A stretch of 64,000 nt of DNA from Vibrio salinus (lineage in GTDB: Bacteria; Pseudomonadota; Gammaproteobacteria; Enterobacterales; Vibrionaceae). Positions 1 through 64,000 of the stretch are shown here, in pieces. The stretch's first letter is position 1; every line of letters begins with the position of its first letter. The stretch is from contig NZ_JAJSDZ010000010.1 of NCBI RefSeq assembly GCF_021272385.1, positions 558,001 through 622,000 on the forward strand. The letters are read 5' to 3'. The notes under the pieces were generated by a model. That model was not told the DNA's origin. It was given only the letters and a program-made list of their open reading frames with translations, and searched no databases. The translations under genes were made by a program, and so were the position numbers.

Positions 1-127
1 CCAGAAGCTTTCCGTGGCTCTCGACAAAGTGGAAATGGCTCTGGATAAGGGCGATTTAAAGCAAGCTAAATCTGAGTTAAAAAATGTGGATATGGTTCGT
101 CGCGAATTCCACAGAAAATTAAGATAG
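1..127 (+). CDS. C-terminal end of an unidentified protein (partial)
   Basis: An open frame enters from the left edge and stops at TAG 125-127, giving 41 residues (QKLSVALDKVEMALDKGD... ending RREFHRKLR). The tail is a charged, heptad-like helix rich in Lys, Asp and Glu, so it is probably the end of a helical protein. No family can be recognised from this fragment. A strong hairpin follows 47 bases later, consistent with the end of a transcription unit. Confidence 0.55.
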   Translation, partial: QKLSVALDKVEMALDKGDLKQAKSELKNVDMVRREFHRKLR

Positions 128-174
128 TCACTTATTCCTTAATGCATCTAATTTTTTAATACAATGTGTTCGGT

Positions 175-211
175 AAGAGCGTTTTACGGTTTATTTACGT
201 AAAGCGCTCTT
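175..211. terminator. bidirectional terminator hairpin
   Basis: Stem 175-188 pairs with 198-211 (AAGAGCGTTTTACG with CGTAAAGCGCTCTT, 14 pairs, one G-U) around a 9-base loop, followed by TTT on the plus side. It overlaps the stop codon of the convergent LysR gene, so it probably serves both genes. Confidence 0.7.
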
Positions 212-1115
212 TTAGTCTGGATGCCATAAAGTTGATAAAGACTCTTAACCTGACCGGCATATACCGGGTCTGGGCATATTGCATGACAATGGCACCGTGA
301 TAGTTGCTTTGTATCATCCAGGGTTCAAGAATTCTGATAACCTCGCCGGACTCAATGGCATCTTTCACTACGAAGTCATGAAAAATTCCGATACCCAGCC
401 CGCTTTTTACTCCGTTGAGCCGCATTTGAGAATGGTTTAGAGCGTAGCGACCACTTACTTCAACAGAAAAAATGGAGTCATTCTGAATGAATGTCCAGAG
501 GTTATCTTTTGCGGTTTCGGCAAGGTACAGACAATCGTGTTCACTTAATTCTTCCGGGTGTTTCGGCTCTCCTCTACGGTTCAGATAGTCGGGGCTGGCG
601 CAGAGAACCAAATTGGTTTTACAGATCTCTTTTAACACTAATTTCTCGTCGGGTTTATCAGTCAGCCGGAACGCGACATCGATATTGTCTCTGATCAGAT
701 CGACTTTACCATCAACCGCCCGTAGCTTGAGCTGAATGTCCGGATATTTCTGTAAGAAAGGGATAACAAAAGGTTGCAGAACTGAGAATAAAAACGCTTC
801 CGGTGCTGATACTGTGAGTGAGCCGGAAGGTTTCTGATGATCCGCCATTGATACTTCAATTGCCTGTTGGGCGGCGTTCACCATAATCACACTTTGTTCA
901 TAGACTTTCTGCCCCGTCTGAGTAATGACCAGACTGCGGGTCGTCCGTTCAAACAACTTTACTGACAGGGCTTTTTCCAGCCGGGTAATCAGTTTACTTA
1001 ACGCGGATGGTGTGTTATCGAGCTTTTTGGCGGCTGCGGTAAAGCTGCCTTCCTGAACAATAAGAATGAAGACAGCGAGATCAGGTAATAAGCTAATTAA
1101 TTTTGTCTGAGACAT
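195..1115 (-). CDS. LysR-family transcriptional regulator
   Basis: A 306-residue protein of normal LysR length. Residues about 10-70 form the winged HTH (GSFTAAAKKLDNTPSALSK, then the linker helix ITRLEKALSVKLFERTTRS), followed by the periplasmic-binding-protein-like effector domain (SGSLTVSAPEAFLFSVLQPF onward). It is divergent from kbl with 195 bases between the starts, so regulation of kbl-tdh and of itself is the natural hypothesis. The effector is unknown. It resembles the YafC/DmlR-type LysR proteins, but no specific orthologue is claimed. Confidence 0.9.
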   Translation of the reverse strand: MSQTKLISLLPDLAVFILIVQEGSFTAAAKKLDNTPSALSKLITRLEKALSVKLFERTTRSLVITQTGQKVYEQSVIMVNAAQQAIEVSMADHQKPSGSLTVSAPEAFLFSVLQPFVIPFLQKYPDIQLKLRAVDGKVDLIRDNIDVAFRLTDKPDEKLVLKEICKTNLVLCASPDYLNRRGEPKHPEELSEHDCLYLAETAKDNLWTFIQNDSIFSVEVSGRYALNHSQMRLNGVKSGLGIGIFHDFVVKDAIESGEVIRILEPWMIQSNYHGAIVMQYAQTRYMPVRLRVFINFMASRLKERFT

Positions 1116-1159
1116 ATCAGATTATGGCACCGTTTTATAATATTAATTATTTATGAATT

Positions 1160-1173
1160 TCATTCACGAATGA
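1160..1173. promoter_or_regulatory. possible LysR operator (TCATTC-AC-GAATGA)
   Basis: A perfect 6-bp inverted repeat with a 2-bp spacer lies in the intergenic region between the divergent LysR gene and kbl. Its size and place suit an operator core, but no matching consensus is known to me. Confidence 0.3.
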
Positions 1174-1310
1174 TTTTCCTATTATAGGGATAATCCCTTC
1201 CCCGTCCATCGATTACACTGACTACAATTAAAAATGTTTACAGTGTAAATATGGATAAAGAGCTTAGCTTCAGATTTACACGTTCAGAATAACAATAAAG
1301 GATTCAGATT

Positions 1311-2507
1311 ATGTCATCAGCATTTTATCAGCATATCGGGCAGCAGATTGAAACCGTTAAAGAAGAAGGACTGTATAAGTCAGAACGTATCATCACGTCC
1401 GCTCAGAAAGGGGAAGTTGACATTCTCTCCGGCGAGAAAGTGCTTAATTTTTGTGCCAATAATTACCTGGGACTGGCAAATCATCCCGAGCTGATTAAAG
1501 CTGCCCAGAAAGGGATGGATGAGCATGGGTTCGGTATGGCGTCTGTCCGTTTTATCTGTGGTACACAGGATGCTCATAAAGAATTAGAGCAAAAGCTGTC
1601 GGCATTTCTTGGCAAAGAAGACACTATTCTCTACAGCTCCTGTTTTGATGCCAACGCCGGATTGTTTGAAACGATCCTGGATAAAGAAGATGCCATTATT
1701 TCGGATGCATTAAATCATGCCTCAATCATTGATGGTGTGCGTTTGTGTAAAGCCATGCGTTTCCGTTATTCCAATAATAATATGGAAGAACTTGAGGAAC
1801 AGTTAAAAGCGGCGGATGACGCCGGTGCCCGACATAAACTGATTGTTACGGACGGCGTTTTCTCTATGGACGGTATTGTTGCGAACCTTCCGGCTATTTG
1901 TGATCTGGCAGAAAAATACGATGCACTGGTTGTTGTGGATGACTCTCATGCTGTTGGCTTTATGGGGGAAAACGGGCGCGGAACTCATGAGTATCATAAT
2001 GTGATAGACCGGGTTGATATCATCACCGGCACACTGGGTAAAGCCATGGGCGGTGCTTCTGGCGGTTATACTTCAGGTAAAAAAGAGGTGATTGAGTGGT
2101 TGCGTCAGCGTTCCCGTCCGTATCTGTTCTCTAACTCTGTTGCCCCGGCCATTGTGGCAGCGTCTATTCGTGTGATTGATTTGTTGGCTGAAAGTGGCGA
2201 TTTAAGAACGCATCTGTGGGAAAACGCTGCACATTTCCGTTCCCGAATGAGTGAGGCCGGATTTACATTAGCCGGTGCGGATCATGCGATTATTCCTATT
2301 ATGCTGGGAGATGCCAAAGTTGCTGCTGAATTTGCTGACCGGGCTCTTGAAAAAGGCGTTTACGTCATCGGTTTTTCATACCCGGTGGTACCGAAAGGTC
2401 AGGCTCGTATCCGTACCCAAATGTCGGCTGCTCACAGCAGAGAAGAACTGGATCGTGCCATTGATGTGTTTATCGAAGTTGGTAAAGACATGGGCATTAT
2501 CGCGTAA
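1311..2507 (+). CDS. kbl: glycine C-acetyltransferase (2-amino-3-ketobutyrate CoA ligase)
   Basis: 398 residues, the usual length for Kbl. This PLP enzyme of the alpha-oxoamine synthase family cleaves 2-amino-3-ketobutyrate with CoA to glycine and acetyl-CoA, the second step of threonine degradation. Visible signatures are the N-terminal [15 protein letters not shown], the PLP-ring region [16 protein letters not shown], and the Schiff-base lysine in [14 protein letters not shown] near residue 244. An AAAGGA Shine-Dalgarno sequence precedes the ATG. It is followed by tdh after 40 bases and the two are almost certainly co-transcribed. Confidence 0.97.
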
Positions 2508-2547
2508 GCGATAAGTACCGGTATTGAACGAACAGGTTGAGAGTGTG

Positions 2548-3579
2548 ATGAAAATAAAAGCCTTATCAAAGCTGAAACCAGAGGAAGGCATTTGGCTTAC
2601 CAATGTTGATATGCCAGCGATCGGCCATAATGATCTTTTGATTAAGATAAAGAAAACGGCTATTTGCGGAACAGATGTTCATATTTATAACTGGGATCAT
2701 TGGGCTCAGAATACCATTCCGGTTCCTATGGTAGTCGGTCATGAGTATGTGGGCGAAGTGGTGGCAATCGGCCAGGAAGTTCGTGGTTATAGCATCGGTG
2801 ACCGGGTCTCGGGCGAAGGCCACATTACCTGTGGGCACTGTCGTAACTGCCGGGGTGGACGTACTCACTTATGCCGCAACACCATTGGTGTGGGAGTCAA
2901 TCGTACCGGTGCCTTTTCGGAGTATCTGGTGATTCCGGCTTATAATGCCTTTAAAATTCCGGATGAAATTTCGGATGATTTAGCCTCTATTTTCGACCCT
3001 TTCGGCAATGCGGTTCACACGGCGTTGTCGTTTGATCTCGTTGGTGAAGATGTGCTGATTACGGGAGCCGGCCCGATAGGTATTATGGCCGCTGCCGTTG
3101 CCAAACATGTTGGTGCCCGTCATATTGTGATTACGGACGTGAACGAGTATCGCCTGGAGTTGGCGAGAAAGATGGGGGTTACCCGGGCCGTTAACGTAGC
3201 CAAAGACGATCTGAAAGCGGTCATGAAAGAGCTGAATATGACCGAGGGCTTTGATGTGGGTCTGGAAATGTCAGGTGTTCCGGCGGCTTTTCAGTCTATG
3301 CTGGAAGAAATGAATCATGGCGGACGGATTGCACTGTTAGGGATCCCACCTTCCGATATGGCAATCGACTGGAATCAGGTTATCTTTAAAGGTCTGATAA
3401 TCAAAGGGATTTATGGAAGAGAAATGTTCGAAACCTGGTATAAAATGGCATCGCTCATCCAATCCGGCTTAGATCTGACGCCAATTATCACCCATCATTT
3501 CAAAATTGACGACTTCCAAAAAGGCTTTGACACCATGCGTAGCGGGGCTTCTGGGAAAGTGATACTCGATTGGGAATAA
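2548..3579 (+). CDS. tdh: L-threonine 3-dehydrogenase
   Basis: 343 residues. It oxidises L-threonine to 2-amino-3-ketobutyrate with NAD+, feeding Kbl. The zinc-dependent medium-chain dehydrogenase features are clear: catalytic Cys40 in [17 protein letters not shown], structural-zinc cysteines in [15 protein letters not shown], and the Rossmann motif [15 protein letters not shown] chose ATG 2548, with AGGTTGAG upstream, because it matches the N-terminus of E. coli Tdh (MKALSKLK...). A TTG at 2524 would add 8 unconserved residues. The sequence is very similar to the enterobacterial enzyme along its whole length. Confidence 0.97.
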
Positions 3580-3587
3580 AATTTAAG

Positions 3588-3610
3588 ACGCTCCGAAAGG
3601 GGCGTTTTTT
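3588..3610 (+). terminator. rho-independent terminator of kbl-tdh
   Basis: Stem ACGCTCC / GGGGCGT closes on a GAAA tetraloop and runs into six T residues, nine bases after the tdh stop codon. Confidence 0.9.
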
Positions 3611-3627
3611 GATTCTCCTACCTATGT

Positions 3628-3635
3628 GTGGATAA
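3628..3635. repeat. 8-bp target-site duplication, left copy (GTGGATAA)
   Basis: GTGGATAA directly abuts the left inverted repeat of the insertion sequence. The identical octamer is at 4651-4658 on the other side. Eight bases is the duplication length typical of IS1595-family elements. Confidence 0.92.
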
Positions 3636-4650
3636 GGCTCTGATCCATTTGTGTGTGGTTATAAAGCCAAAACTACCCAACTTTCATTTTGTTCTGCACA
3701 TTCCATTTGTCTAAACCAAGTTAAATAATTGTCCAGATAAGCTGTTCCAACCCCTCGAAACTGTGCTAACCATGCTTTCCAACGCATCGTCCAGTTATTG
3801 AGTGTTTGGATATGGTATATCCCTTCAATTACCCTCTTCTTATCCAGTGTAATTAGGCGTTTGTGGTCTATCTCAAATGGTAAATCTTCTATGATACTTT
3901 TATAGCTGATATTACCGTCGGTACAAAGTACGCTTTGTGGTGTTAGAACTGGTATTAATGCTTGTTTTAATTGTTCTTTTGTATCACGTTCTAATACTTG
4001 ATGAGTAACTACGCCCGTTCGATCTAATGCTAGAAATATTGGTACTTTGGGGACGTCTCCACCACCACGCTTGCGTGGCTCTCGAAGCATTTTCTTAGAG
4101 CCTTTGAATGACTCATTAATAAAGGTTTCATCTGCCTCAATGATCCCATGCAGCTCGGAGGGCTTATGTTTACAAGGCGCAGCTAATAAACGATGACGCC
4201 ATAGCCATGCGGTTTTGACATTAACACCCAGTTCTTTTGCTGCCCCCCGAAGTTTAGTGGTTAACCACATACCTTCAGAATATTGATGCCATTTCCCCTG
4301 CATTCTCAGTCTCGCCAATGGAGTGCCAGTTAATGAATTAAACGTGCGAGAACACCCCTTACATTTATAACGTTGCTGACCTCGTGCTGTGGTTCCATGC
4401 TTAGTAAATTCAGGACTTCCACAATATGGACAATGTGATATATGCTCTTCTTTGTCAGCAATAGCTTTACCAACTTGGTTGCTGGAAATCAGAGATTCGA
4501 TTTTGTGTCGTAATCGTTTAAGTTGGGGGAAGTTGAGTGTATTAATTTCTTCAGTTAGTTCATTAAACTCTTCTGTATTCATAATGAACGCTCGTTGGTT
4601 TGAATACTTGTTATAAGTATAGTCAAACAACACACAAATGGATCAGAGCC
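3636..4650 (-). mobile_element. complete IS1595-family insertion sequence, 1015 bp
   Basis: The element is bounded by 25-bp terminal inverted repeats with one mismatch. The outer 20 bases, GGCTCTGATCCATTTGTGTG, are identical at both ends (3636-3655 and, complemented, 4631-4650). It carries one transposase gene and is flanked by a perfect 8-bp duplication. It inserted 26 bases downstream of the tdh terminator, so it breaks no visible gene. Intact ends, an open transposase frame and identical duplications suggest a recent insertion. Confidence 0.93.
3659..4582 (-). CDS. IS1595-family transposase
   Basis: 307 residues from ATG 4582. The N-terminal zinc ribbon (CPYCGSPEFTKHG ... QRYKCKGCSRTF, about residues 50-85) is followed by a DDE/N-type catalytic core: ADETFINES carries the first Asp, LCTDGNISY the second, and the IYHIQTLNNWTMRWKAWLAQFRGV ... 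YLDNYLTWFR region is the conserved ISXO2-like C-terminal block. The longer frame from 4633 would add 17 residues reaching into the terminal repeat, so the inner ATG is preferred. The TAA lies inside the opposite inverted repeat. No frameshift is seen, so it is probably active. Confidence 0.92.
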   Translation of the reverse strand: MNTEEFNELTEEINTLNFPQLKRLRHKIESLISSNQVGKAIADKEEHISHCPYCGSPEFTKHGTTARGQQRYKCKGCSRTFNSLTGTPLARLRMQGKWHQYSEGMWLTTKLRGAAKELGVNVKTAWLWRHRLLAAPCKHKPSELHGIIEADETFINESFKGSKKMLREPRKRGGGDVPKVPIFLALDRTGVVTHQVLERDTKEQLKQALIPVLTPQSVLCTDGNISYKSIIEDLPFEIDHKRLITLDKKRVIEGIYHIQTLNNWTMRWKAWLAQFRGVGTAYLDNYLTWFRQMECAEQNESWVVLAL

Positions 4651-4658
4651 GTGGATAA
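4651..4658. repeat. 8-bp target-site duplication, right copy (GTGGATAA)
   Basis: Identical to 3628-3635 and directly adjacent to the right end of the IS1595-type element. Confidence 0.92.
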
Positions 4659-4682
4659 ACAGTGAAATGGAAGTTTTGACCT

Positions 4683-4718
4683 AATTTAGCCCCAAAAAAA
4701 GCCCCAATTTAGCCCCAA
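4683..4718. repeat. short direct repeats AATTTAGCCCCAA / AGCCCCAA
   Basis: AATTTAGCCCCAA occurs at 4683-4695 and 4706-4718, with a further AGCCCCAA at 4700-4707 between them, giving three AGCCCC units in 36 bases. They lie just outside the IS, in the 170-base gap before the next gene. The function is unknown. They could be recombinase arm-type sites or a decayed end of a mobile element. Confidence 0.45.
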
Positions 4719-4824
4719 GAAAAATATCACCAACTTATAACAATGTACGGTTTGCTAAGATGTAATTAGATCTGGCAGGTTGAAATAGGGCTGTCATTAC
4801 TGATTACTAAGAAAGAGCCGCATC

Positions 4825-5175
4825 ATGATTTGGATTTTAACAAAATACTTAATCACTGCTGGAATTGTTGTTTTAGTTTCAGAAGTGGCCAAAAGAAGTG
4901 ATAGGATTGGGGCATTAATAGCAGCGTTACCTACGGTTACTATTCTGGTGCTGATCTGGATGTATATCGAGGGGCAAGATCAGGAGAAACTTGCAAATCA
5001 CGCTTATTATACGTTTTGGTATGTTCTGCCGACCTTACCTATGTTTTTAATTTTTCCCTTCTTGTTAAACCGGTACTCATTCTGGGTGTCGTTAGGAACC
5101 TGCGCTGTTATTTCCATCGTTTGTTTTGCGATTGTAGCTGTGATCGTGAGACAGTTTGGTATTAGGCTTTCATAA
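4825..5175 (+). CDS. small integral membrane protein, DUF3147-like
   Basis: 116 residues with four predicted membrane helices: WILTKYLITAGIVVLVSEVA, IGALIAALPTVTILVLIWMY, FWYVLPTLPMFLIFPFLL and FWVSLGTCAVISIVCFAIVAVIV. The pattern, including the RSDRIGALIAALPTV segment after the first helix, resembles the DUF3147/GlpM-like group of four-helix inner-membrane proteins of unknown function. It is a stand-alone gene between the IS1595 element and the EEP gene. The family call is from memory and moderate. Confidence 0.7.
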   Translation: MIWILTKYLITAGIVVLVSEVAKRSDRIGALIAALPTVTILVLIWMYIEGQDQEKLANHAYYTFWYVLPTLPMFLIFPFLLNRYSFWVSLGTCAVISIVCFAIVAVIVRQFGIRLS

Positions 5176-5244
5176 ACTCATCTGAATGATTCAAGTTATA
5201 GTGAAAGCCTGAGCCGGAAGTGTTCGGGTACGTGGGGTGTTCAA

Positions 5245-5354
5245 ATCGTTTCTGGCTAACAAGGTTTTGCCCCAAAGTCAGTTAGAGACGATGGCCATAT
5301 CATAGTGATAACATAAAGCCGTTAGCCCTGTTCTCACTGTTTCAAAGCTAACGG
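5245..5354. other. intergenic segment with two inverted repeats
   Basis: ATCGTTTCT(GGCT)AAC at 5245-5260 can pair with GTTAGAGACGAT at 5281-5292, leaving a 4-base bulge. CCGTTAGC 5319-5326 pairs perfectly with GCTAACGG 5347-5354. Both lie in the 225 bases between convergent genes, so they may be terminators or folded recombination-site relics. They do not fit the attC core-site consensus. Confidence 0.35.
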
Positions 5355-5400
5355 AAACACAACAACAAGGATAGGATGTGCTGCGGGCACTGAAAGTTCG

Positions 5401-6306
5401 CTAAAGCTGTAGTGTCACTCGAATAGGACAATGGTCTGATAGGTTCAGGTTCATAACATCATCTTGATGATATAAAAACTGCTTGAACGACTCGGGAACC
5501 ATCAGTTCTATTGCCTGTTCATCCAGAACAATATGATCAATATAGTTTTCATAACGCATTAAAGACCAACTGTGATTTTCTATATCATATGTTTTTGACT
5601 GGCAACGGCTTTTATCTTTTCCTGCAGCAGAATATAGCTTCATTCCAGCGGGGTCACCATCATCAATCTCTTTCCAAAACCAATCCTTATAGCCTGTAAG
5701 CTGACGATTAAAGTCTCCAAGTACAATGAATGGAATATTTTCGGTAGCTCTAGCATCAATCCACAGTTCTAACTTTGAAACTTGCTCAGCCAGTTTTTCA
5801 CATCCCCTATGGTTCCTATCTTGGTAAAAGCAGCCACTTTTCAGGTGAACGGAAAGAACTCTTATCACAGGTTTATTATTTTTAAGTATCGTAACATCAA
5901 CGCCATAACGTAACTTTTTGTCGTCTCTAACGTCTAAAGTTGTTAGATCTGGATTACGTTCGTAACTAATCCCTTTCCGTATAGCTAAGCCGACGAACTG
6001 GTGCCATTTCATTGGTGAAGAGGTTTGTTCTACCTCATCTTTTCTAGTAGAGAACTCCATTTTGTACTGGTACTTATCTAGTACTTTGGTCAATGAAGCT
6101 TGATCAGCAACTTCTTGAAAGGCAATAATATCAGCCGCCAACTGTTCTGAAAGATCGTGCATAACCGCATAATCAGCACGAGTACGAAGTGATTCTGGAC
6201 GAGCTGAGTTTTGATCCAGCCATTCCATGTTCCAAGTAGCTATTCGCAGTTGCTCAGCAAAAGTCAGTAAAGGGACAAATAAAAGGATAAATAAAAATTT
6301 TTTCAT
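5401..6306 (-). CDS. secreted endonuclease/exonuclease/phosphatase-family protein
   Basis: 301 residues with a clear signal peptide (MKKFLFILLFVPLLTFA, cleavage near AEQ). The EEP fold motifs appear in order: ATWNMEWL (metal-binding Asn), IIAFQEVAD (catalytic Glu), VHLKSGCF, VLGDFNRQ and LSDHCPIRV (catalytic Asp-His). This is the DNase I/exonuclease III fold, so an exported nuclease or phosphodiesterase is likely, but the substrate is unknown. Four cysteines (HLKSGCF, HRGC, KSRC, SDHC) are shared with a paralogue at 50720-51604 and suggest disulfides. A GGAGG ribosome site precedes the ATG. It is a single-gene unit. Confidence 0.88.
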   Translation of the reverse strand: MKKFLFILLFVPLLTFAEQLRIATWNMEWLDQNSARPESLRTRADYAVMHDLSEQLAADIIAFQEVADQASLTKVLDKYQYKMEFSTRKDEVEQTSSPMKWHQFVGLAIRKGISYERNPDLTTLDVRDDKKLRYGVDVTILKNNKPVIRVLSVHLKSGCFYQDRNHRGCEKLAEQVSKLELWIDARATENIPFIVLGDFNRQLTGYKDWFWKEIDDGDPAGMKLYSAAGKDKSRCQSKTYDIENHSWSLMRYENYIDHIVLDEQAIELMVPESFKQFLYHQDDVMNLNLSDHCPIRVTLQL

Positions 6307-6521
6307 AAGGCCTCCATACAGTAAGTACAGTAATGGTAGGCCTTAAATAAGCAATCATTGCCAAAATTAGTTGATCTTTATCAACGGATTGGTAGTAAAC
6401 AGAAACTAAATTGAGCCTACTGAACAGGTTTTATTCGTCAGTTATCTTGAATTAAGACCTATTTTTCTAATTTGAAACGACTACTTAAAATAGACCCGCT
6501 AGCTCATTTCTGTCCAGATTC

Positions 6522-6545
6522 GTTTCAGCCGTCTCTGGCTGAAAC
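6522..6545. other. perfect 9-bp hairpin in a gene-free stretch
   Basis: GTTTCAGCC (6522-6530) and GGCTGAAAC (6537-6545) enclose a 6-base loop. It lies in the 442-base region 6307-6748, which holds no open frame I would accept. With no T-run after it, a terminator role is uncertain. The rest of that region shows only the promoter listed at 6691. Confidence 0.4.
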
Positions 6546-6690
6546 ATTCTGCCCCTTTCCCTCTTAGAGTCATTTCTCGCAGCTTCTCTAGTCAGAGATT
6601 TTTGACCTATTTCCCCTAATTCTTAGAAAGGGATAACTAATTTAATCATTTATGGATATAAGGTTTGCCAGACCTTGGGAGAGAATGCTT

Positions 6691-6719
6691 TTGACTGTGA
6701 TAGGCCAATTGTTTAATGT
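6691..6719 (+). promoter_or_regulatory. sigma-70-like promoter of the orphan gene at 6749
   Basis: TTGACT (6691-6696), a 17-bp spacer and TAATGT (6714-6719) lie about 30 bases before the GGAGG-preceded ATG at 6749. Confidence 0.45.
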
Positions 6720-6748
6720 GTTATCAACGGCCTGAGATTGGAGGAAAT

Positions 6749-7531
6749 ATGTTTCAATTGAAAAATAGAGCCCTAGAAAAACTGAGTAAATATCAATTAA
6801 GTCCACTTTTACAGGCACCATGTGAAAAATATATATGTCTTGCATGCCTCGATTTTGACAAAGATTCATATGGCTATAGCATCACTGAAATTCTAATAAG
6901 TGAGAGAATTGTTAGCTATGAAGTCGGTACTAGTGATAATCCCAAGCAAGAAAGAGTTAATGTAGATCTAATAAATAACGATGATTGGTTTATTACCGTT
7001 CATAACAGTGAACATCAATTTAAATACAATGGGTTATATCAGTTTTATTTTTTAGACCGTAAGTTGGTTAAATGGGGTAAAATGTTTTATCGCGTAGTAT
7101 GGTTAAGTTCAATTAACCGTGTAAAAGCATGGTGCCTTTTGGATCAAACCGACCTTTATAAGTTAATAGTCAAGATAATAGAATACCAGAATGAGCATGG
7201 TGGTAAGAGTGTTTCACCCAGCACGTTGGTAACATATGCTTACCCTTACTTCGGGTATCTAAGTCAGATGGGTATTAAACACCCTAAAGCTAAGATTATT
7301 GAAGAGAAATACGGTAGATTGATGGATGCCCTAGTGCAGTCAGGCGATCTATCTGGTGGTACTGGTGAAATTCCATCACTCCCATTTGACATTAACCCCA
7401 AGATTTACTTAACTCATCAAGAATTATTTACAGAACAACGTCGTCATAAGCAAATATTCTTTGTCGCCATTGCGACATGCTTTGCAACGCTAATCGCTCC
7501 TATTATTAGTAAGCTCTTTACGGGACATTAG
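6749..7531 (+). CDS. orphan protein with C-terminal membrane anchor
   Basis: 260 residues from ATG 6749, chosen for the GGAGG at 6740-6744. An upstream frame start at 6716 lacks a ribosome site. No family is recognised. The N-terminal 130 residues look like a beta-rich globular domain (KYICLACLDFDKDSYGYSITEILISE ... WLSSINRVKAWCLLD). The middle is helical (DLYKLIVKIIEYQNEHGG, SPSTLVTYAYPYFGYLSQMG). The last 25 residues are a single hydrophobic helix (IFFVAIATCFATLIAPIISKLF) with a two-residue tail, a tail-anchor arrangement. The gene is AT-rich compared with its neighbours and sits next to an integrase remnant, so horizontal origin is likely. Confidence 0.8.
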   Translation: MFQLKNRALEKLSKYQLSPLLQAPCEKYICLACLDFDKDSYGYSITEILISERIVSYEVGTSDNPKQERVNVDLINNDDWFITVHNSEHQFKYNGLYQFYFLDRKLVKWGKMFYRVVWLSSINRVKAWCLLDQTDLYKLIVKIIEYQNEHGGKSVSPSTLVTYAYPYFGYLSQMGIKHPKAKIIEEKYGRLMDALVQSGDLSGGTGEIPSLPFDINPKIYLTHQELFTEQRRHKQIFFVAIATCFATLIAPIISKLFTGH

Positions 7532-7625
7532 ATAAATAGAGGTTATCCGAAAGGTAAACTTCATCTAATAATCGTAAGTCAAAAATGTCCATAAATGAGC
7601 CGGGAGAAATTGGCTCTCTCGGCCT

Positions 7626-7900
7626 TTACCGCCCTTTCTCCAGACTGGACACTTTTTGCAGCTCATGCCAAACCCGATCGGATTCTTTCTTATTCGATTC
7701 CGTCAGCCATTTTCCGTAGACTTTGGCGACCATGGTGATGTTGGCATGGCCCATTTGTTGGGCAAGATAGCTGACGTTGACATTTGCACGCGTGATCATC
7801 CAACTGGCGTAGGTATGTTAGCTTCATCTGAGCTTTAAAGCATTAATGGCTGACGGAATTAAATTGGCGATGCGCTCTTTGTAAGAAATTCCCGCTAAAG
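7626..7900 (-). pseudogene. remnant of a phage-type tyrosine recombinase (integrase)
   Basis: On the minus strand a frame ending at TAA 7626-7628 encodes TYASWMITRANVNVSYLAQQ, then MGHANITMVAKVYGKWLTES and about 20 more residues. This is the C-terminal catalytic block of tyrosine recombinases: HTxASW region, LGH-like QMGHANITM, and nucleophile Tyr in KVYGKW. Directly upstream the frame meets TAA and TGA codons. Another frame (about 7823-7900) reads YKERIANLIPSAINALKL, which resembles the middle of such enzymes. The gene therefore appears to have lost its 5' part and an internal segment including the box I arginine. Confidence 0.8.
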
Positions 7901-7911
7901 AATCGTTCCCT

Positions 7912-8361
7912 TTATTCTGTAGGTGCTTGCTTTAGAGATAATTCAAATTGCTGGTATGTGAAGTCTACAAACCAGCCTATATAGCTAAATGGCGATTCAT
8001 TATCATGGTAATAGGTTCTAACTATGTCATTTTTGTCATTCGGAACCCAAATACCACAATCCCAACCGTGCATTGATGCAAACATTTTTCCTCTCTTTTC
8101 CATCGCAATGCAACATTTGGTATTCCAGTAATAAATTCCTTCTGCATCCTGCCCTTCTGCGACATACTCTCCTGAGAAGACCCCTTCAATCCACGTTATT
8201 GGGAATAAACCCTTTATACCCGCGACCCCGGTTGATCTCGCTCTTGTCAGATCTCTCGCGAGTTCTATGTGTTTCCCTTGATTTTTCGAGTCTAACTTAT
8301 GCATATTTGCACATCCAAACAAAGAGGATGCACACAGTAATAGTAAAAATCGCTTTTTCAT
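7912..8361 (-). CDS. orphan lipoprotein
   Basis: 149 residues. The N-terminus MKKRFLLLLCASSLFGCANM is a lipoprotein signal with lipobox LFGC, so Cys17 should be lipidated. The mature part has no recognised domain. It contains GLFPITWIEGVFSGEYVAEG, a Cys-Cys pair in NTKCCIAMEKRG and an aromatic C-terminal portion (WFVDFTYQQFELSL). The gene abuts the integrase remnant, consistent with accessory origin. Confidence 0.72.
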   Translation of the reverse strand: MKKRFLLLLCASSLFGCANMHKLDSKNQGKHIELARDLTRARSTGVAGIKGLFPITWIEGVFSGEYVAEGQDAEGIYYWNTKCCIAMEKRGKMFASMHGWDCGIWVPNDKNDIVRTYYHDNESPFSYIGWFVDFTYQQFELSLKQAPTE

Positions 8362-8473
8362 GATAGTCCCTGTATTTCAGAAGAGGCGGTCGTGCCTTAT
8401 TTTGGCCTCTCCCGACAAAAAAGAGGCTTATTATATGTGTAATTATCTTAATTTGTATGATTATTATTCGTAC

Positions 8474-8676
8474 TTATACCCAAACGACCTGAAGATGCAT
8501 GATTCAGCGCCAGCAGAAATGTGCGTTTCGGCTGGTGCCCTGCGGGTGAGTTTGTCCGGGCTTGCTCCAGCGTTACTGATTCTCAACGTAGAACGACTAT
8601 GTTTTCAAATCAGCGCCTTGTTTCAAGCCCGAACAAATCTCACTGAACACCGCATCTTCAGGTTGCTTGGGTATAA
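8474..8676. repeat. 203-bp MITE-like palindromic element
   Basis: The ends are 25-bp inverted repeats with two mismatches: TTATACCCAAACGACCTGAA... at 8474-8498 and the complement of 8652-8676. The core contains no gene. Reading through it gives a spurious 119-codon frame. TATACCC/GGGTATA ends and a length near 200 bp recall ERIC-type intergenic repeats, and I recall related dispersed elements from Vibrio genomes. No convincing target duplication is visible. Only one copy lies in this window. It occupies most of the 470-base gap between the lipoprotein and the next gene. Confidence 0.72.
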
Positions 8677-8831
8677 AGCCCCGCAACGGTCTCAATTTCT
8701 ATTTATAAGACGGCAATAACCCAATGAATTATAAAATTAATACAATGAGATAATGATTCTATGCTAAATCTATTGCGTGACCAGTTTTGTTGTGATTGTA
8801 TAAAAATCAGAGAGTAAACCGAGCCCATACC

Positions 8832-10268
8832 ATGACAGCCGATACGACACTTCCAATAAGAAACTTCAATGAGAATCAAAATCTCATTGTTACTCATGAG
8901 GCCATGAGTCTTTGGTTTGCAGACCGAGAGCGTTGGCGAGAATGGGCGGGTAACGACCATCTTATTCTTGAAGGTGAAGTCGCTCTAGACCTATGGCGGT
9001 GTGGCCGTGAAAAATGGAATGACTGGTGTCAATCGCAGCCTAAAGCCGATATCTCTTTTAAAGAAGTGATATTTGACAGTGGGGCAACGGTTTCTTTTTT
9101 CGGATTTGAGTTTCCAAATTATGGGGAAGTTGATTTCAGCTTTGCAGAATTTAGAAGTGGGGAGGTCGATTTCAGAGGGACTAAATTCGGATACGGAGAT
9201 TTGCGTTTCTTGTGTACTGAATTTGGTGAGGGAAAGGTGGATTTCTCGAATTCTAAATTTGGAGGTGGAGAGGTCGATTTCCGGGGGATAAAATTTGGTG
9301 AGGGAGTCGTTAGTTTCAGGAATAGTGAATTTGGTGGCGGAGAGGTAAGTTTCTTTGAAGCTGAATTTGGTGATGGGAATGTGTTCTTCACGGGTGCCGA
9401 ATTTGGTCATGGGAATGTGAGCTTTCAGATGGCCCGATTCGGTCATGGGGAGGTGACATTTGATAATGCAAATTTTGGTGGACATGTCGGTTTCAAGGAT
9501 GTTTCTATCAGTGAAGGGTGCACATCCATTAGCTTTCGTTTTGCTTCTTTTAAAAGTAGCGTGGAATTTTCAACACGGGAAGTACTTCCTTTTATTCCTG
9601 ATTTTGTTGGCACCAAAACCACGAACCACTTTGTTCTCACTGGCCTGAAGTGTTCCTTTAAGCGAAAATGGTTCACCGATGCCAGTAAGCAGGCTGAGCG
9701 TCTTTGCAGATTAAAAGAGATTGCCGAACATAATAAAGACTACAAATCTGCTTTGCGCTTTCATGCTGATGAAATGCGTGCTGCCCGTTGGTTCTGGCCC
9801 TCTTATTCGGATGTTTTTTCCATATTTCATTTCATAAAACCTTTTGGGGCCGGTTTACTTGATTGGCTATTTTCGACCTGCAGTTCTTATGGTCAGTCCA
9901 TTATTAAACCTGTTTTAGGTTTTTTGTTAGTGGTTTTCATACTTATTGCTTTAACAATGCATGAATCCAATACAATAGAAGCAAAAAACTGGCATCCTTT
10001 TTCAAGCAATGTTGTTCCAGATGCTTGTACGGTAGATTGTCACCGGTTGGAGGGCAATACCCGGGATATTCTTTATTTGGCCTCAACGGTATCGCTGAGC
10101 AAGGCGATACCCTTTCTTGGTGGTATTGGTCTTGATGCGGCCGAAGTACGCAAAGAGCTAAACCTGTCAGCAAGGTATGGCGTTATGAGTTCATTGCTGA
10201 GTGGGTTGTCTTTTCTGTTTATGTTTCTTATCGGTCTGGGGCTTAGGAATAAGTTCCGGTTAAGGTAA
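8832..10268 (+). CDS. membrane-anchored 12-residue-repeat (pentapeptide-like) solenoid protein
   Basis: 478 residues from ATG 8832; the frame stays open to a TTG at 8796. Residues about 1-75 form a helical head (WFADRERWREWAGNDH). Residues about 90-215 hold roughly ten consecutive 12-residue units of consensus FGxGxVxFxxAx, for example FGEGKVDFSNSK, FGGGEVDFRGIK and FGDGNVFFTGAE. The regular Phe and Gly pattern predicts a narrow right-handed beta-solenoid related to pentapeptide-repeat proteins, but the period is 12 rather than 5. After a helical linker (KQAERLCRLKEIAEHNKDYK) come two membrane helices, IIKPVLGFLLVVFILIALTM and a C-terminal GVMSSLLSGLSFLFMFLIGL. This C-terminal layout is seen in membrane-bound pentapeptide proteins of unknown role. 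Confidence 0.82.
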   Translation: MTADTTLPIRNFNENQNLIVTHEAMSLWFADRERWREWAGNDHLILEGEVALDLWRCGREKWNDWCQSQPKADISFKEVIFDSGATVSFFGFEFPNYGEVDFSFAEFRSGEVDFRGTKFGYGDLRFLCTEFGEGKVDFSNSKFGGGEVDFRGIKFGEGVVSFRNSEFGGGEVSFFEAEFGDGNVFFTGAEFGHGNVSFQMARFGHGEVTFDNANFGGHVGFKDVSISEGCTSISFRFASFKSSVEFSTREVLPFIPDFVGTKTTNHFVLTGLKCSFKRKWFTDASKQAERLCRLKEIAEHNKDYKSALRFHADEMRAARWFWPSYSDVFSIFHFIKPFGAGLLDWLFSTCSSYGQSIIKPVLGFLLVVFILIALTMHESNTIEAKNWHPFSSNVVPDACTVDCHRLEGNTRDILYLASTVSLSKAIPFLGGIGLDAAEVRKELNLSARYGVMSSLLSGLSFLFMFLIGLGLRNKFRLR

Positions 10269-10345
10269 CTGATCGACATGCCGTCATCCTATCACCACCC
10301 AAACACGGACTTATCTGACAGAATTGATACGGAAAGTAAGCACTT

Positions 10346-10388
10346 CAGCAGAAACGGCGTTGTTATAAACAAAATGCCGTTTCTGCTG
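10346..10388. terminator. strong hairpin after the solenoid-repeat gene
   Basis: CAGCAGAAACGGC (10346-10358) pairs perfectly with GCCGTTTCTGCTG (10376-10388), and the loop holds a second stem TTGTT/AACAA. The following TTTCGTCGT is a weak T tract, so this is a probable terminator. Confidence 0.6.
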
Positions 10389-10733
10389 TTTCGTCGTCAT
10401 CCGTGTTAATCGTTTTTTTGATATCCATATCTCTGCACTTTTGTTTTGATAAAGTCTCTCAGATGTTCAGGAAAATCAAAAAAGAACCTAGCTATGATGA
10501 GGAGAAAACTTATATTCAATTAGTATATATACTATTTATTTTGTTGTTTTATAAGTAAAATTTAAATATGAATCAATGCAGTTAAAGGTATTATAAATTA
10601 TTTTAGTTTCCATAAAATAATTTATGGGTTATTTATTCGTTTATACCTGAACCTATCCCATTGGCCTGTTTTGCAACCCATATTGAAAAAGCATAGACTG
10701 GAACAATCATTCTCTTTTTTCATTGGTCAATAT
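10389..10733. other. AT-rich intergenic region without a recognised gene
   Basis: 345 bases of strongly AT-rich DNA upstream of the LysR gene. No RNA gene, operator or convincing promoter was picked out by eye. It may be the edge of the accessory segment. Confidence 0.4.
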
Positions 10734-11570
10734 ATGTTGCTTGAAGGCATTGAAACACTTCTCGTACTGAGTAAAGAGAAAACGATGAGCCGTACGGGAA
10801 GCGTACTGTATCTTAGCCAATCCGCCGTCAGTAAGCGTATAACCAAATTAGAAAAGCGTCTGGGGAAGAAATTAGTCGAGCCAGATGGCCGTTACGTTAT
10901 GCTGACGGCAGAGGCGAAAGTGTTGATTGAGAACATCAGTCCAACATTCAGTGAGTTATGCGGGCAAATATACGAACAGCAGGTGCTAGCCAGTGATTCT
11001 CTGCTACGTATCGACTGCTCAGAAACGCTGGTTGCCGGGTATTTCAGCCACGCCTTAACACATTGCTTTCATGATGATCCTAATTTAACGATTACGACAA
11101 ACCATACTCCACGAATTGTGGAAAATGTGAAATCGGGGAAAGCCGTTCTTGGATTATGCGCAGGGTACCTGCCTCCGGGTCATGGTCTGTTAAGCATTCA
11201 CCTTTTTGATGAGCCATATTATATTGTCAGCCGCGATCCGTTAAACGAGTTACCGGGCGTGTTAATCACAACCGATCTTACTAACAGCGCAAACACCTAC
11301 CAGTCAGACATCTTGGAAGAATTGAAAATACGCCCCGTGATGGAGCTAGACTCGTATACAGCAGCAGCTCACTTGGCATTGCAAGGAGCTGCGCCTGCCC
11401 TTGTACCACTTTCAGTAGTAAAAGCACTGAGTATAGAAGAATGTCATTTATACAAGTATGGTGAGCTCGCCCCTCTATATAGACCAATTTACATCTGTGT
11501 ACGGCAAAACAACTTTCGGTTAGAGCGCATTAAGAAAGTCATAAACACTATATCTGAAGTGTCGCTATAG
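10734..11570 (+). CDS. LysR-family transcriptional regulator
   Basis: 278 residues from ATG 10734. A TTG at 10671 would add 21 residues ahead of the HTH, and LysR proteins normally begin close to it. The HTH (LEGIETLLVLSKEKTMSRTGSVLYLSQSAVSKRITKLEKRLG) is clear, followed by a typical effector domain (DSLLRIDCSETLVAGYFSHAL). The gene is convergent with, and 12 bases from, the RidA-like gene, so a link with that two-gene unit is plausible but is not shown by a shared promoter. Confidence 0.87.
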   Translation: MLLEGIETLLVLSKEKTMSRTGSVLYLSQSAVSKRITKLEKRLGKKLVEPDGRYVMLTAEAKVLIENISPTFSELCGQIYEQQVLASDSLLRIDCSETLVAGYFSHALTHCFHDDPNLTITTNHTPRIVENVKSGKAVLGLCAGYLPPGHGLLSIHLFDEPYYIVSRDPLNELPGVLITTDLTNSANTYQSDILEELKIRPVMELDSYTAAAHLALQGAAPALVPLSVVKALSIEECHLYKYGELAPLYRPIYICVRQNNFRLERIKKVINTISEVSL

Positions 11571-11582
11571 AGTTAAAATGTT

Positions 11583-11960
11583 CTATTCACATAGAGCTAT
11601 GCAATCTATTTCTATTTTTAGCCCAAAATGAAGGTCTCTGGTGGGTACGATTGTCCGTACTGGTTTATGAATCGTAAAGTACTCGCCACAAACACTATTG
11701 ACGGTATCCCACATATGGACATCTGAAATATAGATAACGAGTTTTAGAACCTTATCAATACTCGATCCCGCGTCTTCAAGAATAATCGCCAAATTATCTA
11801 AGACCCTGCGGGCTTGTTGTTCAATATCTCCTGTAACTTTTCCCCCAGTATCTGGGTTGATTGGTAGCTGGCCTGAAACGTAAGCTAAATTATTACAAAC
11901 AATCGCCTGAGAGTAGTGCCCAGAAGGTTTCAGGGCATTATTGGTTTGTATATACCTCAT
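11583..11960 (-). CDS. RidA (YjgF/YER057c/UK114) family protein
   Basis: 125 residues. Members hydrolyse reactive enamine/imine intermediates made by PLP enzymes. Family signatures are the N-terminal SGHYSQAIVCNNLAYVSGQLP and the C-terminal PVRTIVPTRDLHFGLKIEID. The Arg in PTRDL lies near, but one position off, the catalytic Arg of canonical RidA, so deaminase activity is not assured. ATG 11960 is preferred because GAGGG sits 8 bases upstream; a TTG at 11975 overlapping the previous stop is the alternative. It follows the threonine-synthase-like gene in the same operon, a sensible pairing because such enzymes release enamines. Confidence 0.88.
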   Translation of the reverse strand: MRYIQTNNALKPSGHYSQAIVCNNLAYVSGQLPINPDTGGKVTGDIEQQARRVLDNLAIILEDAGSSIDKVLKLVIYISDVHMWDTVNSVCGEYFTIHKPVRTIVPTRDLHFGLKIEIDCIALCE

Positions 11961-11971
11961 CGTTAATACCC

Positions 11972-13102
11972 TCAATTGGTTAATTTACTGAATAGTTGCT
12001 GAATAGAGTTCGTCGCTTTGAGACCATTTCCAGTTATCACACCAACTGTTAAGTCTTTTGCGCCAATCTCTCCTGTTTCTAAAAGTCGAGCTATACCCGC
12101 AAACGCAGTTGCCGATGTAGGCTCGATAAAAAATCCTTGCTGCCCCATTTCTTCTATTGCTGATTGGATTTGTTGTTCATTAACACTAATGAAACTGCCA
12201 TTAGACTGCTGAACAAATTCAATGATTTCTTTCAGGCGAGATGAGTGCTGAATCTTGATACCTTCAGCTATAGTGTTCAATGATGTTATCTCAATATCTT
12301 CACCATTAAATACCTGAACAAACGGTTTAATACCTTCACTTTGAATTCCAAAGATACGAGGTATCTTGTCTATTTCCCTACCTTTTAATAATTCTGAGAA
12401 GCCAAGGTATGCACCAGCTAGCAGGCTACCATTACCTGCTGGTGCCACAAAATTGTCCGGAGCTTTATAACCACATTGTTCCCAGATTTCATAGGCAATA
12501 GATTTCACTCCTTCAATAAATAATGGATGCCAATTATGCCCTACGTAGCAACTTCCGTGTGTTTTAGAGCTGTTCATTGCTGCTAAGGCAACATCTTCCC
12601 TTGTCCCTTCAATTTCAATACAGTTTGCACCATAAACTCTGGTTTGTGTGGTTTTTCCTAAAGATGTTCCTGCGGGCACAAATATGTTGCACTTCATTTT
12701 CCCTTTAGCTGCGTACCCAGCATAGGCACTGCCACCATTGCCACTAGAATCCTCAGCAATGCTATCTATTCCTTGTTTTTTCAGGTAATTGATGACCATA
12801 GCAGCCCCTCGATCTTTAAATGACCCAGTTGGTTGTAATGAATCCATTTTTGCAAGAATCGGAATACCAGATATTTCGGCATCAGCCAGTGGTGTAATGA
12901 CTTCATTAAAAGATGCCTGAACTTCATGTTTTTTTACTGGTAAAGCTTTGGAATATCGCCATATTGATAGTTCATTCTTAATCAAATTACTCTTATTAAA
13001 AGAAAATTCAGGCTTAACCCAAAGGGCTGAGCCACAAGTGCATCTAATTAATTCAGGTATAGGTAGGTATTCTTTACCGCAGCTCTTACAGATAAATTTC
13101 AT
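11972..13102 (-). CDS. threonine-synthase-like PLP-dependent enzyme
   Basis: 376 residues from ATG 13102 (GAGG 6-7 bases upstream; another ATG at 13114 has a weaker site). An N-terminal zinc ribbon (FICKSCGKEY ... IRCTCGSAL) leads into a fold-type II PLP enzyme: KMDSLQPTGSFKDRGAAM contains the Schiff-base Lys, EDSSGNGGSAYAGYAAKGK binds the phosphate region, and PAGNGSLLAGAYLGF is the glycine loop. This layout is that of threonine synthase ThrC2 and diaminopropionate-like lyases. With no thrA or thrB nearby, the real substrate is open. It is the first gene of an operon with the RidA-like protein. Confidence 0.86.
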   Translation of the reverse strand: MKFICKSCGKEYLPIPELIRCTCGSALWVKPEFSFNKSNLIKNELSIWRYSKALPVKKHEVQASFNEVITPLADAEISGIPILAKMDSLQPTGSFKDRGAAMVINYLKKQGIDSIAEDSSGNGGSAYAGYAAKGKMKCNIFVPAGTSLGKTTQTRVYGANCIEIEGTREDVALAAMNSSKTHGSCYVGHNWHPLFIEGVKSIAYEIWEQCGYKAPDNFVAPAGNGSLLAGAYLGFSELLKGREIDKIPRIFGIQSEGIKPFVQVFNGEDIEITSLNTIAEGIKIQHSSRLKEIIEFVQQSNGSFISVNEQQIQSAIEEMGQQGFFIEPTSATAFAGIARLLETGEIGAKDLTVGVITGNGLKATNSIQQLFSKLTN

Positions 13103-13206
13103 AGTTCGCCTCATGTCTGTTCCGTATCGTTTGGTTAGACATTACAAGTGATTGGCACGCTGTATAAACGAAACGTGGGCAATTGTTATATTCCTAATTG
13201 GAATCA

Positions 13207-13560
13207 ATGAAAATTGAGGTGAGCTCCCATGATATGTATGACTCAGGCACAACGAAAAGAAAGGATTTCGCTGAAAGGATATTAGCATTGTTTGAACTTG
13301 ACCATCTCTTTGACATCATAAATGGTGGCGATGTCGGTATTACCAAGGTACATCAGTTGTCAGGGTTGTTATCGGATAAATCTATTGGCTCAGGTTCTGT
13401 GATGGTGGGCGACCGAAATGCAGACTTAATCGGAGCTAACCGGAATGGACTCAAATCCGTCGGTGTCTTATGGGGATATGGCTGTTATGAAGAATTGTCA
13501 TCTGAAAATCCGTCTATGATACTCAGCACCACTAAAGAGCTAAGTAATATTACCCTATAA
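13207..13560 (+). pseudogene. N-terminally truncated HAD-family phosphatase (Gph-like)
   Basis: About 117 residues correspond only to the C-terminal half of phosphoglycolate-phosphatase-like HAD enzymes: FAERILALFELDHLFDIINGGD, then motif III/IV VMVGDRNADLIGANRNGLKSVGVLWGYG. The nucleophile motif DxDGTL and the cap domain are missing, and none of the three frames upstream (13115-13206) encodes them. A catalytic product is therefore unlikely. A TTG at 13198 also opens the frame. The remnant starts right at the divergent start of the PLP-enzyme gene, suggesting that insertion of that operon or a deletion removed the 5' half. Confidence 0.75.
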
Positions 13561-13657
13561 CCTCTGTTATATTTTCAAAAAACGCCAGTCTTAATAGCAC
13601 CATACCGTCTAATCACTACCTATACTAAAAGAGGAATAATAAGAAAGGGCCTGAATT

Positions 13658-14221
13658 ATGTGTGGCAGACTTAGTGTTATTCGTGATCCTCTGTGCCATA
13701 TTGTTCGTGATAAATTTGGCATCTCTTTTCAAACCGATACCAATCAGGATTTGCGTCCGACTCAACAGGTTGCCTGTGTGATGCAAAAGAGCGGTCAGTT
13801 GCAGCAGGGTAATTTAATTTGGGGCATACAGCCTGGCTGGACAAACAGTGTCATTTTCAATGCAAAGGCGGAGACGGTTTCTGTTAAGGCAACATTTATT
13901 GATGGTTTTGAAAACTCCAGGGTCATTGTTCCCTGCAGTGGATGGTATGAGTGGGTCGATGAACAGGGACAAAAGGAGAAATACTGTTTCAGTCCGGGTA
14001 ATAATGATGTGTTTTATGTGGCTGGTATTTTACTGGAAAACAAGACGAAATTGATTATTTTGACCACTGAATCCAATGATCAGTGCCGGGAATATTATGA
14101 ACGAATGCCTCTGCTTATCGAAACTGATTGTGTTATGACATGGTTAACGGGTCCGGTAGAACGTGTGTTTCCGTTGCTAATTAATCCATTTTCCGATGAT
14201 ATAAAAATTAACAGAGCATAG
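13658..14221 (+). CDS. SRAP-domain protein (HMCES/YedK family) lacking the usual histidine
   Basis: 187 residues. SRAP proteins crosslink to abasic sites in single-stranded DNA through Cys2 and shield them. Cys2 (MCGRLS), Asn68 (FNAKAET) and Glu98 (GWYEW) are present. The fourth active-site residue, His in the HxRMP motif of YedK and HMCES, is replaced by Tyr147 (YYERMP). The family is generally about 220 residues, so this copy is short, with compact loops. Crosslink formation may persist while its reversal could be altered. It stands alone, preceded by an AGAGGAATAA ribosome site region. Confidence 0.9.
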   Translation: MCGRLSVIRDPLCHIVRDKFGISFQTDTNQDLRPTQQVACVMQKSGQLQQGNLIWGIQPGWTNSVIFNAKAETVSVKATFIDGFENSRVIVPCSGWYEWVDEQGQKEKYCFSPGNNDVFYVAGILLENKTKLIILTTESNDQCREYYERMPLLIETDCVMTWLTGPVERVFPLLINPFSDDIKINRA

Positions 14222-14223
14222 TG

Positions 14224-14253
14224 AATTTTAATGATAACGTTTACATTAAAATT
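14224..14253. terminator. 10-bp perfect inverted repeat after the SRAP gene
   Basis: AATTTTAATG (14224-14233) and CATTAAAATT (14244-14253) flank a 10-base loop immediately after the stop codon. The AT-rich stem makes it a weak terminator or operator candidate. Confidence 0.4.
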
Positions 14254-14434
14254 GAGTAAACAGTGACCTGTTTATCATTGGTGCAATGAAGTCACTAATT
14301 TAATTGAATAATCGATTTCTTTGTGAGTAAATATGCTGAGATCAGTTGAGTATTGATGCTAAATATTGATGTAATCAATATCTTCTGTGAATAATTACTT
14401 TATAACAGGAATAATATAGCAAATAGGTTGCATA

Positions 14435-14641
14435 ATGAATAACTTTTTCATCGATAATGGAGAACAGGTTGTAAGAGAAGTTATCGCAGATTTATTAGAA
14501 TTGTTCAGTGAGCAGATTAAAGAGGGACATGATCCGAAAACGGTTATCAAATATTTCGGAGCAACGCTAGAGGTCAGGTTGGTTGATTTTGAAGGGAGTG
14601 ATGTTACTAAAGAAGAAAATGATAAGTGTGTCGTGGTTTAA
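14435..14641 (+). CDS. small acidic orphan protein
   Basis: 68 residues (MNNFFIDNGEQVVREVIADL ... KCVVV), helical in the first half and acidic overall. Composition is coding-like, and an AGGTTGC lies at usable distance from the ATG. No family is recognised. The gene has its own flanks, with inverted repeats before (14224) and after (14719), consistent with a monocistronic unit. It could be spurious, but lacks a competing frame on the other strand. Confidence 0.55.
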   Translation: MNNFFIDNGEQVVREVIADLLELFSEQIKEGHDPKTVIKYFGATLEVRLVDFEGSDVTKEENDKCVVV

Positions 14642-14718
14642 TTACCGCTGATTATTTTTTCCTTTCATCTGAGCAGCAATTCTGCTGTTCCATACACTAG
14701 TAATTACTTTCATTAATT

Positions 14719-14749
14719 ATTTTCATCCTTATTCAATTGGGATGAAAAT
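14719..14749. terminator. hairpin between the small orphan and the RluA-type gene
   Basis: ATTTTCATCC (14719-14728) pairs with GGATGAAAAT (14740-14749) between convergent genes. It is a probable bidirectional terminator with AT-rich flanks. Confidence 0.5.
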
Positions 14750-14794
14750 TTGTCGTGTTTAATAATCACGGTATGATACTGATCATTTGATCAT

Positions 14795-16489
14795 TTAAAA
14801 CTCGGCATCAATCTGAAAAGAGAGCCGTTTGTGAGTATAGGGATGATCGAAAGTTAATGTTTCGGCATGCAGATGTAATCGTTTCGCTTTATCTCCGTAT
14901 AAGTCATCGCCTACCATAGGGGAATTCAGTCCCAGGTAATGAGCACAATGGACTCTGAGTTGGTGTGTTCGTCCTGTTTTTGGATAGAGATAAAGCCTCG
15001 TTCTGTTTTTATCACGCCGGATAACTTCCCAATAAGTTTCTGCTGCTTTTCCCCGTTTTTCACAGACGATCTGACGTGGTTTATCATCAAAGTCCGGGGC
15101 CAGAGGTAGCCGGATGTAACCGTTATTATCCATCACCAGTCCTTCCAGTTCTGCGATGTATCGTTTTTCAACACTTCTGGAAATGAACTGTTTCTGTAAA
15201 TTTTTATTTGCTCTTTTGGTCAGGGCAAAGACTAGCAGACCCGAAGTAGACATATCCAGCCGATGAATGACAAACGGCCCCTCGTTACTTTCTTTTAGCT
15301 GTTCTTTTAACCGTTCTTTCAACCGGTGAAAGGCTGAATCCTGAATATGAACACCCGGAACAGAGAGCATCTCTGCCGGTTTATTGAGAACGACAATGGC
15401 ATCATCCTGATAAACGATATCGATATCTTTATCGCTGACAGGAGCGGTTTGTAGCGGGTTAGGTTCGACAGTAAGCCCTTGCAACATATGGGTGAGTATC
15501 GGTAAGCACTTACTCTGACAGGAAGGATAAAATTTCCTGTGTTTACGAATGGCAGATTTGGGAGAATGACCCCACCAGAATTCGGCCATAGTGACAGGGA
15601 GCAGGTTATGCCGGTAGGCAAACTGCAATAACTTAGGTGCAGCACATTCGCCGGAACCGGCGGGTGGAACCGGTGACCGGGTATCTTTGAACAGATCGAT
15701 CAGAATGGCTTCCTGCCCATTCGCATTCAGCAGTTTATAGTTTGAGAACAAGCTGTGCTGTAACTGGTTTGAACGCTGTTTCCGTTCTTCTTTTAGCCGG
15801 CTTATTTCTTCCAGATGGAGCTCTAATTTTTCACTATATTGTGTTATCTGTTCCTGCCATTTTTGTTTTGTTGCTGCCAGGGCCTTCTTTTCTTCGATAC
15901 TTTGTCTGGCAAGCTCGTTGATGATGATGTCACGTTCAGATGATGGCAGGGTTTCCGCTTCAGTCCGTGCCTGTTTGCGCGCTTTACGCGTTTTCACCAT
16001 ATCCTGCTGAGTAGCGGCAATTTCTGCTTCTGCTTTCTTCCGGCAACGTTCAAGCCGGGTTTGTAACTGTTGTTCTTCCTGAGAAGCAGAAAGTTCAGAA
16101 ATTAACGTGTTTAACCGGTTAATATGTTCCGACTCCTTCAGAAAGACATTGTCATGATCGAGAATATCATAAACAGGAGGAACAAAGCCTTCATAATGGT
16201 TTGAACCGGCCAGTTTACCTGAAAATCCGGCAAGAAAACCCAATTCACCGTTTGAGTCTTTGACGATCAATACTCCGAACATTTTTCCAGCATATTCTTC
16301 CTGACTCTGAGTTTTATAATGGGCGTCGAGCAAATTTTTCCGGGTCAGTTCTTCTTGTAACTGTTCCGCTGCTTTAATACAGAGCGGATGCGGTTCGTAA
16401 CAGAAGGGATACGTAAACATTTCCGGTAGTTCGATGCCACTAATGGAGTGACTGAATCGGCGAAAATAAGATGAAAGAGATAATGGCAT
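14795..16489 (-). CDS. RluA-family pseudouridine synthase with long N-terminal extension
   Basis: 564 residues, about twice RluA. The C-terminal 220 residues carry the synthase: IVYQDDAIVVLNKPAEMLSVPG, catalytic Asp in HRLDMSTSGLLVFAL, and PKTGRTHQLRVHCAH. Residues about 130-255 are a strongly charged coiled coil (QTRLERCRKKAEAEIAATQQ ... KLELHLEEISRLKEERKQRS). The first 100 residues (VLIVKDSNGELGFLAGFSGK) form an extra domain. Such long RluA proteins occur in Vibrio and relatives. The RNA target, 23S rRNA or tRNA uridine, cannot be named from sequence. No clear ribosome site precedes the ATG. Confidence 0.92.
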   Translation of the reverse strand: MPLSLSSYFRRFSHSISGIELPEMFTYPFCYEPHPLCIKAAEQLQEELTRKNLLDAHYKTQSQEEYAGKMFGVLIVKDSNGELGFLAGFSGKLAGSNHYEGFVPPVYDILDHDNVFLKESEHINRLNTLISELSASQEEQQLQTRLERCRKKAEAEIAATQQDMVKTRKARKQARTEAETLPSSERDIIINELARQSIEEKKALAATKQKWQEQITQYSEKLELHLEEISRLKEERKQRSNQLQHSLFSNYKLLNANGQEAILIDLFKDTRSPVPPAGSGECAAPKLLQFAYRHNLLPVTMAEFWWGHSPKSAIRKHRKFYPSCQSKCLPILTHMLQGLTVEPNPLQTAPVSDKDIDIVYQDDAIVVLNKPAEMLSVPGVHIQDSAFHRLKERLKEQLKESNEGPFVIHRLDMSTSGLLVFALTKRANKNLQKQFISRSVEKRYIAELEGLVMDNNGYIRLPLAPDFDDKPRQIVCEKRGKAAETYWEVIRRDKNRTRLYLYPKTGRTHQLRVHCAHYLGLNSPMVGDDLYGDKAKRLHLHAETLTFDHPYTHKRLSFQIDAEF

Positions 16490-16643
16490 GTGAATAAGTC
16501 GGAATAAAAAAACGGCCCCATGATAACGTGAAGTGCCTGAGATGTCTTTATTATGTTATAAGTCATGAAACTATTATAGAATTTTGCTTTGTTTTCTAGT
16601 ACGTTAATTTAGTTTTTTAAATGGATAGCATCCGAGGTATTGA

Positions 16644-17090
16644 GTGACCGACAGCGCTAAACAAATCATTCCTGAAGATATTCGTCATGATCCCGGTATT
16701 CAGAGAATGCTGGAACGTATGCCGGATTCAGTACAGAAAAGCTTTAATGATGAGCAACTTATGCATATCCGGAATGCCATCGGTGCCCGTAACTGGGGAA
16801 ATCATAAGATTGACTGCCGTGGCGTGATTACTTTTCCCATGCTTGGCTGGCGATACTATTTTGTCTTTCTTTTCGGCAAAAACCGTCGCCACCTGACTGG
16901 CAAAGAGAAACGGATAGCCAATGGCTTAGGAACGCTTATTGCCGCCGGTCTACTGACTGTGGTTGTCCTGTTTGTCCTCGTTATTCTGTATCTTTTAAAA
17001 TCGGCGTTGGGTATTGATATTTTTCCGGGGTTCTCATTTGGCCTGTGGACTTGGTTTAAGGCGAATGTCCTCAGTGGACCCGTTTTTTAG
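16644..17090 (+). CDS. uncharacterised membrane protein
   Basis: 148 residues from GTG 16644 with GAGG eight bases before it. The N-terminal half is soluble (EDIRHDPGIQRMLERMPDSV, FNDEQLMHIRNAIGARNWGN, then HKIDCRGVITFPMLGWRYYF). Two hydrophobic segments follow, the second being LGTLIAAGLLTVVVLFVLVILYLL. I recall similar conserved hypothetical proteins in Vibrio but know of no function. It stands between the divergent RluA-type gene and zevA. Confidence 0.72.
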   Translation: MTDSAKQIIPEDIRHDPGIQRMLERMPDSVQKSFNDEQLMHIRNAIGARNWGNHKIDCRGVITFPMLGWRYYFVFLFGKNRRHLTGKEKRIANGLGTLIAAGLLTVVVLFVLVILYLLKSALGIDIFPGFSFGLWTWFKANVLSGPVF

Positions 17091-17188
17091 ACGTTCACCC
17101 TGTTATTAATAACAACGACTGATGTTATTGGAATCATTCATAGTTACTGACGGTTTCTATTAACAAGATTTTGACTAAAGCTATCTCG

Positions 17189-17204
17189 TGTGATGTTATA
17201 ACGT
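17189..17204 (+). promoter_or_regulatory. Zur-like box upstream of zevA
   Basis: TGTGATGTTATAACGT lies 28 bases before the zevA start codon and matches 14 of 16 positions of the core of the Zur-like box before the L31B gene (57976-57991). This supports zinc-responsive control of zevAB, but the outer flanks match poorly. Confidence 0.42.
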
Positions 17205-17231
17205 AGAAAGTTTTTAGATTGAGGTCGTACT

Positions 17232-17888
17232 GTGTTTTTCTCTTCCCGGTTTAAGCGGATATTTGGGTTAAAGTATGTTTTTGGGTTTGTTTTATTCTTC
17301 CCGGTTTCCGTTTTAGCTCATCCTCATTCCTGGATAGATATGAAGACCTACATAGAAGGGAACCAAAAGGAGCTGACTGGGTTTAATATGATTTGGTCAT
17401 TTGATCCGATGACGACGGCTTATCTGTTTGATGGAGAAGATATGTCGCCAAACCATCGTGATAAAACACTTAAAAAGCTGGCGCTTTCTGTCATTAATAA
17501 TATGCTCACGACCCATTACTTTACCTATTTCTATGATAAAGGTAAGCCGATCCGTTATGAAAAAGTGAAGAGTGGGGTTTTGACAACGAAAGCCGGGAAA
17601 GCCACGTTAACATTCAGATTAAATCTGGCAAAGCCTTATAAATTTAATGGTCATAAACTGCAGTTAAGAATTTTCGATCCTACCTATTATGTTGATATGT
17701 CATGGAAAACGGGCAAAGACGTTATTTTAACTGACAATTTGCATTCACATTGTAAAACCAAATTACTAGAACCTCATCCTACGCCTAGTCAGGTTAGTTA
17801 CGCGTTATCGATTCCTGCGGATGCCGATCCGGACGATACATTGGGGCAACTGTTCACACAAACCATTGAACTGACCTGCAAACCTTAG
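17232..17888 (+). CDS. zevA: ZevA-like DUF1007 periplasmic protein
   Basis: 218 residues from GTG 17232. An N-terminal hydrophobic signal (YVFGFVLFFPVSVLA) ends at AHPHSWIDM, the characteristic His-containing start of mature DUF1007 proteins. The conserved GFNMIWSFDPMTTAYLFDG and IFDPTYYVDM segments are present. In Haemophilus influenzae the zevA-zevB pair is needed for zinc uptake or homeostasis, and the same gene order follows here with a 27-base gap. Role in zinc handling is by homology. Metal specificity could also include nickel. Confidence 0.85.
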   Translation: MFFSSRFKRIFGLKYVFGFVLFFPVSVLAHPHSWIDMKTYIEGNQKELTGFNMIWSFDPMTTAYLFDGEDMSPNHRDKTLKKLALSVINNMLTTHYFTYFYDKGKPIRYEKVKSGVLTTKAGKATLTFRLNLAKPYKFNGHKLQLRIFDPTYYVDMSWKTGKDVILTDNLHSHCKTKLLEPHPTPSQVSYALSIPADADPDDTLGQLFTQTIELTCKP

Positions 17889-17915
17889 TCTTATTCATTT
17901 GTTCTGGATATTTAT

Positions 17916-18932
17916 ATGCCGTCTGCTCAGAAAGAAAAGTTGAATTACCATGAATGTCATCATGATCATTACCACCACAGCCACGACCATCATAGTCATG
18001 AGCATCATGTAGGAAACTCGTGGTTACCGATTCTGGTTGTCTGTGCTGGGGTGGTAATGGTGCTTATCGGCATTTGGTCTCAGTGGCCCTATATTCTGAT
18101 GGAAAGTGTTCGCTGGCAACGAACTATCGTTGATCAGCTAAGCCAGTTACTGTATCAGGTGAATCAGAATCCGGAAGCGATGCGTACACTGATGGAAATC
18201 AGTTTTCTATACGGTATTTTCCACTCAATTGGTCCCGGTCATGGAAAAGTGGTGGTATCTACTTATCTGGCAACCCACAAAGCACAGTTAAAGGCCGGTT
18301 TTTTTATTACGATTGTTTCTGCGTTGGTGCAGGCTTTCACTGCGATTGCGCTTGTCAGCGTTTTTCTGTTTTTGTTTCATTCGACCATGCACCAACTCAA
18401 CGGGACTGTTCAGCATTTCTTCTATGCAAGTGCCATTGGTGTTATTGCTATCGGCATTTACATTGCCGTTCAGGCTATCCGGCATTTTTATCATCAGACT
18501 CATATTCATCCTCATATGCACGACAACGAAGTCTGTAGCTGTGGGCACAAACATGTTGCTGGTTCTGAGGAAATTAATAATGCATCCGGTATGAAAGAAT
18601 ATTTAGCGTTAATTCTGAGTATCGGTTTGCGTCCTTGCACTGGTGCATTATTGATTCTGTTTTTTGCACATTTAGCCAATATGTACTGGGTCGGGGTAGT
18701 GAGCAGCATTCTAATGGCGGTGGGAACTGCCATTACTACCTCAAGTATTGCTTTTATGACGGTTTCCGGTAAAAAAATAGTTCAGGTATATCTATCGGAT
18801 AAAACACATACGCATCGGCCACCATATATGGGGTTAATATTAAAAGTATTGGCGGGTTGTCTTCTCATTTTGTTTGGCCTGATTCTGATGAATCAGGGAG
18901 TATTCGGTATGTCGCCTATTTTTGCCCGATAA
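17916..18932 (+). CDS. zevB: ZevB-like nickel/cobalt/zinc transporter (NicO family)
   Basis: 338 residues. The N-terminus is extremely His-rich (HECHHDHYHHSHDHHSHEHH), a metal-binding region ahead of the first membrane helix. Core motifs are GIFHSIGPGHGKVVVSTYLATH, matching the HxxGPGHGK signature of RcnA/NicO proteins, and LILSIGLRPCTGALLILFFA. Six or more membrane segments are evident, with a His-rich cytoplasmic or periplasmic loop (HQTHIHPHMHDNEVCSCGHK). It forms an operon with zevA. Confidence 0.88.
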   Translation: MPSAQKEKLNYHECHHDHYHHSHDHHSHEHHVGNSWLPILVVCAGVVMVLIGIWSQWPYILMESVRWQRTIVDQLSQLLYQVNQNPEAMRTLMEISFLYGIFHSIGPGHGKVVVSTYLATHKAQLKAGFFITIVSALVQAFTAIALVSVFLFLFHSTMHQLNGTVQHFFYASAIGVIAIGIYIAVQAIRHFYHQTHIHPHMHDNEVCSCGHKHVAGSEEINNASGMKEYLALILSIGLRPCTGALLILFFAHLANMYWVGVVSSILMAVGTAITTSSIAFMTVSGKKIVQVYLSDKTHTHRPPYMGLILKVLAGCLLILFGLILMNQGVFGMSPIFAR

Positions 18933-18942
18933 AGCTTTCCGG

Positions 18943-20676
18943 TTATTGGGAGACAAGATAGTTGATGAAGTCCTGATCACTGATAATGCCTGTATAGCGG
19001 CCATGATCTGTGATGATTAGAGGGAAGCCATCGTTCTGGTTACGGATGAGATCTATTAAATCTTGAGGGCTTAAAGAGGATTCGGCAGATTGAACATTTG
19101 TTTCCATCAATGTATTGACCGGTTTGTTCCAGATTCTGGATTCTCTGACGGTTTCCAGTTTAGTTCCCATGGCAGGAGTCATATGAAGATTCAGTATTTC
19201 CTGATCGATAATGCCAACACATACATTATCAACAATGACGGGTAGAACCTGAATGGACGGGGTTTTCAGATATTGATAAACCAGAGAGAGTTTGTCGCCG
19301 GGGTTCAGACGGGGTAAGTCTTTTCTTGCCAGTTGACCTAATGTTTTATCTGATGTAGTCGTTTTTCTTTCCCGGGGGACGAGATGCTCCTCCTGAGACG
19401 GTGAGTTGTTAAGAATGTCCATAACAACACTGTTAATTCGGTTTGGTAAGGTTTCTACTTCATGATTTTTTACCGGAAAAGTAAAAATGCTGCCCTGTAA
19501 GTAATCCACACCAAGATAAGTTAAAAGACGGGCCTGTTCAATATTATCGACCCCTTCGACAATGACAAAAACATTCAGATCATGGCAAAGTTTCACCAGT
19601 AATTTTACAACCTGATAGTATTCAGATGATTCATGAAATTTATGACAAAACCGATCATCAAGACGCAGATACTGATAGATTTCTTTTGCCAGTTCTCCAC
19701 CCAGGTCAAAGCCGGATGATAAGTCCGCAAGAGCCACTTTTGTCCCCTTTGTCGTCAGTTTTATCAGGTGTTCCTCATAAACGGACAGATCAACGGAAGA
19801 TCGGGATGGGTTCAGGTCTATCACCAGTTTTTGCCGGTCCATCTTGTATTGATCGGTCAGCAAGTTAATGCAGCTGAAAAACTCCGTGAAGTTTTGTCTG
19901 GTGTTTGTTGAAATATTAATATTGAGAAAATAATCGTTGTTCTTTATGTAACCGGATAATTCATCTAATGCTTTCTGGTATGTGAGTAAGTCCAGTTCCG
20001 TAATTAAATCTAAGTCTTCGCAGATATCGACCAGTTCCCGGGTTGAGGTATCTAATGAAGGTTCGCTGTTGAAACGGCTCAGTACTTCATACCCCTCAAT
20101 GGCCCAGCTATGGCAACTGACAATAGGATTAAAAACCACATTAATCTGGTTGTTTTCGATGGCTGTTTTTACAAATTCTTCCAGTAGGATCTGCCGTTTT
20201 ATTGTGTGTTGTAATTTTGAATCAAAAAAATTAAGGCGTTGTTTTTTACTTAAGCTGCCATCCAGTGTGGCCTGCAGGGCATGATTGACTGCCTGATGCA
20301 TGTTATGGCTGTCCAGACCAACGACAGAAATACCCATAATACTTGAGGAAATGTCTTTACTCAGCGATGGGGCCTGCATTTTCAGTGTTTTGAATAGTTC
20401 ATTGATGGTTTGATGAATGGTCCGGGCCTTATTCTGATGGCCGACAGGTCTGGCAATATAGGCTAAGAAATAGTTGTCCGGGATATAGCCAATTTGTGAA
20501 ATCAATTTATTATTCTGACTGGCTTCCAGAAATTCTCTGGTGGTTTTCTTTGATTTTGAGGTCATAAGAAAGACTACCACAATGGATATGTGGTTGTAAT
20601 AAAGGGCATCGGACTGTCTTTGCACCGCAGTAATAAAACTTTTCTGCGTTAATGCTAATTTGGATAATGTGGTCAT
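18943..20676 (-). CDS. degenerate EAL-domain protein with C-terminal CBS pair
   Basis: 577 residues without membrane segments. The first 150 residues resemble a vestigial GGDEF domain (FLAYIARPVGHQNKARTIHQ ... HALQATLDGSLSKKQRLNFF). An EAL domain follows (about 165-410): EGYEVLSRF replaces EALxR, NINIST is kept, ALADLSSGF replaces the DDFGTG metal loop, and EGVDNIEQ and LQGSIFTFP remain. The loss of loop aspartates argues against c-di-GMP hydrolysis. The last 120 residues contain two CBS-like motifs (VLPVIVDNVCVGIIDQEILN; FPLIITDHGRYTGIISDQDF). It is more likely a c-di-GMP or nucleotide sensor than a phosphodiesterase. It is convergent with zevB. Confidence 0.85.
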   Translation of the reverse strand: MTTLSKLALTQKSFITAVQRQSDALYYNHISIVVVFLMTSKSKKTTREFLEASQNNKLISQIGYIPDNYFLAYIARPVGHQNKARTIHQTINELFKTLKMQAPSLSKDISSSIMGISVVGLDSHNMHQAVNHALQATLDGSLSKKQRLNFFDSKLQHTIKRQILLEEFVKTAIENNQINVVFNPIVSCHSWAIEGYEVLSRFNSEPSLDTSTRELVDICEDLDLITELDLLTYQKALDELSGYIKNNDYFLNINISTNTRQNFTEFFSCINLLTDQYKMDRQKLVIDLNPSRSSVDLSVYEEHLIKLTTKGTKVALADLSSGFDLGGELAKEIYQYLRLDDRFCHKFHESSEYYQVVKLLVKLCHDLNVFVIVEGVDNIEQARLLTYLGVDYLQGSIFTFPVKNHEVETLPNRINSVVMDILNNSPSQEEHLVPRERKTTTSDKTLGQLARKDLPRLNPGDKLSLVYQYLKTPSIQVLPVIVDNVCVGIIDQEILNLHMTPAMGTKLETVRESRIWNKPVNTLMETNVQSAESSLSPQDLIDLIRNQNDGFPLIITDHGRYTGIISDQDFINYLVSQ

Positions 20677-20733
20677 TGTGTGCCCGGAAGAGTGATTGCA
20701 ACTATTTTTTCTACTTAAGTCTAGTTGGTTTTT

Positions 20734-21288
20734 TTAAATCTTTTCTTTGCTGCGGGCAGAAAGAGAATCGAGGAAAAATTCTCGCTCAATCGTGAACCGG
20801 TTAGCTGTAACCAGATTGTCCCTAAACGTAATAGTAATGTTTTCCGGAATTGGATTGATGGCAAAATGTCGGGCGACATTGATGCTGGCAATATTGTCTG
20901 GTAATACATCAACAAATATTTTATGCAGCTGAACCATGTCAAACGCAAAAATAAGTGCCAGTTTGCTGGCCTGTTTTGCTACGCCTTTACGTAACGTTTT
21001 TTTTCTGACCCAGTATCCGAGCGTTGCTGTTCTGTTGATGTAGTCAATGTCGTTGATGGCGACAGAGCCGAGGAATTCGTCATTTTGGGAGTTGTAGATA
21101 ACAAATCGGAAGTCGGTTTCTTGCTTCCATTCAAATTTTGACCCTTCTATCCAGTTATGAGCATCAACAATAGAATAGCCGTCCCTGCACCAGGGGAGCC
21201 AGGGAGAGACGTGTGAAACTGATTCGCGGACGGCATCAAAAAATGGGATGACATCATCATCATTGAATTCGCGAATACAAACAGCCAT
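20734..21288 (-). CDS. GNAT-family acetyltransferase (RimJ/RimL type)
   Basis: 184 residues with the GNAT core: REFNDDDVIPFFDAVRES at the start, FRFVIYNSQNDEFLGSVAIN, the acetyl-CoA region RTATLGYWVRKKTLRKGVAK, and LALIFAFDMVQLHKIFVDVL. The set matches the RimJ/RimL subfamily that acetylates N-termini of ribosomal proteins or small substrates. The specific target is unknown. It is monocistronic. The separation from the next minus-strand gene downstream, the EAL protein, is 57 bases, so read-through is possible. Confidence 0.87.
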   Translation of the reverse strand: MAVCIREFNDDDVIPFFDAVRESVSHVSPWLPWCRDGYSIVDAHNWIEGSKFEWKQETDFRFVIYNSQNDEFLGSVAINDIDYINRTATLGYWVRKKTLRKGVAKQASKLALIFAFDMVQLHKIFVDVLPDNIASINVARHFAINPIPENITITFRDNLVTANRFTIEREFFLDSLSARSKEKI

Positions 21289-21656
21289 AGTTTTCTCTCT
21301 TTTACCATTCCCTGTTCTGAATATACCTAATAATAAAAGTAGTTAATTGATCTTGTTACACATTATTTGGTTTTGATTACTGATTTTATATTATCATCTG
21401 TTTTTATGTGTGTTGACAGTCCGATGTTGTCTGTTGTGATGCTTATGCATAACTGATTGTTTGAATTAAAGTAGTTTGTTTGTGTGCCGATATCTTTGTT
21501 AATTGGTAGTACCGGTGAATTTGAAGGTTCTGACTGCAAAGCCTGCCTTAACATAGATGTGGTAGCCTTAACGGACTATATTTAAACCTGTATAGCAATA
21601 ATTGATTCGTATTACATTATTTTTTATCTGTTTAGTTCATTGACTGAGGAAGCAAT
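21289..21656. other. intergenic region with no supported gene
   Basis: 368 bases between the divergent GNAT and chemoreceptor genes, AT-rich. A 63-codon minus-strand frame here has no ribosome site and a low-complexity sequence, so I do not call it. No operator was recognised. Confidence 0.4.
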
Positions 21657-22970
21657 ATGTTTTTCAAGCGTTCATCAACGAAAGAAGACGAGTCTGTTAA
21701 AAAAGAGCTGAATATCAGCCGACAAATAATGCGGGATCTTGAAAGTGATATGTTAAGGATCACACTGAGTAGTGATGGTGTTATTGCATCCACTAACAGT
21801 GCTTTTTGCCAAGATTTAGGCTTTCAGTCCGATCAGATCACAGGTAAACGCTTTATTGACTTTGTTCCTGCTAATGCGCGTGATACTGAACATTATCAGA
21901 ATTTAAAACAATCCGTTACTTCGTATAAGCACTGGTCAGGTGCTGTACAGATTGTAAAGGGAGACGGGACAGAAGGATGGTTACGGGTCATCGTTCAGCC
22001 GGTTGAAAACCTAAGCGGTAAAGTAGAGGATATCCTGATCTATGCTTCCGAATTAACCCGCACTATCGGCACATCCCGTGAACAAGAAGATATGATTAAA
22101 GCGATTATGCGCTCATCGGCTGTCATAGAGTTTAATCTTGACGGAACCGTAATCACCGCCAATGAAAATTTTCTCAGTACAATGTCTTACCGGTTAGAAG
22201 AGATTGTTGGTAAACATCACCGGATGTTTTGTGAACCGGAACTTTATAACTCTTCTGAGTATGCAGCGTTCTGGCAAAATCTGAACGCAGGTAACTTTAT
22301 CAGCGATCGTTTCAAACGGATCGATAAATACGGGAATGTGGTTTGGTTAAGAGCATCATATAACGCCGTACACGATAGCCATGGGAAATTATACAAAGTC
22401 GTGAAATTTGCTTCAGATATCACCGAGCAAGTTAATAGAGAAATGGCGATCTCAGAAGCTGCGGATATCGCCTATGATATTTCTCAAGAAACGGATGCTA
22501 ATGCAGAAAATGGGAATAAGGTAATTGGTGATACCATTAAAACTATTGAAGAATTAGCGCATCAGATGACAGAAGCCAGTGAAGGGATAATGCAACTTGA
22601 TCAGTTATCGAAGCAGGTAGGTCAACTGGTGACCAGTATCAGTGGCATTGCAGAGCAGACAAACTTACTGGCCTTAAATGCTGCGATAGAAGCTGCCAGA
22701 GCCGGAGATCAGGGTAGAGGGTTTGCTGTGGTTGCAGATGAAGTCAGGGAACTTGCATCAAGAACATCGAAGACAACGGCAGAAATTGTTGAGGTGGTAA
22801 CCAAAAATCAGGAACTGACCGCAAATGCTGTAAATCTGATTAATGCCGGTCATGATAAAACGCACGACGGATTAGAACTGTCTAATGAAGCCGGGGAAGT
22901 GATACAGAAAATACAGGAAGGCGCTAAAAAAGTGGTGAATGCAATTGGCCAGTTTAACCAGAAGTTATAA
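21657..22970 (+). CDS. soluble PAS-PAS methyl-accepting chemotaxis protein
   Basis: 437 residues without membrane helices, so a cytoplasmic receptor. Two PAS domains (about 35-135 and 145-260) are followed by a short signalling domain. PAS hallmarks include [20 protein letters not shown] and [20 protein letters not shown], the latter with the GKHHRMFC loop often seen in Aer-like and McpS-like receptors. The hairpin tip is the conserved [18 protein letters not shown] followed by [18 protein letters not shown]. The helices after the tip are short, and no C-terminal CheR-binding pentapeptide is present. Redox, oxygen or small-ligand sensing is inferred. It is preceded by GAGGAAG. Confidence 0.92.
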
Positions 22971-22973
22971 TTA

Positions 22974-23008
22974 TTTCGCGAAGGCAGACATTATCTGACT
23001 TCGCGAAA
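22974..23008. terminator. hairpin between convergent chemoreceptor and DUF2057 genes
   Basis: TTTCGCGAAG (22974-22983) and CTTCGCGAAA (22999-23008) form a perfect 10-bp stem three bases after the stop codon. There is little T tract on either side. Confidence 0.55.
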
Positions 23009-23025
23009 GCAACCGGCTTCCGAAA

Positions 23026-23709
23026 TTACTGGTTGTTTATAAACGACTTAAATCGAACTTTTGTTTCAGTATCGGCCTGACTGTACCAGTAGTGAAGCAT
23101 CGATTCAACGGATGGACCGCCAACTACCGGTTTGGGCTGGTTAGTATTGTTAATACTTTGTTCCTGTTGAGATGATGTTTGTATCTGACTTTCTGCTAAC
23201 GTTGTGTGTGGGGCAAATGCATGAACAGCTGCAATGTGATTGCTTTGGTTGTAAAGTGATGCCTCAGTCAGATAATTACGACCAAACTGAACGCCTTTTT
23301 TAATCAGTTTATCATTGATGGTTTCAATTTGTTTTCCGTTTTCAGTGGTCAGACTCCATTTAAAAGAGTGAATATTTTTTCGTGCGTCTTTTAAGCCACG
23401 GAATTTAGGAACAACGAGCTGAAGGTTTTGATTAGAAACCTGAAAAGTGGAAACCAGAACATCACTTTCTACTCCGATATTATTGCTACCTTTAGAAAAG
23501 AATGGTTCGTAGCGGAATAAAATCTGTTGTGTGCCATTTGGTAAATGTAAGGTTTTCTGAGAATCGAAAACGCCACCGGTCAGTTCCGGTGATTTACCAT
23601 TTGCAACGTAGATAGTCACTGCACTGGGCACTTTCACGGTGACTTCTGCAAACGTTGAGGCACTAAAAAATAATACGGACAAAATTGGAATTAATAGTTT
23701 GTTAGTCAC
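23026..23709 (-). CDS. DUF2057-family exported protein
   Basis: 227 residues from GTG 23709, with AAGGG upstream. A signal peptide (LLIPILSVLFFSASTFA) precedes the mature start EVTVKVPSAVTIYVANGKSP. The family pattern (YccT-like) shows in LHLPNGTQQILFRYEPFF and LVVPKFRGLKDAR. The C-terminal 70 residues are a Gln/Ser-rich linker followed by SVESMLHYWYSQADTETKVRFKSF, a tail common in Vibrio members. Function is unknown. It stands alone. Confidence 0.85.
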   Translation of the reverse strand: MTNKLLIPILSVLFFSASTFAEVTVKVPSAVTIYVANGKSPELTGGVFDSQKTLHLPNGTQQILFRYEPFFSKGSNNIGVESDVLVSTFQVSNQNLQLVVPKFRGLKDARKNIHSFKWSLTTENGKQIETINDKLIKKGVQFGRNYLTEASLYNQSNHIAAVHAFAPHTTLAESQIQTSSQQEQSINNTNQPKPVVGGPSVESMLHYWYSQADTETKVRFKSFINNQ

Positions 23710-24060
23710 GGTTCACCCTTGTTCATATTTAATGGTTAAGCGAAGAATGCACGTAATTCAAGGTGATGACAAGAGACTTGAGAATAATATATAAAAATAT
23801 ATATCTAATATATTTTTATAAAAAATAGTTAAAGACTTTTTTATTTATATGCTTTGTTGTTAACAGAAATACAATATAAATATCTATTTTTTTGCCAATA
23901 TCTATATTTAATATTGATTGGTTGCATTATGGCTTATTCTGATTGGTTAAGAATATAAAAGTGTATGTTTTGGTAAAGGAGAGTGATTTTTTTTACCAAA
24001 AAGATAAAATGGACGTTTTGTTATGCTCTGCATTATTCAGGTTGTTTTAAAGGAAAACTA
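23710..24060. other. very AT-rich divergent intergenic region with a hairpin
   Basis: 351 bases between DUF2057 and the Bcr-type gene, made largely of AT runs. Near the efflux gene TTTTGGTAAA (23968-23977) pairs with TTTACCAAAA (23992-24001) around a T-rich loop containing GGAGAGTG. It could be an operator or leader structure. AT-richness is also consistent with H-NS binding. Confidence 0.4.
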
Positions 24061-25290
24061 ATGTCAAAAGAGTCCATTACTTCTGCTTCAGATAAGAAAA
24101 TCAATAAACTCGCTTTGGTCGCCACATTTGGTATCCTCAGTGCGTTTGCTCCATTTTCTACTGATATGTATCTTTCCAGCTTTCCTAGTATCGCTGACAG
24201 CTTGAATACATCAATCAGTAATGTTCAGTACAGTTTATCAACGTACTTTGTAGGACTGGCTTTTGGTCAACTATTGTATGCTCCCATTATTGATCGCTAT
24301 GGGCGAAAAATTCCGATGCTCATGGGAATTTTACTTTTTTCAATCGCCAGTGCTCTGATCATATTTTCACCAGATATTGGGAGTTTTGTTGGTTTTCGTT
24401 TACTTCAGGCGATTGGTGGCTGTGCCGGAATGGTTGTGAGCCGGGTTATTATCCAGGATTTGTTTAATCAGAGAGAATCAGCCAGTGCTTTGTCGCTTAT
24501 GATGATGATCCAGGGCGTTGGGCCTATTGCCGCGCCGTTGCTTGGTGCGTATCTGCATAAAATATGGGGTTGGGAATCTGTCTTTTTGTTTTTAGCTATC
24601 TTAGGTGTAGCCTGTTTTTTAATTAGTACTAAAACCGTGCCAGAGACATTAGAAAAGCCAGTGCCAATTAATGTTCGCAATGTGATGTCGCCTTTTTATG
24701 AATTATTTAAAAAGAAAGAATTTGTCATTCCGTTACTGTCCGGTAGCCTTGCATTATCAACTATGTTTATTTTTATTTCCGGGTCGCCATTTGTTTTTAT
24801 GTCAATATTTGGTGTGTCTCAGGAACACTATAGCTGGATATTTGGCGCTTATGCTCTGGGAATGGTATGCAGTGGTCAGTTGAATCAGGTATTGATGAGA
24901 AAACATTCTCCATTTCATGTTTATCGTATCACGCTGGTATTTCTTCTGATCATGTCAGTGATTTTATGTGTCATCGCAAACACATCACATATGTGGTTAT
25001 TTATGATTCCACTCTTCTTTTGTATTGCCACGGTACCGGTTGTCGGAGCGAATTCGACGGCACTGGCTATGTCGGTCAGCGGCAAATATGCAGGAAGTGC
25101 TTCATCCATTGTTGGGGTTGTTCAGTTTGGTTTCGCCAGTTTGTCAAGTGCGTTAGTCAGTGGGCTGAGTGATGGAACAACTTATCCTTTGACGGTCGGA
25201 ATATTGGTAGCCAGCGCTTTGGCTCTGCTATTCCTTTTACTTGGGAAAGCCCCATCCGGATTAAAAAAAAGCAAAATTGACAAATCGTAA
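24061..25290 (+). CDS. Bcr/CflA-family multidrug efflux MFS transporter
   Basis: 409 residues from ATG 24061, supported by AAAGGA upstream. An open extension from GTG 23983 lacks proper spacing. The 12-helix MFS topology is clear. Family signatures are FAPFSTDMYLSSFPSIADSL in helix 1, YFVGLAFGQLLYAPIIDRYGRK after helix 2, and VVSRVIIQDLFNQRESASAL. Bcr/CflA proteins export drugs such as bicyclomycin and chloramphenicol, or sulfonamides and amino acids. The substrate here is undetermined. Confidence 0.92.
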   Translation: MSKESITSASDKKINKLALVATFGILSAFAPFSTDMYLSSFPSIADSLNTSISNVQYSLSTYFVGLAFGQLLYAPIIDRYGRKIPMLMGILLFSIASALIIFSPDIGSFVGFRLLQAIGGCAGMVVSRVIIQDLFNQRESASALSLMMMIQGVGPIAAPLLGAYLHKIWGWESVFLFLAILGVACFLISTKTVPETLEKPVPINVRNVMSPFYELFKKKEFVIPLLSGSLALSTMFIFISGSPFVFMSIFGVSQEHYSWIFGAYALGMVCSGQLNQVLMRKHSPFHVYRITLVFLLIMSVILCVIANTSHMWLFMIPLFFCIATVPVVGANSTALAMSVSGKYAGSASSIVGVVQFGFASLSSALVSGLSDGTTYPLTVGILVASALALLFLLLGKAPSGLKKSKIDKS

Positions 25291-25338
25291 AAGGCTGACA
25301 AGATAGAGAGCCAATTTGTTGTTTAATATTATTTAAAA

Positions 25339-25806
25339 ATGAAAAATTGTCTTAATAAATTATTTGGCTGTTTGCTTTCTATCTTTGTTGTGACTCCGGT
25401 TTGTGCGGCGTCTTCTAACCAGCTTTTGGTTGGGAAATGGCAGTGTAATACCAGCTTTACTGATATGTATGAGGTGAATGTAACCTCTCTGCATACGTTT
25501 AAGAAAGGCGGTTCTTTTAGTAGCTCTGCCGATGTTGAACTGGCAATGCCAAAATCGGCTATCTCTGTTGGTTATCATTTGGTGGCTAAGGGAGACTGGC
25601 AGGTAAAAAATGGGGTGCTGATTTTTCAGGGCCGCATGACCTCCGTCGAAAATACACTGCATCCCGAGTGGGACCAAATGTTGAATCTTAAACAGCTTAT
25701 TCCGGATACTTTAAAAGGAAAAGCGACGATCAAACATCTCGATAATACGTCGCTGGTTCTGAATGACTCTCATACGGGAAGAAATTATTCCTGCATGAAA
25801 ATTTAG
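25339..25806 (+). CDS. exported orphan protein
   Basis: 155 residues with a signal peptide (LFGCLLSIFVVTPVCAA). The mature part begins LLVGKWQCNTSFTDMYEVNV and has alternating beta-strand character (KGDWQVKNGVLIFQGRM, KATIKHLDNTSLVLNDSHTG), like a lipocalin or META-type small beta-barrel. The pattern GKWxC at the start and YSCMKI at the end suggests a disulfide. No family is assigned. It follows the MFS gene by 48 bases and its stop overlaps the end of guaD by four bases on the other strand. Confidence 0.7.
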   Translation: MKNCLNKLFGCLLSIFVVTPVCAASSNQLLVGKWQCNTSFTDMYEVNVTSLHTFKKGGSFSSSADVELAMPKSAISVGYHLVAKGDWQVKNGVLIFQGRMTSVENTLHPEWDQMLNLKQLIPDTLKGKATIKHLDNTSLVLNDSHTGRNYSCMKI

Positions 25807-27098
25807 CGGCTATACACCAGATTTCCGCTGACATAAGTGTGTTTAATAACCCTTTCATCCGCTAATATCATAGTGGCAAAGAGCATTTCAGCCAGGTTGT
25901 CGGCATGACTCAGTCGCTGAGACAGAATTGGAATTGAGTCTGGTTTTAGTTCAATAAAATCGGCCTCGGTTCCTGTATTCAGGTTACCGATTTTATCTTC
26001 AAGTTTTAAGGCGCAGGCCGCGCCCTGAGTACACAGGTACAGGCTTTCAAATACATTCAAATTTTGTCCCTGTAGTTGCAGAATTTTATAAAGTTCTGCC
26101 AGATTTTTAAACAGGTTCAGGCTTGTTCCACCCCCGATGTCGCTGGCTACTGCAACCGGTATGTTGTTTTCTTTGAGTCTGAAGTAAGGGAACAATCCAC
26201 TGCCGATAAATAAGTTGGAAGTCGGACAACTGATGATGGCCGAGCCGGAATGTTTCACGGCATTGATTTCACGATCCGTCAGGTGAATACCGTGTCCAAA
26301 CAAAGCTCTCTCCCTTGCCAGTCCATATTTTTCATAGACCTGGAAATAATCGCAGCAATCCGGGAACAGCTGTTTTACCCATTCAATTTCATCGATATTT
26401 TCACTCAGGTGCGTTTGTATAAAGACGTCTGGAAACACTTTGCTCAACTGGCCGGCCTTCATCAACTGTAAAGGGCTGCTGGTTGGCGCAAAACGGGGGG
26501 TAATGGCATAAAGCTGCCGTTGATTTCCATGCCATTTTTCGATCAGAGAACGGCTCTCGTTGTAACCTGATTCCGGACTATCCTGCAGATAATCCGGGCA
26601 GTTAGTGTCCATCAGCACTTTGCCACAAATCATCCGGGCATTGTAGGTTTGGCTGGCGGTAAAAAAAGCGTCAACGGACTCAGGATGGACGGTGGCATAG
26701 ACGCAAGCTGTGGTGGTCCCGTTTGCAAATATCTGTTCAAGGAAAAGCTCAGATTGCTGCAGCGCGTAATGATAATTGCTGAATTTGGCTTCGGCTGGAA
26801 ACGTATAATCATTCAACCAGTCGAGCAATTGTCGTCCGTAACTGGCGATGACTTCCATTTGTGGATAATGGACATGAGTATCGATTAATCCCGGCAGGAT
26901 CAGGCCATCGTGTTGGATGACAGATTGCTGTTCGTCGGGTGCCAGTGTCTTTAACACGGATTCGGCCGGGTAAAGGCCGGAAATCAGGCCGTCTTCAACG
27001 ATTAATATCCCGTTTTCTGTGTATTCATAGCCGGATTCAGGCGTGCTGGTTTTATGTGGAAAATGGAGGAATTGCCCCTGATGATAGGTCTTGGTCAT
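25803..27098 (-). CDS. guaD: guanine deaminase
   Basis: 431 residues, matching the metal-dependent amidohydrolase-type GuaD (not the small CDA-type). It converts guanine to xanthine and ammonia. Metal-binding and active-site motifs are PGLIDTHVHYPQMEVIAS, IQTHLSENIDEIEWVKQLFP, FGHGIHLTDREI and ASDIGGGTSLNLF. The tail GNLVYSR closes the urease-like beta-sandwich. It lies downstream of the purine ABC transporter but behind a terminator, and has its own RutR-like operator at 27225-27246, so it forms a separate unit of the same regulon. Confidence 0.95.
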   Translation of the reverse strand: MTKTYHQGQFLHFPHKTSTPESGYEYTENGILIVEDGLISGLYPAESVLKTLAPDEQQSVIQHDGLILPGLIDTHVHYPQMEVIASYGRQLLDWLNDYTFPAEAKFSNYHYALQQSELFLEQIFANGTTTACVYATVHPESVDAFFTASQTYNARMICGKVLMDTNCPDYLQDSPESGYNESRSLIEKWHGNQRQLYAITPRFAPTSSPLQLMKAGQLSKVFPDVFIQTHLSENIDEIEWVKQLFPDCCDYFQVYEKYGLARERALFGHGIHLTDREINAVKHSGSAIISCPTSNLFIGSGLFPYFRLKENNIPVAVASDIGGGTSLNLFKNLAELYKILQLQGQNLNVFESLYLCTQGAACALKLEDKIGNLNTGTEADFIELKPDSIPILSQRLSHADNLAEMLFATMILADERVIKHTYVSGNLVYSR

Positions 27099-27224
27099 TC
27101 ACATACTCTGTTATAGTCACTATGTTTTACCTCATCAGTGTATGGATTGAATTCAGATAAGCAACAACAATCTCAAGTTATCACGGAGTCATATAATCTT
27201 TCGATGTGTTCGTGTGCTTATCTG

Positions 27225-27246
27225 AAGTTGACCATTTGGTTAACTT
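27225..27246 (-). promoter_or_regulatory. RutR-like operator upstream of guaD
   Basis: A 22-bp palindrome with one asymmetric pair contains TTGACCATTTGGTTAA, which matches 13 of 14 defined positions of the E. coli RutR consensus TTGACCAnnTGGTCAA as I know it. It sits about 130 bases upstream of the guaD start, just past the terminator of the binding-protein gene. Confidence 0.65.
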
Positions 27247-27253
27247 ATATGTT

Positions 27254-27286
27254 CAAAAAAACCTGCTCATAAACATTTATGAGCAG
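27254..27286 (-). terminator. rho-independent terminator after the BMP gene
   Basis: On the minus strand a near-perfect stem of CTGCTCATAAA with TTTATGAGCAG runs into a seven-base T tract. It ends the ABC transporter transcript before guaD. Confidence 0.9.
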
Positions 27287-27295
27287 ATCATTGTT

Positions 27296-28372
27296 TTAGT
27301 TTGGAATTTTAGCGTCGATACCTTCTACGTACCAGTTCATACCAAGCAGTTCTTTATCTGTTGCTGATGTACCAGCTTTCACTTTCTCGTGTCCCTGATT
27401 GTCTTTTAAAGGACCTGCGAAAGGAACGATCTCACCAGAAATGATTTTTGCCTTAGTGGTTTTAATTGCATCTTTTACTTTTTGAGGAAGATTAGGATTT
27501 ATCGATGCAATTTGCAGAACGTTATCTTTCAGACCACCCCAGTAGTCTTCTGATTTCCAGGTACCGTTCATGACTGCTTCAATTGAGTGGATGTAATGTG
27601 GAGCCCAGTGGTCACGTACTGAGAACATATGAGATTTAGGTGCGAAGTGGCTCATGTCTGATGCCTGACCAATACCCATTACGCCGCGTTTTTCTGCTGC
27701 GATTAACGGAGCAGGGCTGTCTGTGTGCTGAAGAATGACGTCAACACCCTGATCAATCAGTGCGTTTGCTGCATCGGTTTCTTTTCCTGGGTCGTACCAT
27801 GAGTTAACCCAGACAATTTTCATTTTCACGTTAGGATTAACGCTTTTTGCACCCAGAAAGCTTGAGTTGATATCACGGATAACTTCAGGAATAGGGAAAG
27901 ACGCAATATAACCAATAACGTTAGATTTTGTTTCCAGACCAGCTGCAACGCCGGATACATAACGGCCTTCATAAGTACGAAGTGCGTATGTACCTACGTT
28001 TTTTGCTCTCTTATAACCAGTGGCGTGTTCAAATTTCACTTTAGGGAAACGTTTAGCAACTTTCAGTGTTGGGTTCATGAATCCGAAAGATGTGGTAAAG
28101 ATGATGTCATTTCCTGCTTTTGCCAGTTGAGTGATAACACGCTGAGCATCGGCACCTTCTGATACATTTTCAACAAATGTTGTTTTAACTTTATCTCCAA
28201 AGTACTTTTCGACTTCCTGACGAGCCTGATCGTGTTCATAACTCCAGCCATGATCACCGATTGGACCGACATATACAAAGCCAACTTTTACCGGCTCGGC
28301 AGCAAGGGTGCTTACAGAGAATAGTGTCGCTACTGACAAGGCAGCTGCGGACAACCACTGATTGATTTTCAT
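27296..28372 (-). CDS. BMP-family purine/nucleoside ABC transporter substrate-binding protein
   Basis: 358 residues from ATG 28372; the frame extends to 28483 but the signal peptide (MKINQWLSAAALSVATLFSV, cleavage after TLAA) fixes the start. The basic-membrane-protein fold is shown by KVGFVYVGPIGDHGWSYEHD, ITQLAKAGNDIIFTTSFGFM and IGYIASFPIPEVIRDINSSF. It has no lipobox, so it is free in the periplasm. Together with two permeases, a double ATPase, guanine deaminase and a RutR-like regulator, purine nucleobases or nucleosides are the expected ligands. Confidence 0.93.
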   Translation of the reverse strand: MKINQWLSAAALSVATLFSVSTLAAEPVKVGFVYVGPIGDHGWSYEHDQARQEVEKYFGDKVKTTFVENVSEGADAQRVITQLAKAGNDIIFTTSFGFMNPTLKVAKRFPKVKFEHATGYKRAKNVGTYALRTYEGRYVSGVAAGLETKSNVIGYIASFPIPEVIRDINSSFLGAKSVNPNVKMKIVWVNSWYDPGKETDAANALIDQGVDVILQHTDSPAPLIAAEKRGVMGIGQASDMSHFAPKSHMFSVRDHWAPHYIHSIEAVMNGTWKSEDYWGGLKDNVLQIASINPNLPQKVKDAIKTTKAKIISGEIVPFAGPLKDNQGHEKVKAGTSATDKELLGMNWYVEGIDAKIPN

Positions 28373-28414
28373 GAAATACTCCGTTTTCTGTTTATTTCGT
28401 TTTGAAACTTCGGG

Positions 28415-28464
28415 CTTACCGGTAAGTCGGATGATAGTTGCAACGGGTGAGTCGCAAATCATCC
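28415..28464 (-). other. structured leader ahead of the BMP gene
   Basis: Two inverted repeats lie just upstream of the BMP start: CTTACCGGTAAG (28415-28426), and a 7+4 bp stem GGATGAT/ATCATCC enclosing TTGC/GCAA (28429-28464). It lies inside the operon between permease and binding protein, where mRNA-stabilising or attenuating structures often raise binding-protein yield. It does not match the purine riboswitch core. Confidence 0.45.
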
Positions 28465-28581
28465 TATTACAGATAATGCCCATTTTGTTTTTTTACCATT
28501 AGTAAATACTGATAACTTCTTGGTAAATTTGTTCGATATTGGTGCGATGGTTGCACTGTTTTATCGCTCCAATACCATGTA

Positions 28582-29511
28582 TTAATGTACTTTCGGGTCA
28601 AACGGCTTGCCCAGACTCATCGGTGTTGCCAGTTTTTGTCTGGCTGTATTTGAGCTGAGAATAACCATGACTACGACGGTCGCAACATAAGGTGTCATGG
28701 CTAAAATGTTCGGTGAAATGTCTACACCGGCGCCTTGCATGACAAGATGCATGATGGAGGTACAGCCGAATAAATAGGCCCCTAGTACCAAATATCCGAT
28801 CCGCCAGGAGGCAAAAACAACCAGTGCCAGAGCTATCCATCCCCGGCCAGCTGTCATGTTTTCCACCCACATTGGCGTATAGGCCAGAGACATATAGGCT
28901 CCCGCCAGACCAGCCATTGCTCCGCCGAACATAACTGTACAGTAACGTAATGCAACCACTCTTATTCCCAGTGCATTGGCTGAATATGGGTTTTCTCCCA
29001 CAGCCCGTATGGTCAGTCCCAGACGAGTTTTCTGCATTACCCACCAGGCAGTAATCACGATAAAAAAGCTGCTATAAATCAGAATATCATGTCGGAAAAG
29101 CAGGTTGCCAAAGAAGGGGATATCACTCAGCAGCGGAATTGGAAGTTCCGGGAATCCTTCCAGAGTCGAACCGACTAAGCTTGTACCGAGAAAGGCACTC
29201 AGGCCAGTTCCGAAGATGGTTAAAGCCAGTCCGGTTGCGACCTGATTCGTGTTTAATGACAGGGTTAGAAAGCCAAAAATCAGGGACATGAGGACACCGG
29301 ATGCGATAGCAAAGAGTAAACCTATAAACAGGCTTCCGGTGAAATGGGCTCCGGCAAATCCGGCCATGGCCCCCATCAGCATCATCCCTTCCTGACCCAG
29401 GTTCAACACTCCCGATTTTTCGCAAATCAGTTCACCGAGAGCAATGAGCAGCAATGGTGTTCCGGTTTTTACCGCGGCAATAAGTATTTGTAAAATAAGT
29501 TCTGAATCCAT
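28582..29511 (-). CDS. nucleoside/purine ABC transporter permease (second)
   Basis: 309 residues, polytopic, with the EAA-like family segments GELICEKSGVLNLGQEGMMLMGAMAGF near the N-terminus and VALRYCTVMFGGAMAGLAGAYMSL. Related to the BmpE/NupQ-type permeases of the simple-sugar/nucleoside class. Its ATG shares one base with the stop of the preceding permease (TAATG), so translational coupling is expected. Together the two permeases form the inner-membrane pore. Confidence 0.93.
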   Translation of the reverse strand: MDSELILQILIAAVKTGTPLLLIALGELICEKSGVLNLGQEGMMLMGAMAGFAGAHFTGSLFIGLLFAIASGVLMSLIFGFLTLSLNTNQVATGLALTIFGTGLSAFLGTSLVGSTLEGFPELPIPLLSDIPFFGNLLFRHDILIYSSFFIVITAWWVMQKTRLGLTIRAVGENPYSANALGIRVVALRYCTVMFGGAMAGLAGAYMSLAYTPMWVENMTAGRGWIALALVVFASWRIGYLVLGAYLFGCTSIMHLVMQGAGVDISPNILAMTPYVATVVVMVILSSNTARQKLATPMSLGKPFDPKVH

Positions 29512-30620
29512 TATTTCACCTCACCAGACGGGTTTGAGGTTCCTTCGTTTATTGATGTTTTTCGTGGTCTTTTGGGGACGATTTCATAGTAAATTAAAAA
29601 GTCACAGGCCAAAAGGAAGAAGAGTAATGTTCCCTGAAACAGACCGGTTACAGCAGTTGGTAAACCTAATTCGATTTGCGCCAGATCGCTGCCCATGTAA
29701 AGGGCACCCATAAAGAAAGAGGAGATAATGATACCGACCGGGTTCAGACGTCCAAGATAGGCAACAATAATAGCGGCATAGCCATAACCGGGGGAAACTG
29801 ATGGTATTAGCTGACCGATTGGCCCGGTGACTTCTGAAGCTCCAGCAAATCCGGCCAGTGCTCCGGAAAAAAGCATAACACTCCAGACAATTTTGCCACT
29901 GCTGAATCCGGCATATCGGGCGGCTGATTCATCTTCACCGAAGACTCGTAATTTAAATCCGGGAAGCGTTTTATAAAGAATAAAACCAGTCAGCAAAGCG
30001 ATAATGATGGCAATGACGATACTGATCGAGGCCCGTCCACTGTCAACCAGTGTCGGAAGTAACACACCATCCGGAAACATTTTAGATTCGGGGAATCCAA
30101 AACCGTCGGGATCGGTCAGAGGACCGTGTACCGCCCATAATAAAAGGTATAAGCCAATGTAATTGAGCATGATGGTGGTGAGAATGATATTGGTGTTAAA
30201 ACGTCGGTTCAGCAGAGTCGGGATACCAGCCCATAGCATTCCGGCAATTATCCCGGTAACCAAAACAAGAACAAGAGAAGCCGCTCCGGCATCATCGGGA
30301 ACGTTAACCGCCACTGCACTGCTGGCAAGAGCACCGACAAGAAGTTGTCCTTCTGCGCCAATATTCCAGATATTGGCCCGGTAGCACAGGGCAAGACCAA
30401 TGGCACAAAGCATCAGTGGTGTTGCTTTCACCATCAGTTCACCAAGGTTGTAACTGTCACCAAACGGTTGAAGAATGAATACTTCAAACGCTTTCACCGG
30501 ACTGACGCCAAGCCAGATAAACATCAGACTGGAGACAATAAGAGTAAGAATAATCGCGATAACCGGAGACAGCCATCCCATTGCTTTTGAGCTTTCAATT
30601 CTTGGCTGTACCTTAAGCAT
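29511..30620 (-). CDS. nucleoside/purine ABC transporter permease (first)
   Basis: 369 residues from ATG 30620, which has a perfect AGGAGG eight bases upstream; the in-frame ATG at 30635 lies before that site. About ten membrane helices; the segment LMVKATPLMLCAIGLALCYRANIWNIGAEGQLLVGALASS is typical of BmpD/NupP-type permeases. The start lies close to the stop of the ATPase gene (30613), overlapping by eight bases, so the genes are co-translated. Confidence 0.93.
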   Translation of the reverse strand: MLKVQPRIESSKAMGWLSPVIAIILTLIVSSLMFIWLGVSPVKAFEVFILQPFGDSYNLGELMVKATPLMLCAIGLALCYRANIWNIGAEGQLLVGALASSAVAVNVPDDAGAASLVLVLVTGIIAGMLWAGIPTLLNRRFNTNIILTTIMLNYIGLYLLLWAVHGPLTDPDGFGFPESKMFPDGVLLPTLVDSGRASISIVIAIIIALLTGFILYKTLPGFKLRVFGEDESAARYAGFSSGKIVWSVMLFSGALAGFAGASEVTGPIGQLIPSVSPGYGYAAIIVAYLGRLNPVGIIISSFFMGALYMGSDLAQIELGLPTAVTGLFQGTLLFFLLACDFLIYYEIVPKRPRKTSINEGTSNPSGEVK

Positions 30621-32145
30621 TTGCAACCTCCTCATGCTTAACGAAACTGCCCGCGATCCACTGACCGATTTCTTCTATATTGGTGTTTTCGGTCTTCACC
30701 GACTGAGACAGGTGACCTTCGTATAATGCTGCCAGACGGTCACTGATGACAAAAAGCTCATCAATGTCTTCAGAAATAACGACAATGGCTGCGCCTTCGT
30801 CTCTGAGGGCAATCAATTTGCGGTGTATCGAACTGGCTGCACCGATGTCCACACCCCACGTCGGGTGAGCGCAGATCAGTACCTGAGGATGCTGATGCAT
30901 TTCACGACCCATTATGAATTTTTGCAGGTTACCGCCGGAGAGGCTTTTTGCCTGAGACTTTTCATTTCGGCATTTAACCTGATTATTGTGAATAAGCGAC
31001 AAGGCAAGATCTTTTAAGCGCCTTGTGCTTATCATGCCTCTTCTGACTAACGTTGAGGAATGCGTTAAGAGCGTATTTTCTTCTAAGCTCATTTCCGGTA
31101 CGGCACCTTGTCCCAGCCGGTTGGTTGGGACATGGGCCATACCCAGAAACCGACGCTGACCGGCATCAAGATGCCCGATTGGCTGATTGTTAAAACGAAT
31201 GCTGTTTTTTCCGGTCCGGTTGTCTTCTCCGCTGATGGCTTCCAGAAGCTCTTCCTGCCCATTACCGGCAACACCTGCAATACCAAGAATTTCACCAGCC
31301 CTCAGCTCCAGATTGACATTGGTCAGGCCACAGCCAAACGGGTGGGCCGGTGGCAGAGTCAGATCCTGCGTTGAAAAGATAATCTCACCGTTGTCTTTTT
31401 TCGGATAGAATTCTGATAATTCGGTTTCGTCACCAACCATCATGCGGGCAATGGAATTCGGAGTTTCATTTGCTGGAATACATTCGCCACTAACTTTCCC
31501 GCTACGAAGAATCACAGCCCGGTCACATAACTCGGTGACTTCTTTCAGCTTGTGGCTGATAAACATGATGGCGCAGCCTTCACGGGCCAATTTCTTCAGA
31601 ACCTTGAACAGTCCTTTGACTTCGTGAGGGGTTAAAACCGAGGTTGGTTCGTCCAGAATTAACAGTTTCACATCCTGAATCAGGCAGCGCAAAATTTCTA
31701 ACCGTTGACGTTCGCCGATGCTAAGGCTGTGTACGTATCGGTCCGGGTCGACGTGTAAATCGTACTTTTTGCTCATATCGATGACCCGCTGACGCAGGTT
31801 GCTAACCTGATTTACAAATTCTTTGTCCAGACCCAGTTCAATATTTTCAATTACCGTTAATGTTTCAAACACAGAAAAGTGTTGGAAAACCATACCGATC
31901 CCCATCGAACGTGCCTGATTTGGAGAGACGATATCGATTGCGTCACCGTTCCAAAAAATACCGCCTTCGCTTGGGCGGTTAACACCATAGATCATTTTGA
32001 CCAATGTTGATTTCCCTGCGCCGTTTTCTCCAAGTAGCGCAAGAATTTCTCCGGACCGGAGTTTTAAATTTACGTTATCGTTTGCCACAACCCCCGGAAA
32101 AAATTTACTTACTTTCCGGAGTTCTAAAAGTGGAGCTTGCGTCAT
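30613..32145 (-). CDS. nucleoside/purine ABC transporter ATPase, two ABC domains
   Basis: 510 residues in two tandem nucleotide-binding domains. The first has Walker A GENGAGKSTLVKMI, signature LSIGERQRLEILRCL and Walker B LLILDEPTSVLT. The second has the degenerate Walker A of the sugar/nucleoside class (GVAGNGQEELLEAI), signature LSGGNLQKFIMGREM and CAHPTWGVDIGA. This asymmetry is normal for BmpC/NupO/RbsA-type proteins. It is the first gene of the operon. Confidence 0.95.
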   Translation of the reverse strand: MTQAPLLELRKVSKFFPGVVANDNVNLKLRSGEILALLGENGAGKSTLVKMIYGVNRPSEGGIFWNGDAIDIVSPNQARSMGIGMVFQHFSVFETLTVIENIELGLDKEFVNQVSNLRQRVIDMSKKYDLHVDPDRYVHSLSIGERQRLEILRCLIQDVKLLILDEPTSVLTPHEVKGLFKVLKKLAREGCAIMFISHKLKEVTELCDRAVILRSGKVSGECIPANETPNSIARMMVGDETELSEFYPKKDNGEIIFSTQDLTLPPAHPFGCGLTNVNLELRAGEILGIAGVAGNGQEELLEAISGEDNRTGKNSIRFNNQPIGHLDAGQRRFLGMAHVPTNRLGQGAVPEMSLEENTLLTHSSTLVRRGMISTRRLKDLALSLIHNNQVKCRNEKSQAKSLSGGNLQKFIMGREMHQHPQVLICAHPTWGVDIGAASSIHRKLIALRDEGAAIVVISEDIDELFVISDRLAALYEGHLSQSVKTENTNIEEIGQWIAGSFVKHEEVANA

Positions 32146-32477
32146 AGCAGATGATTTCCCTATGTTTACGATTAGTAGCCGTAATGCAAAATTCTGACCA
32201 ACTGTTCAAGTGGTCGCGATTGTATCCTTTTCTGAAGTAAAATGGATCAGAAAATTTCAATAAAAATTCCAATTTATTCGGGATACCGATGTACGAATAA
32301 TCAATTAATCACATAGAAAACTTGAAAACTGGCAGAAAGTTCATCATTTCACCGTGAATAGCTATATCAAATATAACACTCAAATGAATACTTGGTTATT
32401 ATTGCTTGACTTTGATGTTGGATTATTTCTTACTTAGCGGCTCTTCAGTCGTATTGAAAAGGACAATGTAATCCGCT
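32146..32477. promoter_or_regulatory. divergent regulatory region with RutR-like operator cluster
   Basis: Between the ATPase and RutR-like genes. CTGACCAACTGTTCAA (32194-32209) matches 12 of 14 defined positions of TTGACCAnnTGGTCAA, and a further half-site TGGTC follows at 32211-32215. The operator lies 49 bases before the ATPase start codon. The remaining 260 bases are AT-rich, with no gene visible. Confidence 0.55.
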
Positions 32478-33113
32478 ATGGAAAAAAGTCGTACCCGCAA
32501 ATCTCAGCCAGGCGCAATTCGCCAACGTAACGAAGCCCGAATTTTAACAGCGGCTGCCGATGAATTTGTAAAATGCGGATATAAAGGTACATCCGTACAG
32601 TCTATAGCGGATAGAGTCAGCTTACCTAAAGCGAATGTGTTGTATTATTTTAAATCGAAGAAGGGTATCTACTTTGCGGTTCTTGAAGAAATTTTAAATC
32701 TGTGGAACCAAGGATTTGACGATGCGACGGATATCATGAATCCGGTAGAAGTGATTGAGTGTTATATTCGCGGGAAAATGAAGTATTCCCGGACCCATCC
32801 GAAAGAATCCAAAATATTTGCCTTAGAACTGATTAATGGTGCTCAGAACATTAGTGATGCAATGAATTTACCGATGGTCAACTGGACTGCAGGGAAAGTC
32901 GACATCATTCAGGCGTGGGTCGATAACGGGTTGATTCGTCCGATCGACCCTCTGTATCTGTTGTTTCTTATTTGGGGCACGACTCAGTTTTATGCCGATT
33001 GTGATGTTGAAATTTATATGATTAAAGGTCGGCCACTGAACGATGATGAATTTGAAGCAGCGACGCAATTTGTCATTGATACTGTATTAAGAGGCTTGGA
33101 TCTTAAAAAATAA
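32478..33113 (+). CDS. RutR-like TetR-family regulator
   Basis: 211 residues. The N-terminal HTH (ILTAAADEFVKCGYKGTSVQ SIADRVSLPKANVLYYFKSK) and the ligand domain both align by eye with E. coli RutR: YYFxSKxxIYFAVLEEILNLW, YIRGKMKYSRTHPKESKIFALELINGA and IDPLYLLFLIWGTTQFYADC. RutR binds uracil or thymine and controls pyrimidine and purine metabolism. Here the gene is divergent from a purine ABC operon, and guaD carries the same type of operator, so it probably senses a nucleobase and represses uptake and deamination of purines. Confidence 0.87.
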   Translation: MEKSRTRKSQPGAIRQRNEARILTAAADEFVKCGYKGTSVQSIADRVSLPKANVLYYFKSKKGIYFAVLEEILNLWNQGFDDATDIMNPVEVIECYIRGKMKYSRTHPKESKIFALELINGAQNISDAMNLPMVNWTAGKVDIIQAWVDNGLIRPIDPLYLLFLIWGTTQFYADCDVEIYMIKGRPLNDDEFEAATQFVIDTVLRGLDLKK

Positions 33114-33152
33114 TCCGGGTTATCTGGCAGATAACCCGTTATCATCTGACGG

Positions 33153-33752
33153 TTAATTCTGATGAATTTTCAAAAAACTGTTGATGGCTGTCTCAACAAC
33201 CTGTCTGAGTTGTTCATCGTCAGGTTTATCTATCAAGTTCATTTCGTAAGGCCCCAGAAGTTCTGCATCTAACAGAGCATTTAACTGAGCTGCTGCTACG
33301 ATTGGATCGGATTTAATTAATTCACCCTGTTCCATTTGTTTCGATAAATATTCAGCGGCTATTGCCTGTCCTTTTGCAGGGCCGTTTTTATAAAAATAAC
33401 GGCTAATATCCGACTGGCTGTTATCACACATTGCCATCCTTCTGATTGCTACTAACTCCGGTGATAATACAGATTGCAAGTAGTGAAATCCGAAATCAAA
33501 TAATGCTGTTTTAAGGTCTGTTTCTGTTGATAATTTTTGAAAAGCAGAGGCGACATCGAATGTTACAGATGATTCCATAACAGCAGCAAAAATGTCTTCT
33601 TTCGAACTAAAATAGTTGTATAAAGTGGCTTTGGAGCCTCCGCATTTTTCTGCAATATATGACATTGATGTTTGTTTTACGCCTTGTTCAGTAAATGCTT
33701 TCTTTGCTGTGTCAATGATTATCTGTCGACGTGCTTCTGTTTTTACTCTCAT
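33153..33752 (-). CDS. TetR-family repressor of the adjacent efflux operon
   Basis: 199 residues from ATG 33752 with GAGG at correct spacing; an ATG at 33764 is the alternative. HTH: IIIDTAKKAFTEQGVKQTSM, then IAEKCGGSKATLYNYFSSKE. The ligand domain (PELVAIRRMAMCDNSQSDIS) is of the AcrR/AefR-like C-terminal type. It is divergent from the tripartite pump operon with 97 bases between starts, and a palindromic operator lies in that gap. Confidence 0.9.
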   Translation of the reverse strand: MRVKTEARRQIIIDTAKKAFTEQGVKQTSMSYIAEKCGGSKATLYNYFSSKEDIFAAVMESSVTFDVASAFQKLSTETDLKTALFDFGFHYLQSVLSPELVAIRRMAMCDNSQSDISRYFYKNGPAKGQAIAAEYLSKQMEQGELIKSDPIVAAAQLNALLDAELLGPYEMNLIDKPDDEQLRQVVETAINSFLKIHQN

Positions 33753-33814
33753 GCATAACCTCATTCTTATTTGCCGGTAAGTTTCTCTTGACTGAATCCA
33801 TCTGTCAATAGTAT

Positions 33815-33836
33815 AACTATACCGTACAGTTTAGTT
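33815..33836. promoter_or_regulatory. candidate TetR operator of the efflux operon
   Basis: AACTATACCGTACAGTTTAG plus TT forms a 22-bp interrupted palindrome centred on GTAC (18 of 22 positions symmetrical). ATACCGTAC-type sites are common for this kind of TetR repressor. It ends 13 bases before the GTG of the pump operon. Confidence 0.5.
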
Positions 33837-33849
33837 ATGGGATGGTTAA

Positions 33850-35316
33850 GTGAAAAAAATAACATTTCAAAGAGGGTGTAAAACGACTGTGTTTAAAAAT
33901 GGCCTTATTGTGATCATAGGTGCATCACTTCTGGGCGGTTGTTCTTTTCCCTCTGATTACAATAAACCGGCGGTGACCTCGATTAATTCACTTGGTTATC
34001 AGCAGAGTTTTAAAGATATTCAGGCGATTGACTGGCCGGATGATACCTGGTGGGTGAGATATGGTGATTCACAATTAACTCATTTGATTGAAAAAGCATT
34101 AGCTGAATCCCCGTCGATAAAAATGGCTGAGGCTCGGCTGAAAGATGCTCAGGGTATTGCCCAGAGGATCGGAGCGATAAAAAAAGTTCAGGTTGGGCTG
34201 AACGCTTCGGTATCACAATCAAAAGTCAGCTATCAGTATCAGGCTTATATGCCACCGGAAAACTGGAATGATTATGGCTCAGTAACACTTGATTTTTCTT
34301 ATGATCTGGATTTCTGGGGCAAGAATAAAGATGAAGTTTCAGCAGCAACATCGGATTATGCTGCGGCTCAGGCAGAGGAAGCATCCGCTCGTTTAATGAT
34401 CTCGACTTCTATTGCTAATGCGTATGCAGAATTATCTCGTTTGTATCGGGATCAAGATACCATGATTTCTGCTGTTGGCGTCCGTCATAAAACGGTTGAT
34501 TTATTAACCCGCCGGTTTAATAGTGGGTTGGAAACAAAAGGGGCGGTCAGCCGGGCAAAAGCCGCTTATGCCAATGTTCAGGCTGAGTTATTAAATGTTA
34601 AAGAAATGATTGCTTTGCAGAAAAATGCAATTGCCGCGTTGACCGGATCCGGACCTGATTTTGCGAGAAGTATTTCTCGGCCTCAGATTAATCTGACGAA
34701 ACCATTTGGATTACCTGAAAATCTTGGTATCGGGCTGTTAGGGCACCGGCCGGATATTTGTGCAGCTAGATGGCGAGCTCAGGCTGCAGCTCAGAGAATT
34801 GGTGTTGCAGAGAAAAGTTTTTATCCAGATGTCAGATTATCTGCATTTATCGGATATCAGGCATTTGGCTTAGATAATTTAACCAAAACCGGTAATGATG
34901 CCGGAAGTATCGGTCCAGCTATTTATTTGCCCATTTTTTCCGGAGGACGTCTGGAAGGTCAGCTTGATTCGGCCAGAGCAGGTTATGAATTGGCAGTAAG
35001 TCAGTATAACCAGTCTTTAAGTGATGCATTACATCAGGTTGCTGATGTCGTTACCAGTACCACTGCTCTTGATGCTCAAATCAAAAAAATGAAAGAAGCC
35101 GTCGCTGCAGCAAAAGAATCACACCAGATTGCCAGTAACCGTTATCGTGGTGGTCTTGCAACGTATCTGGATGTATTAAGTGCCGAAGATGCATTACTCA
35201 ATAGCGAGCGGGCTCTGGCAAATTTACAGGCAAAAGCATTTAGTCTCGATCTATCACTCATTCATGCTTTAGGTGGTGGTTACATAAATACCCGGTCAGG
35301 GGTTTTAAAAGGTTAA
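33850..35316 (+). CDS. outer-membrane efflux lipoprotein (OprM/NodT type)
   Basis: 488 residues from GTG 33850. The signal peptide ends at lipobox LLGGC (SFPSDYNKP follows), so the protein is lipidated. Two duplicated outer-membrane-factor repeats are visible, for example DDTWWVRYGDSQLTHLIEKALAES at the start and QYNQSLSDALHQVADVVTST, with GLLGHRPDICAARWRAQAAAQRIGVAEKSFYPDV between. It supplies the outer-membrane channel for the EmrA- and EmrB-type proteins that follow at gaps of 5 and 13 bases. Confidence 0.93.
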   Translation: MKKITFQRGCKTTVFKNGLIVIIGASLLGGCSFPSDYNKPAVTSINSLGYQQSFKDIQAIDWPDDTWWVRYGDSQLTHLIEKALAESPSIKMAEARLKDAQGIAQRIGAIKKVQVGLNASVSQSKVSYQYQAYMPPENWNDYGSVTLDFSYDLDFWGKNKDEVSAATSDYAAAQAEEASARLMISTSIANAYAELSRLYRDQDTMISAVGVRHKTVDLLTRRFNSGLETKGAVSRAKAAYANVQAELLNVKEMIALQKNAIAALTGSGPDFARSISRPQINLTKPFGLPENLGIGLLGHRPDICAARWRAQAAAQRIGVAEKSFYPDVRLSAFIGYQAFGLDNLTKTGNDAGSIGPAIYLPIFSGGRLEGQLDSARAGYELAVSQYNQSLSDALHQVADVVTSTTALDAQIKKMKEAVAAAKESHQIASNRYRGGLATYLDVLSAEDALLNSERALANLQAKAFSLDLSLIHALGGGYINTRSGVLKG

Positions 35317-35321
35317 TATCA

Positions 35322-36512
35322 ATGAGTACAGAAACTTTAAATGAAGAACAATTTGATCAGGTCAAAACGACGAAATCACGCAAAAAAGGTTTTATTATCT
35401 TAGCGTTGGTCATTGTACTGCTGGCTGTGGGATACTCTGCCTACTGGTATTTTTATGCGTCAAGATATGTTTCGACGGATAACGCTTATACAGCAACGGA
35501 AGTCGCTGAAATCACTCCGGCTGTCGGTGGTATTATCAGCAGCGTAAAAGTGATCGATACCCAGTACGTTAAAAAAGGCGATATTCTGGTCACAATCGAT
35601 GACACAGATGCCCAACTGGCGTTGGATCAGGCTAAAGCAAATTATGCAATGGCAAAACGTCATGTTCAGAGCTATGAAGCAAATGATGAAGGTTTCGATG
35701 CCTTGGTGAAAGCTCGTTTTGAGGATGAAACCCGGGCAAAAGAGCAGTTAAAATCGGCTCAGGCAAATTTCAGACGTGCACAAATCGACTATAAGCGGCG
35801 TCAGGATTTAGTTGAGTCAGGCTCGGTTTCCGGAGAAGAACTGACGAATGCAAAAGCGGCCTTCATTCAGGCAAAAGCTCAGTTGAATGCAGCAAAAGCA
35901 GCAGTTAATCAATCTGTTGCTAACCGTTTATCAACTATTGGTAATAAAAAAGCGAACGCAGCGCTTATTAAAAATTCCACCGTTGAAACAAACCCACAGG
36001 TTTTGTTAGCAAAAGCACGTTATGAGCAGGCAAAAGTGAACTTGCAAAGAACGGTTATACGGGCTCCGGTTTCGGGAATCGTCGCTAAACGTCAGGTTCA
36101 GGTCGGCCGTCGTGTTCAGATTGGTGCGCCATTAATGACCATCGTGCCATTAGGAAACATGCATGTTGATGCAAACTTTAAAGAAGGCGAATTAACAGAT
36201 GTGAAAGTGGGTCAGCCGGTCGAAATTACTTCTGACCTGTATGGTAGTGACGTCGTTTACCATGGTGTGGTTTCCGGACTAGCCGGGGGAACCGGTTCAG
36301 CGTTTTCAGTGATTCCAGCTCAGAATGCTACCGGTAATTGGATTAAAGTGGTTCAGCGTTTGCCTGTGCGTATCTCAATCGATAAAAAACAGCTTATGAA
36401 GCACCCTCTGCAGGTAGGATTGTCAATGGATGTCACCATTGATACCCAGACTAAAGTGGACAGGGATACATTTGCCCGATATCAGGCAGGTGAAAACCCT
36501 GATCAGGGATAA
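35322..36512 (+). CDS. EmrA-like membrane fusion protein (HlyD family)
   Basis: 396 residues with one N-terminal membrane helix (KGFIILALVIVLLAVGYSAYWYFYA), then the lipoyl half-motifs VSTDNAYTATEVAEITPAVGG and VIRAPVSGIVAKRQVQVGRRV either side of a long alpha-hairpin (about 95-200). It bridges the inner-membrane EmrB-type pump and the outer-membrane lipoprotein. The order OMF-MFP-MFS is a common variant of emrAB. Confidence 0.93.
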   Translation: MSTETLNEEQFDQVKTTKSRKKGFIILALVIVLLAVGYSAYWYFYASRYVSTDNAYTATEVAEITPAVGGIISSVKVIDTQYVKKGDILVTIDDTDAQLALDQAKANYAMAKRHVQSYEANDEGFDALVKARFEDETRAKEQLKSAQANFRRAQIDYKRRQDLVESGSVSGEELTNAKAAFIQAKAQLNAAKAAVNQSVANRLSTIGNKKANAALIKNSTVETNPQVLLAKARYEQAKVNLQRTVIRAPVSGIVAKRQVQVGRRVQIGAPLMTIVPLGNMHVDANFKEGELTDVKVGQPVEITSDLYGSDVVYHGVVSGLAGGTGSAFSVIPAQNATGNWIKVVQRLPVRISIDKKQLMKHPLQVGLSMDVTIDTQTKVDRDTFARYQAGENPDQG

Positions 36513-36525
36513 AGGAGAAGAGACG

Positions 36526-38064
36526 ATGAGTTCTGCTGTCTCAGAACAAAACGTTCAGCCTCTGACTGGCGGTGCTCTGTTTGTCGGAGCATTATGTCTG
36601 GCAATGGCGAACTTTTTAGCAATCCTTGATACGACAATTGCCAATGTATCCGTTGCAAACATAGCAGGGAGCCTGGGAACGTCAACCAGTCAGGGAACAT
36701 ATGTCATCACATCTTATGCGGTAGCCGAAGCCATTTCCGTTCCGTTGACAGGGTGGCTGGCAAAGCGCTTTGGTTCGATGCGGACATTTACAACCTGCTT
36801 CATATTGTTTGGTCTTTTTTCGTTGTTATGTGGTATGGCAACATCAATGACCGCTCTGGTTGCATTCCGGGTACTTTTGGGATTCTCCGGTGGTCCGTTG
36901 ATGCCACTGTCTCAGACATTAATGATCCGAATTTTTCCGAAAAATAGGGCACATGCTGCTATTGGAATATGGAGTATGACTACACTGGTGGCACCGATAA
37001 TGGGGCCGATATTGGGTGGCGTTTTGTGCGACCAGTTTAGCTGGTCATACATATTTTACTGTAAAGTTCCTTTTGCGCTGGTGGCGGGCTATGCATGCTG
37101 GATATTGTTGAAAAAATACGAAACCGCAACAGAAAAAACGGCAATAGATAAAGTCGGACTGGCATTGTTGGTTGTCTGGGTTGCCGCATTACAGATTATG
37201 CTTGATGAAGGGAAAGATCATGATTGGTTTGAATCATCCCGGATTATTATTTTAGGCATTGTTGCTGCTGTTGGTTTTGCCAGTTTTATGATTTGGGAGT
37301 TGACGGAAAAAAATCCTGTTGTGGATTTGAAAGTATTCCGGCACAGAGGATTTACCAGTTCCATGCTGACGTTATCAATGGGGTTTGGGGCATTTTTTGC
37401 CATATCGGTTATTACACCGTTATGGTTACAGGTATCAATGGGGTATACAGCGACCATCGCTGGGTATTCGACAGCGACTATGGGCATTCTGGCTGTTTTT
37501 CTGGCGCCGCTGATTGCTGAGATGTCGAGTAAGTTTGACCCCAGACCTTTTGTTTTTTGTGGCGTGTTGTGGTTGGGAATATGGACCTTTGTCCGTAGTT
37601 TTGCCAATCTGGAGATGACTTTTGCTCAGATAAGCTGGCCGATGTTTTTTCAGGGAATTGGAATGCCCCTCTTTTTTGTTCCTGTGACCGCTATTGCTTT
37701 GGGATGTGTTTTGCCAAGGGAAATGGAGTCGGCTGCAGGGCTGATGAACTTTATCAGGACACTTTCAGGTGCGTTTGCAACCTCTATGATCAATACGGCC
37801 TGGGAACGTGAAACGCGTTACGTTCATTCTGAGTTGTCCGGGCTGACGGATTTGCATGGAGTTGCTACTCAGACGATGAGTTCGTCAGGGATGGGGATAG
37901 ATCAAATCAGAAATTCTCTGAATTTGATGGTTCAGGGACAGAGTGTGATGGTGGCGACCAATCAACTGTTTGTTATTATTGCGGTAATATTTGTTGTGGC
38001 GGCTTGCGTTATCTGGCTTGCCCCGAAACCAAAAAACAGCGTCGATCCTGGTGCAGCTCATTAA
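36526..38064 (+). CDS. EmrB-like DHA2-family drug efflux MFS transporter
   Basis: 512 residues from ATG 36526, preceded by AAAGGAGAAG; the frame opens further upstream within emrA-like coding. Fourteen membrane helices are predicted. DHA2 signatures are LAILDTTIANVSVANIAGSL in helix 1, GWLAKRFGSMRTF after helix 2, and motif C LVAPIMGPILGGVLCDQFSW. Closely resembles EmrB, which exports hydrophobic uncouplers and antibiotics. The substrate is unknown, set by the TetR ligand. Confidence 0.93.
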   Translation: MSSAVSEQNVQPLTGGALFVGALCLAMANFLAILDTTIANVSVANIAGSLGTSTSQGTYVITSYAVAEAISVPLTGWLAKRFGSMRTFTTCFILFGLFSLLCGMATSMTALVAFRVLLGFSGGPLMPLSQTLMIRIFPKNRAHAAIGIWSMTTLVAPIMGPILGGVLCDQFSWSYIFYCKVPFALVAGYACWILLKKYETATEKTAIDKVGLALLVVWVAALQIMLDEGKDHDWFESSRIIILGIVAAVGFASFMIWELTEKNPVVDLKVFRHRGFTSSMLTLSMGFGAFFAISVITPLWLQVSMGYTATIAGYSTATMGILAVFLAPLIAEMSSKFDPRPFVFCGVLWLGIWTFVRSFANLEMTFAQISWPMFFQGIGMPLFFVPVTAIALGCVLPREMESAAGLMNFIRTLSGAFATSMINTAWERETRYVHSELSGLTDLHGVATQTMSSSGMGIDQIRNSLNLMVQGQSVMVATNQLFVIIAVIFVVAACVIWLAPKPKNSVDPGAAH

Positions 38065-38083
38065 TCTAATCATTTCTTAAATA

Positions 38084-38109
38084 AAGAGACAGGAGCAATC
38101 TTGTCTCTT
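38084..38109 (+). terminator. probable terminator of the efflux operon
   Basis: AAGAGACA (38084-38091) pairs with TGTCTCTT (38102-38109) 20 bases after the stop. The T tract after it is weak. Confidence 0.5.
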
Positions 38110-38197
38110 ACGTCTTTAAATCTTCATATATCTTTATTATTTTAATTATCAGTTCAGTATTATTCTGCGTACTTTTCTATTTCTTTTCTTATACCAT

Positions 38198-38214
38198 CTG
38201 GCACTAAAAATGCT
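38198..38214 (+). promoter_or_regulatory. sigma-54-like promoter of the chemoreceptor gene
   Basis: CTGGCACTAAAAATGCT contains GG and GC separated by exactly 10 bases, with TGGCAC intact at -24 and ATGC instead of TTGC at -12. It lies about 60 bases before the start codon, as expected for flagellar-class regulation in Vibrio. Confidence 0.6.
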
Positions 38215-38274
38215 TAATTTTGGAGACTATGTGTCAGGTTTCTAATGTATTTTGAGTAGGCGAGGGAGAATGCC

Positions 38275-40242
38275 ATGCTAATTCGTAGTAAGTTGTATGT
38301 CAGTAGTGCTACGTTATTAATTGCTGCACTTGTCATAATGTTTGCAGTAGTCAAATTTGTTGTTACACCGGTAATCAAAGAACAGGCCATTAATAAAGCC
38401 CAATTGCAGGCAAAAGTAATCGGGAGAACCATCGGTAAAGAGTTAACCGAAAATGCCACACTCACCAGAAGCTTAGCGGCGGTAGCGGGAATGCTTCCAT
38501 TAAAACGGGAAGATTTTATCGAACACATTGAACCATTAATAAAAAGCGGGAAAGGCATTGCTGGTGGTGGAATCTGGCCGGAACCGGATAAATTAATTGC
38601 CGGAGAGCAAAAAGCTTCCCTGTTCTGGGCTAAAACGGCTTCAAATACTTATCAGTTACTGGATGATTATAATAAGCCCGATGCCAGTCCCTACCAGAAA
38701 GAGAGCTGGTATACCAGTGTCAGAAGTGCTCCGGCCGGTCAATGTGTCTGGTCTGAAGTGTACGTCGATCCCGTTTCGAAGGTTCCGATGGTGACCTGTT
38801 CCGTTAAAATTGAACGGGACGGCGGCTTTTGGGGTGTGGCAACCATCGACGTTGAATTATCTAATATTGAAGCCTTGCTAACAAAAGAGAATAAATCAAC
38901 CGGAACGTACAGCCTTATCGTCGATCAGGTGAATCAGCTTGTTTCTCTTCCTCAGTTAAAAGGAAAAACCATTGACCTGATTTCTTTGGATAATTTAACG
39001 GCTAAACAGCCATCTTTGGCTCCTTTGGTTAAGGCTTTAAAACGGAATGATTTTGCCCCTGTGGAATTTGATAAAGGTGTGGTAAATGATGATGATTCGG
39101 TGCTTGTTCGTTTTCGTCTGCCGGATCAGGGATGGCAGGCCGGGGTGATTTTACCGGCATCGATTGCTTTGAAAGCAGTTAGCTCACTAACTTTCTCCAT
39201 TTATCTGTCTTTAATCGGACTGATCATTGTCTTTGTCTGTGTTTTAATTTTTTCAGGGCTGAAACTGGTTGGGCAGATCAACAATACTACCAAACAGGTA
39301 AGACGTTTAATGGATGGGAATTCGTCTCATAAGCTGGAAATTACCAGTGATGATGAGATGTCCGGCTTATGTGTGGCAATCAATGACTATGGTGATCATT
39401 TAATTGCCATCCTTCAGAAAGTCAGAGACGAAGCTGAAGCGGTTAAACATAATGCCGAAAGTATGGACGAGCTAAGCGGTAATTCGCAGGCTCGTGCACT
39501 GGAACTTATGGATGAGAATAATACGCTGGCTACGGCAATCAATGAAATGTCGGCAACTGCGTCTTCGGTATCTCAGGATGTCGGTTCCGTCGCGGATGTA
39601 ACAACTCAGTCAACCGAACTGGTGGATTCCGGGTTTGCTTTTATTGAGCAGAATGCTGAAGTGATAAGTAAATTATTCGATAAGCTAAATGAATCCGCCG
39701 GAACCATTCAGCAGTTATCTGAAGATTCACAACAGGTCGGACAGGTATTGGATGTCATTATGACTATTTCTGAACAGACGAATTTACTGGCATTGAATGC
39801 GGCGATTGAGGCGGCAAGGGCCGGTGAGTCCGGGCGGGGATTTGCTGTGGTCGCGGATGAAGTTCGTAATCTGGCCTCTAAAACTCAGCAATCCGCTGTT
39901 GAAATTGAAACCATGATTAAAAAATTACAGGATGCAGCTAAAGAGGGCGTTAATGTTATCGAGCAGTGCCGCGAATATTCTGAAACGGTCAATGAAAGCT
40001 CTGTGACGACACGTTCTCAGTATGAGCAGATTGTTGAAGCCTTCCGGGATATCAAAGAACGTTCGACTAACATTGCTGTTGCAACGGAGGAACAGGCTAA
40101 AGTGACAGAAAATGTCGATCAGTTAGCGGAAAGAATCCGGGAAATATCGGATCAGAATGCTCAGGATGCAGAGAAATTCAGGACAGTCAGTGCTGATGCG
40201 ACGGAGCAGGCTCACCGGTTATATGAAATCAGTCAGCAGTAA
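38275..40242 (+). CDS. transmembrane methyl-accepting chemotaxis protein with Cache sensor
   Basis: 655 residues. Helix 1 ([22 protein letters not shown]), a periplasmic dCache-like sensor (about 35-295, with [24 protein letters not shown] and [25 protein letters not shown]), helix 2 ([20 protein letters not shown]), HAMP, then a full-length signalling domain with the tip [18 protein letters not shown]. The ligand class is probably a small metabolite, such as an amino or carboxylic acid, by sensor type. GAGGGAGA precedes the ATG. It is monocistronic, between a sigma-54-like promoter and a strong terminator. Confidence 0.95.
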
Positions 40243-40262
40243 TGATAGGGTTACAACACCGA

Positions 40263-40294
40263 AAAAAGAAAGAGCCGGTTGGCTCTTTCTTTTT
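40263..40294. terminator. strong bidirectional terminator
   Basis: A 14-bp stem (AAAAAGAAAGAGCC with GGCTCTTTCTTTTT) with loop GGTT lies between the chemoreceptor and the convergent symporter, with A and T tracts serving both strands. Confidence 0.9.
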
Positions 40295-40326
40295 ATCTAA
40301 ATACAAATAGTGTGATATGTCAGGCG

Positions 40327-41568
40327 TTAAGAATTGTACGTCTGTTTATCCAGTTCACCTTCACTCTTAGCAATCAGAACAGAAACCATTATGTCCCCGC
40401 ACACGTTGATTGTGGTTCGGGCCATATCCAGAATACGGTCAATGCCGGCAACAATAGCCAGGCCTTCCATTGGAAGTCCAACGGTTGTCAGAACCAGAGA
40501 AAGCATGATCAATCCAGCTCCCGGGACACCTGCAGTACCGATAGATGCCAGTGTCGCTGTCATTATGATGGTAATGTAATCAGCGACTTCCAGATGAACA
40601 CCGAAAGCTTGTGCGATGAACAGAGCACAAACACCCTGATAAAGGGCAGTGCCGTCCATGTTAATGGTTGCACCCAGAGGTAATACAAAACTTGAAACAC
40701 CTTTTGATACGCCAAGTTCTTCCTGGCTTGCCTTCAGTGTCGCAGGTAATGTGCCTGAGCTGCTTGATGTGGTGTAGGCAACGGCGGCCGGGTTCGTGAT
40801 TCCACGTAAATATGGCATTGGATTCAGTCGGCCAAAGATAGATAAAACGCCAGTGTAGAATACAAGAACGTGAATGATTGCACCCAGATAAACCGCAGCG
40901 ATAACTTTAATCAGAGGCATTAAGACATCAATACCGAATTTTCCGGCTACCCATGCCATTAAAGCAAAGACACCATATGGCGCAAAAGACATCACAATTT
41001 CGGTCAGTTTGTACATGGCTTCTGCCAGACTTTCGAACACTTTTACTGCTGGTTTGCCTTTTTCACCGATTAATACCAGAGCGACACCAAGGCCGATTGC
41101 AAAGAAGATAATCTGAAGAATGTTGCCTTCTGCCAGTGCTCCAATTGGGTTTTTAGGAATAATATTCAGGAGTGTCTGCACTAAAGGTGGTGCACTTTTA
41201 CTGATTGTGCTGGCCTCAGTAACGGCCCGGTTCAGCCCTGCTCCAGGTTCAATAATTGAAGAAAGTGCAAGTCCCAGCGCAATTGCGACGGCTGTTGTAC
41301 CTAAATACAGGACAATGGCTTTGATACCGATACGACCCATTTTTCTTGTATCTTTCATTGAAGTAATGCCGACAATGAGTGAACAGAATACAAGTGGAAC
41401 AATCAACATCTTGATTGCATTAATAAAAAGGGTTCCGATTGGCTTTATCAATTCAGCACTTGGTCCCATAAGAGCGCCGACGACAATACCAGCAACCATC
41501 CCAACTAAAATTTTTTTCCATAGTGCTAGTCGTCCCCATGGCCCTTTGCGGGAAGAAGAGTTGTCCAT
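40327..41568 (-). CDS. dicarboxylate/amino-acid:cation symporter (DAACS family)
   Basis: 413 residues with the GltP/DctA fold: eight membrane helices, the re-entrant serine-rich loop AYTTSSSSGTLPATLKASQEELGV, and the helix 7 motif LPLGATINMDGTALYQGVCA. The next segment ASIGTAGVPGAGLIMLSLVL and RILDMARTTINVCGDIMV complete the substrate site. Na+- or H+-coupled uptake of glutamate, aspartate or C4-dicarboxylates is expected; the Arg in DMART hints at an acidic side chain ligand. Single-gene unit. Confidence 0.94.
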   Translation of the reverse strand: MDNSSSRKGPWGRLALWKKILVGMVAGIVVGALMGPSAELIKPIGTLFINAIKMLIVPLVFCSLIVGITSMKDTRKMGRIGIKAIVLYLGTTAVAIALGLALSSIIEPGAGLNRAVTEASTISKSAPPLVQTLLNIIPKNPIGALAEGNILQIIFFAIGLGVALVLIGEKGKPAVKVFESLAEAMYKLTEIVMSFAPYGVFALMAWVAGKFGIDVLMPLIKVIAAVYLGAIIHVLVFYTGVLSIFGRLNPMPYLRGITNPAAVAYTTSSSSGTLPATLKASQEELGVSKGVSSFVLPLGATINMDGTALYQGVCALFIAQAFGVHLEVADYITIIMTATLASIGTAGVPGAGLIMLSLVLTTVGLPMEGLAIVAGIDRILDMARTTINVCGDIMVSVLIAKSEGELDKQTYNS

Positions 41569-41738
41569 TATTTGTTTATTCCTACCTGGTTAATTGAACT
41601 AAAAATGAGTGGGGATTACACAATAAAATGCCAGGCGAGTAAATATATATAGTGCCTTATGGCTACTTTTTGTTCGAATACCTGTGGTTAATTTGTTTTA
41701 GATTAAATTTGCGGTTCTCAGGAGGGCATCAGATGAAG

Positions 41739-41764
41739 CGGGCATCTTTAGAATAAGATGCCCG
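41739..41764. terminator. hairpin downstream of the DUF3069-like gene
   Basis: CGGGCATCTT (41739-41748) pairs perfectly with AAGATGCCCG (41755-41764). A second GGGCATC lies at 41724-41730. The stem is strong but has no T tract on the minus strand. Confidence 0.5.
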
Positions 41765-41780
41765 TTGGTCGTAAAGAAAG

Positions 41781-42218
41781 TCAGTCTGTAAATACTTCGG
41801 TGAATTCGCGTTTCAGAATCGGGTCCCGACGGGCTTTCTTTATCTGTTTAACGATATCTTTTACACAGCTATGCAGAGCCTGATCTAAAAGTTCGGCCCG
41901 GTATTCTTCTTTATCTTCTTCTGTCATATCTTCAGGTAAATTCAGAGTCGGAAACTCTTCCATTACGCTGACGCCGGCAAATGCCTGACTCACGGATATC
42001 AGAGAATGAAACTGCTCAAAGTTATCCAGGATGTTTTGTGCACTTTTGGGTAATTTATCCCAGGCTTCCCTGACGACGTCTTCTGATACATCATGAATAG
42101 AGACAATCATGTTGTGCATTGCTTCCGGTATTTCTTCAAACTTAATGACCTGGCGAAGCTCCTGTGAAATTTTAGTTAAGTCGATTTTTGTTTCTGCAGT
42201 TTGTTCTGATTCAGACAT
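41781..42218 (-). CDS. conserved acidic protein, probably DUF3069
   Basis: 145 residues, acidic and almost wholly helical (ISQELRQVIKFEEIPEAMHN; SVMEEFPTLNLPEDMTEEDK; a basic tail QIKKARRDPILKREFTEVF). I recall the DUF3069 family of Vibrio-type conserved proteins with this layout, but the assignment is not certain. No signal or membrane segment. GAGGG precedes the ATG. Function unknown. Confidence 0.72.
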   Translation of the reverse strand: MSESEQTAETKIDLTKISQELRQVIKFEEIPEAMHNMIVSIHDVSEDVVREAWDKLPKSAQNILDNFEQFHSLISVSQAFAGVSVMEEFPTLNLPEDMTEEDKEEYRAELLDQALHSCVKDIVKQIKKARRDPILKREFTEVFTD

Positions 42219-42372
42219 GATTTCCCTCAGTTTTAAAAAACAATACTCTTTTTCAAATATTGAGCCGTAATTTTAGTCTAGTCAGTGATTCAGTAAAAGA
42301 AATATAGTGATATGATATGACCTGTGTACACATAAATGATTATGGATCGATCGCATTAATTAGAGCTGCAGG

Positions 42373-43338
42373 ATGAAAATATTATTAGTAGATGATGTTA
42401 AGTTAGACAGAATGCAGCTTGCTATTCGTTTAAAACAGCTAGGGCATAGTGTACAAAGTGTACCGAGTGGCAGAGATGCTCTGGCGTCCTATGAATTGTT
42501 TGAGCCGGAGTTGATTATACTCGATGTCATGATGCCGGAAATGTCCGGATACGAAGTGTCGACATTCCTCAGGGCAAAGTACAAAGACTGGGTTCCGATT
42601 ATTTTTCTCAGTAGCCATGACGAACCGGAAATGATTGCTCAGGCAATTAATTCCGGGGGGGATGACTACTTAATTAAGCCGGTTGAAAAGCTGGTTCTGA
42701 TGTCAAAGTTATTGGCAATGCAGCGTATTGCCGACATGAGACGAGAACTGAAGACAACAACGGCAAAATTAGAACAGCTTAACCAGTTGCTGCAGAGGCA
42801 GGTTCATGAAGATGGACTGACACAGGTTCATAACCGGCGCTATATGGACGAAAAATTACATGAAATGGTGTCTGTTCATGGCCGTCATCATTTACCCCTG
42901 ACCGTCATTTTGTTTGATGTCGATTTATTTAAGCTTTTCAATGACAATTATGGGCATACTGAAGGCGATCAGTGTCTTTGTACAATTGCTCAGACGGTAA
43001 ATAAGCTTTTTCCTAGAGCCGGGGAGTATGTTGGACGGTACGGCGGGGAAGAATTTGTCGTGTTTCTGGGACATTGCGATCAAAAACAGGCCGAAAGAGC
43101 GGCCAATCGCATACAGGTGGCAATTCAGGCGATTAATTACCGGCATGAATACAGTTCAGTTGAAGATCATATTACCGTTTCTCAGGGGATAGTGACATTT
43201 TTTCCAACGGGTAAGGAAACGCTGAACCGGGTGTACGATATGGCAGATGACGCGTTGTATAAATCAAAAGAAAATGGCCGGAATTGTTTTTCATTCTGGG
43301 ATGGTAACGAGAATATTCGTTCTAAGACTCACCGTTAA
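42373..43338 (+). CDS. response regulator with GGDEF output (diguanylate cyclase)
   Basis: 321 residues. REC domain (1-120) with MKILLVDDVKLDR, phosphoacceptor Asp in LIILDVMMPEMSGYEV, and Lys in DYLIKPVEKL. A coiled linker (MRRELKTTTAKLEQLNQLLQ) leads to a GGDEF domain with intact RYGGEEFVVFLG. The allosteric I-site position reads RAGE instead of RxxD, so product inhibition may be weakened. It should make c-di-GMP when phosphorylated. No histidine kinase gene is adjacent. Confidence 0.94.
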   Translation: MKILLVDDVKLDRMQLAIRLKQLGHSVQSVPSGRDALASYELFEPELIILDVMMPEMSGYEVSTFLRAKYKDWVPIIFLSSHDEPEMIAQAINSGGDDYLIKPVEKLVLMSKLLAMQRIADMRRELKTTTAKLEQLNQLLQRQVHEDGLTQVHNRRYMDEKLHEMVSVHGRHHLPLTVILFDVDLFKLFNDNYGHTEGDQCLCTIAQTVNKLFPRAGEYVGRYGGEEFVVFLGHCDQKQAERAANRIQVAIQAINYRHEYSSVEDHITVSQGIVTFFPTGKETLNRVYDMADDALYKSKENGRNCFSFWDGNENIRSKTHR

Positions 43339-43367
43339 TTTCATTCAAAATATTAGACCCGAAAACG

Positions 43368-43410
43368 GGAGATGTCGTTATTTCAGATGACTGAAAGGCC
43401 CGGCATCTCC
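43368..43410. terminator. nested hairpin between convergent genes
   Basis: Outer stem GGAGATG (43368-43374) / CATCTCC (43404-43410); inner stem TTTCAG (43381-43386) / CTGAAA (43391-43396). It lies between the GGDEF gene and the convergent DUF2892 gene. Bidirectional terminator likely. Confidence 0.5.
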
Positions 43411-43437
43411 GGATATCTTGTTTACTCATACGGCGAA

Positions 43438-43623
43438 CTATTTAAATCCCATTTTTTTCAGAATTGAAAGTGCAGGGCAAAATCCGGTGAATGCACTCTG
43501 AATTAGATTGAGTCCGATAAACACTGTAAACCAGATAAAATATGGGTGAACATACCAGGTTAGTGCGACAGACAGCAGTACCATACATCCAACCACCACC
43601 CGTAAAGCATTTTCAATATTCAT
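43438..43623 (-). CDS. DUF2892-family small membrane protein
   Basis: 61 residues, two membrane helices (ALRVVVGCMVLLSVALTWYV; FIWFTVFIGLNLIQSAFTGF) and the family ending GFCPALSILKKMGFK. DUF2892 proteins accompany rhodaneses and YeeE/YedE transporters in sulfide and sulfane-sulfur clusters (compare the membrane part of YgaP). Here it is divergent from an HlyU/BigR-like sensor that heads a PmpAB operon, which fits. AAGGAGG ribosome site. Probably controlled by the same ArsR protein. Confidence 0.88.
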   Translation of the reverse strand: MNIENALRVVVGCMVLLSVALTWYVHPYFIWFTVFIGLNLIQSAFTGFCPALSILKKMGFK

Positions 43624-43668
43624 AATTGAGGCCTCCTTTATAATCTCAATATTATAGTAACACTTATT

Positions 43669-43702
43669 TTAGATAAATCTAATTTTATTTTTGCTAAATT
43701 AG
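43669..43702. promoter_or_regulatory. candidate ArsR-type operators
   Basis: TTAGAT-AA-ATCTAA (43669-43682) and CTAAATTAG (43694-43702) are AT-rich inverted repeats between the divergent DUF2892 and ArsR genes. They resemble the AT-rich palindromes bound by BigR/HlyU-type sensors, and probably control both directions. Confidence 0.5.
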
Positions 43703-43761
43703 GTTTGACTAAATTATACTATTGAATATGATGAAGTGAATGAATGCTGAGGGGGCATTGT

Positions 43762-44070
43762 ATGGCGAAACCGGCTGTTGATGTACAGAAAATGAAAGGG
43801 AGTGCGAAAGAAGTATCAGAGTTACTTAAGATACTGTCTCATCCTGAACGTTTGATGGTGCTTTGTCAGTTGACTCAGGGTGAAATGAGTGCCGGGCTAT
43901 TACAGGAATGCTCAGACCTGAGTCCTTCCGCGTTTTCTCAACATTTATCGGTTTTACGAAAACATAATTTAGTGGTCGTCAGAAAAGAAGCTCAGCAGGT
44001 TTTCTATTCTCTTGCCGGTGATAAAACATCGGAAGTGATAGCAAGCCTGCAGGCATTATTTTGTCAGTAA
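43762..44070 (+). CDS. HlyU/BigR/SqrR-like ArsR-family sulfur-sensing regulator
   Basis: 102 residues from ATG 43762 (GAGGGGG upstream); an ATG at 43744 is less likely. The winged HTH reads LSHPERLMVLCQLTQGEMSA, then LSPSAFSQHLSVLRKHNLVVVRKEAQQVFYSL. Cys35 in VLCQL and Cys101 in the terminal LFCQ occupy the places of the two cysteines that form the polysulfide link in HlyU, SqrR and BigR. It lacks the metal-site CxC of ArsR/SmtB. It heads the operon with two sulfur-type transporters and an RND pump. Confidence 0.87.
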   Translation: MAKPAVDVQKMKGSAKEVSELLKILSHPERLMVLCQLTQGEMSAGLLQECSDLSPSAFSQHLSVLRKHNLVVVRKEAQQVFYSLAGDKTSEVIASLQALFCQ

Positions 44071-44097
44071 TAATGAGAGATGAATCGGAGAAATAGA

Positions 44098-44511
44098 GTG
44101 AATGATATTTGGCTGGCATTAGGTGGAGGCGCATTACTTGGTGTGTCTGCAAGTATTCTAATGCTTTTTAATGGAAAGGTGGCCGGGATTAGCGGCATTT
44201 TAGCTTCCTCGATGAGACCTAAGCATCCTGGTTTCAGCTGGAGTCTTCTTTTCAGTGTCGGTGTTGTATGCGGAGGCTATATGGCTTGCGTTTATTTCCC
44301 GAAACTCAGTTTGGGTGCGATAAAACTCTCTTTGCCACAACTGGTTATTGCCGGTCTGTGTGTGGGAATCGGAACCCGTCTGGCAAACGGATGTACCAGT
44401 GGTCATGGTATCTGCGGAATGGGACGGCGTTCCATTCGCTCTGTTGTCGCTACCGGGATTTTTATGCTTGTCGCCGGGTTTACTGCTTATATTAATCTCC
44501 ATTTGTTATAA
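44098..44511 (+). CDS. YeeE/YedE-family sulfur transport protein, PmpA-like
   Basis: 137 residues from GTG 44098 with CGGAG at good spacing; an ATG at 44080 adds six polar residues. About four membrane helices. The hallmark is GTRLANGCTSGHGICGMGRRSIRSVVATGIFM, with the conserved Cys of YeeE-type thiosulfate or sulfane-sulfur channels. Half-size proteins of this kind occur in pairs (PmpA and PmpB) next to BigR in other bacteria, and here the partner follows after nine bases. Confidence 0.85.
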   Translation: MNDIWLALGGGALLGVSASILMLFNGKVAGISGILASSMRPKHPGFSWSLLFSVGVVCGGYMACVYFPKLSLGAIKLSLPQLVIAGLCVGIGTRLANGCTSGHGICGMGRRSIRSVVATGIFMLVAGFTAYINLHLL

Positions 44512-44520
44512 GGACGGATG

Positions 44521-44991
44521 ATGAAAAAATTTCTTTTTCATGGTGTTTCATTATTGTGCGGACTGCTATTTGGTGCTGGTATGGTGATATCCCAAATGGT
44601 GAACCCCGCGAAAGTCATTGGTTTTCTGGACGTGACCGGACATTGGGACATCAGCTTAATGTTTGTCATGTTGGGAGCTTTAATCGTATTTACGCCGGTA
44701 TTCTGGCTGATAATAAACCGGAGAAATCGTCCTTTACTGGCCGGTACATTTTCATTTAGTACGTTAAAAAAGATTAATTGCCGTTTAGTCGCCGGGTCAG
44801 TTGTATTTGGTGTCGGTTGGGGGCTTTCCGGTATCTGTCCCGGCCCGGCTTTGGCCAGAATGAGTTTTATGGAAGTGAATACCTGGGTATTTTTTGCATC
44901 AATGCTGTTGGGATTAGCCGGTACTCAGTATTTTGTGCAAAAAGTTAACAACAGGAAAGAGCAGCTTAAGTTATCTCTTATGGAAAAATAG
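44521..44991 (+). CDS. YeeE/YedE-family sulfur transport protein, PmpB-like
   Basis: 156 residues (ATG 44521 has better spacing from AGGA than ATG 44518). Membrane helices with FGAGMVISQMVNPAKVIGFLDV near the start, and VFGVGWGLSGICPGPALARM, carrying the second conserved Cys. Expected to pair with the preceding PmpA-like protein to make one channel for thiosulfate, persulfide or a related sulfur species. The substrate is inferred from family and sensor. Confidence 0.86.
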   Translation: MKKFLFHGVSLLCGLLFGAGMVISQMVNPAKVIGFLDVTGHWDISLMFVMLGALIVFTPVFWLIINRRNRPLLAGTFSFSTLKKINCRLVAGSVVFGVGWGLSGICPGPALARMSFMEVNTWVFFASMLLGLAGTQYFVQKVNNRKEQLKLSLMEK

Positions 44992-45045
44992 ACTAGGTTT
45001 AAATGAGTTAAATAATCAACACCGCCGGAAGCTGAGGAGTTGAAC

Positions 45046-46062
45046 ATGGGGTTACTAAAGAAGAAATATCGGGTACTGGGGTATGTCTGTGTTTTACTTA
45101 CTCCGCTTTTTTCATTTGCTGAAAATGATTCGTTATATAAAGTTGAAAAACAAATAGTTCCTGTTTATTTGCCACTGGATGGTACGGTTGAAGCAGTCAA
45201 TCAGGGAACGGTAGCTGCGCAGACGTCCGGTCGTGTTATTGGCATAAATGTTGATGTTAACGATAAAGTTAAAAAAGGAGCGGTTCTTCTGGAAATCAGC
45301 CGGACAGAGCAGACCGCTGTTCTTGACTCTGCCCGTGCTGGTTTGACTTCGGCCATTGCCCGCAACGATGATGCCCAGAGTCAGTTAAAGAGGTTCAGGC
45401 AATTATTTCCTAAAGGAGCCATTTCACGTCAACAGATGGACTCTGCTATTGCCAGTGCCAAAAGTGCCGGGGCTGCCGTAAAGTCGGCTGAAGCGGCAGT
45501 AAAACGTGCCAAAGAATCGTTAGGGTATACCAATATCCGGGCTCCTTACGATGGTATTGTGACCAAAAGGCATGTTGAGCTTGGTGAAACGGTGTCGGTC
45601 GGAACACCTTTATTAAGTGGTTACGGGACTCACCCTCTCCGAATTGCACTGGATATTCCTCAACAGTACCGGAATCGGATTCATTCTGCTGACCAGTTTT
45701 CCGTTGTTCTTCCGTCAGGTAAAAAGGTATCTCCTCTTGATTATCAAATTTTTCCTTATGCCGATGTACGGACTCATGCTTTTAAAATTCGTTTAACGAT
45801 CCCGGATTCTGCGACAAACTCAGAACAGCTGGTTCCGGGGATTTGGTTAAAACTGAACGTACAAATAGGTCAAAATGAATTGATGTTAATTCCTAAATCA
45901 TCTGTCGTAGTCCGTGGTGAACTGAGTTCGGTTTACCGCCTGTCAGATCAGAAACGGATGTTGAATCCGGTCCGAACCGGGCAGGAATTTGGTGATGATG
46001 TTGAAGTTCTTTCCGGCCTGGAGCCCGGTGATGAAATCCTTCAGGATGCATACCGACTTTAG
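45046..46062 (+). CDS. RND efflux periplasmic adaptor subunit
   Basis: 338 residues from ATG 45046, with GAGGAG six bases before it. N-terminal signal/anchor helix (YRVLGYVCVLLTPLFSFA). No lipobox cysteine. The lipoyl domain halves GTVAAQTSGRVIGINVDVND and YTNIRAPYDGIVTKRHVELG flank an alpha-hairpin. The family is AcrA/MexA-type adaptors. It follows pmpB by 54 bases with no terminator, and precedes the RND permease by 11 bases. Adaptor of a pump predicted to respond to sulfane sulfur. Confidence 0.9.
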   Translation: MGLLKKKYRVLGYVCVLLTPLFSFAENDSLYKVEKQIVPVYLPLDGTVEAVNQGTVAAQTSGRVIGINVDVNDKVKKGAVLLEISRTEQTAVLDSARAGLTSAIARNDDAQSQLKRFRQLFPKGAISRQQMDSAIASAKSAGAAVKSAEAAVKRAKESLGYTNIRAPYDGIVTKRHVELGETVSVGTPLLSGYGTHPLRIALDIPQQYRNRIHSADQFSVVLPSGKKVSPLDYQIFPYADVRTHAFKIRLTIPDSATNSEQLVPGIWLKLNVQIGQNELMLIPKSSVVVRGELSSVYRLSDQKRMLNPVRTGQEFGDDVEVLSGLEPGDEILQDAYRL

Positions 46063-46073
46063 AGGAGGCTGTT

Positions 46074-49000
46074 ATGGATAAGAAAACAGGAATATCAGGA
46101 CGTATTGCCAGTGTGTTTCAGGGCTCTGCCATTACGCCTTTACTGGCTCTTGTCGGGCTGTTGATGGGCCTTTTTGCTATATGGGTAACACCAAAGGAAG
46201 AGGAGCCTCAGATAGATGTAACATTTGCTGATGTCTTCATTCCTTTTCCCGGTGCAACACCATCAGAGGTAGAAAGTCTGGTGACGAATTCTGCAGAACA
46301 GGTGATTTCTGAGATTCAGGGAATTGATACGATTTATTCTTTTTCACGAGCCGATGGTGCTGTGATCATTGCGGTATTTAAGGTTGGTGTGGCAAGAAAT
46401 GATGCGGTAGTGAAAATTTATAATAAACTTTACTCCAATAAAAATTGGTTGCCTTCTGGCGTGGGCGTTGGTGAGCCAGTTATTAAACCCAAAGGTATCG
46501 AAGATGTACCTATTGTTGGTATTACATTGAGTGATCCCGGCGGAAAACTGGGATCAGTCGGTCTGACAAAAGTGGCACACGGACTCGAAACCGAGCTGAA
46601 ACGTGTCCCCGGAACCCGGGATATTTACACGGTTGGCGGACATAATGAGATAGTGGATGTCCGGATAGATCCAACCAAACTGAACAGTTTTGGTCTTACT
46701 TTGTCGCAGGTGATGAATGTCCTGAAATCCGCTAATTCAAGTTCTCAGCAGCTTTCTGTGACTCAGCATAATATTCAGATTCCGGTTCAGGCCGGACAAT
46801 ATCTGAGTTCTGTCGGAGATGTCCGGCATCTGTTACTAACCGTTATGAATGGTTCTCCTGTCTATCTGAATGATGTTGCCTCGGTTAATCTGAGGGCCGG
46901 TGTCCCGACCGCCAACGTGTGGACCAGTGATAAAACGAAAGTCGATCCGGCAGTGACTATTGCGGTTGCAAAAAAAACTGGTGAGAACGCGGTGGTGGTG
47001 GCTGCTGCCGTGGAAAAACGGCTTCAGGCTTTGCGGAATACATTAATTCCTGACGGTGTAAAAATAGATATCACCCGTGATTACGGGAAAACCGCGCTGA
47101 GTAAAAGTAATACGCTGATTGGTAAGCTGGTGTTTGCTACTGGTGCTGTTGTTATTTTAGTGCTGCTGACAATGGGGTGGCGGGAAGCAATCGTCGTTGG
47201 TATGGCCATTGTGGTTACCCTGATGGCTACTCTGTTTGCGTCATGGGCTTGGGGGTTTACGCTTAACCGGGTTTCTTTATTCGCTTTGATTTTTTCCATA
47301 GGTATTTTGGTCGATGATGCCATTGTGGTGGTTGAAAATATTCACCGGCATATGCAGATGAAACGGGGCGTCAGGCTGAAGGAATTAATTCCTTCAGCAG
47401 TAGATGAAGTTGGTGGACCGACGATTCTGGCAACGCTGACCGTGATTGCAGCCTTGCTTCCTATGGCATTTGTAACGGGGCTGATGGGGCCCTATATGAG
47501 TCCCATTCCGATTAATGCATCGATGGGAATGTTGATATCGCTCGCGGTAGCGTTTGTTTTCTCGCCATGGTTATCCGGAAAGTTACTTAAGGCGACTTCC
47601 GGTCATGCATCTGATGAAAGTAAATCCATTTCGTTCTTTAGACGATTAATGGGGCCTTTTGTTTCATCTCCCCGGCAAAGACGAAACCGGTGGCTACTGG
47701 GGCTTGGTGTGATTGCTCTGATGCTGTCAACGTTTACTCTTCCGCTGACACAACTTGTTGTAATGAAAATGCTGCCATTTGATAATAAATCAGAATTTCA
47801 GGTCGTTCTCGATATGCCGGATGGCGCTTCTCTGGAAAAAACGCAGCGGGTTTTATTCGAAATGGGGCAGGTTCTTGATAAAGAAGAGACTGTCCGGGAT
47901 TATCAGATGTATGCCGGAACCGCCGCTCCGATTAACTTTAATGGCCTGGTGCGACATTACTTCTTACGTAGCGCTGCGAATCAGGGGGATATTCAGGTCA
48001 ATCTGTTTGATAAATCTCACCGGGATAAAAGCAGCCATGAAATTGCCACAGAGGTCCGTCCCAAACTGGTTGAAGTTGCGAAACGGTTTGGCGGTAAAGT
48101 GAAAGTTGTTGAGGTCCCGCCCGGTCCTCCTGTCTGGTCGCCCATTGTTGCAGAAGTTTATGGCCCGGATCATGAAATGCGAAAACAGGCTGCAACAGCG
48201 ATAAAGTCCGTTTTTGAGCACAGTAAGGATATTGTTGATGTCGATATTTATCTGCCGACGCCGACTGAAAAATGGCGGGTTAAAATTGATAGAACAAAAG
48301 CGTCTCATCTGGGCGTCAGTTACCAGGATGCGGTGAATACACTGGCTGTTGCTTTGGGTGGTTCGCCTGTTACGTATCTGCACAGTGATCACAGTAAATA
48401 TCCGGTACCGATTCAGATTCAGGCAACTGAGGTGGTGAAAACCAGTATGGATTCACTCTTGCTGTTAAAAGTGGCCGGTCAGAATGGACATTTATATTCA
48501 CTGTCTGAATTTGCCCGTGTGGTAAAAGAGCCGACACCGGACTACATCGTTCATAAAAATCTGGTTCCAATGATCATGGTGGTTGGTGATATGTCGGGCC
48601 ATTTAGACAGTCCTTTATACGGGATGTTTGAAATAGGGAAAAACATCGGCAAACTGCCGTTTCCGGTTGAGCAGAACTATGTGCATCAACCGTCGGGGTT
48701 GAACAATATTTCGGTTCTTTGGGATGGTGAGTGGAAAATTACTTATGAAACGTTCCGGGATATGGGGATTGCCTATGCGGTTGGTATGATTTTGATTTAT
48801 TTGCTGGTTGTTGCACATTTTAAATCGTATTTTGTGCCATTGATCATTATGTCTCCGATACCGTTAACCATTCTTGGTGTGTTACCGGGTCACGCAATGT
48901 TACACGCTCAGTTTACGGCTACCTCGATGATCGGGATGATTGCGCTGGCGGGAATTATTGTCCGTAATTCGATTTTGCTGGTGGACTTTATCAATTATCA

Positions 49001-49238
49001 ATTACAGGAAGGCGTTGCATTATCAGAGGCCGTCATTCATTCGGCGGCTGTCAGAGCGAAACCGATTATTCTGACTGCGTTGGCTGCTATGATTGGTGCT
49101 CTGTTTATTCTGGATGACCCGATTTTTAACGGTCTGGCAATTAGTTTGATTTTCGGGATTTTTGTTTCGACGATTTTGACGTTAGTGATTATTCCGATTT
49201 TGTATTATTCCTATATGAGAAAACGGATTGTTTCTTAG
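46074..49238 (+). CDS. RND-family efflux permease (AcrB type)
   Basis: 1054 residues with the two-fold RND layout: twelve membrane helices and two large periplasmic loops. Helix 4 carries the proton-relay aspartates in FSIGILVDDAIVVVENIHRH, and FVTGLMGPYMSPIPINASMGM and IGMIALAGIIVRNSILLVDFI are further conserved blocks. The GAGGAGG ribosome site is strong. The sequence looks nearer to the less-studied acriflavin-type permeases than to AcrB itself. No outer-membrane factor is encoded beside it, so TolC or another channel must be shared. Confidence 0.93.
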   Translation: MDKKTGISGRIASVFQGSAITPLLALVGLLMGLFAIWVTPKEEEPQIDVTFADVFIPFPGATPSEVESLVTNSAEQVISEIQGIDTIYSFSRADGAVIIAVFKVGVARNDAVVKIYNKLYSNKNWLPSGVGVGEPVIKPKGIEDVPIVGITLSDPGGKLGSVGLTKVAHGLETELKRVPGTRDIYTVGGHNEIVDVRIDPTKLNSFGLTLSQVMNVLKSANSSSQQLSVTQHNIQIPVQAGQYLSSVGDVRHLLLTVMNGSPVYLNDVASVNLRAGVPTANVWTSDKTKVDPAVTIAVAKKTGENAVVVAAAVEKRLQALRNTLIPDGVKIDITRDYGKTALSKSNTLIGKLVFATGAVVILVLLTMGWREAIVVGMAIVVTLMATLFASWAWGFTLNRVSLFALIFSIGILVDDAIVVVENIHRHMQMKRGVRLKELIPSAVDEVGGPTILATLTVIAALLPMAFVTGLMGPYMSPIPINASMGMLISLAVAFVFSPWLSGKLLKATSGHASDESKSISFFRRLMGPFVSSPRQRRNRWLLGLGVIALMLSTFTLPLTQLVVMKMLPFDNKSEFQVVLDMPDGASLEKTQRVLFEMGQVLDKEETVRDYQMYAGTAAPINFNGLVRHYFLRSAANQGDIQVNLFDKSHRDKSSHEIATEVRPKLVEVAKRFGGKVKVVEVPPGPPVWSPIVAEVYGPDHEMRKQAATAIKSVFEHSKDIVDVDIYLPTPTEKWRVKIDRTKASHLGVSYQDAVNTLAVALGGSPVTYLHSDHSKYPVPIQIQATEVVKTSMDSLLLLKVAGQNGHLYSLSEFARVVKEPTPDYIVHKNLVPMIMVVGDMSGHLDSPLYGMFEIGKNIGKLPFPVEQNYVHQPSGLNNISVLWDGEWKITYETFRDMGIAYAVGMILIYLLVVAHFKSYFVPLIIMSPIPLTILGVLPGHAMLHAQFTATSMIGMIALAGIIVRNSILLVDFINYQLQEGVALSEAVIHSAAVRAKPIILTALAAMIGALFILDDPIFNGLAISLIFGIFVSTILTLVIIPILYYSYMRKRIVS

Positions 49239-49257
49239 TGATCGAAAAGCAGATCTG

Positions 49258-49284
49258 ACGGAGCACCAAAGGTGCTCCGTTTAT
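49258..49284 (+). terminator. terminator of the ArsR-PmpAB-RND operon
   Basis: ACGGAGCACC pairs perfectly with GGTGCTCCGT around AAA, followed by TTATTA. It lies 19 bases after the RND stop codon, and is the first terminator-like structure after the ArsR gene. Confidence 0.8.
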
Positions 49285-49413
49285 TAGGTGATACAAACAC
49301 TGGACTAAAAGCAGCACATTTTAAATCTAGCGGGTCATAATACGGTTTCGTAAACGGACAAAATTTCCGATAATAATCTATTCAGAATCGATGACTTTAA
49401 TAGGATATAACGA

Positions 49414-50379
49414 ATGGAATTGCATTTCCTTGGTACGTCAGCAGGGGTCCCGACCAAAAACAGGAATGTTTCCGCCATTGGTTTAAGTGAGAGCAAAGGA
49501 AAACGTTGGTATCTGATTGATTGCGGAGAAGGGACTCAACACCAGCTACTTCGTTCCAGGCTGTCTTTAAACTCATTGGAAGCCATTTTTATTACACACG
49601 TACATGGCGATCATTGCTACGGTTTGCCTGGAGTGTTGGCAAGTGCGGGAATGAACGGAAGGAAAACGCCACTAACAATTGTCGCTCCAAGGGGTATTCA
49701 AGAATGGTTAGAGGCGACTCAGAAACATACGGTATTGAATTTGCCTTATGAGCTCCGTTATCTCTGTTCTGAGACTGATATACTCCCTGACTTCGGTCAG
49801 TTCACTGTGTCAGCTACCGCTCTGTCTCATGTGATTCCGTCTTTCTCATATGGTTTTACTGAAAATGACACCGTGGCAAGCTTAGATACGGATAAACTAG
49901 CAGAAAAAGGTATCCCAAGAGGACCTCTGTGGGGAGAGTTACAGGCAGGAGCCGATGTGTGTTTTAATGGTAAACCTATCCTCAGTCGTGATTTTTTAAA
50001 GCATACTCACAAACCGAGAAAAATCATTATTTGTGGCGATAATGACACGCCATCTTTACTCAAAGAAGAGTGTATCAATTGTGATGTACTGGTGCATGAA
50101 GCAACGTTTACGGAAACGATGGCTGAGAAAGCCAGAGAGTTCGGACACAGTTTCGCACGTCAGGTTGCTCAGTTCAGTCAGGACAACCGTATTCCAAATT
50201 TGTTACTGACACATTTCAGTCCCAGGTTTTCGCCTTTGGTATCCGGTTCGCCATCCATTCATGATTTAAAACGCGAAGCGGAAAGCGTTTATTCCGGGCA
50301 GCTATTTCTGGCCGAAGATTTTCAGCGGTACCGGCTTGATAAAATGGGTGTGCTAAGCCTATCAGACAGGACAACGTGA
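49414..50379 (+). CDS. rnz: ribonuclease Z (tRNA 3'-endonuclease)
   Basis: 321 residues. Metallo-beta-lactamase fold: MELHFLGTSAGVPTKNRNVS at the start, the zinc motif FITHVHGDHCYGLPG, IICGDNDTP, and the C-terminal LLLTHFSPRF. The exosite-like central segment is shortened. RNase Z removes the 3' trailer of tRNA precursors and is about 305 residues in E. coli (Rbn/ElaC). The next gene starts within its stop codon. Confidence 0.93.
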   Translation: MELHFLGTSAGVPTKNRNVSAIGLSESKGKRWYLIDCGEGTQHQLLRSRLSLNSLEAIFITHVHGDHCYGLPGVLASAGMNGRKTPLTIVAPRGIQEWLEATQKHTVLNLPYELRYLCSETDILPDFGQFTVSATALSHVIPSFSYGFTENDTVASLDTDKLAEKGIPRGPLWGELQAGADVCFNGKPILSRDFLKHTHKPRKIIICGDNDTPSLLKEECINCDVLVHEATFTETMAEKAREFGHSFARQVAQFSQDNRIPNLLLTHFSPRFSPLVSGSPSIHDLKREAESVYSGQLFLAEDFQRYRLDKMGVLSLSDRTT

Positions 50380-50702
50380 TGAATAAAACGAATAATTTGT
50401 TTGCTGATCTTCCCGGTGCTGTTCCGGAAGAAATATTTGAAGATCTTGTTGTTGCAAAGAATATAAGAATTGAGCGGATTATTTCCGATGGTCATTCTTC
50501 TCCAGAGGAAGGATGGTATGATCAGGAAGAGAATGAATGGGTATTGGTCCTAGTCGGATATGGCATCCTTGAGTTTGAAGATGGCAGCGAAATAGTACTG
50601 AATCCCGGGGACTATTATACGATTATTGCTCATGAAAAGCATAAAGTGAAAGCAACGTCTGATCAGGAAAAAACAATTTGGCTGACGGTTTTTTATTCAT
50701 AA
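50379..50702 (+). CDS. cupin-domain protein
   Basis: 107 residues from ATG 50379, overlapping the rnz stop by one base (TGATG), so translationally coupled. Cupin fold: EGWYDQEENEWVLVLVGYGILEFEDGSEI and LNPGDYYTIIAHEKHKVKAT. The metal-binding residues expected in motif 1 (GxxxxxHxH) are not intact; HKV in motif 2 supplies one His. Similar small cupins are often beside rnz in gamma-proteobacteria. Function unknown. Confidence 0.87.
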   Translation: MNKTNNLFADLPGAVPEEIFEDLVVAKNIRIERIISDGHSSPEEGWYDQEENEWVLVLVGYGILEFEDGSEIVLNPGDYYTIIAHEKHKVKATSDQEKTIWLTVFYS

Positions 50703-50719
50703 ACGGATACGTATGACTG

Positions 50720-51604
50720 TTATTTGAGCCGTCCAAGTAGCAAGCAATGATCGCTTAATTGGTAATGTTTTAGTGCTTTTGCCGGATATGGAACTTGATG
50801 TGTTTCAGAAATGGTGACGCTGTCCGATGTGATCATATGGTCAATGATGTGACGATAACGGAACGTTTTCCCTCTTTTGTTTAGTTGCCTGCAGTCGGCC
50901 GAAGTTCTTTTGGTGGATAGAATAGGTTGGTGGTTTAGATTGTGAGTTATACCGCGCCATAACCAGTCTTTGGGGTAAGAAAGGTTATGATTGAAATCGC
51001 CCAGAATCGCAAAATCATTATGGTTAATGATTCTTTGTTTCATCCATTTATTTAATTCGACTCCTTGTTTTTTCAAAGTAATGCAGGCCTTCTTATGTGG
51101 ATTCCATTTTCCGAAACAACCGCTTTTCAGATGGACAGACAGCAAATGTAAATCCGGTTTTTGAGTTCGTCTCAATACGATGTAGGAAGCAAAGCGGAGT
51201 TGACTTTTGTGAATTAACTGGATATCTGGTGGGTCAGTAATAAACAGGCTCTTACGGACCGCAAATCCGGTATATTGGTTGATGTCTTTAAACTGAAGCC
51301 GGCTCCATTCCGGTTTTGAGCGATCCGATAAATATAGTTTGTATTCATTTCCAACGACTTTTTTGATTGCCGGACTATCGTTCACTTCCTGAAACGCCAG
51401 AATATCAACGTCGTTCTGTCTGAACAGAGTTGCGAGTTGTTCAAAATCCGAGGAAGATCTTTTATTGATCTTAAGTTTAGAGTGATGGATGGGTTGAGAT
51501 GTCAGCCATTGTAAATTCCAGGATGCTATCGATAGTGCATTGGCAGAAAAAGAAATAGCATAAAAAAAGGAAATAATGAATGAAAAAAAACGTTTCTTTG
51601 GCAT
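50720..51604 (-). CDS. secreted endonuclease/exonuclease/phosphatase-family protein (paralogue)
   Basis: 294 residues with a signal peptide (FFSFIISFFYAISFSANALS). EEP motifs: IASWNLQWLT, ILAFQEVND, SVHLKSGCF, ILGDFNHN, HIIDHMITSD and LSDHCLLLG. Similar throughout to the protein at 5401-6306, with the same four cysteines (GCF, KKAC, SADC, SDHC). Extracellular or periplasmic nuclease or phosphodiesterase, substrate not known. It is convergent with the cupin gene and divergent from nrdD. Confidence 0.88.
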   Translation of the reverse strand: MPKKRFFSFIISFFYAISFSANALSIASWNLQWLTSQPIHHSKLKINKRSSSDFEQLATLFRQNDVDILAFQEVNDSPAIKKVVGNEYKLYLSDRSKPEWSRLQFKDINQYTGFAVRKSLFITDPPDIQLIHKSQLRFASYIVLRRTQKPDLHLLSVHLKSGCFGKWNPHKKACITLKKQGVELNKWMKQRIINHNDFAILGDFNHNLSYPKDWLWRGITHNLNHQPILSTKRTSADCRQLNKRGKTFRYRHIIDHMITSDSVTISETHQVPYPAKALKHYQLSDHCLLLGRLK

Positions 51605-51757
51605 GAAATTTTTCGGGAAATTTTAGCTGCATTGATACTATCACTAAATCAGCACAATGCGAATACTTGACAAAAATTTTAGATTTCGTGATTTATTTTT
51701 CGTAAATGGGATCTTGTAATAAAGTTTGTGTTGTTCTTCACCTTCTAATTCTGTTTA

Positions 51758-51771
51758 TTGATCTAAATCAA
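51758..51771. promoter_or_regulatory. FNR box upstream of nrdD (TTGATCTAAATCAA)
   Basis: Perfect match to the FNR consensus TTGAT-N4-ATCAA. It lies 116 bases before the nrdD start, with TATATTT at about the right distance for a -10 element. It fits activation of the oxygen-independent reductase in anaerobic conditions. Confidence 0.85.
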
Positions 51772-51804
51772 TACTTTCCTAGTGGCATATATTTAAATTA
51801 CAAC

Positions 51805-51850
51805 CCAACATATAGTAACCAATAACTAAAAATATGCCCATATAGTGTGT
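51805..51850 (+). promoter_or_regulatory. pair of NrdR boxes upstream of nrdD
   Basis: Two copies of CATATAGT (51809-51816 and 51839-51846) are spaced 30 bases apart, close to three helical turns, and the second has the fuller ATATAGTGT form of the NrdR consensus. NrdR represses ribonucleotide reductase operons through such paired sites. Confidence 0.6.
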
Positions 51851-51887
51851 TGTTTGGATTTGCACTAGCGGACTAAGGAGAAAAAAG

Positions 51888-54008
51888 GTGAAACCTATCG
51901 TTATCAAACGTGACGGCTCAAAGGCAGCGTTTAACAGGGACAGGATACAGTCGGCTGTAGAGGCCGCTGCTAAACAACCAGATAAAGATACAGCCATTTA
52001 TGCGCTGAATGTTGCTCTTGCTGTTGAGTTAAAGTTGGAAGATAAAGAGCAGGTTAATATTGCCGAAATTCAAACGTTAGTTGAAAACGAATTAATGCAG
52101 GGCCCATACAAGCAGTTGGCGCGTTCTTACATTGAATATCGTCATGACAGAGACATTGCCAGAGAAAAACAAAGTGCATTAACACAAGAGATCGAAGGGT
52201 TGATCAATGAAAGCAACGCGGATCTTCTGAACGAAAATGCAAACAAAGACGGCAAAGTCATTCCTACTCAACGGGATCTGTTGGCTGGTATTGTTGCAAA
52301 ACACTATGCAAAAACACGTATTTTACCCCGGGACATCGTTCAGGCTCACGAACGAGGTGACATTCATTACCATGACTTAGATTATGCACCATTTTTCCCT
52401 ATGTTTAACTGCATGTTGATTGACCTGCGTGGTATGTTGACTGGCGGATTTAAAATGGGTAATGCTGAAATTGACACGCCTAAATCCATTTCAACTGCAA
52501 CAGCGGTTACGGCTCAAATTATTGCTCAGGTAGCAAGTCATATTTACGGCGGTACGACCATTAATGGCATCGACCAGATTCTGGAACCTTATGTCAAAGC
52601 CAGTTATAAGAAGCATTTGGCTGTTGGTGAAGAGTGGGAAGTCAAAGATCCTGAAGCATTTGCTTTAGCCAGAACAGAAAAAGAATGTTATGACGCATTC
52701 CAGTCTTTGGAGTATGAAGTGAATACGCTTCATACAGCAAATGGACAGACACCATTTGTTACTTTTGGTTTCGGCCTGGGAACAAGTTGGGAATCGAAGC
52801 TGATTCAGAAATCCATTTTGAAAAACCGAATTGCCGGTCTGGGTAAAAATCATAAGACGGCTGTTTTCCCTAAACTGGTGTTTGCTATTAAAGATGGTTT
52901 AAACCGTAATCCGGACGACCCGAACTATGATGTAAAACAGTTAGCTCTCGATTGTGCGACCAAACGTATGTATCCGGATATTCTTAATTACGACAAAGTG
53001 GTTGAAGTGACCGGTTCGTTTAAAACTCCTATGGGTTGTCGTAGTTTTCTTGGGGTCTATGAAGAGCACGGAGAACTGGTTCATGATGGGCGTAACAACT
53101 TAGGTGTGGTTAGTCTGAATCTGCCAAGAATTGCGTTACAGGCTCAGGGGGATCGTGATAAGTTTTATGAAATTCTGGACAATCGTCTGGAATTGGCGAG
53201 AAGAGCACTTGAAACCAGAATTAGTCGTCTGGAAAAAGTGAAAGCACGTGTCGCACCTATTTTGTATATGGAAGGGGCTTGTGGAGTCAGATTAAAAGCG
53301 GATGAATCGGTTTCACATATCTTTAAAAATGGTCGTGCTTCTATTTCGCTTGGTTATATCGGTGTTCATGAGACCGTTAATGCACTTTACCGTAACAGTG
53401 GTCATATTTACGACAATACTACATTGCGTGAAGAAGGCGTTGAAATCATTCGTCGCCTGAAAGATGCAACCGTTCGCTGGGCAAAAGAAACGGGTTATGC
53501 ATTCAGCTTGTATGGTACTCCGAGCGAAAACTTGTGTAACCGTTTTTGCAGTATTGATACAAAAGAATTTGGTGTTATTGATGGTGTAACGGATAAAGGA
53601 TATTACACTAACAGCTTTCACCTGGATGTTGAAAAAGCAGTTAATCCTTACGATAAAATTGATTTCGAAATGCCATATCCTCCTTTATCGAATGGTGGCT
53701 TTATCTGTTACGGTGAATTCCCTAACATGCAGCGTAATGTCGAAGCGTTAGAAGATGTCTGGAATTACAGTTATGACCGGGTTCCGTATTACGGTACGAA
53801 TACACCAATTGATGAATGCTATGAATGTGGTTATACCGGAGAGTTTTCCTGTACCAGTAAAGGGTTTGTTTGTCCTAAATGCGGTAACCACGATACAGAG
53901 AAAGTGTCGGTGATTCGTCGTGTATGTGGGTATCTGGGAAGCCCGGATGCAAGACCGTTTAATACCGGTAAACAGGAAGAAGTAAAACGTCGTGTTAAAC
54001 ATCTTTAA
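51888..54008 (+). CDS. nrdD: anaerobic ribonucleoside-triphosphate reductase (class III)
   Basis: 706 residues from GTG 51888 with AAGGAG upstream. An N-terminal ATP-cone (VIKRDGSKAAFNRDRIQSAV) senses nucleotide balance. Later features are RDIVQAHERGDIHYHDLDYA, active-site Cys in FNCMLIDL and MGCRSFLG regions, the zinc site CYECGYTGEF ... CPKCGNHD, and the glycyl radical loop RRVCGYLGSPDARPFNTGKQ. It reduces ribonucleoside triphosphates to deoxyribonucleotides without oxygen, using formate. It is followed by its activase. Confidence 0.97.
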   Translation: MKPIVIKRDGSKAAFNRDRIQSAVEAAAKQPDKDTAIYALNVALAVELKLEDKEQVNIAEIQTLVENELMQGPYKQLARSYIEYRHDRDIAREKQSALTQEIEGLINESNADLLNENANKDGKVIPTQRDLLAGIVAKHYAKTRILPRDIVQAHERGDIHYHDLDYAPFFPMFNCMLIDLRGMLTGGFKMGNAEIDTPKSISTATAVTAQIIAQVASHIYGGTTINGIDQILEPYVKASYKKHLAVGEEWEVKDPEAFALARTEKECYDAFQSLEYEVNTLHTANGQTPFVTFGFGLGTSWESKLIQKSILKNRIAGLGKNHKTAVFPKLVFAIKDGLNRNPDDPNYDVKQLALDCATKRMYPDILNYDKVVEVTGSFKTPMGCRSFLGVYEEHGELVHDGRNNLGVVSLNLPRIALQAQGDRDKFYEILDNRLELARRALETRISRLEKVKARVAPILYMEGACGVRLKADESVSHIFKNGRASISLGYIGVHETVNALYRNSGHIYDNTTLREEGVEIIRRLKDATVRWAKETGYAFSLYGTPSENLCNRFCSIDTKEFGVIDGVTDKGYYTNSFHLDVEKAVNPYDKIDFEMPYPPLSNGGFICYGEFPNMQRNVEALEDVWNYSYDRVPYYGTNTPIDECYECGYTGEFSCTSKGFVCPKCGNHDTEKVSVIRRVCGYLGSPDARPFNTGKQEEVKRRVKHL

Positions 54009-54028
54009 CTCATAGTATTGGTATCGCG

Positions 54029-54493
54029 ATGAACTATCATAAGTATTACCCTGTTGATGTCGTCAATGGCCCGGGAACAAGGTGTGCGTTGTTTGTTTCC
54101 GGCTGTGAGCACCAGTGCCGGGGATGTTATAATCAGACTACCTGGCCTGTTGATTCTGGCTTTGCTTTTAACAGTGAAATGGAAGATCAGATAATCAATG
54201 ATTTGAATGATACACGGATCAAGAGACGTGGTTTGTCTTTATCCGGTGGTGATCCTCTTCATCCTGCCAATATTGAAGGTATTCTGAAACTGGTGAAAAG
54301 GGTGCATGCTGAGTGTCAGGGTAAAGATATCTGGCTTTGGACCGGTTATAAACTGGATGAATTGTCCGAATACCAACAGCAGATACTTCCATGGATTGAT
54401 GTTCTGGTTGATGGAAAATTTGAGCAGGAACTTGCTGACCCGTCATTGTTGTGGCGGGGAAGTTCAAATCAGGTTGTTCATCATTTGAAATGA
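54029..54493 (+). CDS. nrdG: anaerobic ribonucleotide reductase activase (radical SAM)
   Basis: 154 residues. The iron-sulfur motif CxxxCxxC is in VSGCEHQCRGCYNQTTWPVD, and the SAM-binding GGDP motif is in GLSLSGGDPLHPANIEGIL. It installs the glycyl radical in NrdD. It begins 20 bases after nrdD, in the same operon, and ends before a double hairpin. Confidence 0.96.
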   Translation: MNYHKYYPVDVVNGPGTRCALFVSGCEHQCRGCYNQTTWPVDSGFAFNSEMEDQIINDLNDTRIKRRGLSLSGGDPLHPANIEGILKLVKRVHAECQGKDIWLWTGYKLDELSEYQQQILPWIDVLVDGKFEQELADPSLLWRGSSNQVVHHLK

Positions 54494-54501
54494 CATAATA
54501 T

Positions 54502-54550
54502 TAGGGTCTGTTGACCCTAGTGGTTAAGCCGTCTATCAGACGGCTTTTTT
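54502..54550 (+). terminator. terminator of nrdDG
   Basis: First stem TAGGGTC/GACCCTA (54502-54519), then AAGCCGTCT-ATC-AGACGGCTT (54526-54546) leading into a run of six T residues. The second is a textbook intrinsic terminator. Confidence 0.92.
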
Positions 54551-54670
54551 GTGTTTGTAATACTATGAATTGATTAATAAATAACATCTTCCTAATATAA
54601 ATTTACAGGATTATTTGTAATATTAACGGGATTGAAAAGTCAGGGTGTTCGAAAAAAGTTCGGGGATTAC

Positions 54671-55255
54671 ATGTGCAAAAAATATTATAAAGTCTTACTA
54701 CTGCTATTGGTTACGGGGATTTTGGTGTATTCAGAGGCAAGTCAATGGATACATCCTGCTCAGGCAGAAAACGTCATGAAAAGTGACTCTTTTAAAACCA
54801 GAAACAGCTTACCGGATATCGAAGAGATTAAAGAAGTTCAGGGGCGGTTGATTCTGGGACAGAAAGAATGGGTATCTTTTCTGGATTTAGAGCAATCTTA
54901 CCGGGCCCGGGTGGATACCGGGGCGGCTACATCATCTCTGAATGCGGCTGAACAGAAAATATTTATCCATAATGGGAAGAAATGGGTACGATTCAGAGTT
55001 CGTGATAAAGACAGGCTCAGCGAAGAATTGAGTTTACCGGTAAAACGTTGGGTCAGAATTAAACAGGTAAGTAATGAACGCGGTTCCCGCCGTCCGGTTA
55101 TTGAAGCCCGGATTCGCATCGGAGACAGGGTAGCTGAAACAGAATTCACGCTGGCAGACCGAAGTCATCTTTCTTTTCCAATTTTAATTGGAAGGAGCTA
55201 TATAAGAAATTATGCACTAGTTGATGTCAGTCGATCTTATATACAGGGCAAATGA
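54671..55255 (+). CDS. retropepsin-like aspartic protease family protein (RimK-associated Zn-protease type)
   Basis: 194 residues from ATG 54671; a TTG at 54632 would add 13 polar residues before the signal helix. A hydrophobic signal/anchor (VLLLLLVTGILVYSEA) is followed by the domain of PF05618-type proteins: KEWVSFLDLEQSYRARVDTG with the DTGA catalytic-type motif, and FPILIGRSYIRNYALVDVSR. These are named ATP-dependent zinc proteases in databases, but the fold is retropepsin-like. Probably periplasmic here. Substrate unknown. Confidence 0.85.
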   Translation: MCKKYYKVLLLLLVTGILVYSEASQWIHPAQAENVMKSDSFKTRNSLPDIEEIKEVQGRLILGQKEWVSFLDLEQSYRARVDTGAATSSLNAAEQKIFIHNGKKWVRFRVRDKDRLSEELSLPVKRWVRIKQVSNERGSRRPVIEARIRIGDRVAETEFTLADRSHLSFPILIGRSYIRNYALVDVSRSYIQGK

Positions 55256-55523
55256 AAACAGCGCTATTAAGTTATGCCGTCAATTTATGTGATCTAATTT
55301 CAATTTTTAGCGAAATGTTTGTAAATATTCCATGTAATTAGATATGAAACAAAAAGCACTATCTATAATAAGGTTATTCGCAGGAGGAAGAAAACGTAAT
55401 TATTATAACTGTTTGATTAACAACAACATGATTTTAACCTGCTGAAAAATATAAATTATTGTCGAGAAGTAAAAAGAACAGAATTGGGCTGTAAAGTCAA
55501 AAGGACATTATCGAGATGATAAG

Positions 55524-56441
55524 ATGAAAAACTCAGTGGAATTTTTAGCGCAGGTTCTTGACTCTGTTACTGACCATATTGCTGTGATCGATGAGTCTGG
55601 TGACATAAAATTTGTAAACCGGGCATGGCAGGAATTTGGCTATAAGAATGATTGTGTTATTTCTTCCAGCTCCTGGGATTGTGTGAATTATCTTGATGAA
55701 TGTACCCGCGTTGCCGAAAGTGGTGACCAGTTTGGAATGGATGTATTAACGGGTATTCAGAATGTTATTAATGGTACTCAAAATAAATTTGAACTTGAAT
55801 ACCCTTGCCATAGCTCTGATGCACAGCGCTGGTTTGTGATGCGTGTATTGTCCTTTCAGCTCGATGATAACCGCTATTTTGTTATTTCACATCAGAATAT
55901 TACAGAAAGAAAAAAAGCGGAAAATGCCGCGTATGAATTGGCCAGAACGGATGCGTTAACGGCTATTCCCAACCGTCGTACTTTGGATGAATTTCTCAAA
56001 ACCGAATGGAACCGAAGCCTGAGGCATCAGTCCCTCTTGCATTTGGCTATTATCGATATTGATCAGTTTAAGCTTATTAATGATATGTATGGTCATAGTG
56101 TGGGGGATAAGTGTTTGCAATCTGTGGCTGATATACTGAAGCGGTTTGCAAACCGGGCAGATGATATTTGTGCCCGGTACGGAGGCGATGAGTTTGTTAT
56201 TGTCTGGACGGGTATCACCAGTAAGGAGGCCCGGATGTTGTGTCAGAAAATTCGCAAGACAGTCCTAAAACTGGATACGACCGTGGATGATTATGGTGTG
56301 GTACGGCATGTGACTGTCAGCATCGGGCTGGCCGGAATGGTTCCGGCATTTAATAGTGTTTATACTGATTTAGTTCTGGCTGCCGATAAAAAACTTTATG
56401 AAGCTAAAACACATGGAAGAAATAAGGTGTGTGCAAAATAG
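55524..56441 (+). CDS. PAS-GGDEF diguanylate cyclase
   Basis: 305 residues, soluble. An N-terminal PAS domain (about 5-125: VIDESGDIKFVNRAWQEFGY; YFVISHQNITERKKAE) leads to a GGDEF domain with intact ARYGGDEFVIVW and a canonical RxxD inhibitory site (RADD) five residues before it. It should make c-di-GMP with product inhibition. The 268 bases upstream have no gene, and only a CRP-like half-site TGTGA near 55291. Confidence 0.93.
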   Translation: MKNSVEFLAQVLDSVTDHIAVIDESGDIKFVNRAWQEFGYKNDCVISSSSWDCVNYLDECTRVAESGDQFGMDVLTGIQNVINGTQNKFELEYPCHSSDAQRWFVMRVLSFQLDDNRYFVISHQNITERKKAENAAYELARTDALTAIPNRRTLDEFLKTEWNRSLRHQSLLHLAIIDIDQFKLINDMYGHSVGDKCLQSVADILKRFANRADDICARYGGDEFVIVWTGITSKEARMLCQKIRKTVLKLDTTVDDYGVVRHVTVSIGLAGMVPAFNSVYTDLVLAADKKLYEAKTHGRNKVCAK

Positions 56442-56458
56442 TTCATCCCATCAAATAG

Positions 56459-57817
56459 TTACCGCATGACAAATTTTTCGCAGTGAAATCTATGTTCAGG
56501 CAGTCCCAGTTCAAATAACCGTTCTGAAAGTTGCCGTGAAAATTCGACCGGGCCACAAAAGCTGACAGAAACAGACTCGGTAAGCGACGTTTCCGGGATA
56601 ATATCTTCTGTCGTAAGTCTGCGTCCCTGCTCTTCCCTGGTAAAAATATGGAGTGAAATATTGGGAAAAGGCCGGACTAATTTCTGTAACACGTTCTCGA
56701 AATACGCCTCTTTCTGACTATGACGGCAATAATAAAAATCAATAGACTGGTGTTGTTTTATTGAGTCAGTGTGTTTATTCTGCCACTGTAGCCAGGAAAT
56801 GAAAGGAACGACGCCAATACCCGAACCTACCCATATCTGTTTGTTTTCTTTTGGAATGTGGAAACGGCCATAACCACCTTCTATGGTTACCGTTTTCAGG
56901 GTGCTGATTGTATCAATGAGATCAGAGGTGTAATCCCCCAGCTCTTTGATTGCAAATTCAATCGATTGTGTTTTGGTATTATAATCCAGAATGGTGAATG
57001 GATGAGGCGCTTCACCATCGTGAAAATTGAGGTAGGCAAACTGTCCTTCTTTATAATGAACCGGCTGTCTGAGGCGAACAAATAAATGAACAACCCGCTT
57101 TGATACATTCGGTTTGCCATACACTTTATACGACGTTATTTCTCCTTCTGACTGGTTCGCTTTTCCGATTTTTCCCGTGAGAGAAATTAGAGCTCCGATG
57201 GTACCGATCAGACACATTAAGATAATAAAGATATCAATGCTTAAAGATGACCATTTCAAATCCATCAGGATAAGGCTATGAAAAGCACCGGCAATAAAAA
57301 GAGCTCCTGCAATTTTGTGTATAAACCTGAATTTCCGGTAACTGATTATCTGAATAAGGCTGATTGCGACAAAAATAACGAAGATATAGAAAGTATATTC
57401 ACCGACTTCTTTTGCAAGATGAGTCCAGTTAATACCATCAAAACCATGACCTGATCCGAAATGAGATCCACGACGACGACGGGCAATGATATCAAGTGCA
57501 ATCAGCCATTTAGCCGATTTTATGATCAGCCAGTGAAGCACTAGCGAAATCAATGCAGTGATTCCCATTCTTTTGTGGAGGGCATACATATTATCCAGCC
57601 CGTTCATCCGGTCTTCTACCCATTTCAGTCTTAGTGCCAGAATGACAGAGACAGTCATGCATGCAAAACCGATAAACCCGGTCAGTATAGTCAAATGATG
57701 TCTCCAGTAGAAAAACTGGCTATTTTCCGGCTCTGTGAAAAAGAGGGTAGGAAACCAGAGTATCAGGCATATGAATAAGAAGGTTTTCATCACATTGGCA
57801 TCATTGTTAAGCATCAT
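56459..57817 (-). CDS. ferric-reductase-like transmembrane flavoprotein
   Basis: 452 residues. Six membrane helices with the heme-coordinating histidines expected of ferric reductases (MYALHKRMGITALISLVLHW; KIAGALFIAGAFHSLI) are followed by an FAD-binding ferredoxin-reductase domain (HPFTILDYN for FAD) and an NAD(P) domain (WVGSGIGVVPFISWLQWQ; CGPVEFS at the end). Related to NOX/Fre-type oxidoreductases that pass electrons to extracytoplasmic acceptors such as ferric iron. A Fur-like box lies upstream in the divergent region. The exact start, 57817 or an inner ATG, is uncertain. Confidence 0.87.
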   Translation of the reverse strand: MMLNNDANVMKTFLFICLILWFPTLFFTEPENSQFFYWRHHLTILTGFIGFACMTVSVILALRLKWVEDRMNGLDNMYALHKRMGITALISLVLHWLIIKSAKWLIALDIIARRRRGSHFGSGHGFDGINWTHLAKEVGEYTFYIFVIFVAISLIQIISYRKFRFIHKIAGALFIAGAFHSLILMDLKWSSLSIDIFIILMCLIGTIGALISLTGKIGKANQSEGEITSYKVYGKPNVSKRVVHLFVRLRQPVHYKEGQFAYLNFHDGEAPHPFTILDYNTKTQSIEFAIKELGDYTSDLIDTISTLKTVTIEGGYGRFHIPKENKQIWVGSGIGVVPFISWLQWQNKHTDSIKQHQSIDFYYCRHSQKEAYFENVLQKLVRPFPNISLHIFTREEQGRRLTTEDIIPETSLTESVSVSFCGPVEFSRQLSERLFELGLPEHRFHCEKFVMR

Positions 57818-57950
57818 ACTATGTGACCAGAATATAGTTCAGGAACAGGTTAGAGAAGTGCAGAAATGAATGTTTATTGATTTGTCTCATATTATCGAAA
57901 TAGCGGTCAGTTATTTTCAATCATTTTTTATAAAGGTAATAAAAGGTTAT

Positions 57951-57965
57951 TGATAATAATTCTCA
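57951..57965. promoter_or_regulatory. Fur-like box (TGATAATAATTCTCA)
   Basis: A 7-1-7 inverted repeat matching the Fur consensus TGATAATnATTATCA at all but one position. It sits in the divergent region, 134 bases from the ferric-reductase-like start and 43 from the L31B start. Confidence 0.68.
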
Positions 57966-57971
57966 ATTATA

Positions 57972-57994
57972 TTATTGTTATGTTATAACATTTC
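57972..57994 (+). promoter_or_regulatory. Zur-like box before L31B/L36B
   Basis: The core TTGTTATGTTATAACATTTC closely matches the gamma-proteobacterial Zur palindrome (about 19 of 22 defined positions over the 23-bp window). It ends 14 bases before the start of the L31B gene, so bound Zur would block transcription or initiation. Confidence 0.75.
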
Positions 57995-58007
57995 TTGAGG
58001 TGGGATT

Positions 58008-58277
58008 ATGAAACCTGATATTCATCCTGTATACAGGACCGTTGTTTTTCACGATACCAGTATTGATCATTATTTTCTGATTGGTTCCTCCGTGCAAACG
58101 GATAAAATTATAGAGTGGAACGATGGACAAACGTACCCTTATTATGCGATTGAAGTGTCCTCAGAGTCTCATTCTTTTTATACCGGTAAACAAAGAGCTG
58201 TAGGTAAAGAGGGCAGAATAGCTAACTTTAACCGTCGTTTTGGCCATCTTGCGTCAAAAGCACAGGGAGAAAAATAA
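58008..58277 (+). CDS. rpmE2: 50S ribosomal protein L31 type B (zinc-independent)
   Basis: 89 residues ([20 protein letters not shown]...[20 protein letters not shown]), clearly orthologous to E. coli YkgM. It contains no cysteine, unlike the zinc-binding L31 type A. Under zinc starvation, loss of Zur repression lets it replace the zinc form on ribosomes, freeing zinc. GAGGTGGG ribosome site. The next gene starts on the last base of its stop codon (TAATG). Confidence 0.95.
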
Positions 58278-58420
58278 TGCAGGTACTGAGTTCATTAAAA
58301 TCAGCCAAAAAGCGTCATACTGACTGTCAGATTGTCAAACGCCGGGGGCGTATTTATGTGATATGCAAAAGCAATCCCAGATTTAAGGCCGTTCAGGGAA
58401 AAACAAAGAAGAAGAAATAG
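58277..58420 (+). CDS. rpmJ2: 50S ribosomal protein L36 type B (zinc-independent)
   Basis: 47 residues ([20 protein letters not shown] ... [14 protein letters not shown]), matching E. coli YkgO. Only Cys17 and Cys30 remain of the four zinc ligands found in type A L36. It is translationally coupled to L31B and shares its Zur control. The gene is short, so automatic calls can miss it. Confidence 0.95.
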
Positions 58421-58449
58421 CTGATAGATGAGAGACTTATTTCTGGTTA

Positions 58450-58474
58450 GCGCGCTGTTGTCAGCGCGTTTTTT
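58450..58474 (+). terminator. terminator of the L31B-L36B operon
   Basis: CGCGCTG (58451-58457), loop TTGT, CAGCGCG (58462-58468), followed by six T residues. Confidence 0.9.
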
Positions 58475-58514
58475 GTTTTATTTGCTATTTTTTACGAAGT
58501 TTTCTGCCGGGAAT

Positions 58515-58543
58515 AAAAAAGCCAGCGAAAAATATTCGCTGGC
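58515..58543 (-). terminator. terminator of the fruBKA operon
   Basis: On the minus strand GCCAGCGAA and TTCGCTGGC form a perfect 9-bp stem with a 5-base loop, followed by six T residues, 68 bases after the fruA stop codon. Confidence 0.9.
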
Positions 58544-58610
58544 AAATGTTACATAGACTTAATGGGGAGAGTTACAAAAAATTAACTCCAATATCGGGAT
58601 TTAATGAGTA

Positions 58611-60341
58611 TTATGCTTTTTCACCCTGTTTAATCATGGTGTAGCCAAAACCGGTGATAATAGTACCAATCGCGATAGCAGCAAGGTACATCAGTACAGC
58701 TGTGATACCGGTTGAGCCTGGGATGTTAATTGCACCAGGGATAGCCAGAACAAACAGACCACCGTGTGGAGCCATCAGGTGAACACCGAACAGCATTGAA
58801 AGTGCACCTGTTACGGCACCGCCAACCATACAAGATGGAATTACACGGATTGGATCTTTTGCTGCAAATGGAATTGCACCTTCAGAGATAAAGCATAGAC
58901 CAAGAACAAATGATGCTTTACCTGCTTCATGTTCACTGGCTTCGAACTTTTTACCACCGATGAAAGTAGCCAAACCCATACCAAGAGCGGGAACCATACC
59001 TGCAGCCATAATGGCAGCCATTGGCAGATATTGTTGAGATGCTAACAAACCGACACCAAAGGTGTAAGCCGCTTTATTGACCGGACCACCAAGGTCGAAA
59101 CACATCATTGCGCCAAGGATAATACCCAGAATGACAGCGTTTGCTGAGCCCATGCTCTGCAGGAAGTTTGTCATGGCTGTCATGATGCTGGCAACCGGGC
59201 CACCGACAACATAAATCATAACCAAACCGGTAAATAAACTTGCCAGGAACGGAATGATCAGAATTGGTTTCAGTGCTTCCATTGATTGTGGTAACTGAAC
59301 TTTTTCAGCAATCAGTTTTGCTGAGTAACCAGCAATGAAACCGGCAGCGATACCACCAAGGAAACCAGATCCGATAGAAGCAGCCAGAGAACCACCGATA
59401 AGACCAGGTGCAAGCCCCGGACGGTCAGCAATTGAAAACGCGATGTAACCGGCAAGAACCGGAATCATCAGAGCAAAGGCAGAACCACCACCGATTTTCA
59501 TCAATGCGGCAGCCAGAGTACCTTCCTGTTCAAATGCTTTGATACCGAATACAAAAGAAAGGGCAATGATAAGACCACCGGCAACTACAACAGGTAACAT
59601 GTGTGATACGCCGGTCATAAGGTGTTTGTATACGCCTTTTTTCTCTTCCGTTGATTCACTTGATTTATTACTGCCACCAGAATAAACCGTTGCCTGAGCT
59701 AACGCTTTTTCAAACTCTTGTTCTGTTTTCTTCAGAGCAAGGCCTGTACTGGTTTTATACATTTTTTTACCGTTGAAACGGTCAAGAGGAACTTCGATGT
59801 CCGCAGCAATGATAACCAGGTCAGCCGCTTCAATCTCTTCTGCAGTAAGCTGGTTTTTTGCGCCAACTGAACCGCGTCTTTCCACCTTAACGTCGTAACC
59901 CAGCTTGGCCCCTTTTTCTTCCAGAGCTTCAGCAGCCATAAAGGTGTGAGCAACACCGGTAGGACACGCGGTGATAGCCACAATTTTCTTAGCGGCACTT
60001 GCCGGTGCAGCGGCAACGGTTTCACCACTGGTCAGTTCCTGTGCTTTTTCAGATGCGGTTTTTAAGAAAGCAACCGGGTCAGTCGTACATTCTGAAATGT
60101 CCGCTTTGTATACTTTTTTGCCGACAAAGCGAGTGGTGTCCACTGGTGTACTTGCTGCAATAACAACCAGTTCTGCTTCAGCAATTTGTGCGTCAGTCAG
60201 TGTTTTTTGATCAACGACAGATGACTGGCATTCAACATCAGCAGGCCAGCCCAGAGACTTGGATGCTTGCTCAAGTAAGCCTGCTGCTAAAATGCTATTC
60301 GCGACGCCGCTAGGGCATGCTGTAATAATGGCAATTTTCAT
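58611..60341 (-). CDS. fruA: fructose PTS transporter subunit EIIB'BC
   Basis: 576 residues. Two N-terminal IIB domains are visible: the first with TACPSGVANSILAAGLLE (Cys9) and the second with ACPTGVAHTFMAAEALEE, the phosphorylated Cys of the working IIB. After a short linker comes the IIC membrane domain (HLMTGVSHMLPVVVAGGLII ... MAPHGGLFVLAIPGAINIPG). It takes up fructose and releases fructose 1-phosphate inside. Last gene of the fruBKA operon. Confidence 0.96.
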   Translation of the reverse strand: MKIAIITACPSGVANSILAAGLLEQASKSLGWPADVECQSSVVDQKTLTDAQIAEAELVVIAASTPVDTTRFVGKKVYKADISECTTDPVAFLKTASEKAQELTSGETVAAAPASAAKKIVAITACPTGVAHTFMAAEALEEKGAKLGYDVKVERRGSVGAKNQLTAEEIEAADLVIIAADIEVPLDRFNGKKMYKTSTGLALKKTEQEFEKALAQATVYSGGSNKSSESTEEKKGVYKHLMTGVSHMLPVVVAGGLIIALSFVFGIKAFEQEGTLAAALMKIGGGSAFALMIPVLAGYIAFSIADRPGLAPGLIGGSLAASIGSGFLGGIAAGFIAGYSAKLIAEKVQLPQSMEALKPILIIPFLASLFTGLVMIYVVGGPVASIMTAMTNFLQSMGSANAVILGIILGAMMCFDLGGPVNKAAYTFGVGLLASQQYLPMAAIMAAGMVPALGMGLATFIGGKKFEASEHEAGKASFVLGLCFISEGAIPFAAKDPIRVIPSCMVGGAVTGALSMLFGVHLMAPHGGLFVLAIPGAINIPGSTGITAVLMYLAAIAIGTIITGFGYTMIKQGEKA

Positions 60342-60358
60342 AGTTATGACCTTTTGTT

Positions 60359-61306
60359 CTAGTTACTAGCTTCAGAGCTAAGTAATTGGACTTGTTGTTG
60401 TAGGGTTGCTAATTCTTTAGCGTCAGACATACCTACACCTACTTGCGTTACAGCTAACGCTGATAATGCGGTTGCAAAAGTAAGTAGTTCTTCTTTCGGC
60501 ATTTCTTGCATGTGTCCCCAGCAAAGACCTGCCACCAGAGTGTCACCGGCACCAACTGTACTTACAACTTGCATACGTGGTGGTTGAGCCTGTAGCCACT
60601 CTTCATTGTTCAGCCACATCACTCCGTTTGCACCCATAGAAACGACAATATTGTCAATTTCTTTTGATGCTAACGTTGTTGCTGCAGCTTTACATTCCTC
60701 GATAGTGCTTAACTCTTTACCGACAAAGATAGATAACTCTTCATCGTTAGGTTTGATCAGCCATGGTTTTGCATCTAAACCTGCTTCAAGCGCGTCCCGG
60801 CTACTATCGAACAATACCTTTTTACCCATATCATGAAGTTTTTCGATCCAGTCCGCACAAAGTTGTGGTGATACTCCTTTAGGAAGGCTACCAGCCATAA
60901 CAAAGTAATCGTGGTTCTGGGCTAAACGTTCAAGCGTTGCTTCAAATTGCTCAATTTCTGCCTGAGCAATATTGATGCCCGGGAAGTTGATGTCGCTGAC
61001 TTCACCGTTTTCTTCAACCAGCTTCACGTTGATACGGGTTGCACCGTTTACACGGATAAATTCGTCTTTAGCTCCCATTTCGTCAAACAACTGACAAAAC
61101 AGTTCTTGGTTATCTTTGCCCAAAAAGCCTGTGACAGTCACTTCAGCGCCAAGGTCGCTCAGCACTTTAGCTACGTTTACACCTTTACCGGCGGCATGCA
61201 GGTCAGATTCATTGACCAGACTTACTGAACCCACATTTAAAGTATTAATGTGACCAGTAAGATCCAATGCCGGGTTTAAAGTGATAGTGACAACTTTTTT
61301 AGTCAT
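60359..61306 (-). CDS. fruK: 1-phosphofructokinase
   Basis: 315 residues from ATG 61306 (AGGTGAG seven bases before it). PfkB-family kinase: VTITLNPALDLTGHINTLNVG at the start, LHAAGKGVNVAKVLSDLGAE, and the catalytic VGAGDTLVAGLCWG. Converts fructose 1-phosphate to fructose 1,6-bisphosphate with ATP. Starts four bases after the fruB stop codon and ends 17 bases before fruA. Confidence 0.96.
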   Translation of the reverse strand: MTKKVVTITLNPALDLTGHINTLNVGSVSLVNESDLHAAGKGVNVAKVLSDLGAEVTVTGFLGKDNQELFCQLFDEMGAKDEFIRVNGATRINVKLVEENGEVSDINFPGINIAQAEIEQFEATLERLAQNHDYFVMAGSLPKGVSPQLCADWIEKLHDMGKKVLFDSSRDALEAGLDAKPWLIKPNDEELSIFVGKELSTIEECKAAATTLASKEIDNIVVSMGANGVMWLNNEEWLQAQPPRMQVVSTVGAGDTLVAGLCWGHMQEMPKEELLTFATALSALAVTQVGVGMSDAKELATLQQQVQLLSSEASN

Positions 61307-61310
61307 GATA

Positions 61311-62438
61311 TTACTCACCTAAACCAGAATCGATCGCTGCTCCAAGAGCTTCCAGAGCCTGAGTTGCATCAGCACCATCAGCGGTAAATTGCAGTTTGTG
61401 GCCACATTTCACACCCAAAGCGATAACTTTCATTAAGCTTTTTGCATTGACGGCTTTTCCGTCACCATCCAGATTTGCAACTTTGATGCTGCATTCGAAT
61501 TTTTTCGCTTCAGCTACCAGCATTGCGCCCGGACGAGCATGCAGGCCATGTGGGTTTTTAATCGTGTAAATAACTGTATTGGCTCCCGCTTCATCAGCCG
61601 CAGCTTCTGCCAGACCAAATTTAACCAGAACCTGTTTAGCATCTGCGTTTGCTAAAGCGTCTTGTTCTTGTTTGAATACGATTTCAGACAATTTTTCAAG
61701 AATGCTCTGGTGTGCGCCATTGCAGGCGGCAACAGCAAGCAATGCTTTCACTGGCTGACCGTTTACTTCAAAACTGTCTGTGGCTGATACAAAAGATACA
61801 CCAGTACGTTTTACCGCTTTATTACTGCTGACAAGCCACAAACCTTTCCCCAGATTGGTTGGTTCTTTTGCTACGATGTCAGAAATAAAATCTGAATCGG
61901 CACAGCCTTTGTTTTTCAGGAGTCCACCGGCAACAGCAGACAGCTGAACAAAGCCGGTTGCAGGGAATTGGGTTTGAATAGTGGATTCGTCAAAATCCGC
62001 ATCGAACTGAACATCACCATTCAGAAGGGCAATAATGTCATTTGCTGATGTTGCAGATTTTAGTTTTTCTTCAACACCATCAGCAGATAGTACTTTTGTC
62101 AGTTGTTTCAGGATGCCAAGGTGTTCGTCAGATTTTGCGGCAATACCGATTGCCACGTAAACAGTATTACCGTCACCCCAGTCAACGCCTTCAGCGAAGT
62201 GATGAACAGCCACGCCGGTTTCTTTTACCAGTGGACGTGTATCTGTTGTACCGTGTGGGATTGCAATACCGTTACCCAAAAATGTTGAATTTTGGTTTTC
62301 ACGATTCAGCATACCTTCTACGTATCCTGCATCGACCAGTCCTTTTGTAGTCAGATCAGCTGCAATTGAACGAATAGCATCCAGCTTATTCGAATGGGCC
62401 TGGCCCAGTTGGATGTTACTTGGATTTAGTTGTAGCAT
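61311..62438 (-). CDS. fruB: fructose PTS diphosphoryl transfer protein (EIIA-M-HPr)
   Basis: 375 residues from ATG 62438 (AAGGGG upstream; the frame extends to 62489). An N-terminal IIA domain carries its phospho-His in GNGIAIPHGTTDTRP, a middle domain follows, and the C-terminal FPr (HPr-like) domain has its phospho-His in NPHGLHARPGAMLVAEAKKF. It passes phosphate from enzyme I to FruA. First gene of the operon, opposite cra. Confidence 0.96.
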   Translation of the reverse strand: MLQLNPSNIQLGQAHSNKLDAIRSIAADLTTKGLVDAGYVEGMLNRENQNSTFLGNGIAIPHGTTDTRPLVKETGVAVHHFAEGVDWGDGNTVYVAIGIAAKSDEHLGILKQLTKVLSADGVEEKLKSATSANDIIALLNGDVQFDADFDESTIQTQFPATGFVQLSAVAGGLLKNKGCADSDFISDIVAKEPTNLGKGLWLVSSNKAVKRTGVSFVSATDSFEVNGQPVKALLAVAACNGAHQSILEKLSEIVFKQEQDALANADAKQVLVKFGLAEAAADEAGANTVIYTIKNPHGLHARPGAMLVAEAKKFECSIKVANLDGDGKAVNAKSLMKVIALGVKCGHKLQFTADGADATQALEALGAAIDSGLGE

Positions 62439-62562
62439 TTTGTAGCCCCTTTGTGCCTTGTCCGGTGAAGTTTTAACCAGAATAATCACTACCGTTCTCT
62501 AATAATTTATTATCCGGAACCCTTATTTATTAGTGATGAAATTTTGACTTCAGTTATCTTTT

Positions 62563-62578
62563 GCTGAATCGTTTCAGC
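62563..62578. promoter_or_regulatory. Cra (FruR) box 1 (GCTGAATCGTTTCAGC)
   Basis: One mismatch from the palindrome GCTGAAACGTTTCAGC. It lies 125 bases before the fruB start and is the box best placed to control fruBKA. Confidence 0.88.
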
Positions 62579-62679
62579 AAACATTTAAAAAATTCAGCAA
62601 AACCATGAAAATGACGTTTTTATTGATTCTCTTAATACTTAGTACAGAAAACTCGATTTTGCTATCATTTTTGAATTTT

Positions 62680-62695
62680 GCTGAATCCTTTCAGC
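62680..62695. promoter_or_regulatory. Cra (FruR) box 2 (GCTGAATCCTTTCAGC)
   Basis: Two mismatches from the ideal palindrome, with both GCTGAA and TTCAGC half-sites intact. Confidence 0.82.
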
Positions 62696-62701
62696 TTTAA
62701 T

Positions 62702-62717
62702 ACTGAATCGGTTCAGC
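62702..62717. promoter_or_regulatory. Cra (FruR) box 3 (ACTGAATCGGTTCAGC) over the cra promoter
   Basis: It fills the 17-bp spacer just upstream of TATAAT (62719-62724), the likely -10 of cra, so cra is probably autorepressed. A lone half-site TTCAGC is at about 62593. Confidence 0.78.
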
Positions 62718-62788
62718 GTATAATGCAATAAATTCGAGGATCAAAGTTTTAATAATATGATCCAACGCACGTTTGAAGAGTGATAAAT

Positions 62789-63772
62789 ATGACCTTAGAT
62801 GAAGTGGCCAAGCTTGCGGGCGTGTCAAAAACAACAGCCAGTTACGTGATTAACGGTAAAGCACAAAAATACAGAATCAGTGAAAAAACACAACAACGGG
62901 TAATGGCCGTTGTTGAAGAACATAACTACAGTCCTGACCATGCCGCTTCGGCATTGCGGGCAGGGAACAGCCGTTCATTCGGACTGATTATTCCAGATCT
63001 CGAAAATACCAGTTATGCGAAATTGTCTAAGCTTCTGGAGCAGAACTCACGAAAAGCCGGGTATCAAATTTTGATTGCCTGTTCTGACGACGATGCTCAG
63101 ACGGAAAAGTCAGTGGTAAAAACGTTAGTTTCCCGGCGGGTGGATGCACTATTTGTTGCCAGTTCAATTCCGGATGCCAGTGATTTTTATGCTGATCTGC
63201 AGAAAGAGGGTACACCGGTAATTGCAATTGACCGTCCGATGGATGATGAGTATTTTTCCTGTGTTGTGAGCGAAGATTATGGCGCAGCCCGAGATCTGAC
63301 AGAATCCATGGTCAGAGAAGGCGTACAGACGATTGGACTGATCGGTGCACTACCGGATTTAAGCATTTCTGTTGACCGGCAACTGGGATTTGAAGAAGCC
63401 GTCAGAAAAGGGAAACGGAAAATGTTAATCGGTTACGGTAAACAGTTTAACCGTGAAGATGGCAAACAGATTTTCCTCGATTGGATTCGGTTGAACTGTC
63501 TGCCGGATGCCATAGTGACGACGTCTTTTACTTTGCTGGAAGGCATTCTGGATGTCTTGTCAGATCAGCCCGAAATCATGAATAAAATTCGTCTGGCAAC
63601 ATTTGGTGATAACCGGTTACTTGATTTTCTGCCAATAAAAATTAACTCATTACCCCAACAGTTTGAGCTGATTGCCGACAGTGCACTGGCGATTGCACTA
63701 AATGCGACGGCGAAGCGGTATCAGCCGGGACTGGAATTAGTGCCAAGAAAATTGAAAATGCGCGCAGAGTAA
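62789..63772 (+). CDS. cra: catabolite repressor/activator Cra (FruR), LacI family
   Basis: 327 residues from ATG 62789 (GAAGAG upstream). The N-terminal HTH and hinge MTLDEVAKLAGVSKTTASYV match E. coli Cra almost exactly (TTASYVINGKA). The core includes GLIIPDLENTSYAKLSKLLE and TFGDNRLLDFLP. It responds to fructose 1-phosphate or fructose 1,6-bisphosphate. Divergent from fruB, with three Cra boxes between them. Confidence 0.96.
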   Translation: MTLDEVAKLAGVSKTTASYVINGKAQKYRISEKTQQRVMAVVEEHNYSPDHAASALRAGNSRSFGLIIPDLENTSYAKLSKLLEQNSRKAGYQILIACSDDDAQTEKSVVKTLVSRRVDALFVASSIPDASDFYADLQKEGTPVIAIDRPMDDEYFSCVVSEDYGAARDLTESMVREGVQTIGLIGALPDLSISVDRQLGFEEAVRKGKRKMLIGYGKQFNREDGKQIFLDWIRLNCLPDAIVTTSFTLLEGILDVLSDQPEIMNKIRLATFGDNRLLDFLPIKINSLPQQFELIADSALAIALNATAKRYQPGLELVPRKLKMRAE

Positions 63773-63805
63773 AACCATTGGTTTAGCTGCTCTGTTAATT
63801 CCAGT

Positions 63806-63842
63806 ATGATATGCCCAGATTCGTTTTTTCCAGGCATATCAT
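63806..63842 (+). other. hairpin that pairs with the sbcD start codon
   Basis: ATGATATGCC (63806-63815) pairs perfectly with GGCATATCAT (63833-63842) around a 17-base loop with a T6 run. The right arm covers the ribosome-site region and the first two bases of the sbcD ATG. Confidence 0.5.
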
Positions 63843-64000
63843 GAAGTTTATCCATACCTCAGACTGGCATCTCGGTCGCCAGTTTCACAATGTTTCTTTA
63901 GTTGATGATCAGCGTATTGTATTAGAACAGCTGATTGACTACATAAAAACTGAACGGCCTGATGCGGTTGTCATTGCCGGTGATATTTATGATCGTGCCG
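63841..64000 (+). CDS. sbcD: exonuclease SbcD, 5' end (partial)
   Basis: The first 53 codons are present, and the frame leaves the window open. MKFIHTSDWHLGRQFHNVSL carries the metallophosphoesterase motif I (DxH), and DAVVIAGDIYDRA carries motif II (GDxxD). This is the nuclease subunit of SbcCD (Mre11-like), which cuts DNA hairpins and protein-blocked ends. sbcC is expected beyond the right edge. Confidence 0.94.
   Translation, partial: MKFIHTSDWHLGRQFHNVSLVDDQRIVLEQLIDYIKTERPDAVVIAGDIYDRA

What the first reader, a model, noticed from the sequence alone, without database searches (positions are those of the whole stretch)
43438..49238. Persulfide-type ArsR sensor, PmpAB sulfur channel and an RND pump in one apparent operon
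Sequence shows a HlyU/BigR/SqrR-like ArsR protein with the two sensing cysteines (35 and 101), two half-size YeeE/YedE channels, an RND adaptor and an RND permease on one strand with short gaps. The first terminator-like hairpin comes only after the permease (49258). A divergent DUF2892 gene shares the promoter region. From family knowledge, BigR-type sensors and PmpAB deal with sulfane sulfur. Coupling them to RND efflux suggests that reactive sulfur controls a pump, or that the pump exports a sulfur-modified compound. I do not know of a description of this combination.
Basis: partly seen in the sequence, partly recalled or inferred. Interest (0 to 1): 0.65.

Follow-up and report, generated by a model that had tools for sequence, protein, structure and literature searches.

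The report
Sulfur-sensor operon driving an efflux pump
A Vibrio operon joins a predicted reactive-sulfur sensor, two sulfur channels and a membrane export pump, and the same DNA switch sits in front of related pumps in many other bacteria, so this pump family probably belongs to the cell's sulfur-stress response.

Summary
In detail: a divergent YgaP-like/DUF2892 gene, then arsR, pmpA, pmpB, adaptor and RND permease on one strand, short gaps, one strong hairpin after the permease, sensor Cys35/Cys101. Comparison shows more than a chance neighbourhood. Of 148 Vibrio genomes, 58 have both PmpA and the pump, and in 55 they are adjacent on one strand. A 16-bp operator, ATTAG-N6-CTAAT, lies between the divergent gene and arsR in 40 of 41 distinct regions (at most one mismatch; 0.8 expected). 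It also stands before the pump in 56 of 78 loci with no arsR nearby (Shewanella 33 of 36, others 23 of 42), against 15 of 954 control promoters; 24 of 26 such genomes tested encode a sensor-type ArsR elsewhere. Sister and paralogous RND pumps mostly lack it (2 of 20; 0 of 19). So the pump is very probably a member, in cis or in trans, of a persulfide-sensor regulon. Its cargo is unknown. Permeases of this clade are mostly cysteine-free. The Vibrio cholerae member is probably VexLM, a pump without known substrate (inferred). A 2025 paper already notes RND genes near such sensors; I found no description of the operator or the unlinked regulon. Nothing was tested at the bench.

The parts
43438..43623 (-). 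61-aa membrane protein, Pfam YgaP-like_TM (formerly DUF2892), divergent; Cys49 kept in 101 of 101 aligned relatives
43668..43683 (.). operator 1, TTTAGATAAATCTAAT (one mismatch to ATTAG-N6-CTAAT), between the candidate divergent promoter and the start of the membrane-protein gene
43698..43713 (.). operator 2, ATTAGGTTTGACTAAA (one mismatch); contains the candidate -35 box TTGACT (43705-43710) of the arsR promoter
43705..43732 (+). candidate sigma-70 promoter of the operon (TTGACT, 16 nt, TATGAT)
   Evidence: consensus match only, region total not above chance
43762..44070 (+). ArsR repressor of the BigR/SqrR/HlyU/YgaV type, 102 aa, Cys35 and Cys101
44080..44511 (+). PmpA, half-size YeeE/YedE-type sulfur channel; Cys105 and Cys112 conserved
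44518..44991 (+). PmpB, second half-size channel (DUF6691); Cys107 conserved
45046..46062 (+). RND periplasmic adaptor (start 45046 preferred over 45040: GAGGAG ends six bases before it); closest solved relative is the adaptor of 6vej
46074..49238 (+). RND permease, 1054 aa, no cysteine; Asp414/Asp415 present, Arg964 where AcrB has Lys (recalled)
49257..49281 (+). 11-bp hairpin after the permease, likely transcript end

Best explanation
It is a sulfane-sulfur stress operon whose last two genes code for a dedicated RND pump. Proposed working: in reduced cells the ArsR dimer sits on the two ATTAG-N6-CTAAT operators between the divergent genes and blocks both promoters (one operator contains the operon's candidate -35 box). 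When persulfides or polysulfides rise, Cys35 and Cys101 of each subunit become bridged by sulfur, the repressor leaves, and the YgaP-like membrane protein, the PmpAB channel and the adaptor-permease pair are made together; the pump then works with a TolC-type channel encoded elsewhere. In relatives the pump lies at another locus but often keeps the same operator, so it belongs to the regulon even when unlinked. Shown by computation: gene order, operator, its conservation in cis and in trans, conserved sensor cysteines, specificity for this pump clade. Inferred from relatives: sensing chemistry, repression, TolC partner. Least certain: that the pump removes a product of sulfur stress (organic persulfides or hydrophobic polysulfur, or compounds that become toxic with them) rather than drugs in general; I put that part at about 0.4.
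For: Order <TM >ArsR >PmpA >PmpB >MFP >RND recurs in Vibrio and Aeromonas. 21 of 26 Vibrio pump loci also have a CoA-disulfide-reductase/rhodanese gene in the fetched stretch, often beside the divergent gene; one lineage has TM-that reductase-MFP-RND on one strand with ArsR-PmpAB divergent; 37 of 38 Shewanella loci have a rhodanese gene, typically as MFP-RND-TM-rhodanese. 148 Vibrio genomes: 55 of 58 with both PmpA and pump have them adjacent. Operator: exact in 29 and within one mismatch in 40 of 41 distinct divergent regions, where shuffles give 0.03 and 0.8 (32 and 45 of 46 before duplicates were removed, at spacer 6 only). The motif was read off these regions; the unlinked pumps are the independent test: 56 of 78, Shewanella 33 of 36 and others 23 of 42, against 15 of 954 control promoters. 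Sensor-type ArsR elsewhere in 24 of 26 such genomes; 19 of the 30 ArsR loci returned carry the operator upstream of arsR. Specificity: P44 sister pumps 2 of 20, HAE-1 paralogs 0 of 19, of which 11 had the full upstream stretch. Cys pair: 56 and 55 of 58 ArsR rows. Cysteine-free permeases: 138 of 166 in clade A, 0 of 39 paralogs. Literature: HlyU reacts with persulfides and leaves DNA (PMC10509353, passages and one section); an operon with SQR, a pump and an RND adaptor scored in Bar-seq and was highly expressed during H2S oxidation in Azospira (PMC5358917, abstract and passages).
Against: No expression or binding data exist for this locus. The window's two operators each have a mismatch, and one-mismatch copies are common in this genome (143, below the reversed control's 214); the shorter core TTAG-N6-CTAA occurs 3 times in the window, which 7 of 100 shuffles reach. 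Only pairing, position and conservation count. The three exact copies in the genome lie inside reading frames. 22 of 78 unlinked pumps lack the operator (19 of them outside Shewanella), many in GC-rich lineages, and in one family the sensor-type ArsR is present but neither it nor the pump has the operator. 68 of 126 PmpA-bearing Vibrio genomes lack the pump. A separate promoter for the adaptor is not excluded. In Azospira, deletion of the whole operon did not change the H2S oxidation rate, and whether its pump belongs to this clade was not tested. Low cysteine counts are common in HAE-1 pumps (1-4 in the 19 paralogs), so the cysteine argument is weak; all rows are related.
Confidence: 0.7

Rival explanations
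1. General drug efflux under a sulfur cue: the sensor uses reactive sulfur as a sign of stress or of entry into sulfidic, anoxic niches, and the pump exports ordinary amphiphiles, bile-like compounds or antibiotics, as MexAB does under MexR.
For: MexR and MarR respond to sulfane sulfur, and MexR then releases the MexAB pump (PMC8614764, passages). The permease is an AcrB-type protein; the adaptor's best solved match is 6vej, which I recall as the triclosan pump TriABC.
Against: The pump travels with sulfur-handling genes, and in Vibrio two divergent RND types occur behind the same kind of sensor. If it is VexLM, no tested drug was a substrate (PMC10225521, passages).
Confidence: 0.35
2. Mere co-regulation: PmpAB and the membrane protein do the sulfur work, and the pump is a passenger cassette placed behind a convenient inducible promoter.
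For: In 7 of 10 pump-less Vibrio loci nrdD and nrdG follow PmpAB downstream, and nrdD lies in the fetched stretch of 19 of 26 pump-bearing Vibrio loci, so the pump behaves as a cassette in one slot; two RND types occur and none of 69 genomes showed both.
Against: The same operator stands before unlinked pumps in several families; a passenger would not be expected to keep it.
Confidence: 0.15
3. The ArsR senses something else (hydrogen peroxide, a metal, sulfite) and the sulfur link is secondary.
For: NCBIfam calls the nearest equivalog, BigR, sulfite-sensing; this protein reaches 93 bits, below its cut-off of 155. The sensing chemistry is untested here.
Against: Cys pair as in BigR, HlyU and YgaV and no CXC metal site; the HlyU relative reacts with persulfide and not with peroxide (PMC10509353); neighbours are sulfur genes.
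Confidence: 0.1

Closest known systems
BigR / SqrR / HlyU / YgaV persulfide-sensing ArsR repressors (SSN cluster 4 of PMC10509353)
   Same: Fold and the two cysteines (35 and 101); 41% identity to the BigR core in a two-sequence alignment; sulfur-transport and rhodanese genes nearby
   Different: Below the NCBIfam BigR equivalog cut-off; here the operon ends in an RND pump
ygaVP operon of Escherichia coli (gene content recalled)
   Same: YgaV-like ArsR with a YgaP-like membrane domain
   Different: Here the membrane domain stands alone, without rhodanese, and is divergent; in Shewanella a separate rhodanese gene follows it
bigR operon of Xylella and Agrobacterium (gene content recalled)
   Same: Sensor plus PmpAB-type channels
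   Different: No Blh dioxygenase or TauE gene between 43438 and 49238; RND pump instead
PigS and PmpAB-type transporters of Serratia (PMC12423496 and PMC10509353 cite Gristwood 2011; the paper itself not seen)
   Same: Cluster-4 ArsR and PmpAB transporters
   Different: No RND pump described there as far as I recall
MexR-MexAB and MarR in sulfane-sulfur response (PMC8614764, passages)
   Same: Reactive sulfur relieves repression of an RND pump or of multidrug-resistance genes
   Different: MarR-family sensors of general drug pumps, not an ArsR sensor with sulfur channels in the same operon
Azospira suillum Dsui_3440-3443 (PMC5358917, abstract and passages)
   Same: Pump and RND adaptor in an operon with sulfide:quinone oxidoreductase, highly expressed during H2S oxidation
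   Different: The text holds no mention of ArsR or YeeE; clade membership of its pump not tested
VexLM of Vibrio cholerae
   Same: Probably the orthologue: the only RND system on the small chromosome (PMC10225521), and in three cholerae-clade genomes the operon lies on a contig of 1.07-1.11 Mb
   Different: No substrate is known for VexLM, and the passages I saw name regulators only for VexAB and VexCD

Membership tests
Persulfide-sensing ArsR (cluster 4: BigR/SqrR/HlyU/YgaV) | ArsR winged-helix fold | tested here: met
   HTH_5 and HTH_20 above cut-off; best solved relatives BigR, HlyU, YgaV
Persulfide-sensing ArsR (cluster 4: BigR/SqrR/HlyU/YgaV) | Cys pair in helices 2 and 5, no CXC metal site | tested here: met
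   Cys35 and Cys101 align with BigR; kept in 56 and 55 of 58 aligned ArsR rows; no CXC in the sequence
Persulfide-sensing ArsR (cluster 4: BigR/SqrR/HlyU/YgaV) | Tetrasulfide bridge with persulfides and release from DNA | not testable with these tools
   Shown for HlyU in PMC10509353, not for this protein
BigR equivalog (NCBIfam NF040642) | Score above the curated cut-off | tested here: not met
   93 bits against 155; not filed as BigR proper
PmpAB half-channels | Sulf_transp domain in PmpA, adjacent partner, conserved cysteines | tested here: met
   PmpB itself matches DUF6691, not Sulf_transp
PmpAB half-channels | Transport of sulfur species | not testable with these tools
   Assay needed
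HAE-type RND permease | ACR_tran domain and paired Asp of the proton relay | tested here: met
   525 bits; Asp414/Asp415
HAE-type RND permease | Lys of the relay (AcrB Lys940, recalled) | tested here: not met
   Arg964 instead; Arg in 176 of 176 clade A, 14 of 14 B and 20 of 20 P44 rows; the pattern fitted only 4 of 19 HAE-1 paralogs, all Lys
HAE-type RND permease | NCBIfam multidrug permease cut-off (RND_permease_2) | tested here: not met
   467 bits against 1250
ygaVP-type operon | Rhodanese fused to the YgaP membrane domain | tested here: not met
   61-aa membrane domain only
bigR-blh operon | Blh sulfurtransferase/dioxygenase in the operon | tested here: not met
   None among the genes of 43438-49238
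VexLM orthologue | Same locus as VexLM in V. cholerae | tested here: inconclusive
   Cholerae-clade genomes carry the operon on a contig of 1.07-1.11 Mb and VexLM is the only RND system on the small chromosome; N16961 itself not read

The most novel reading that the evidence does not exclude
Clade A (and, by separate recruitment, clade B) is a dedicated RND family for getting rid of reactive sulfur: it takes hydrophobic zero-valent sulfur, organic persulfides or polysulfides from the membrane or periplasm and expels them through TolC, while PmpAB moves charged sulfur species across the inner membrane. Its own cysteines have been lost because its cargo attacks thiols, and VexLM of Vibrio cholerae is the member nobody could find a substrate for.
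Probability: 0.3. Interest if true: 0.82.

Novelty: new variant of a known kind. Interest (0 to 1): 0.62.

Why it matters
RND pumps are studied mainly as drug-resistance machines, and the natural cargo of most is unknown (general knowledge). A shared operator that ties one RND clade to persulfide sensors in several gammaproteobacterial families gives a concrete, testable physiological role, names the inducer to try (polysulfide or persulfide rather than antibiotics), and offers a reason why a pump such as VexLM showed no substrate in uninduced drug screens. How cells export excess sulfane sulfur is itself, as far as I know, an open question.

Tried and rejected
Chance neighbourhood: rejected by 55 of 58 adjacency and by operator conservation. 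Operator as a genome-wide predictor in this genome: rejected, since one-mismatch copies are commoner in the control and the three exact copies lie in coding frames, one at window 22871-22886 inside a PAS/chemotaxis gene. VexEF as the V. cholerae counterpart: my first recall (note), dropped because the review places vexEF on the large chromosome and only vexLM on the small one. Locus tags VCA0638-0642 in papers: no paper held two of the first term set; single tags turned up only as the edge of an unrelated region (PMC8265649) and in PMC12423496; the four papers with VexLM terms hold none of the tags searched. SQR inside the pump operon, as in Azospira: I searched for no SQR profile and saw none among the adjacent genes that I annotated; the wider phylum loci could not be fetched. 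Published operator motifs of SqrR/SoxR: none found with the terms I used in the two Hyphomicrobium papers and the Rhodobacter paper. Acinetobacter in vivo fitness paper: unrelated. Structure prediction was not run: sequence similarity to solved BigR and HlyU already places the sensor. While checking this report I recounted with duplicates removed; the operator and control counts were mended, the share of Shewanella among the unlinked pumps was added, and I lowered the main confidence from 0.72 to 0.70 because 33 of the 56 supporting loci are Shewanella.
Full report
What is there. The window holds, from 43438 to 49281, a small divergent membrane-protein gene and five genes on the plus strand: arsR, pmpA, pmpB, an RND adaptor and an RND permease. 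Gaps are 9, 6, about 50 and 11 nucleotides. An 11-bp hairpin follows the permease (49257-49281, z -5.4); the gap before the adaptor folds no better than shuffles. The window lies in a Vibrio genome of 4.46 Mb: G000 shares its genus with genomes whose contigs match named Vibrio records in length or sequence.

Is the arrangement real biology? With the window that makes 141, or 133 after removal of identical permeases. The full order recurs in Vibrio and Aeromonas. 21 of 26 Vibrio loci also have a CoA-disulfide-reductase/rhodanese gene (NPSR in my notes; Pfam and NCBIfam), often beside the divergent gene. In another lineage that reductase sits directly before the adaptor on one strand, with ArsR-PmpAB divergent. 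In Shewanella the usual order is adaptor, permease, membrane protein, rhodanese (rhodanese family in 37 of 38 loci). In some loci of two further families the pump is followed by a CsoR-type regulator, a persulfide-dioxygenase-like protein or a BLH phosphatase. The window lacks the reductase beside the membrane-protein gene; the only match in its genome at E 1e-40 is 38% identical and unlinked.

Reverse test. In 148 Vibrio genomes the pump was found in 69 (E at most 1e-150) and PmpA in 126 (E at most 1e-4). 58 genomes have both, and in 55 of these they lie within 3 kb on one strand. The pumps fall into two kinds: 42 of type A (58% identity or more to the window) and 27 of type B (37-40%). Each of the 69 genomes gave one match only, so none showed both. 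In the B loci fetched the permease comes before the adaptor (12 of the 14 loci below 50% identity). Of ten pump-less loci fetched, seven have nrdD and nrdG downstream of PmpAB, six of them with the endonuclease/exonuclease/phosphatase-type gene as well; 19 of 26 pump-bearing Vibrio loci have nrdD in the fetched stretch. The window has nrdD and the same kind of neighbour further downstream (50720-54008). The pump therefore behaves as a cassette in a fixed slot. A tree of 68 permeases puts type A on one side of a branch; 12 B rows form another clade; a sister group, P44 (42-45% identity), lies beside A with support 93, below the 95 mark. Two of the 14 rows labelled B by identity fell elsewhere, and long outgroup branches make the root unsure.

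The operator. Between the divergent genes I found an inverted repeat, ATTAG-N6-CTAAT. Of 41 distinct divergent regions 29 have an exact copy and 40 a copy with at most one mismatch; letter shuffles give 0.03 and 0.8. Before duplicates were removed it was 32 and 45 of 46, and among spacers 0-12 only 6 stood out. The motif was read off these regions, so this count describes it rather than tests it. The window has two copies, each with one mismatch, at 43668 and 43698; the second contains the -35 box of the likely operon promoter. In this genome single one-mismatch copies mean nothing: 143 against 214 for the reversed control. The shorter core occurs three times in the window, which 7 of 100 shuffles reach. 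Pairing, place and conservation carry the weight.

The pump without the sensor beside it is the independent test. 78 loci with distinct permeases have no ArsR within 6 kb. In 56 of them a copy with at most one mismatch lies in the 380 bases around the start of the pump genes: 33 of 36 in Shewanella, whose rows are close relatives, and 23 of 42 in the rest. Among other genes of the same loci it is 49 of 1,056 unfiltered and 15 of 954 after leaving out genes beside the operon and the reductase and rhodanese families; the left-out set has 34 of 114, 19 of them reductase genes (one search gave 15 of 1,019 with duplicates). In 24 of 26 such genomes a strong sensor-type ArsR is encoded elsewhere (best E about 4e-31 or lower), and 19 of the 30 ArsR loci returned have the operator upstream of arsR. 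In four genomes of one family the unlinked locus is exactly reductase, membrane protein, operator, ArsR, PmpA, PmpB. Against this, in the family f16 a sensor-type ArsR is present but neither it nor the pump has the operator. Specificity: P44 pumps have it in 2 of 20 promoters (4 of 20 within 2.6 kb) and HAE-1 paralogs in 0 of 19, of which 11 had the full upstream stretch. Over all 177 clade A loci, which include some loci twice, 130 have a copy within 2.6 kb upstream.

Extent. With E at most 1e-170, which includes P44, 183 of 369 gammaproteobacterial genomes have a match; with E at most 1e-270, 40 of 398 genomes across the phylum.

Cysteines. Of 166 distinct clade A permeases 138 have no cysteine and none has more than two; B 7 of 14; P44 and HAE-1 paralogs 0 of 20 and 0 of 19 (the first 15 residues left out). 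The adaptors show no such contrast. Related sequences are not independent and nine of the 19 paralogs have only one, so this is a hint that the pump works among thiol-reactive compounds, no more. The membrane protein's Cys49 is kept in 101 of 101 aligned rows, PmpA Cys105/Cys112 in 39 and 37 of 41, PmpB Cys107 in 44 of 45.

Link to a named pump. Three genomes of 4.0-4.3 Mb carry the operon on contigs of 1.07-1.11 Mb and are 87-95% identical over 12-15 kb to the V. mimicus and V. metoecus records. A review (PMC10225521, passages) says that V. cholerae has six RND systems, that only vexLM is on the small chromosome, and that no tested compound was its substrate. For V. cholerae BigR, PMC10509353 prints VC_0642; PMC12423496 prints VC_A0642, but beside the name HlyU. 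I recall vexLM as VCA0638-0639, which would make five consecutive genes in the right order, but found no text that says so. I hold VexLM as probable, not shown.

What is known already. PMC12423496 (section 2.1 read) states that two-cysteine sulfane-sulfur ArsR regulators lie near RND pumps, TauE, SoxT and PmpAB genes; its supplement was not seen. PMC5358917 (abstract and passages) reports an operon with a pump, SQR and an RND adaptor that scored in Bar-seq and was highly expressed during H2S oxidation, while its deletion left the oxidation rate unchanged; a DUF2892 gene elsewhere rose about tenfold. MexR and MarR respond to sulfane sulfur (PMC8614764, passages). So reactive-sulfur control of RND pumps as such is not new. 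I found no text on this operon, on the operator in front of unlinked RND pumps, or on two RND clades sharing one slot, in the ten searches, which cover open-licence papers only and of which I read few.

Verdict. Confirmed observation; the regulatory reading is well supported by sequence and untested at the bench; the cargo is unknown.

Noticed in passing
L099 and L103; L102-L104: In one family the same pump clade is followed by a CsoR/FrmR-family regulator (L099, L103), with a persulfide-dioxygenase-like protein (L099) or a BLH phosphatase (L102-L104), and lacks the operator: perhaps a different sulfur-type regulator on the same pump.
   Followed up: partly
49414-54008: nrdD and an endonuclease/exonuclease/phosphatase-type gene lie downstream as in pump-less Vibrio loci; the window has two extra genes (RNase Z-like, cupin) between pump and these.
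   Followed up: yes
42373-43338: A response-regulator/GGDEF gene stands where many Vibrio have the CoA-disulfide-reductase/rhodanese gene.
   Followed up: partly
L121, L119: The V. metoecus record has interrupted adaptor and permease frames and the V. mimicus record an interrupted pmpB; intact copies exist in other records.
   Followed up: no
22871-22886: An exact operator-like sequence inside a PAS/chemotaxis gene, probably chance.
   Followed up: yes
L289-L308: P44, a sister group of RND pumps with 2-7 cysteines; of the profiles searched only one ArsR was found near one of the 20; several lie in the same genomes as clade A pumps.
   Followed up: partly
L128 (Vibrio sp. HDW18): The pump and divergent membrane-protein gene sit on a replicon labelled plasmid, without ArsR or PmpAB found nearby.
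   Followed up: no
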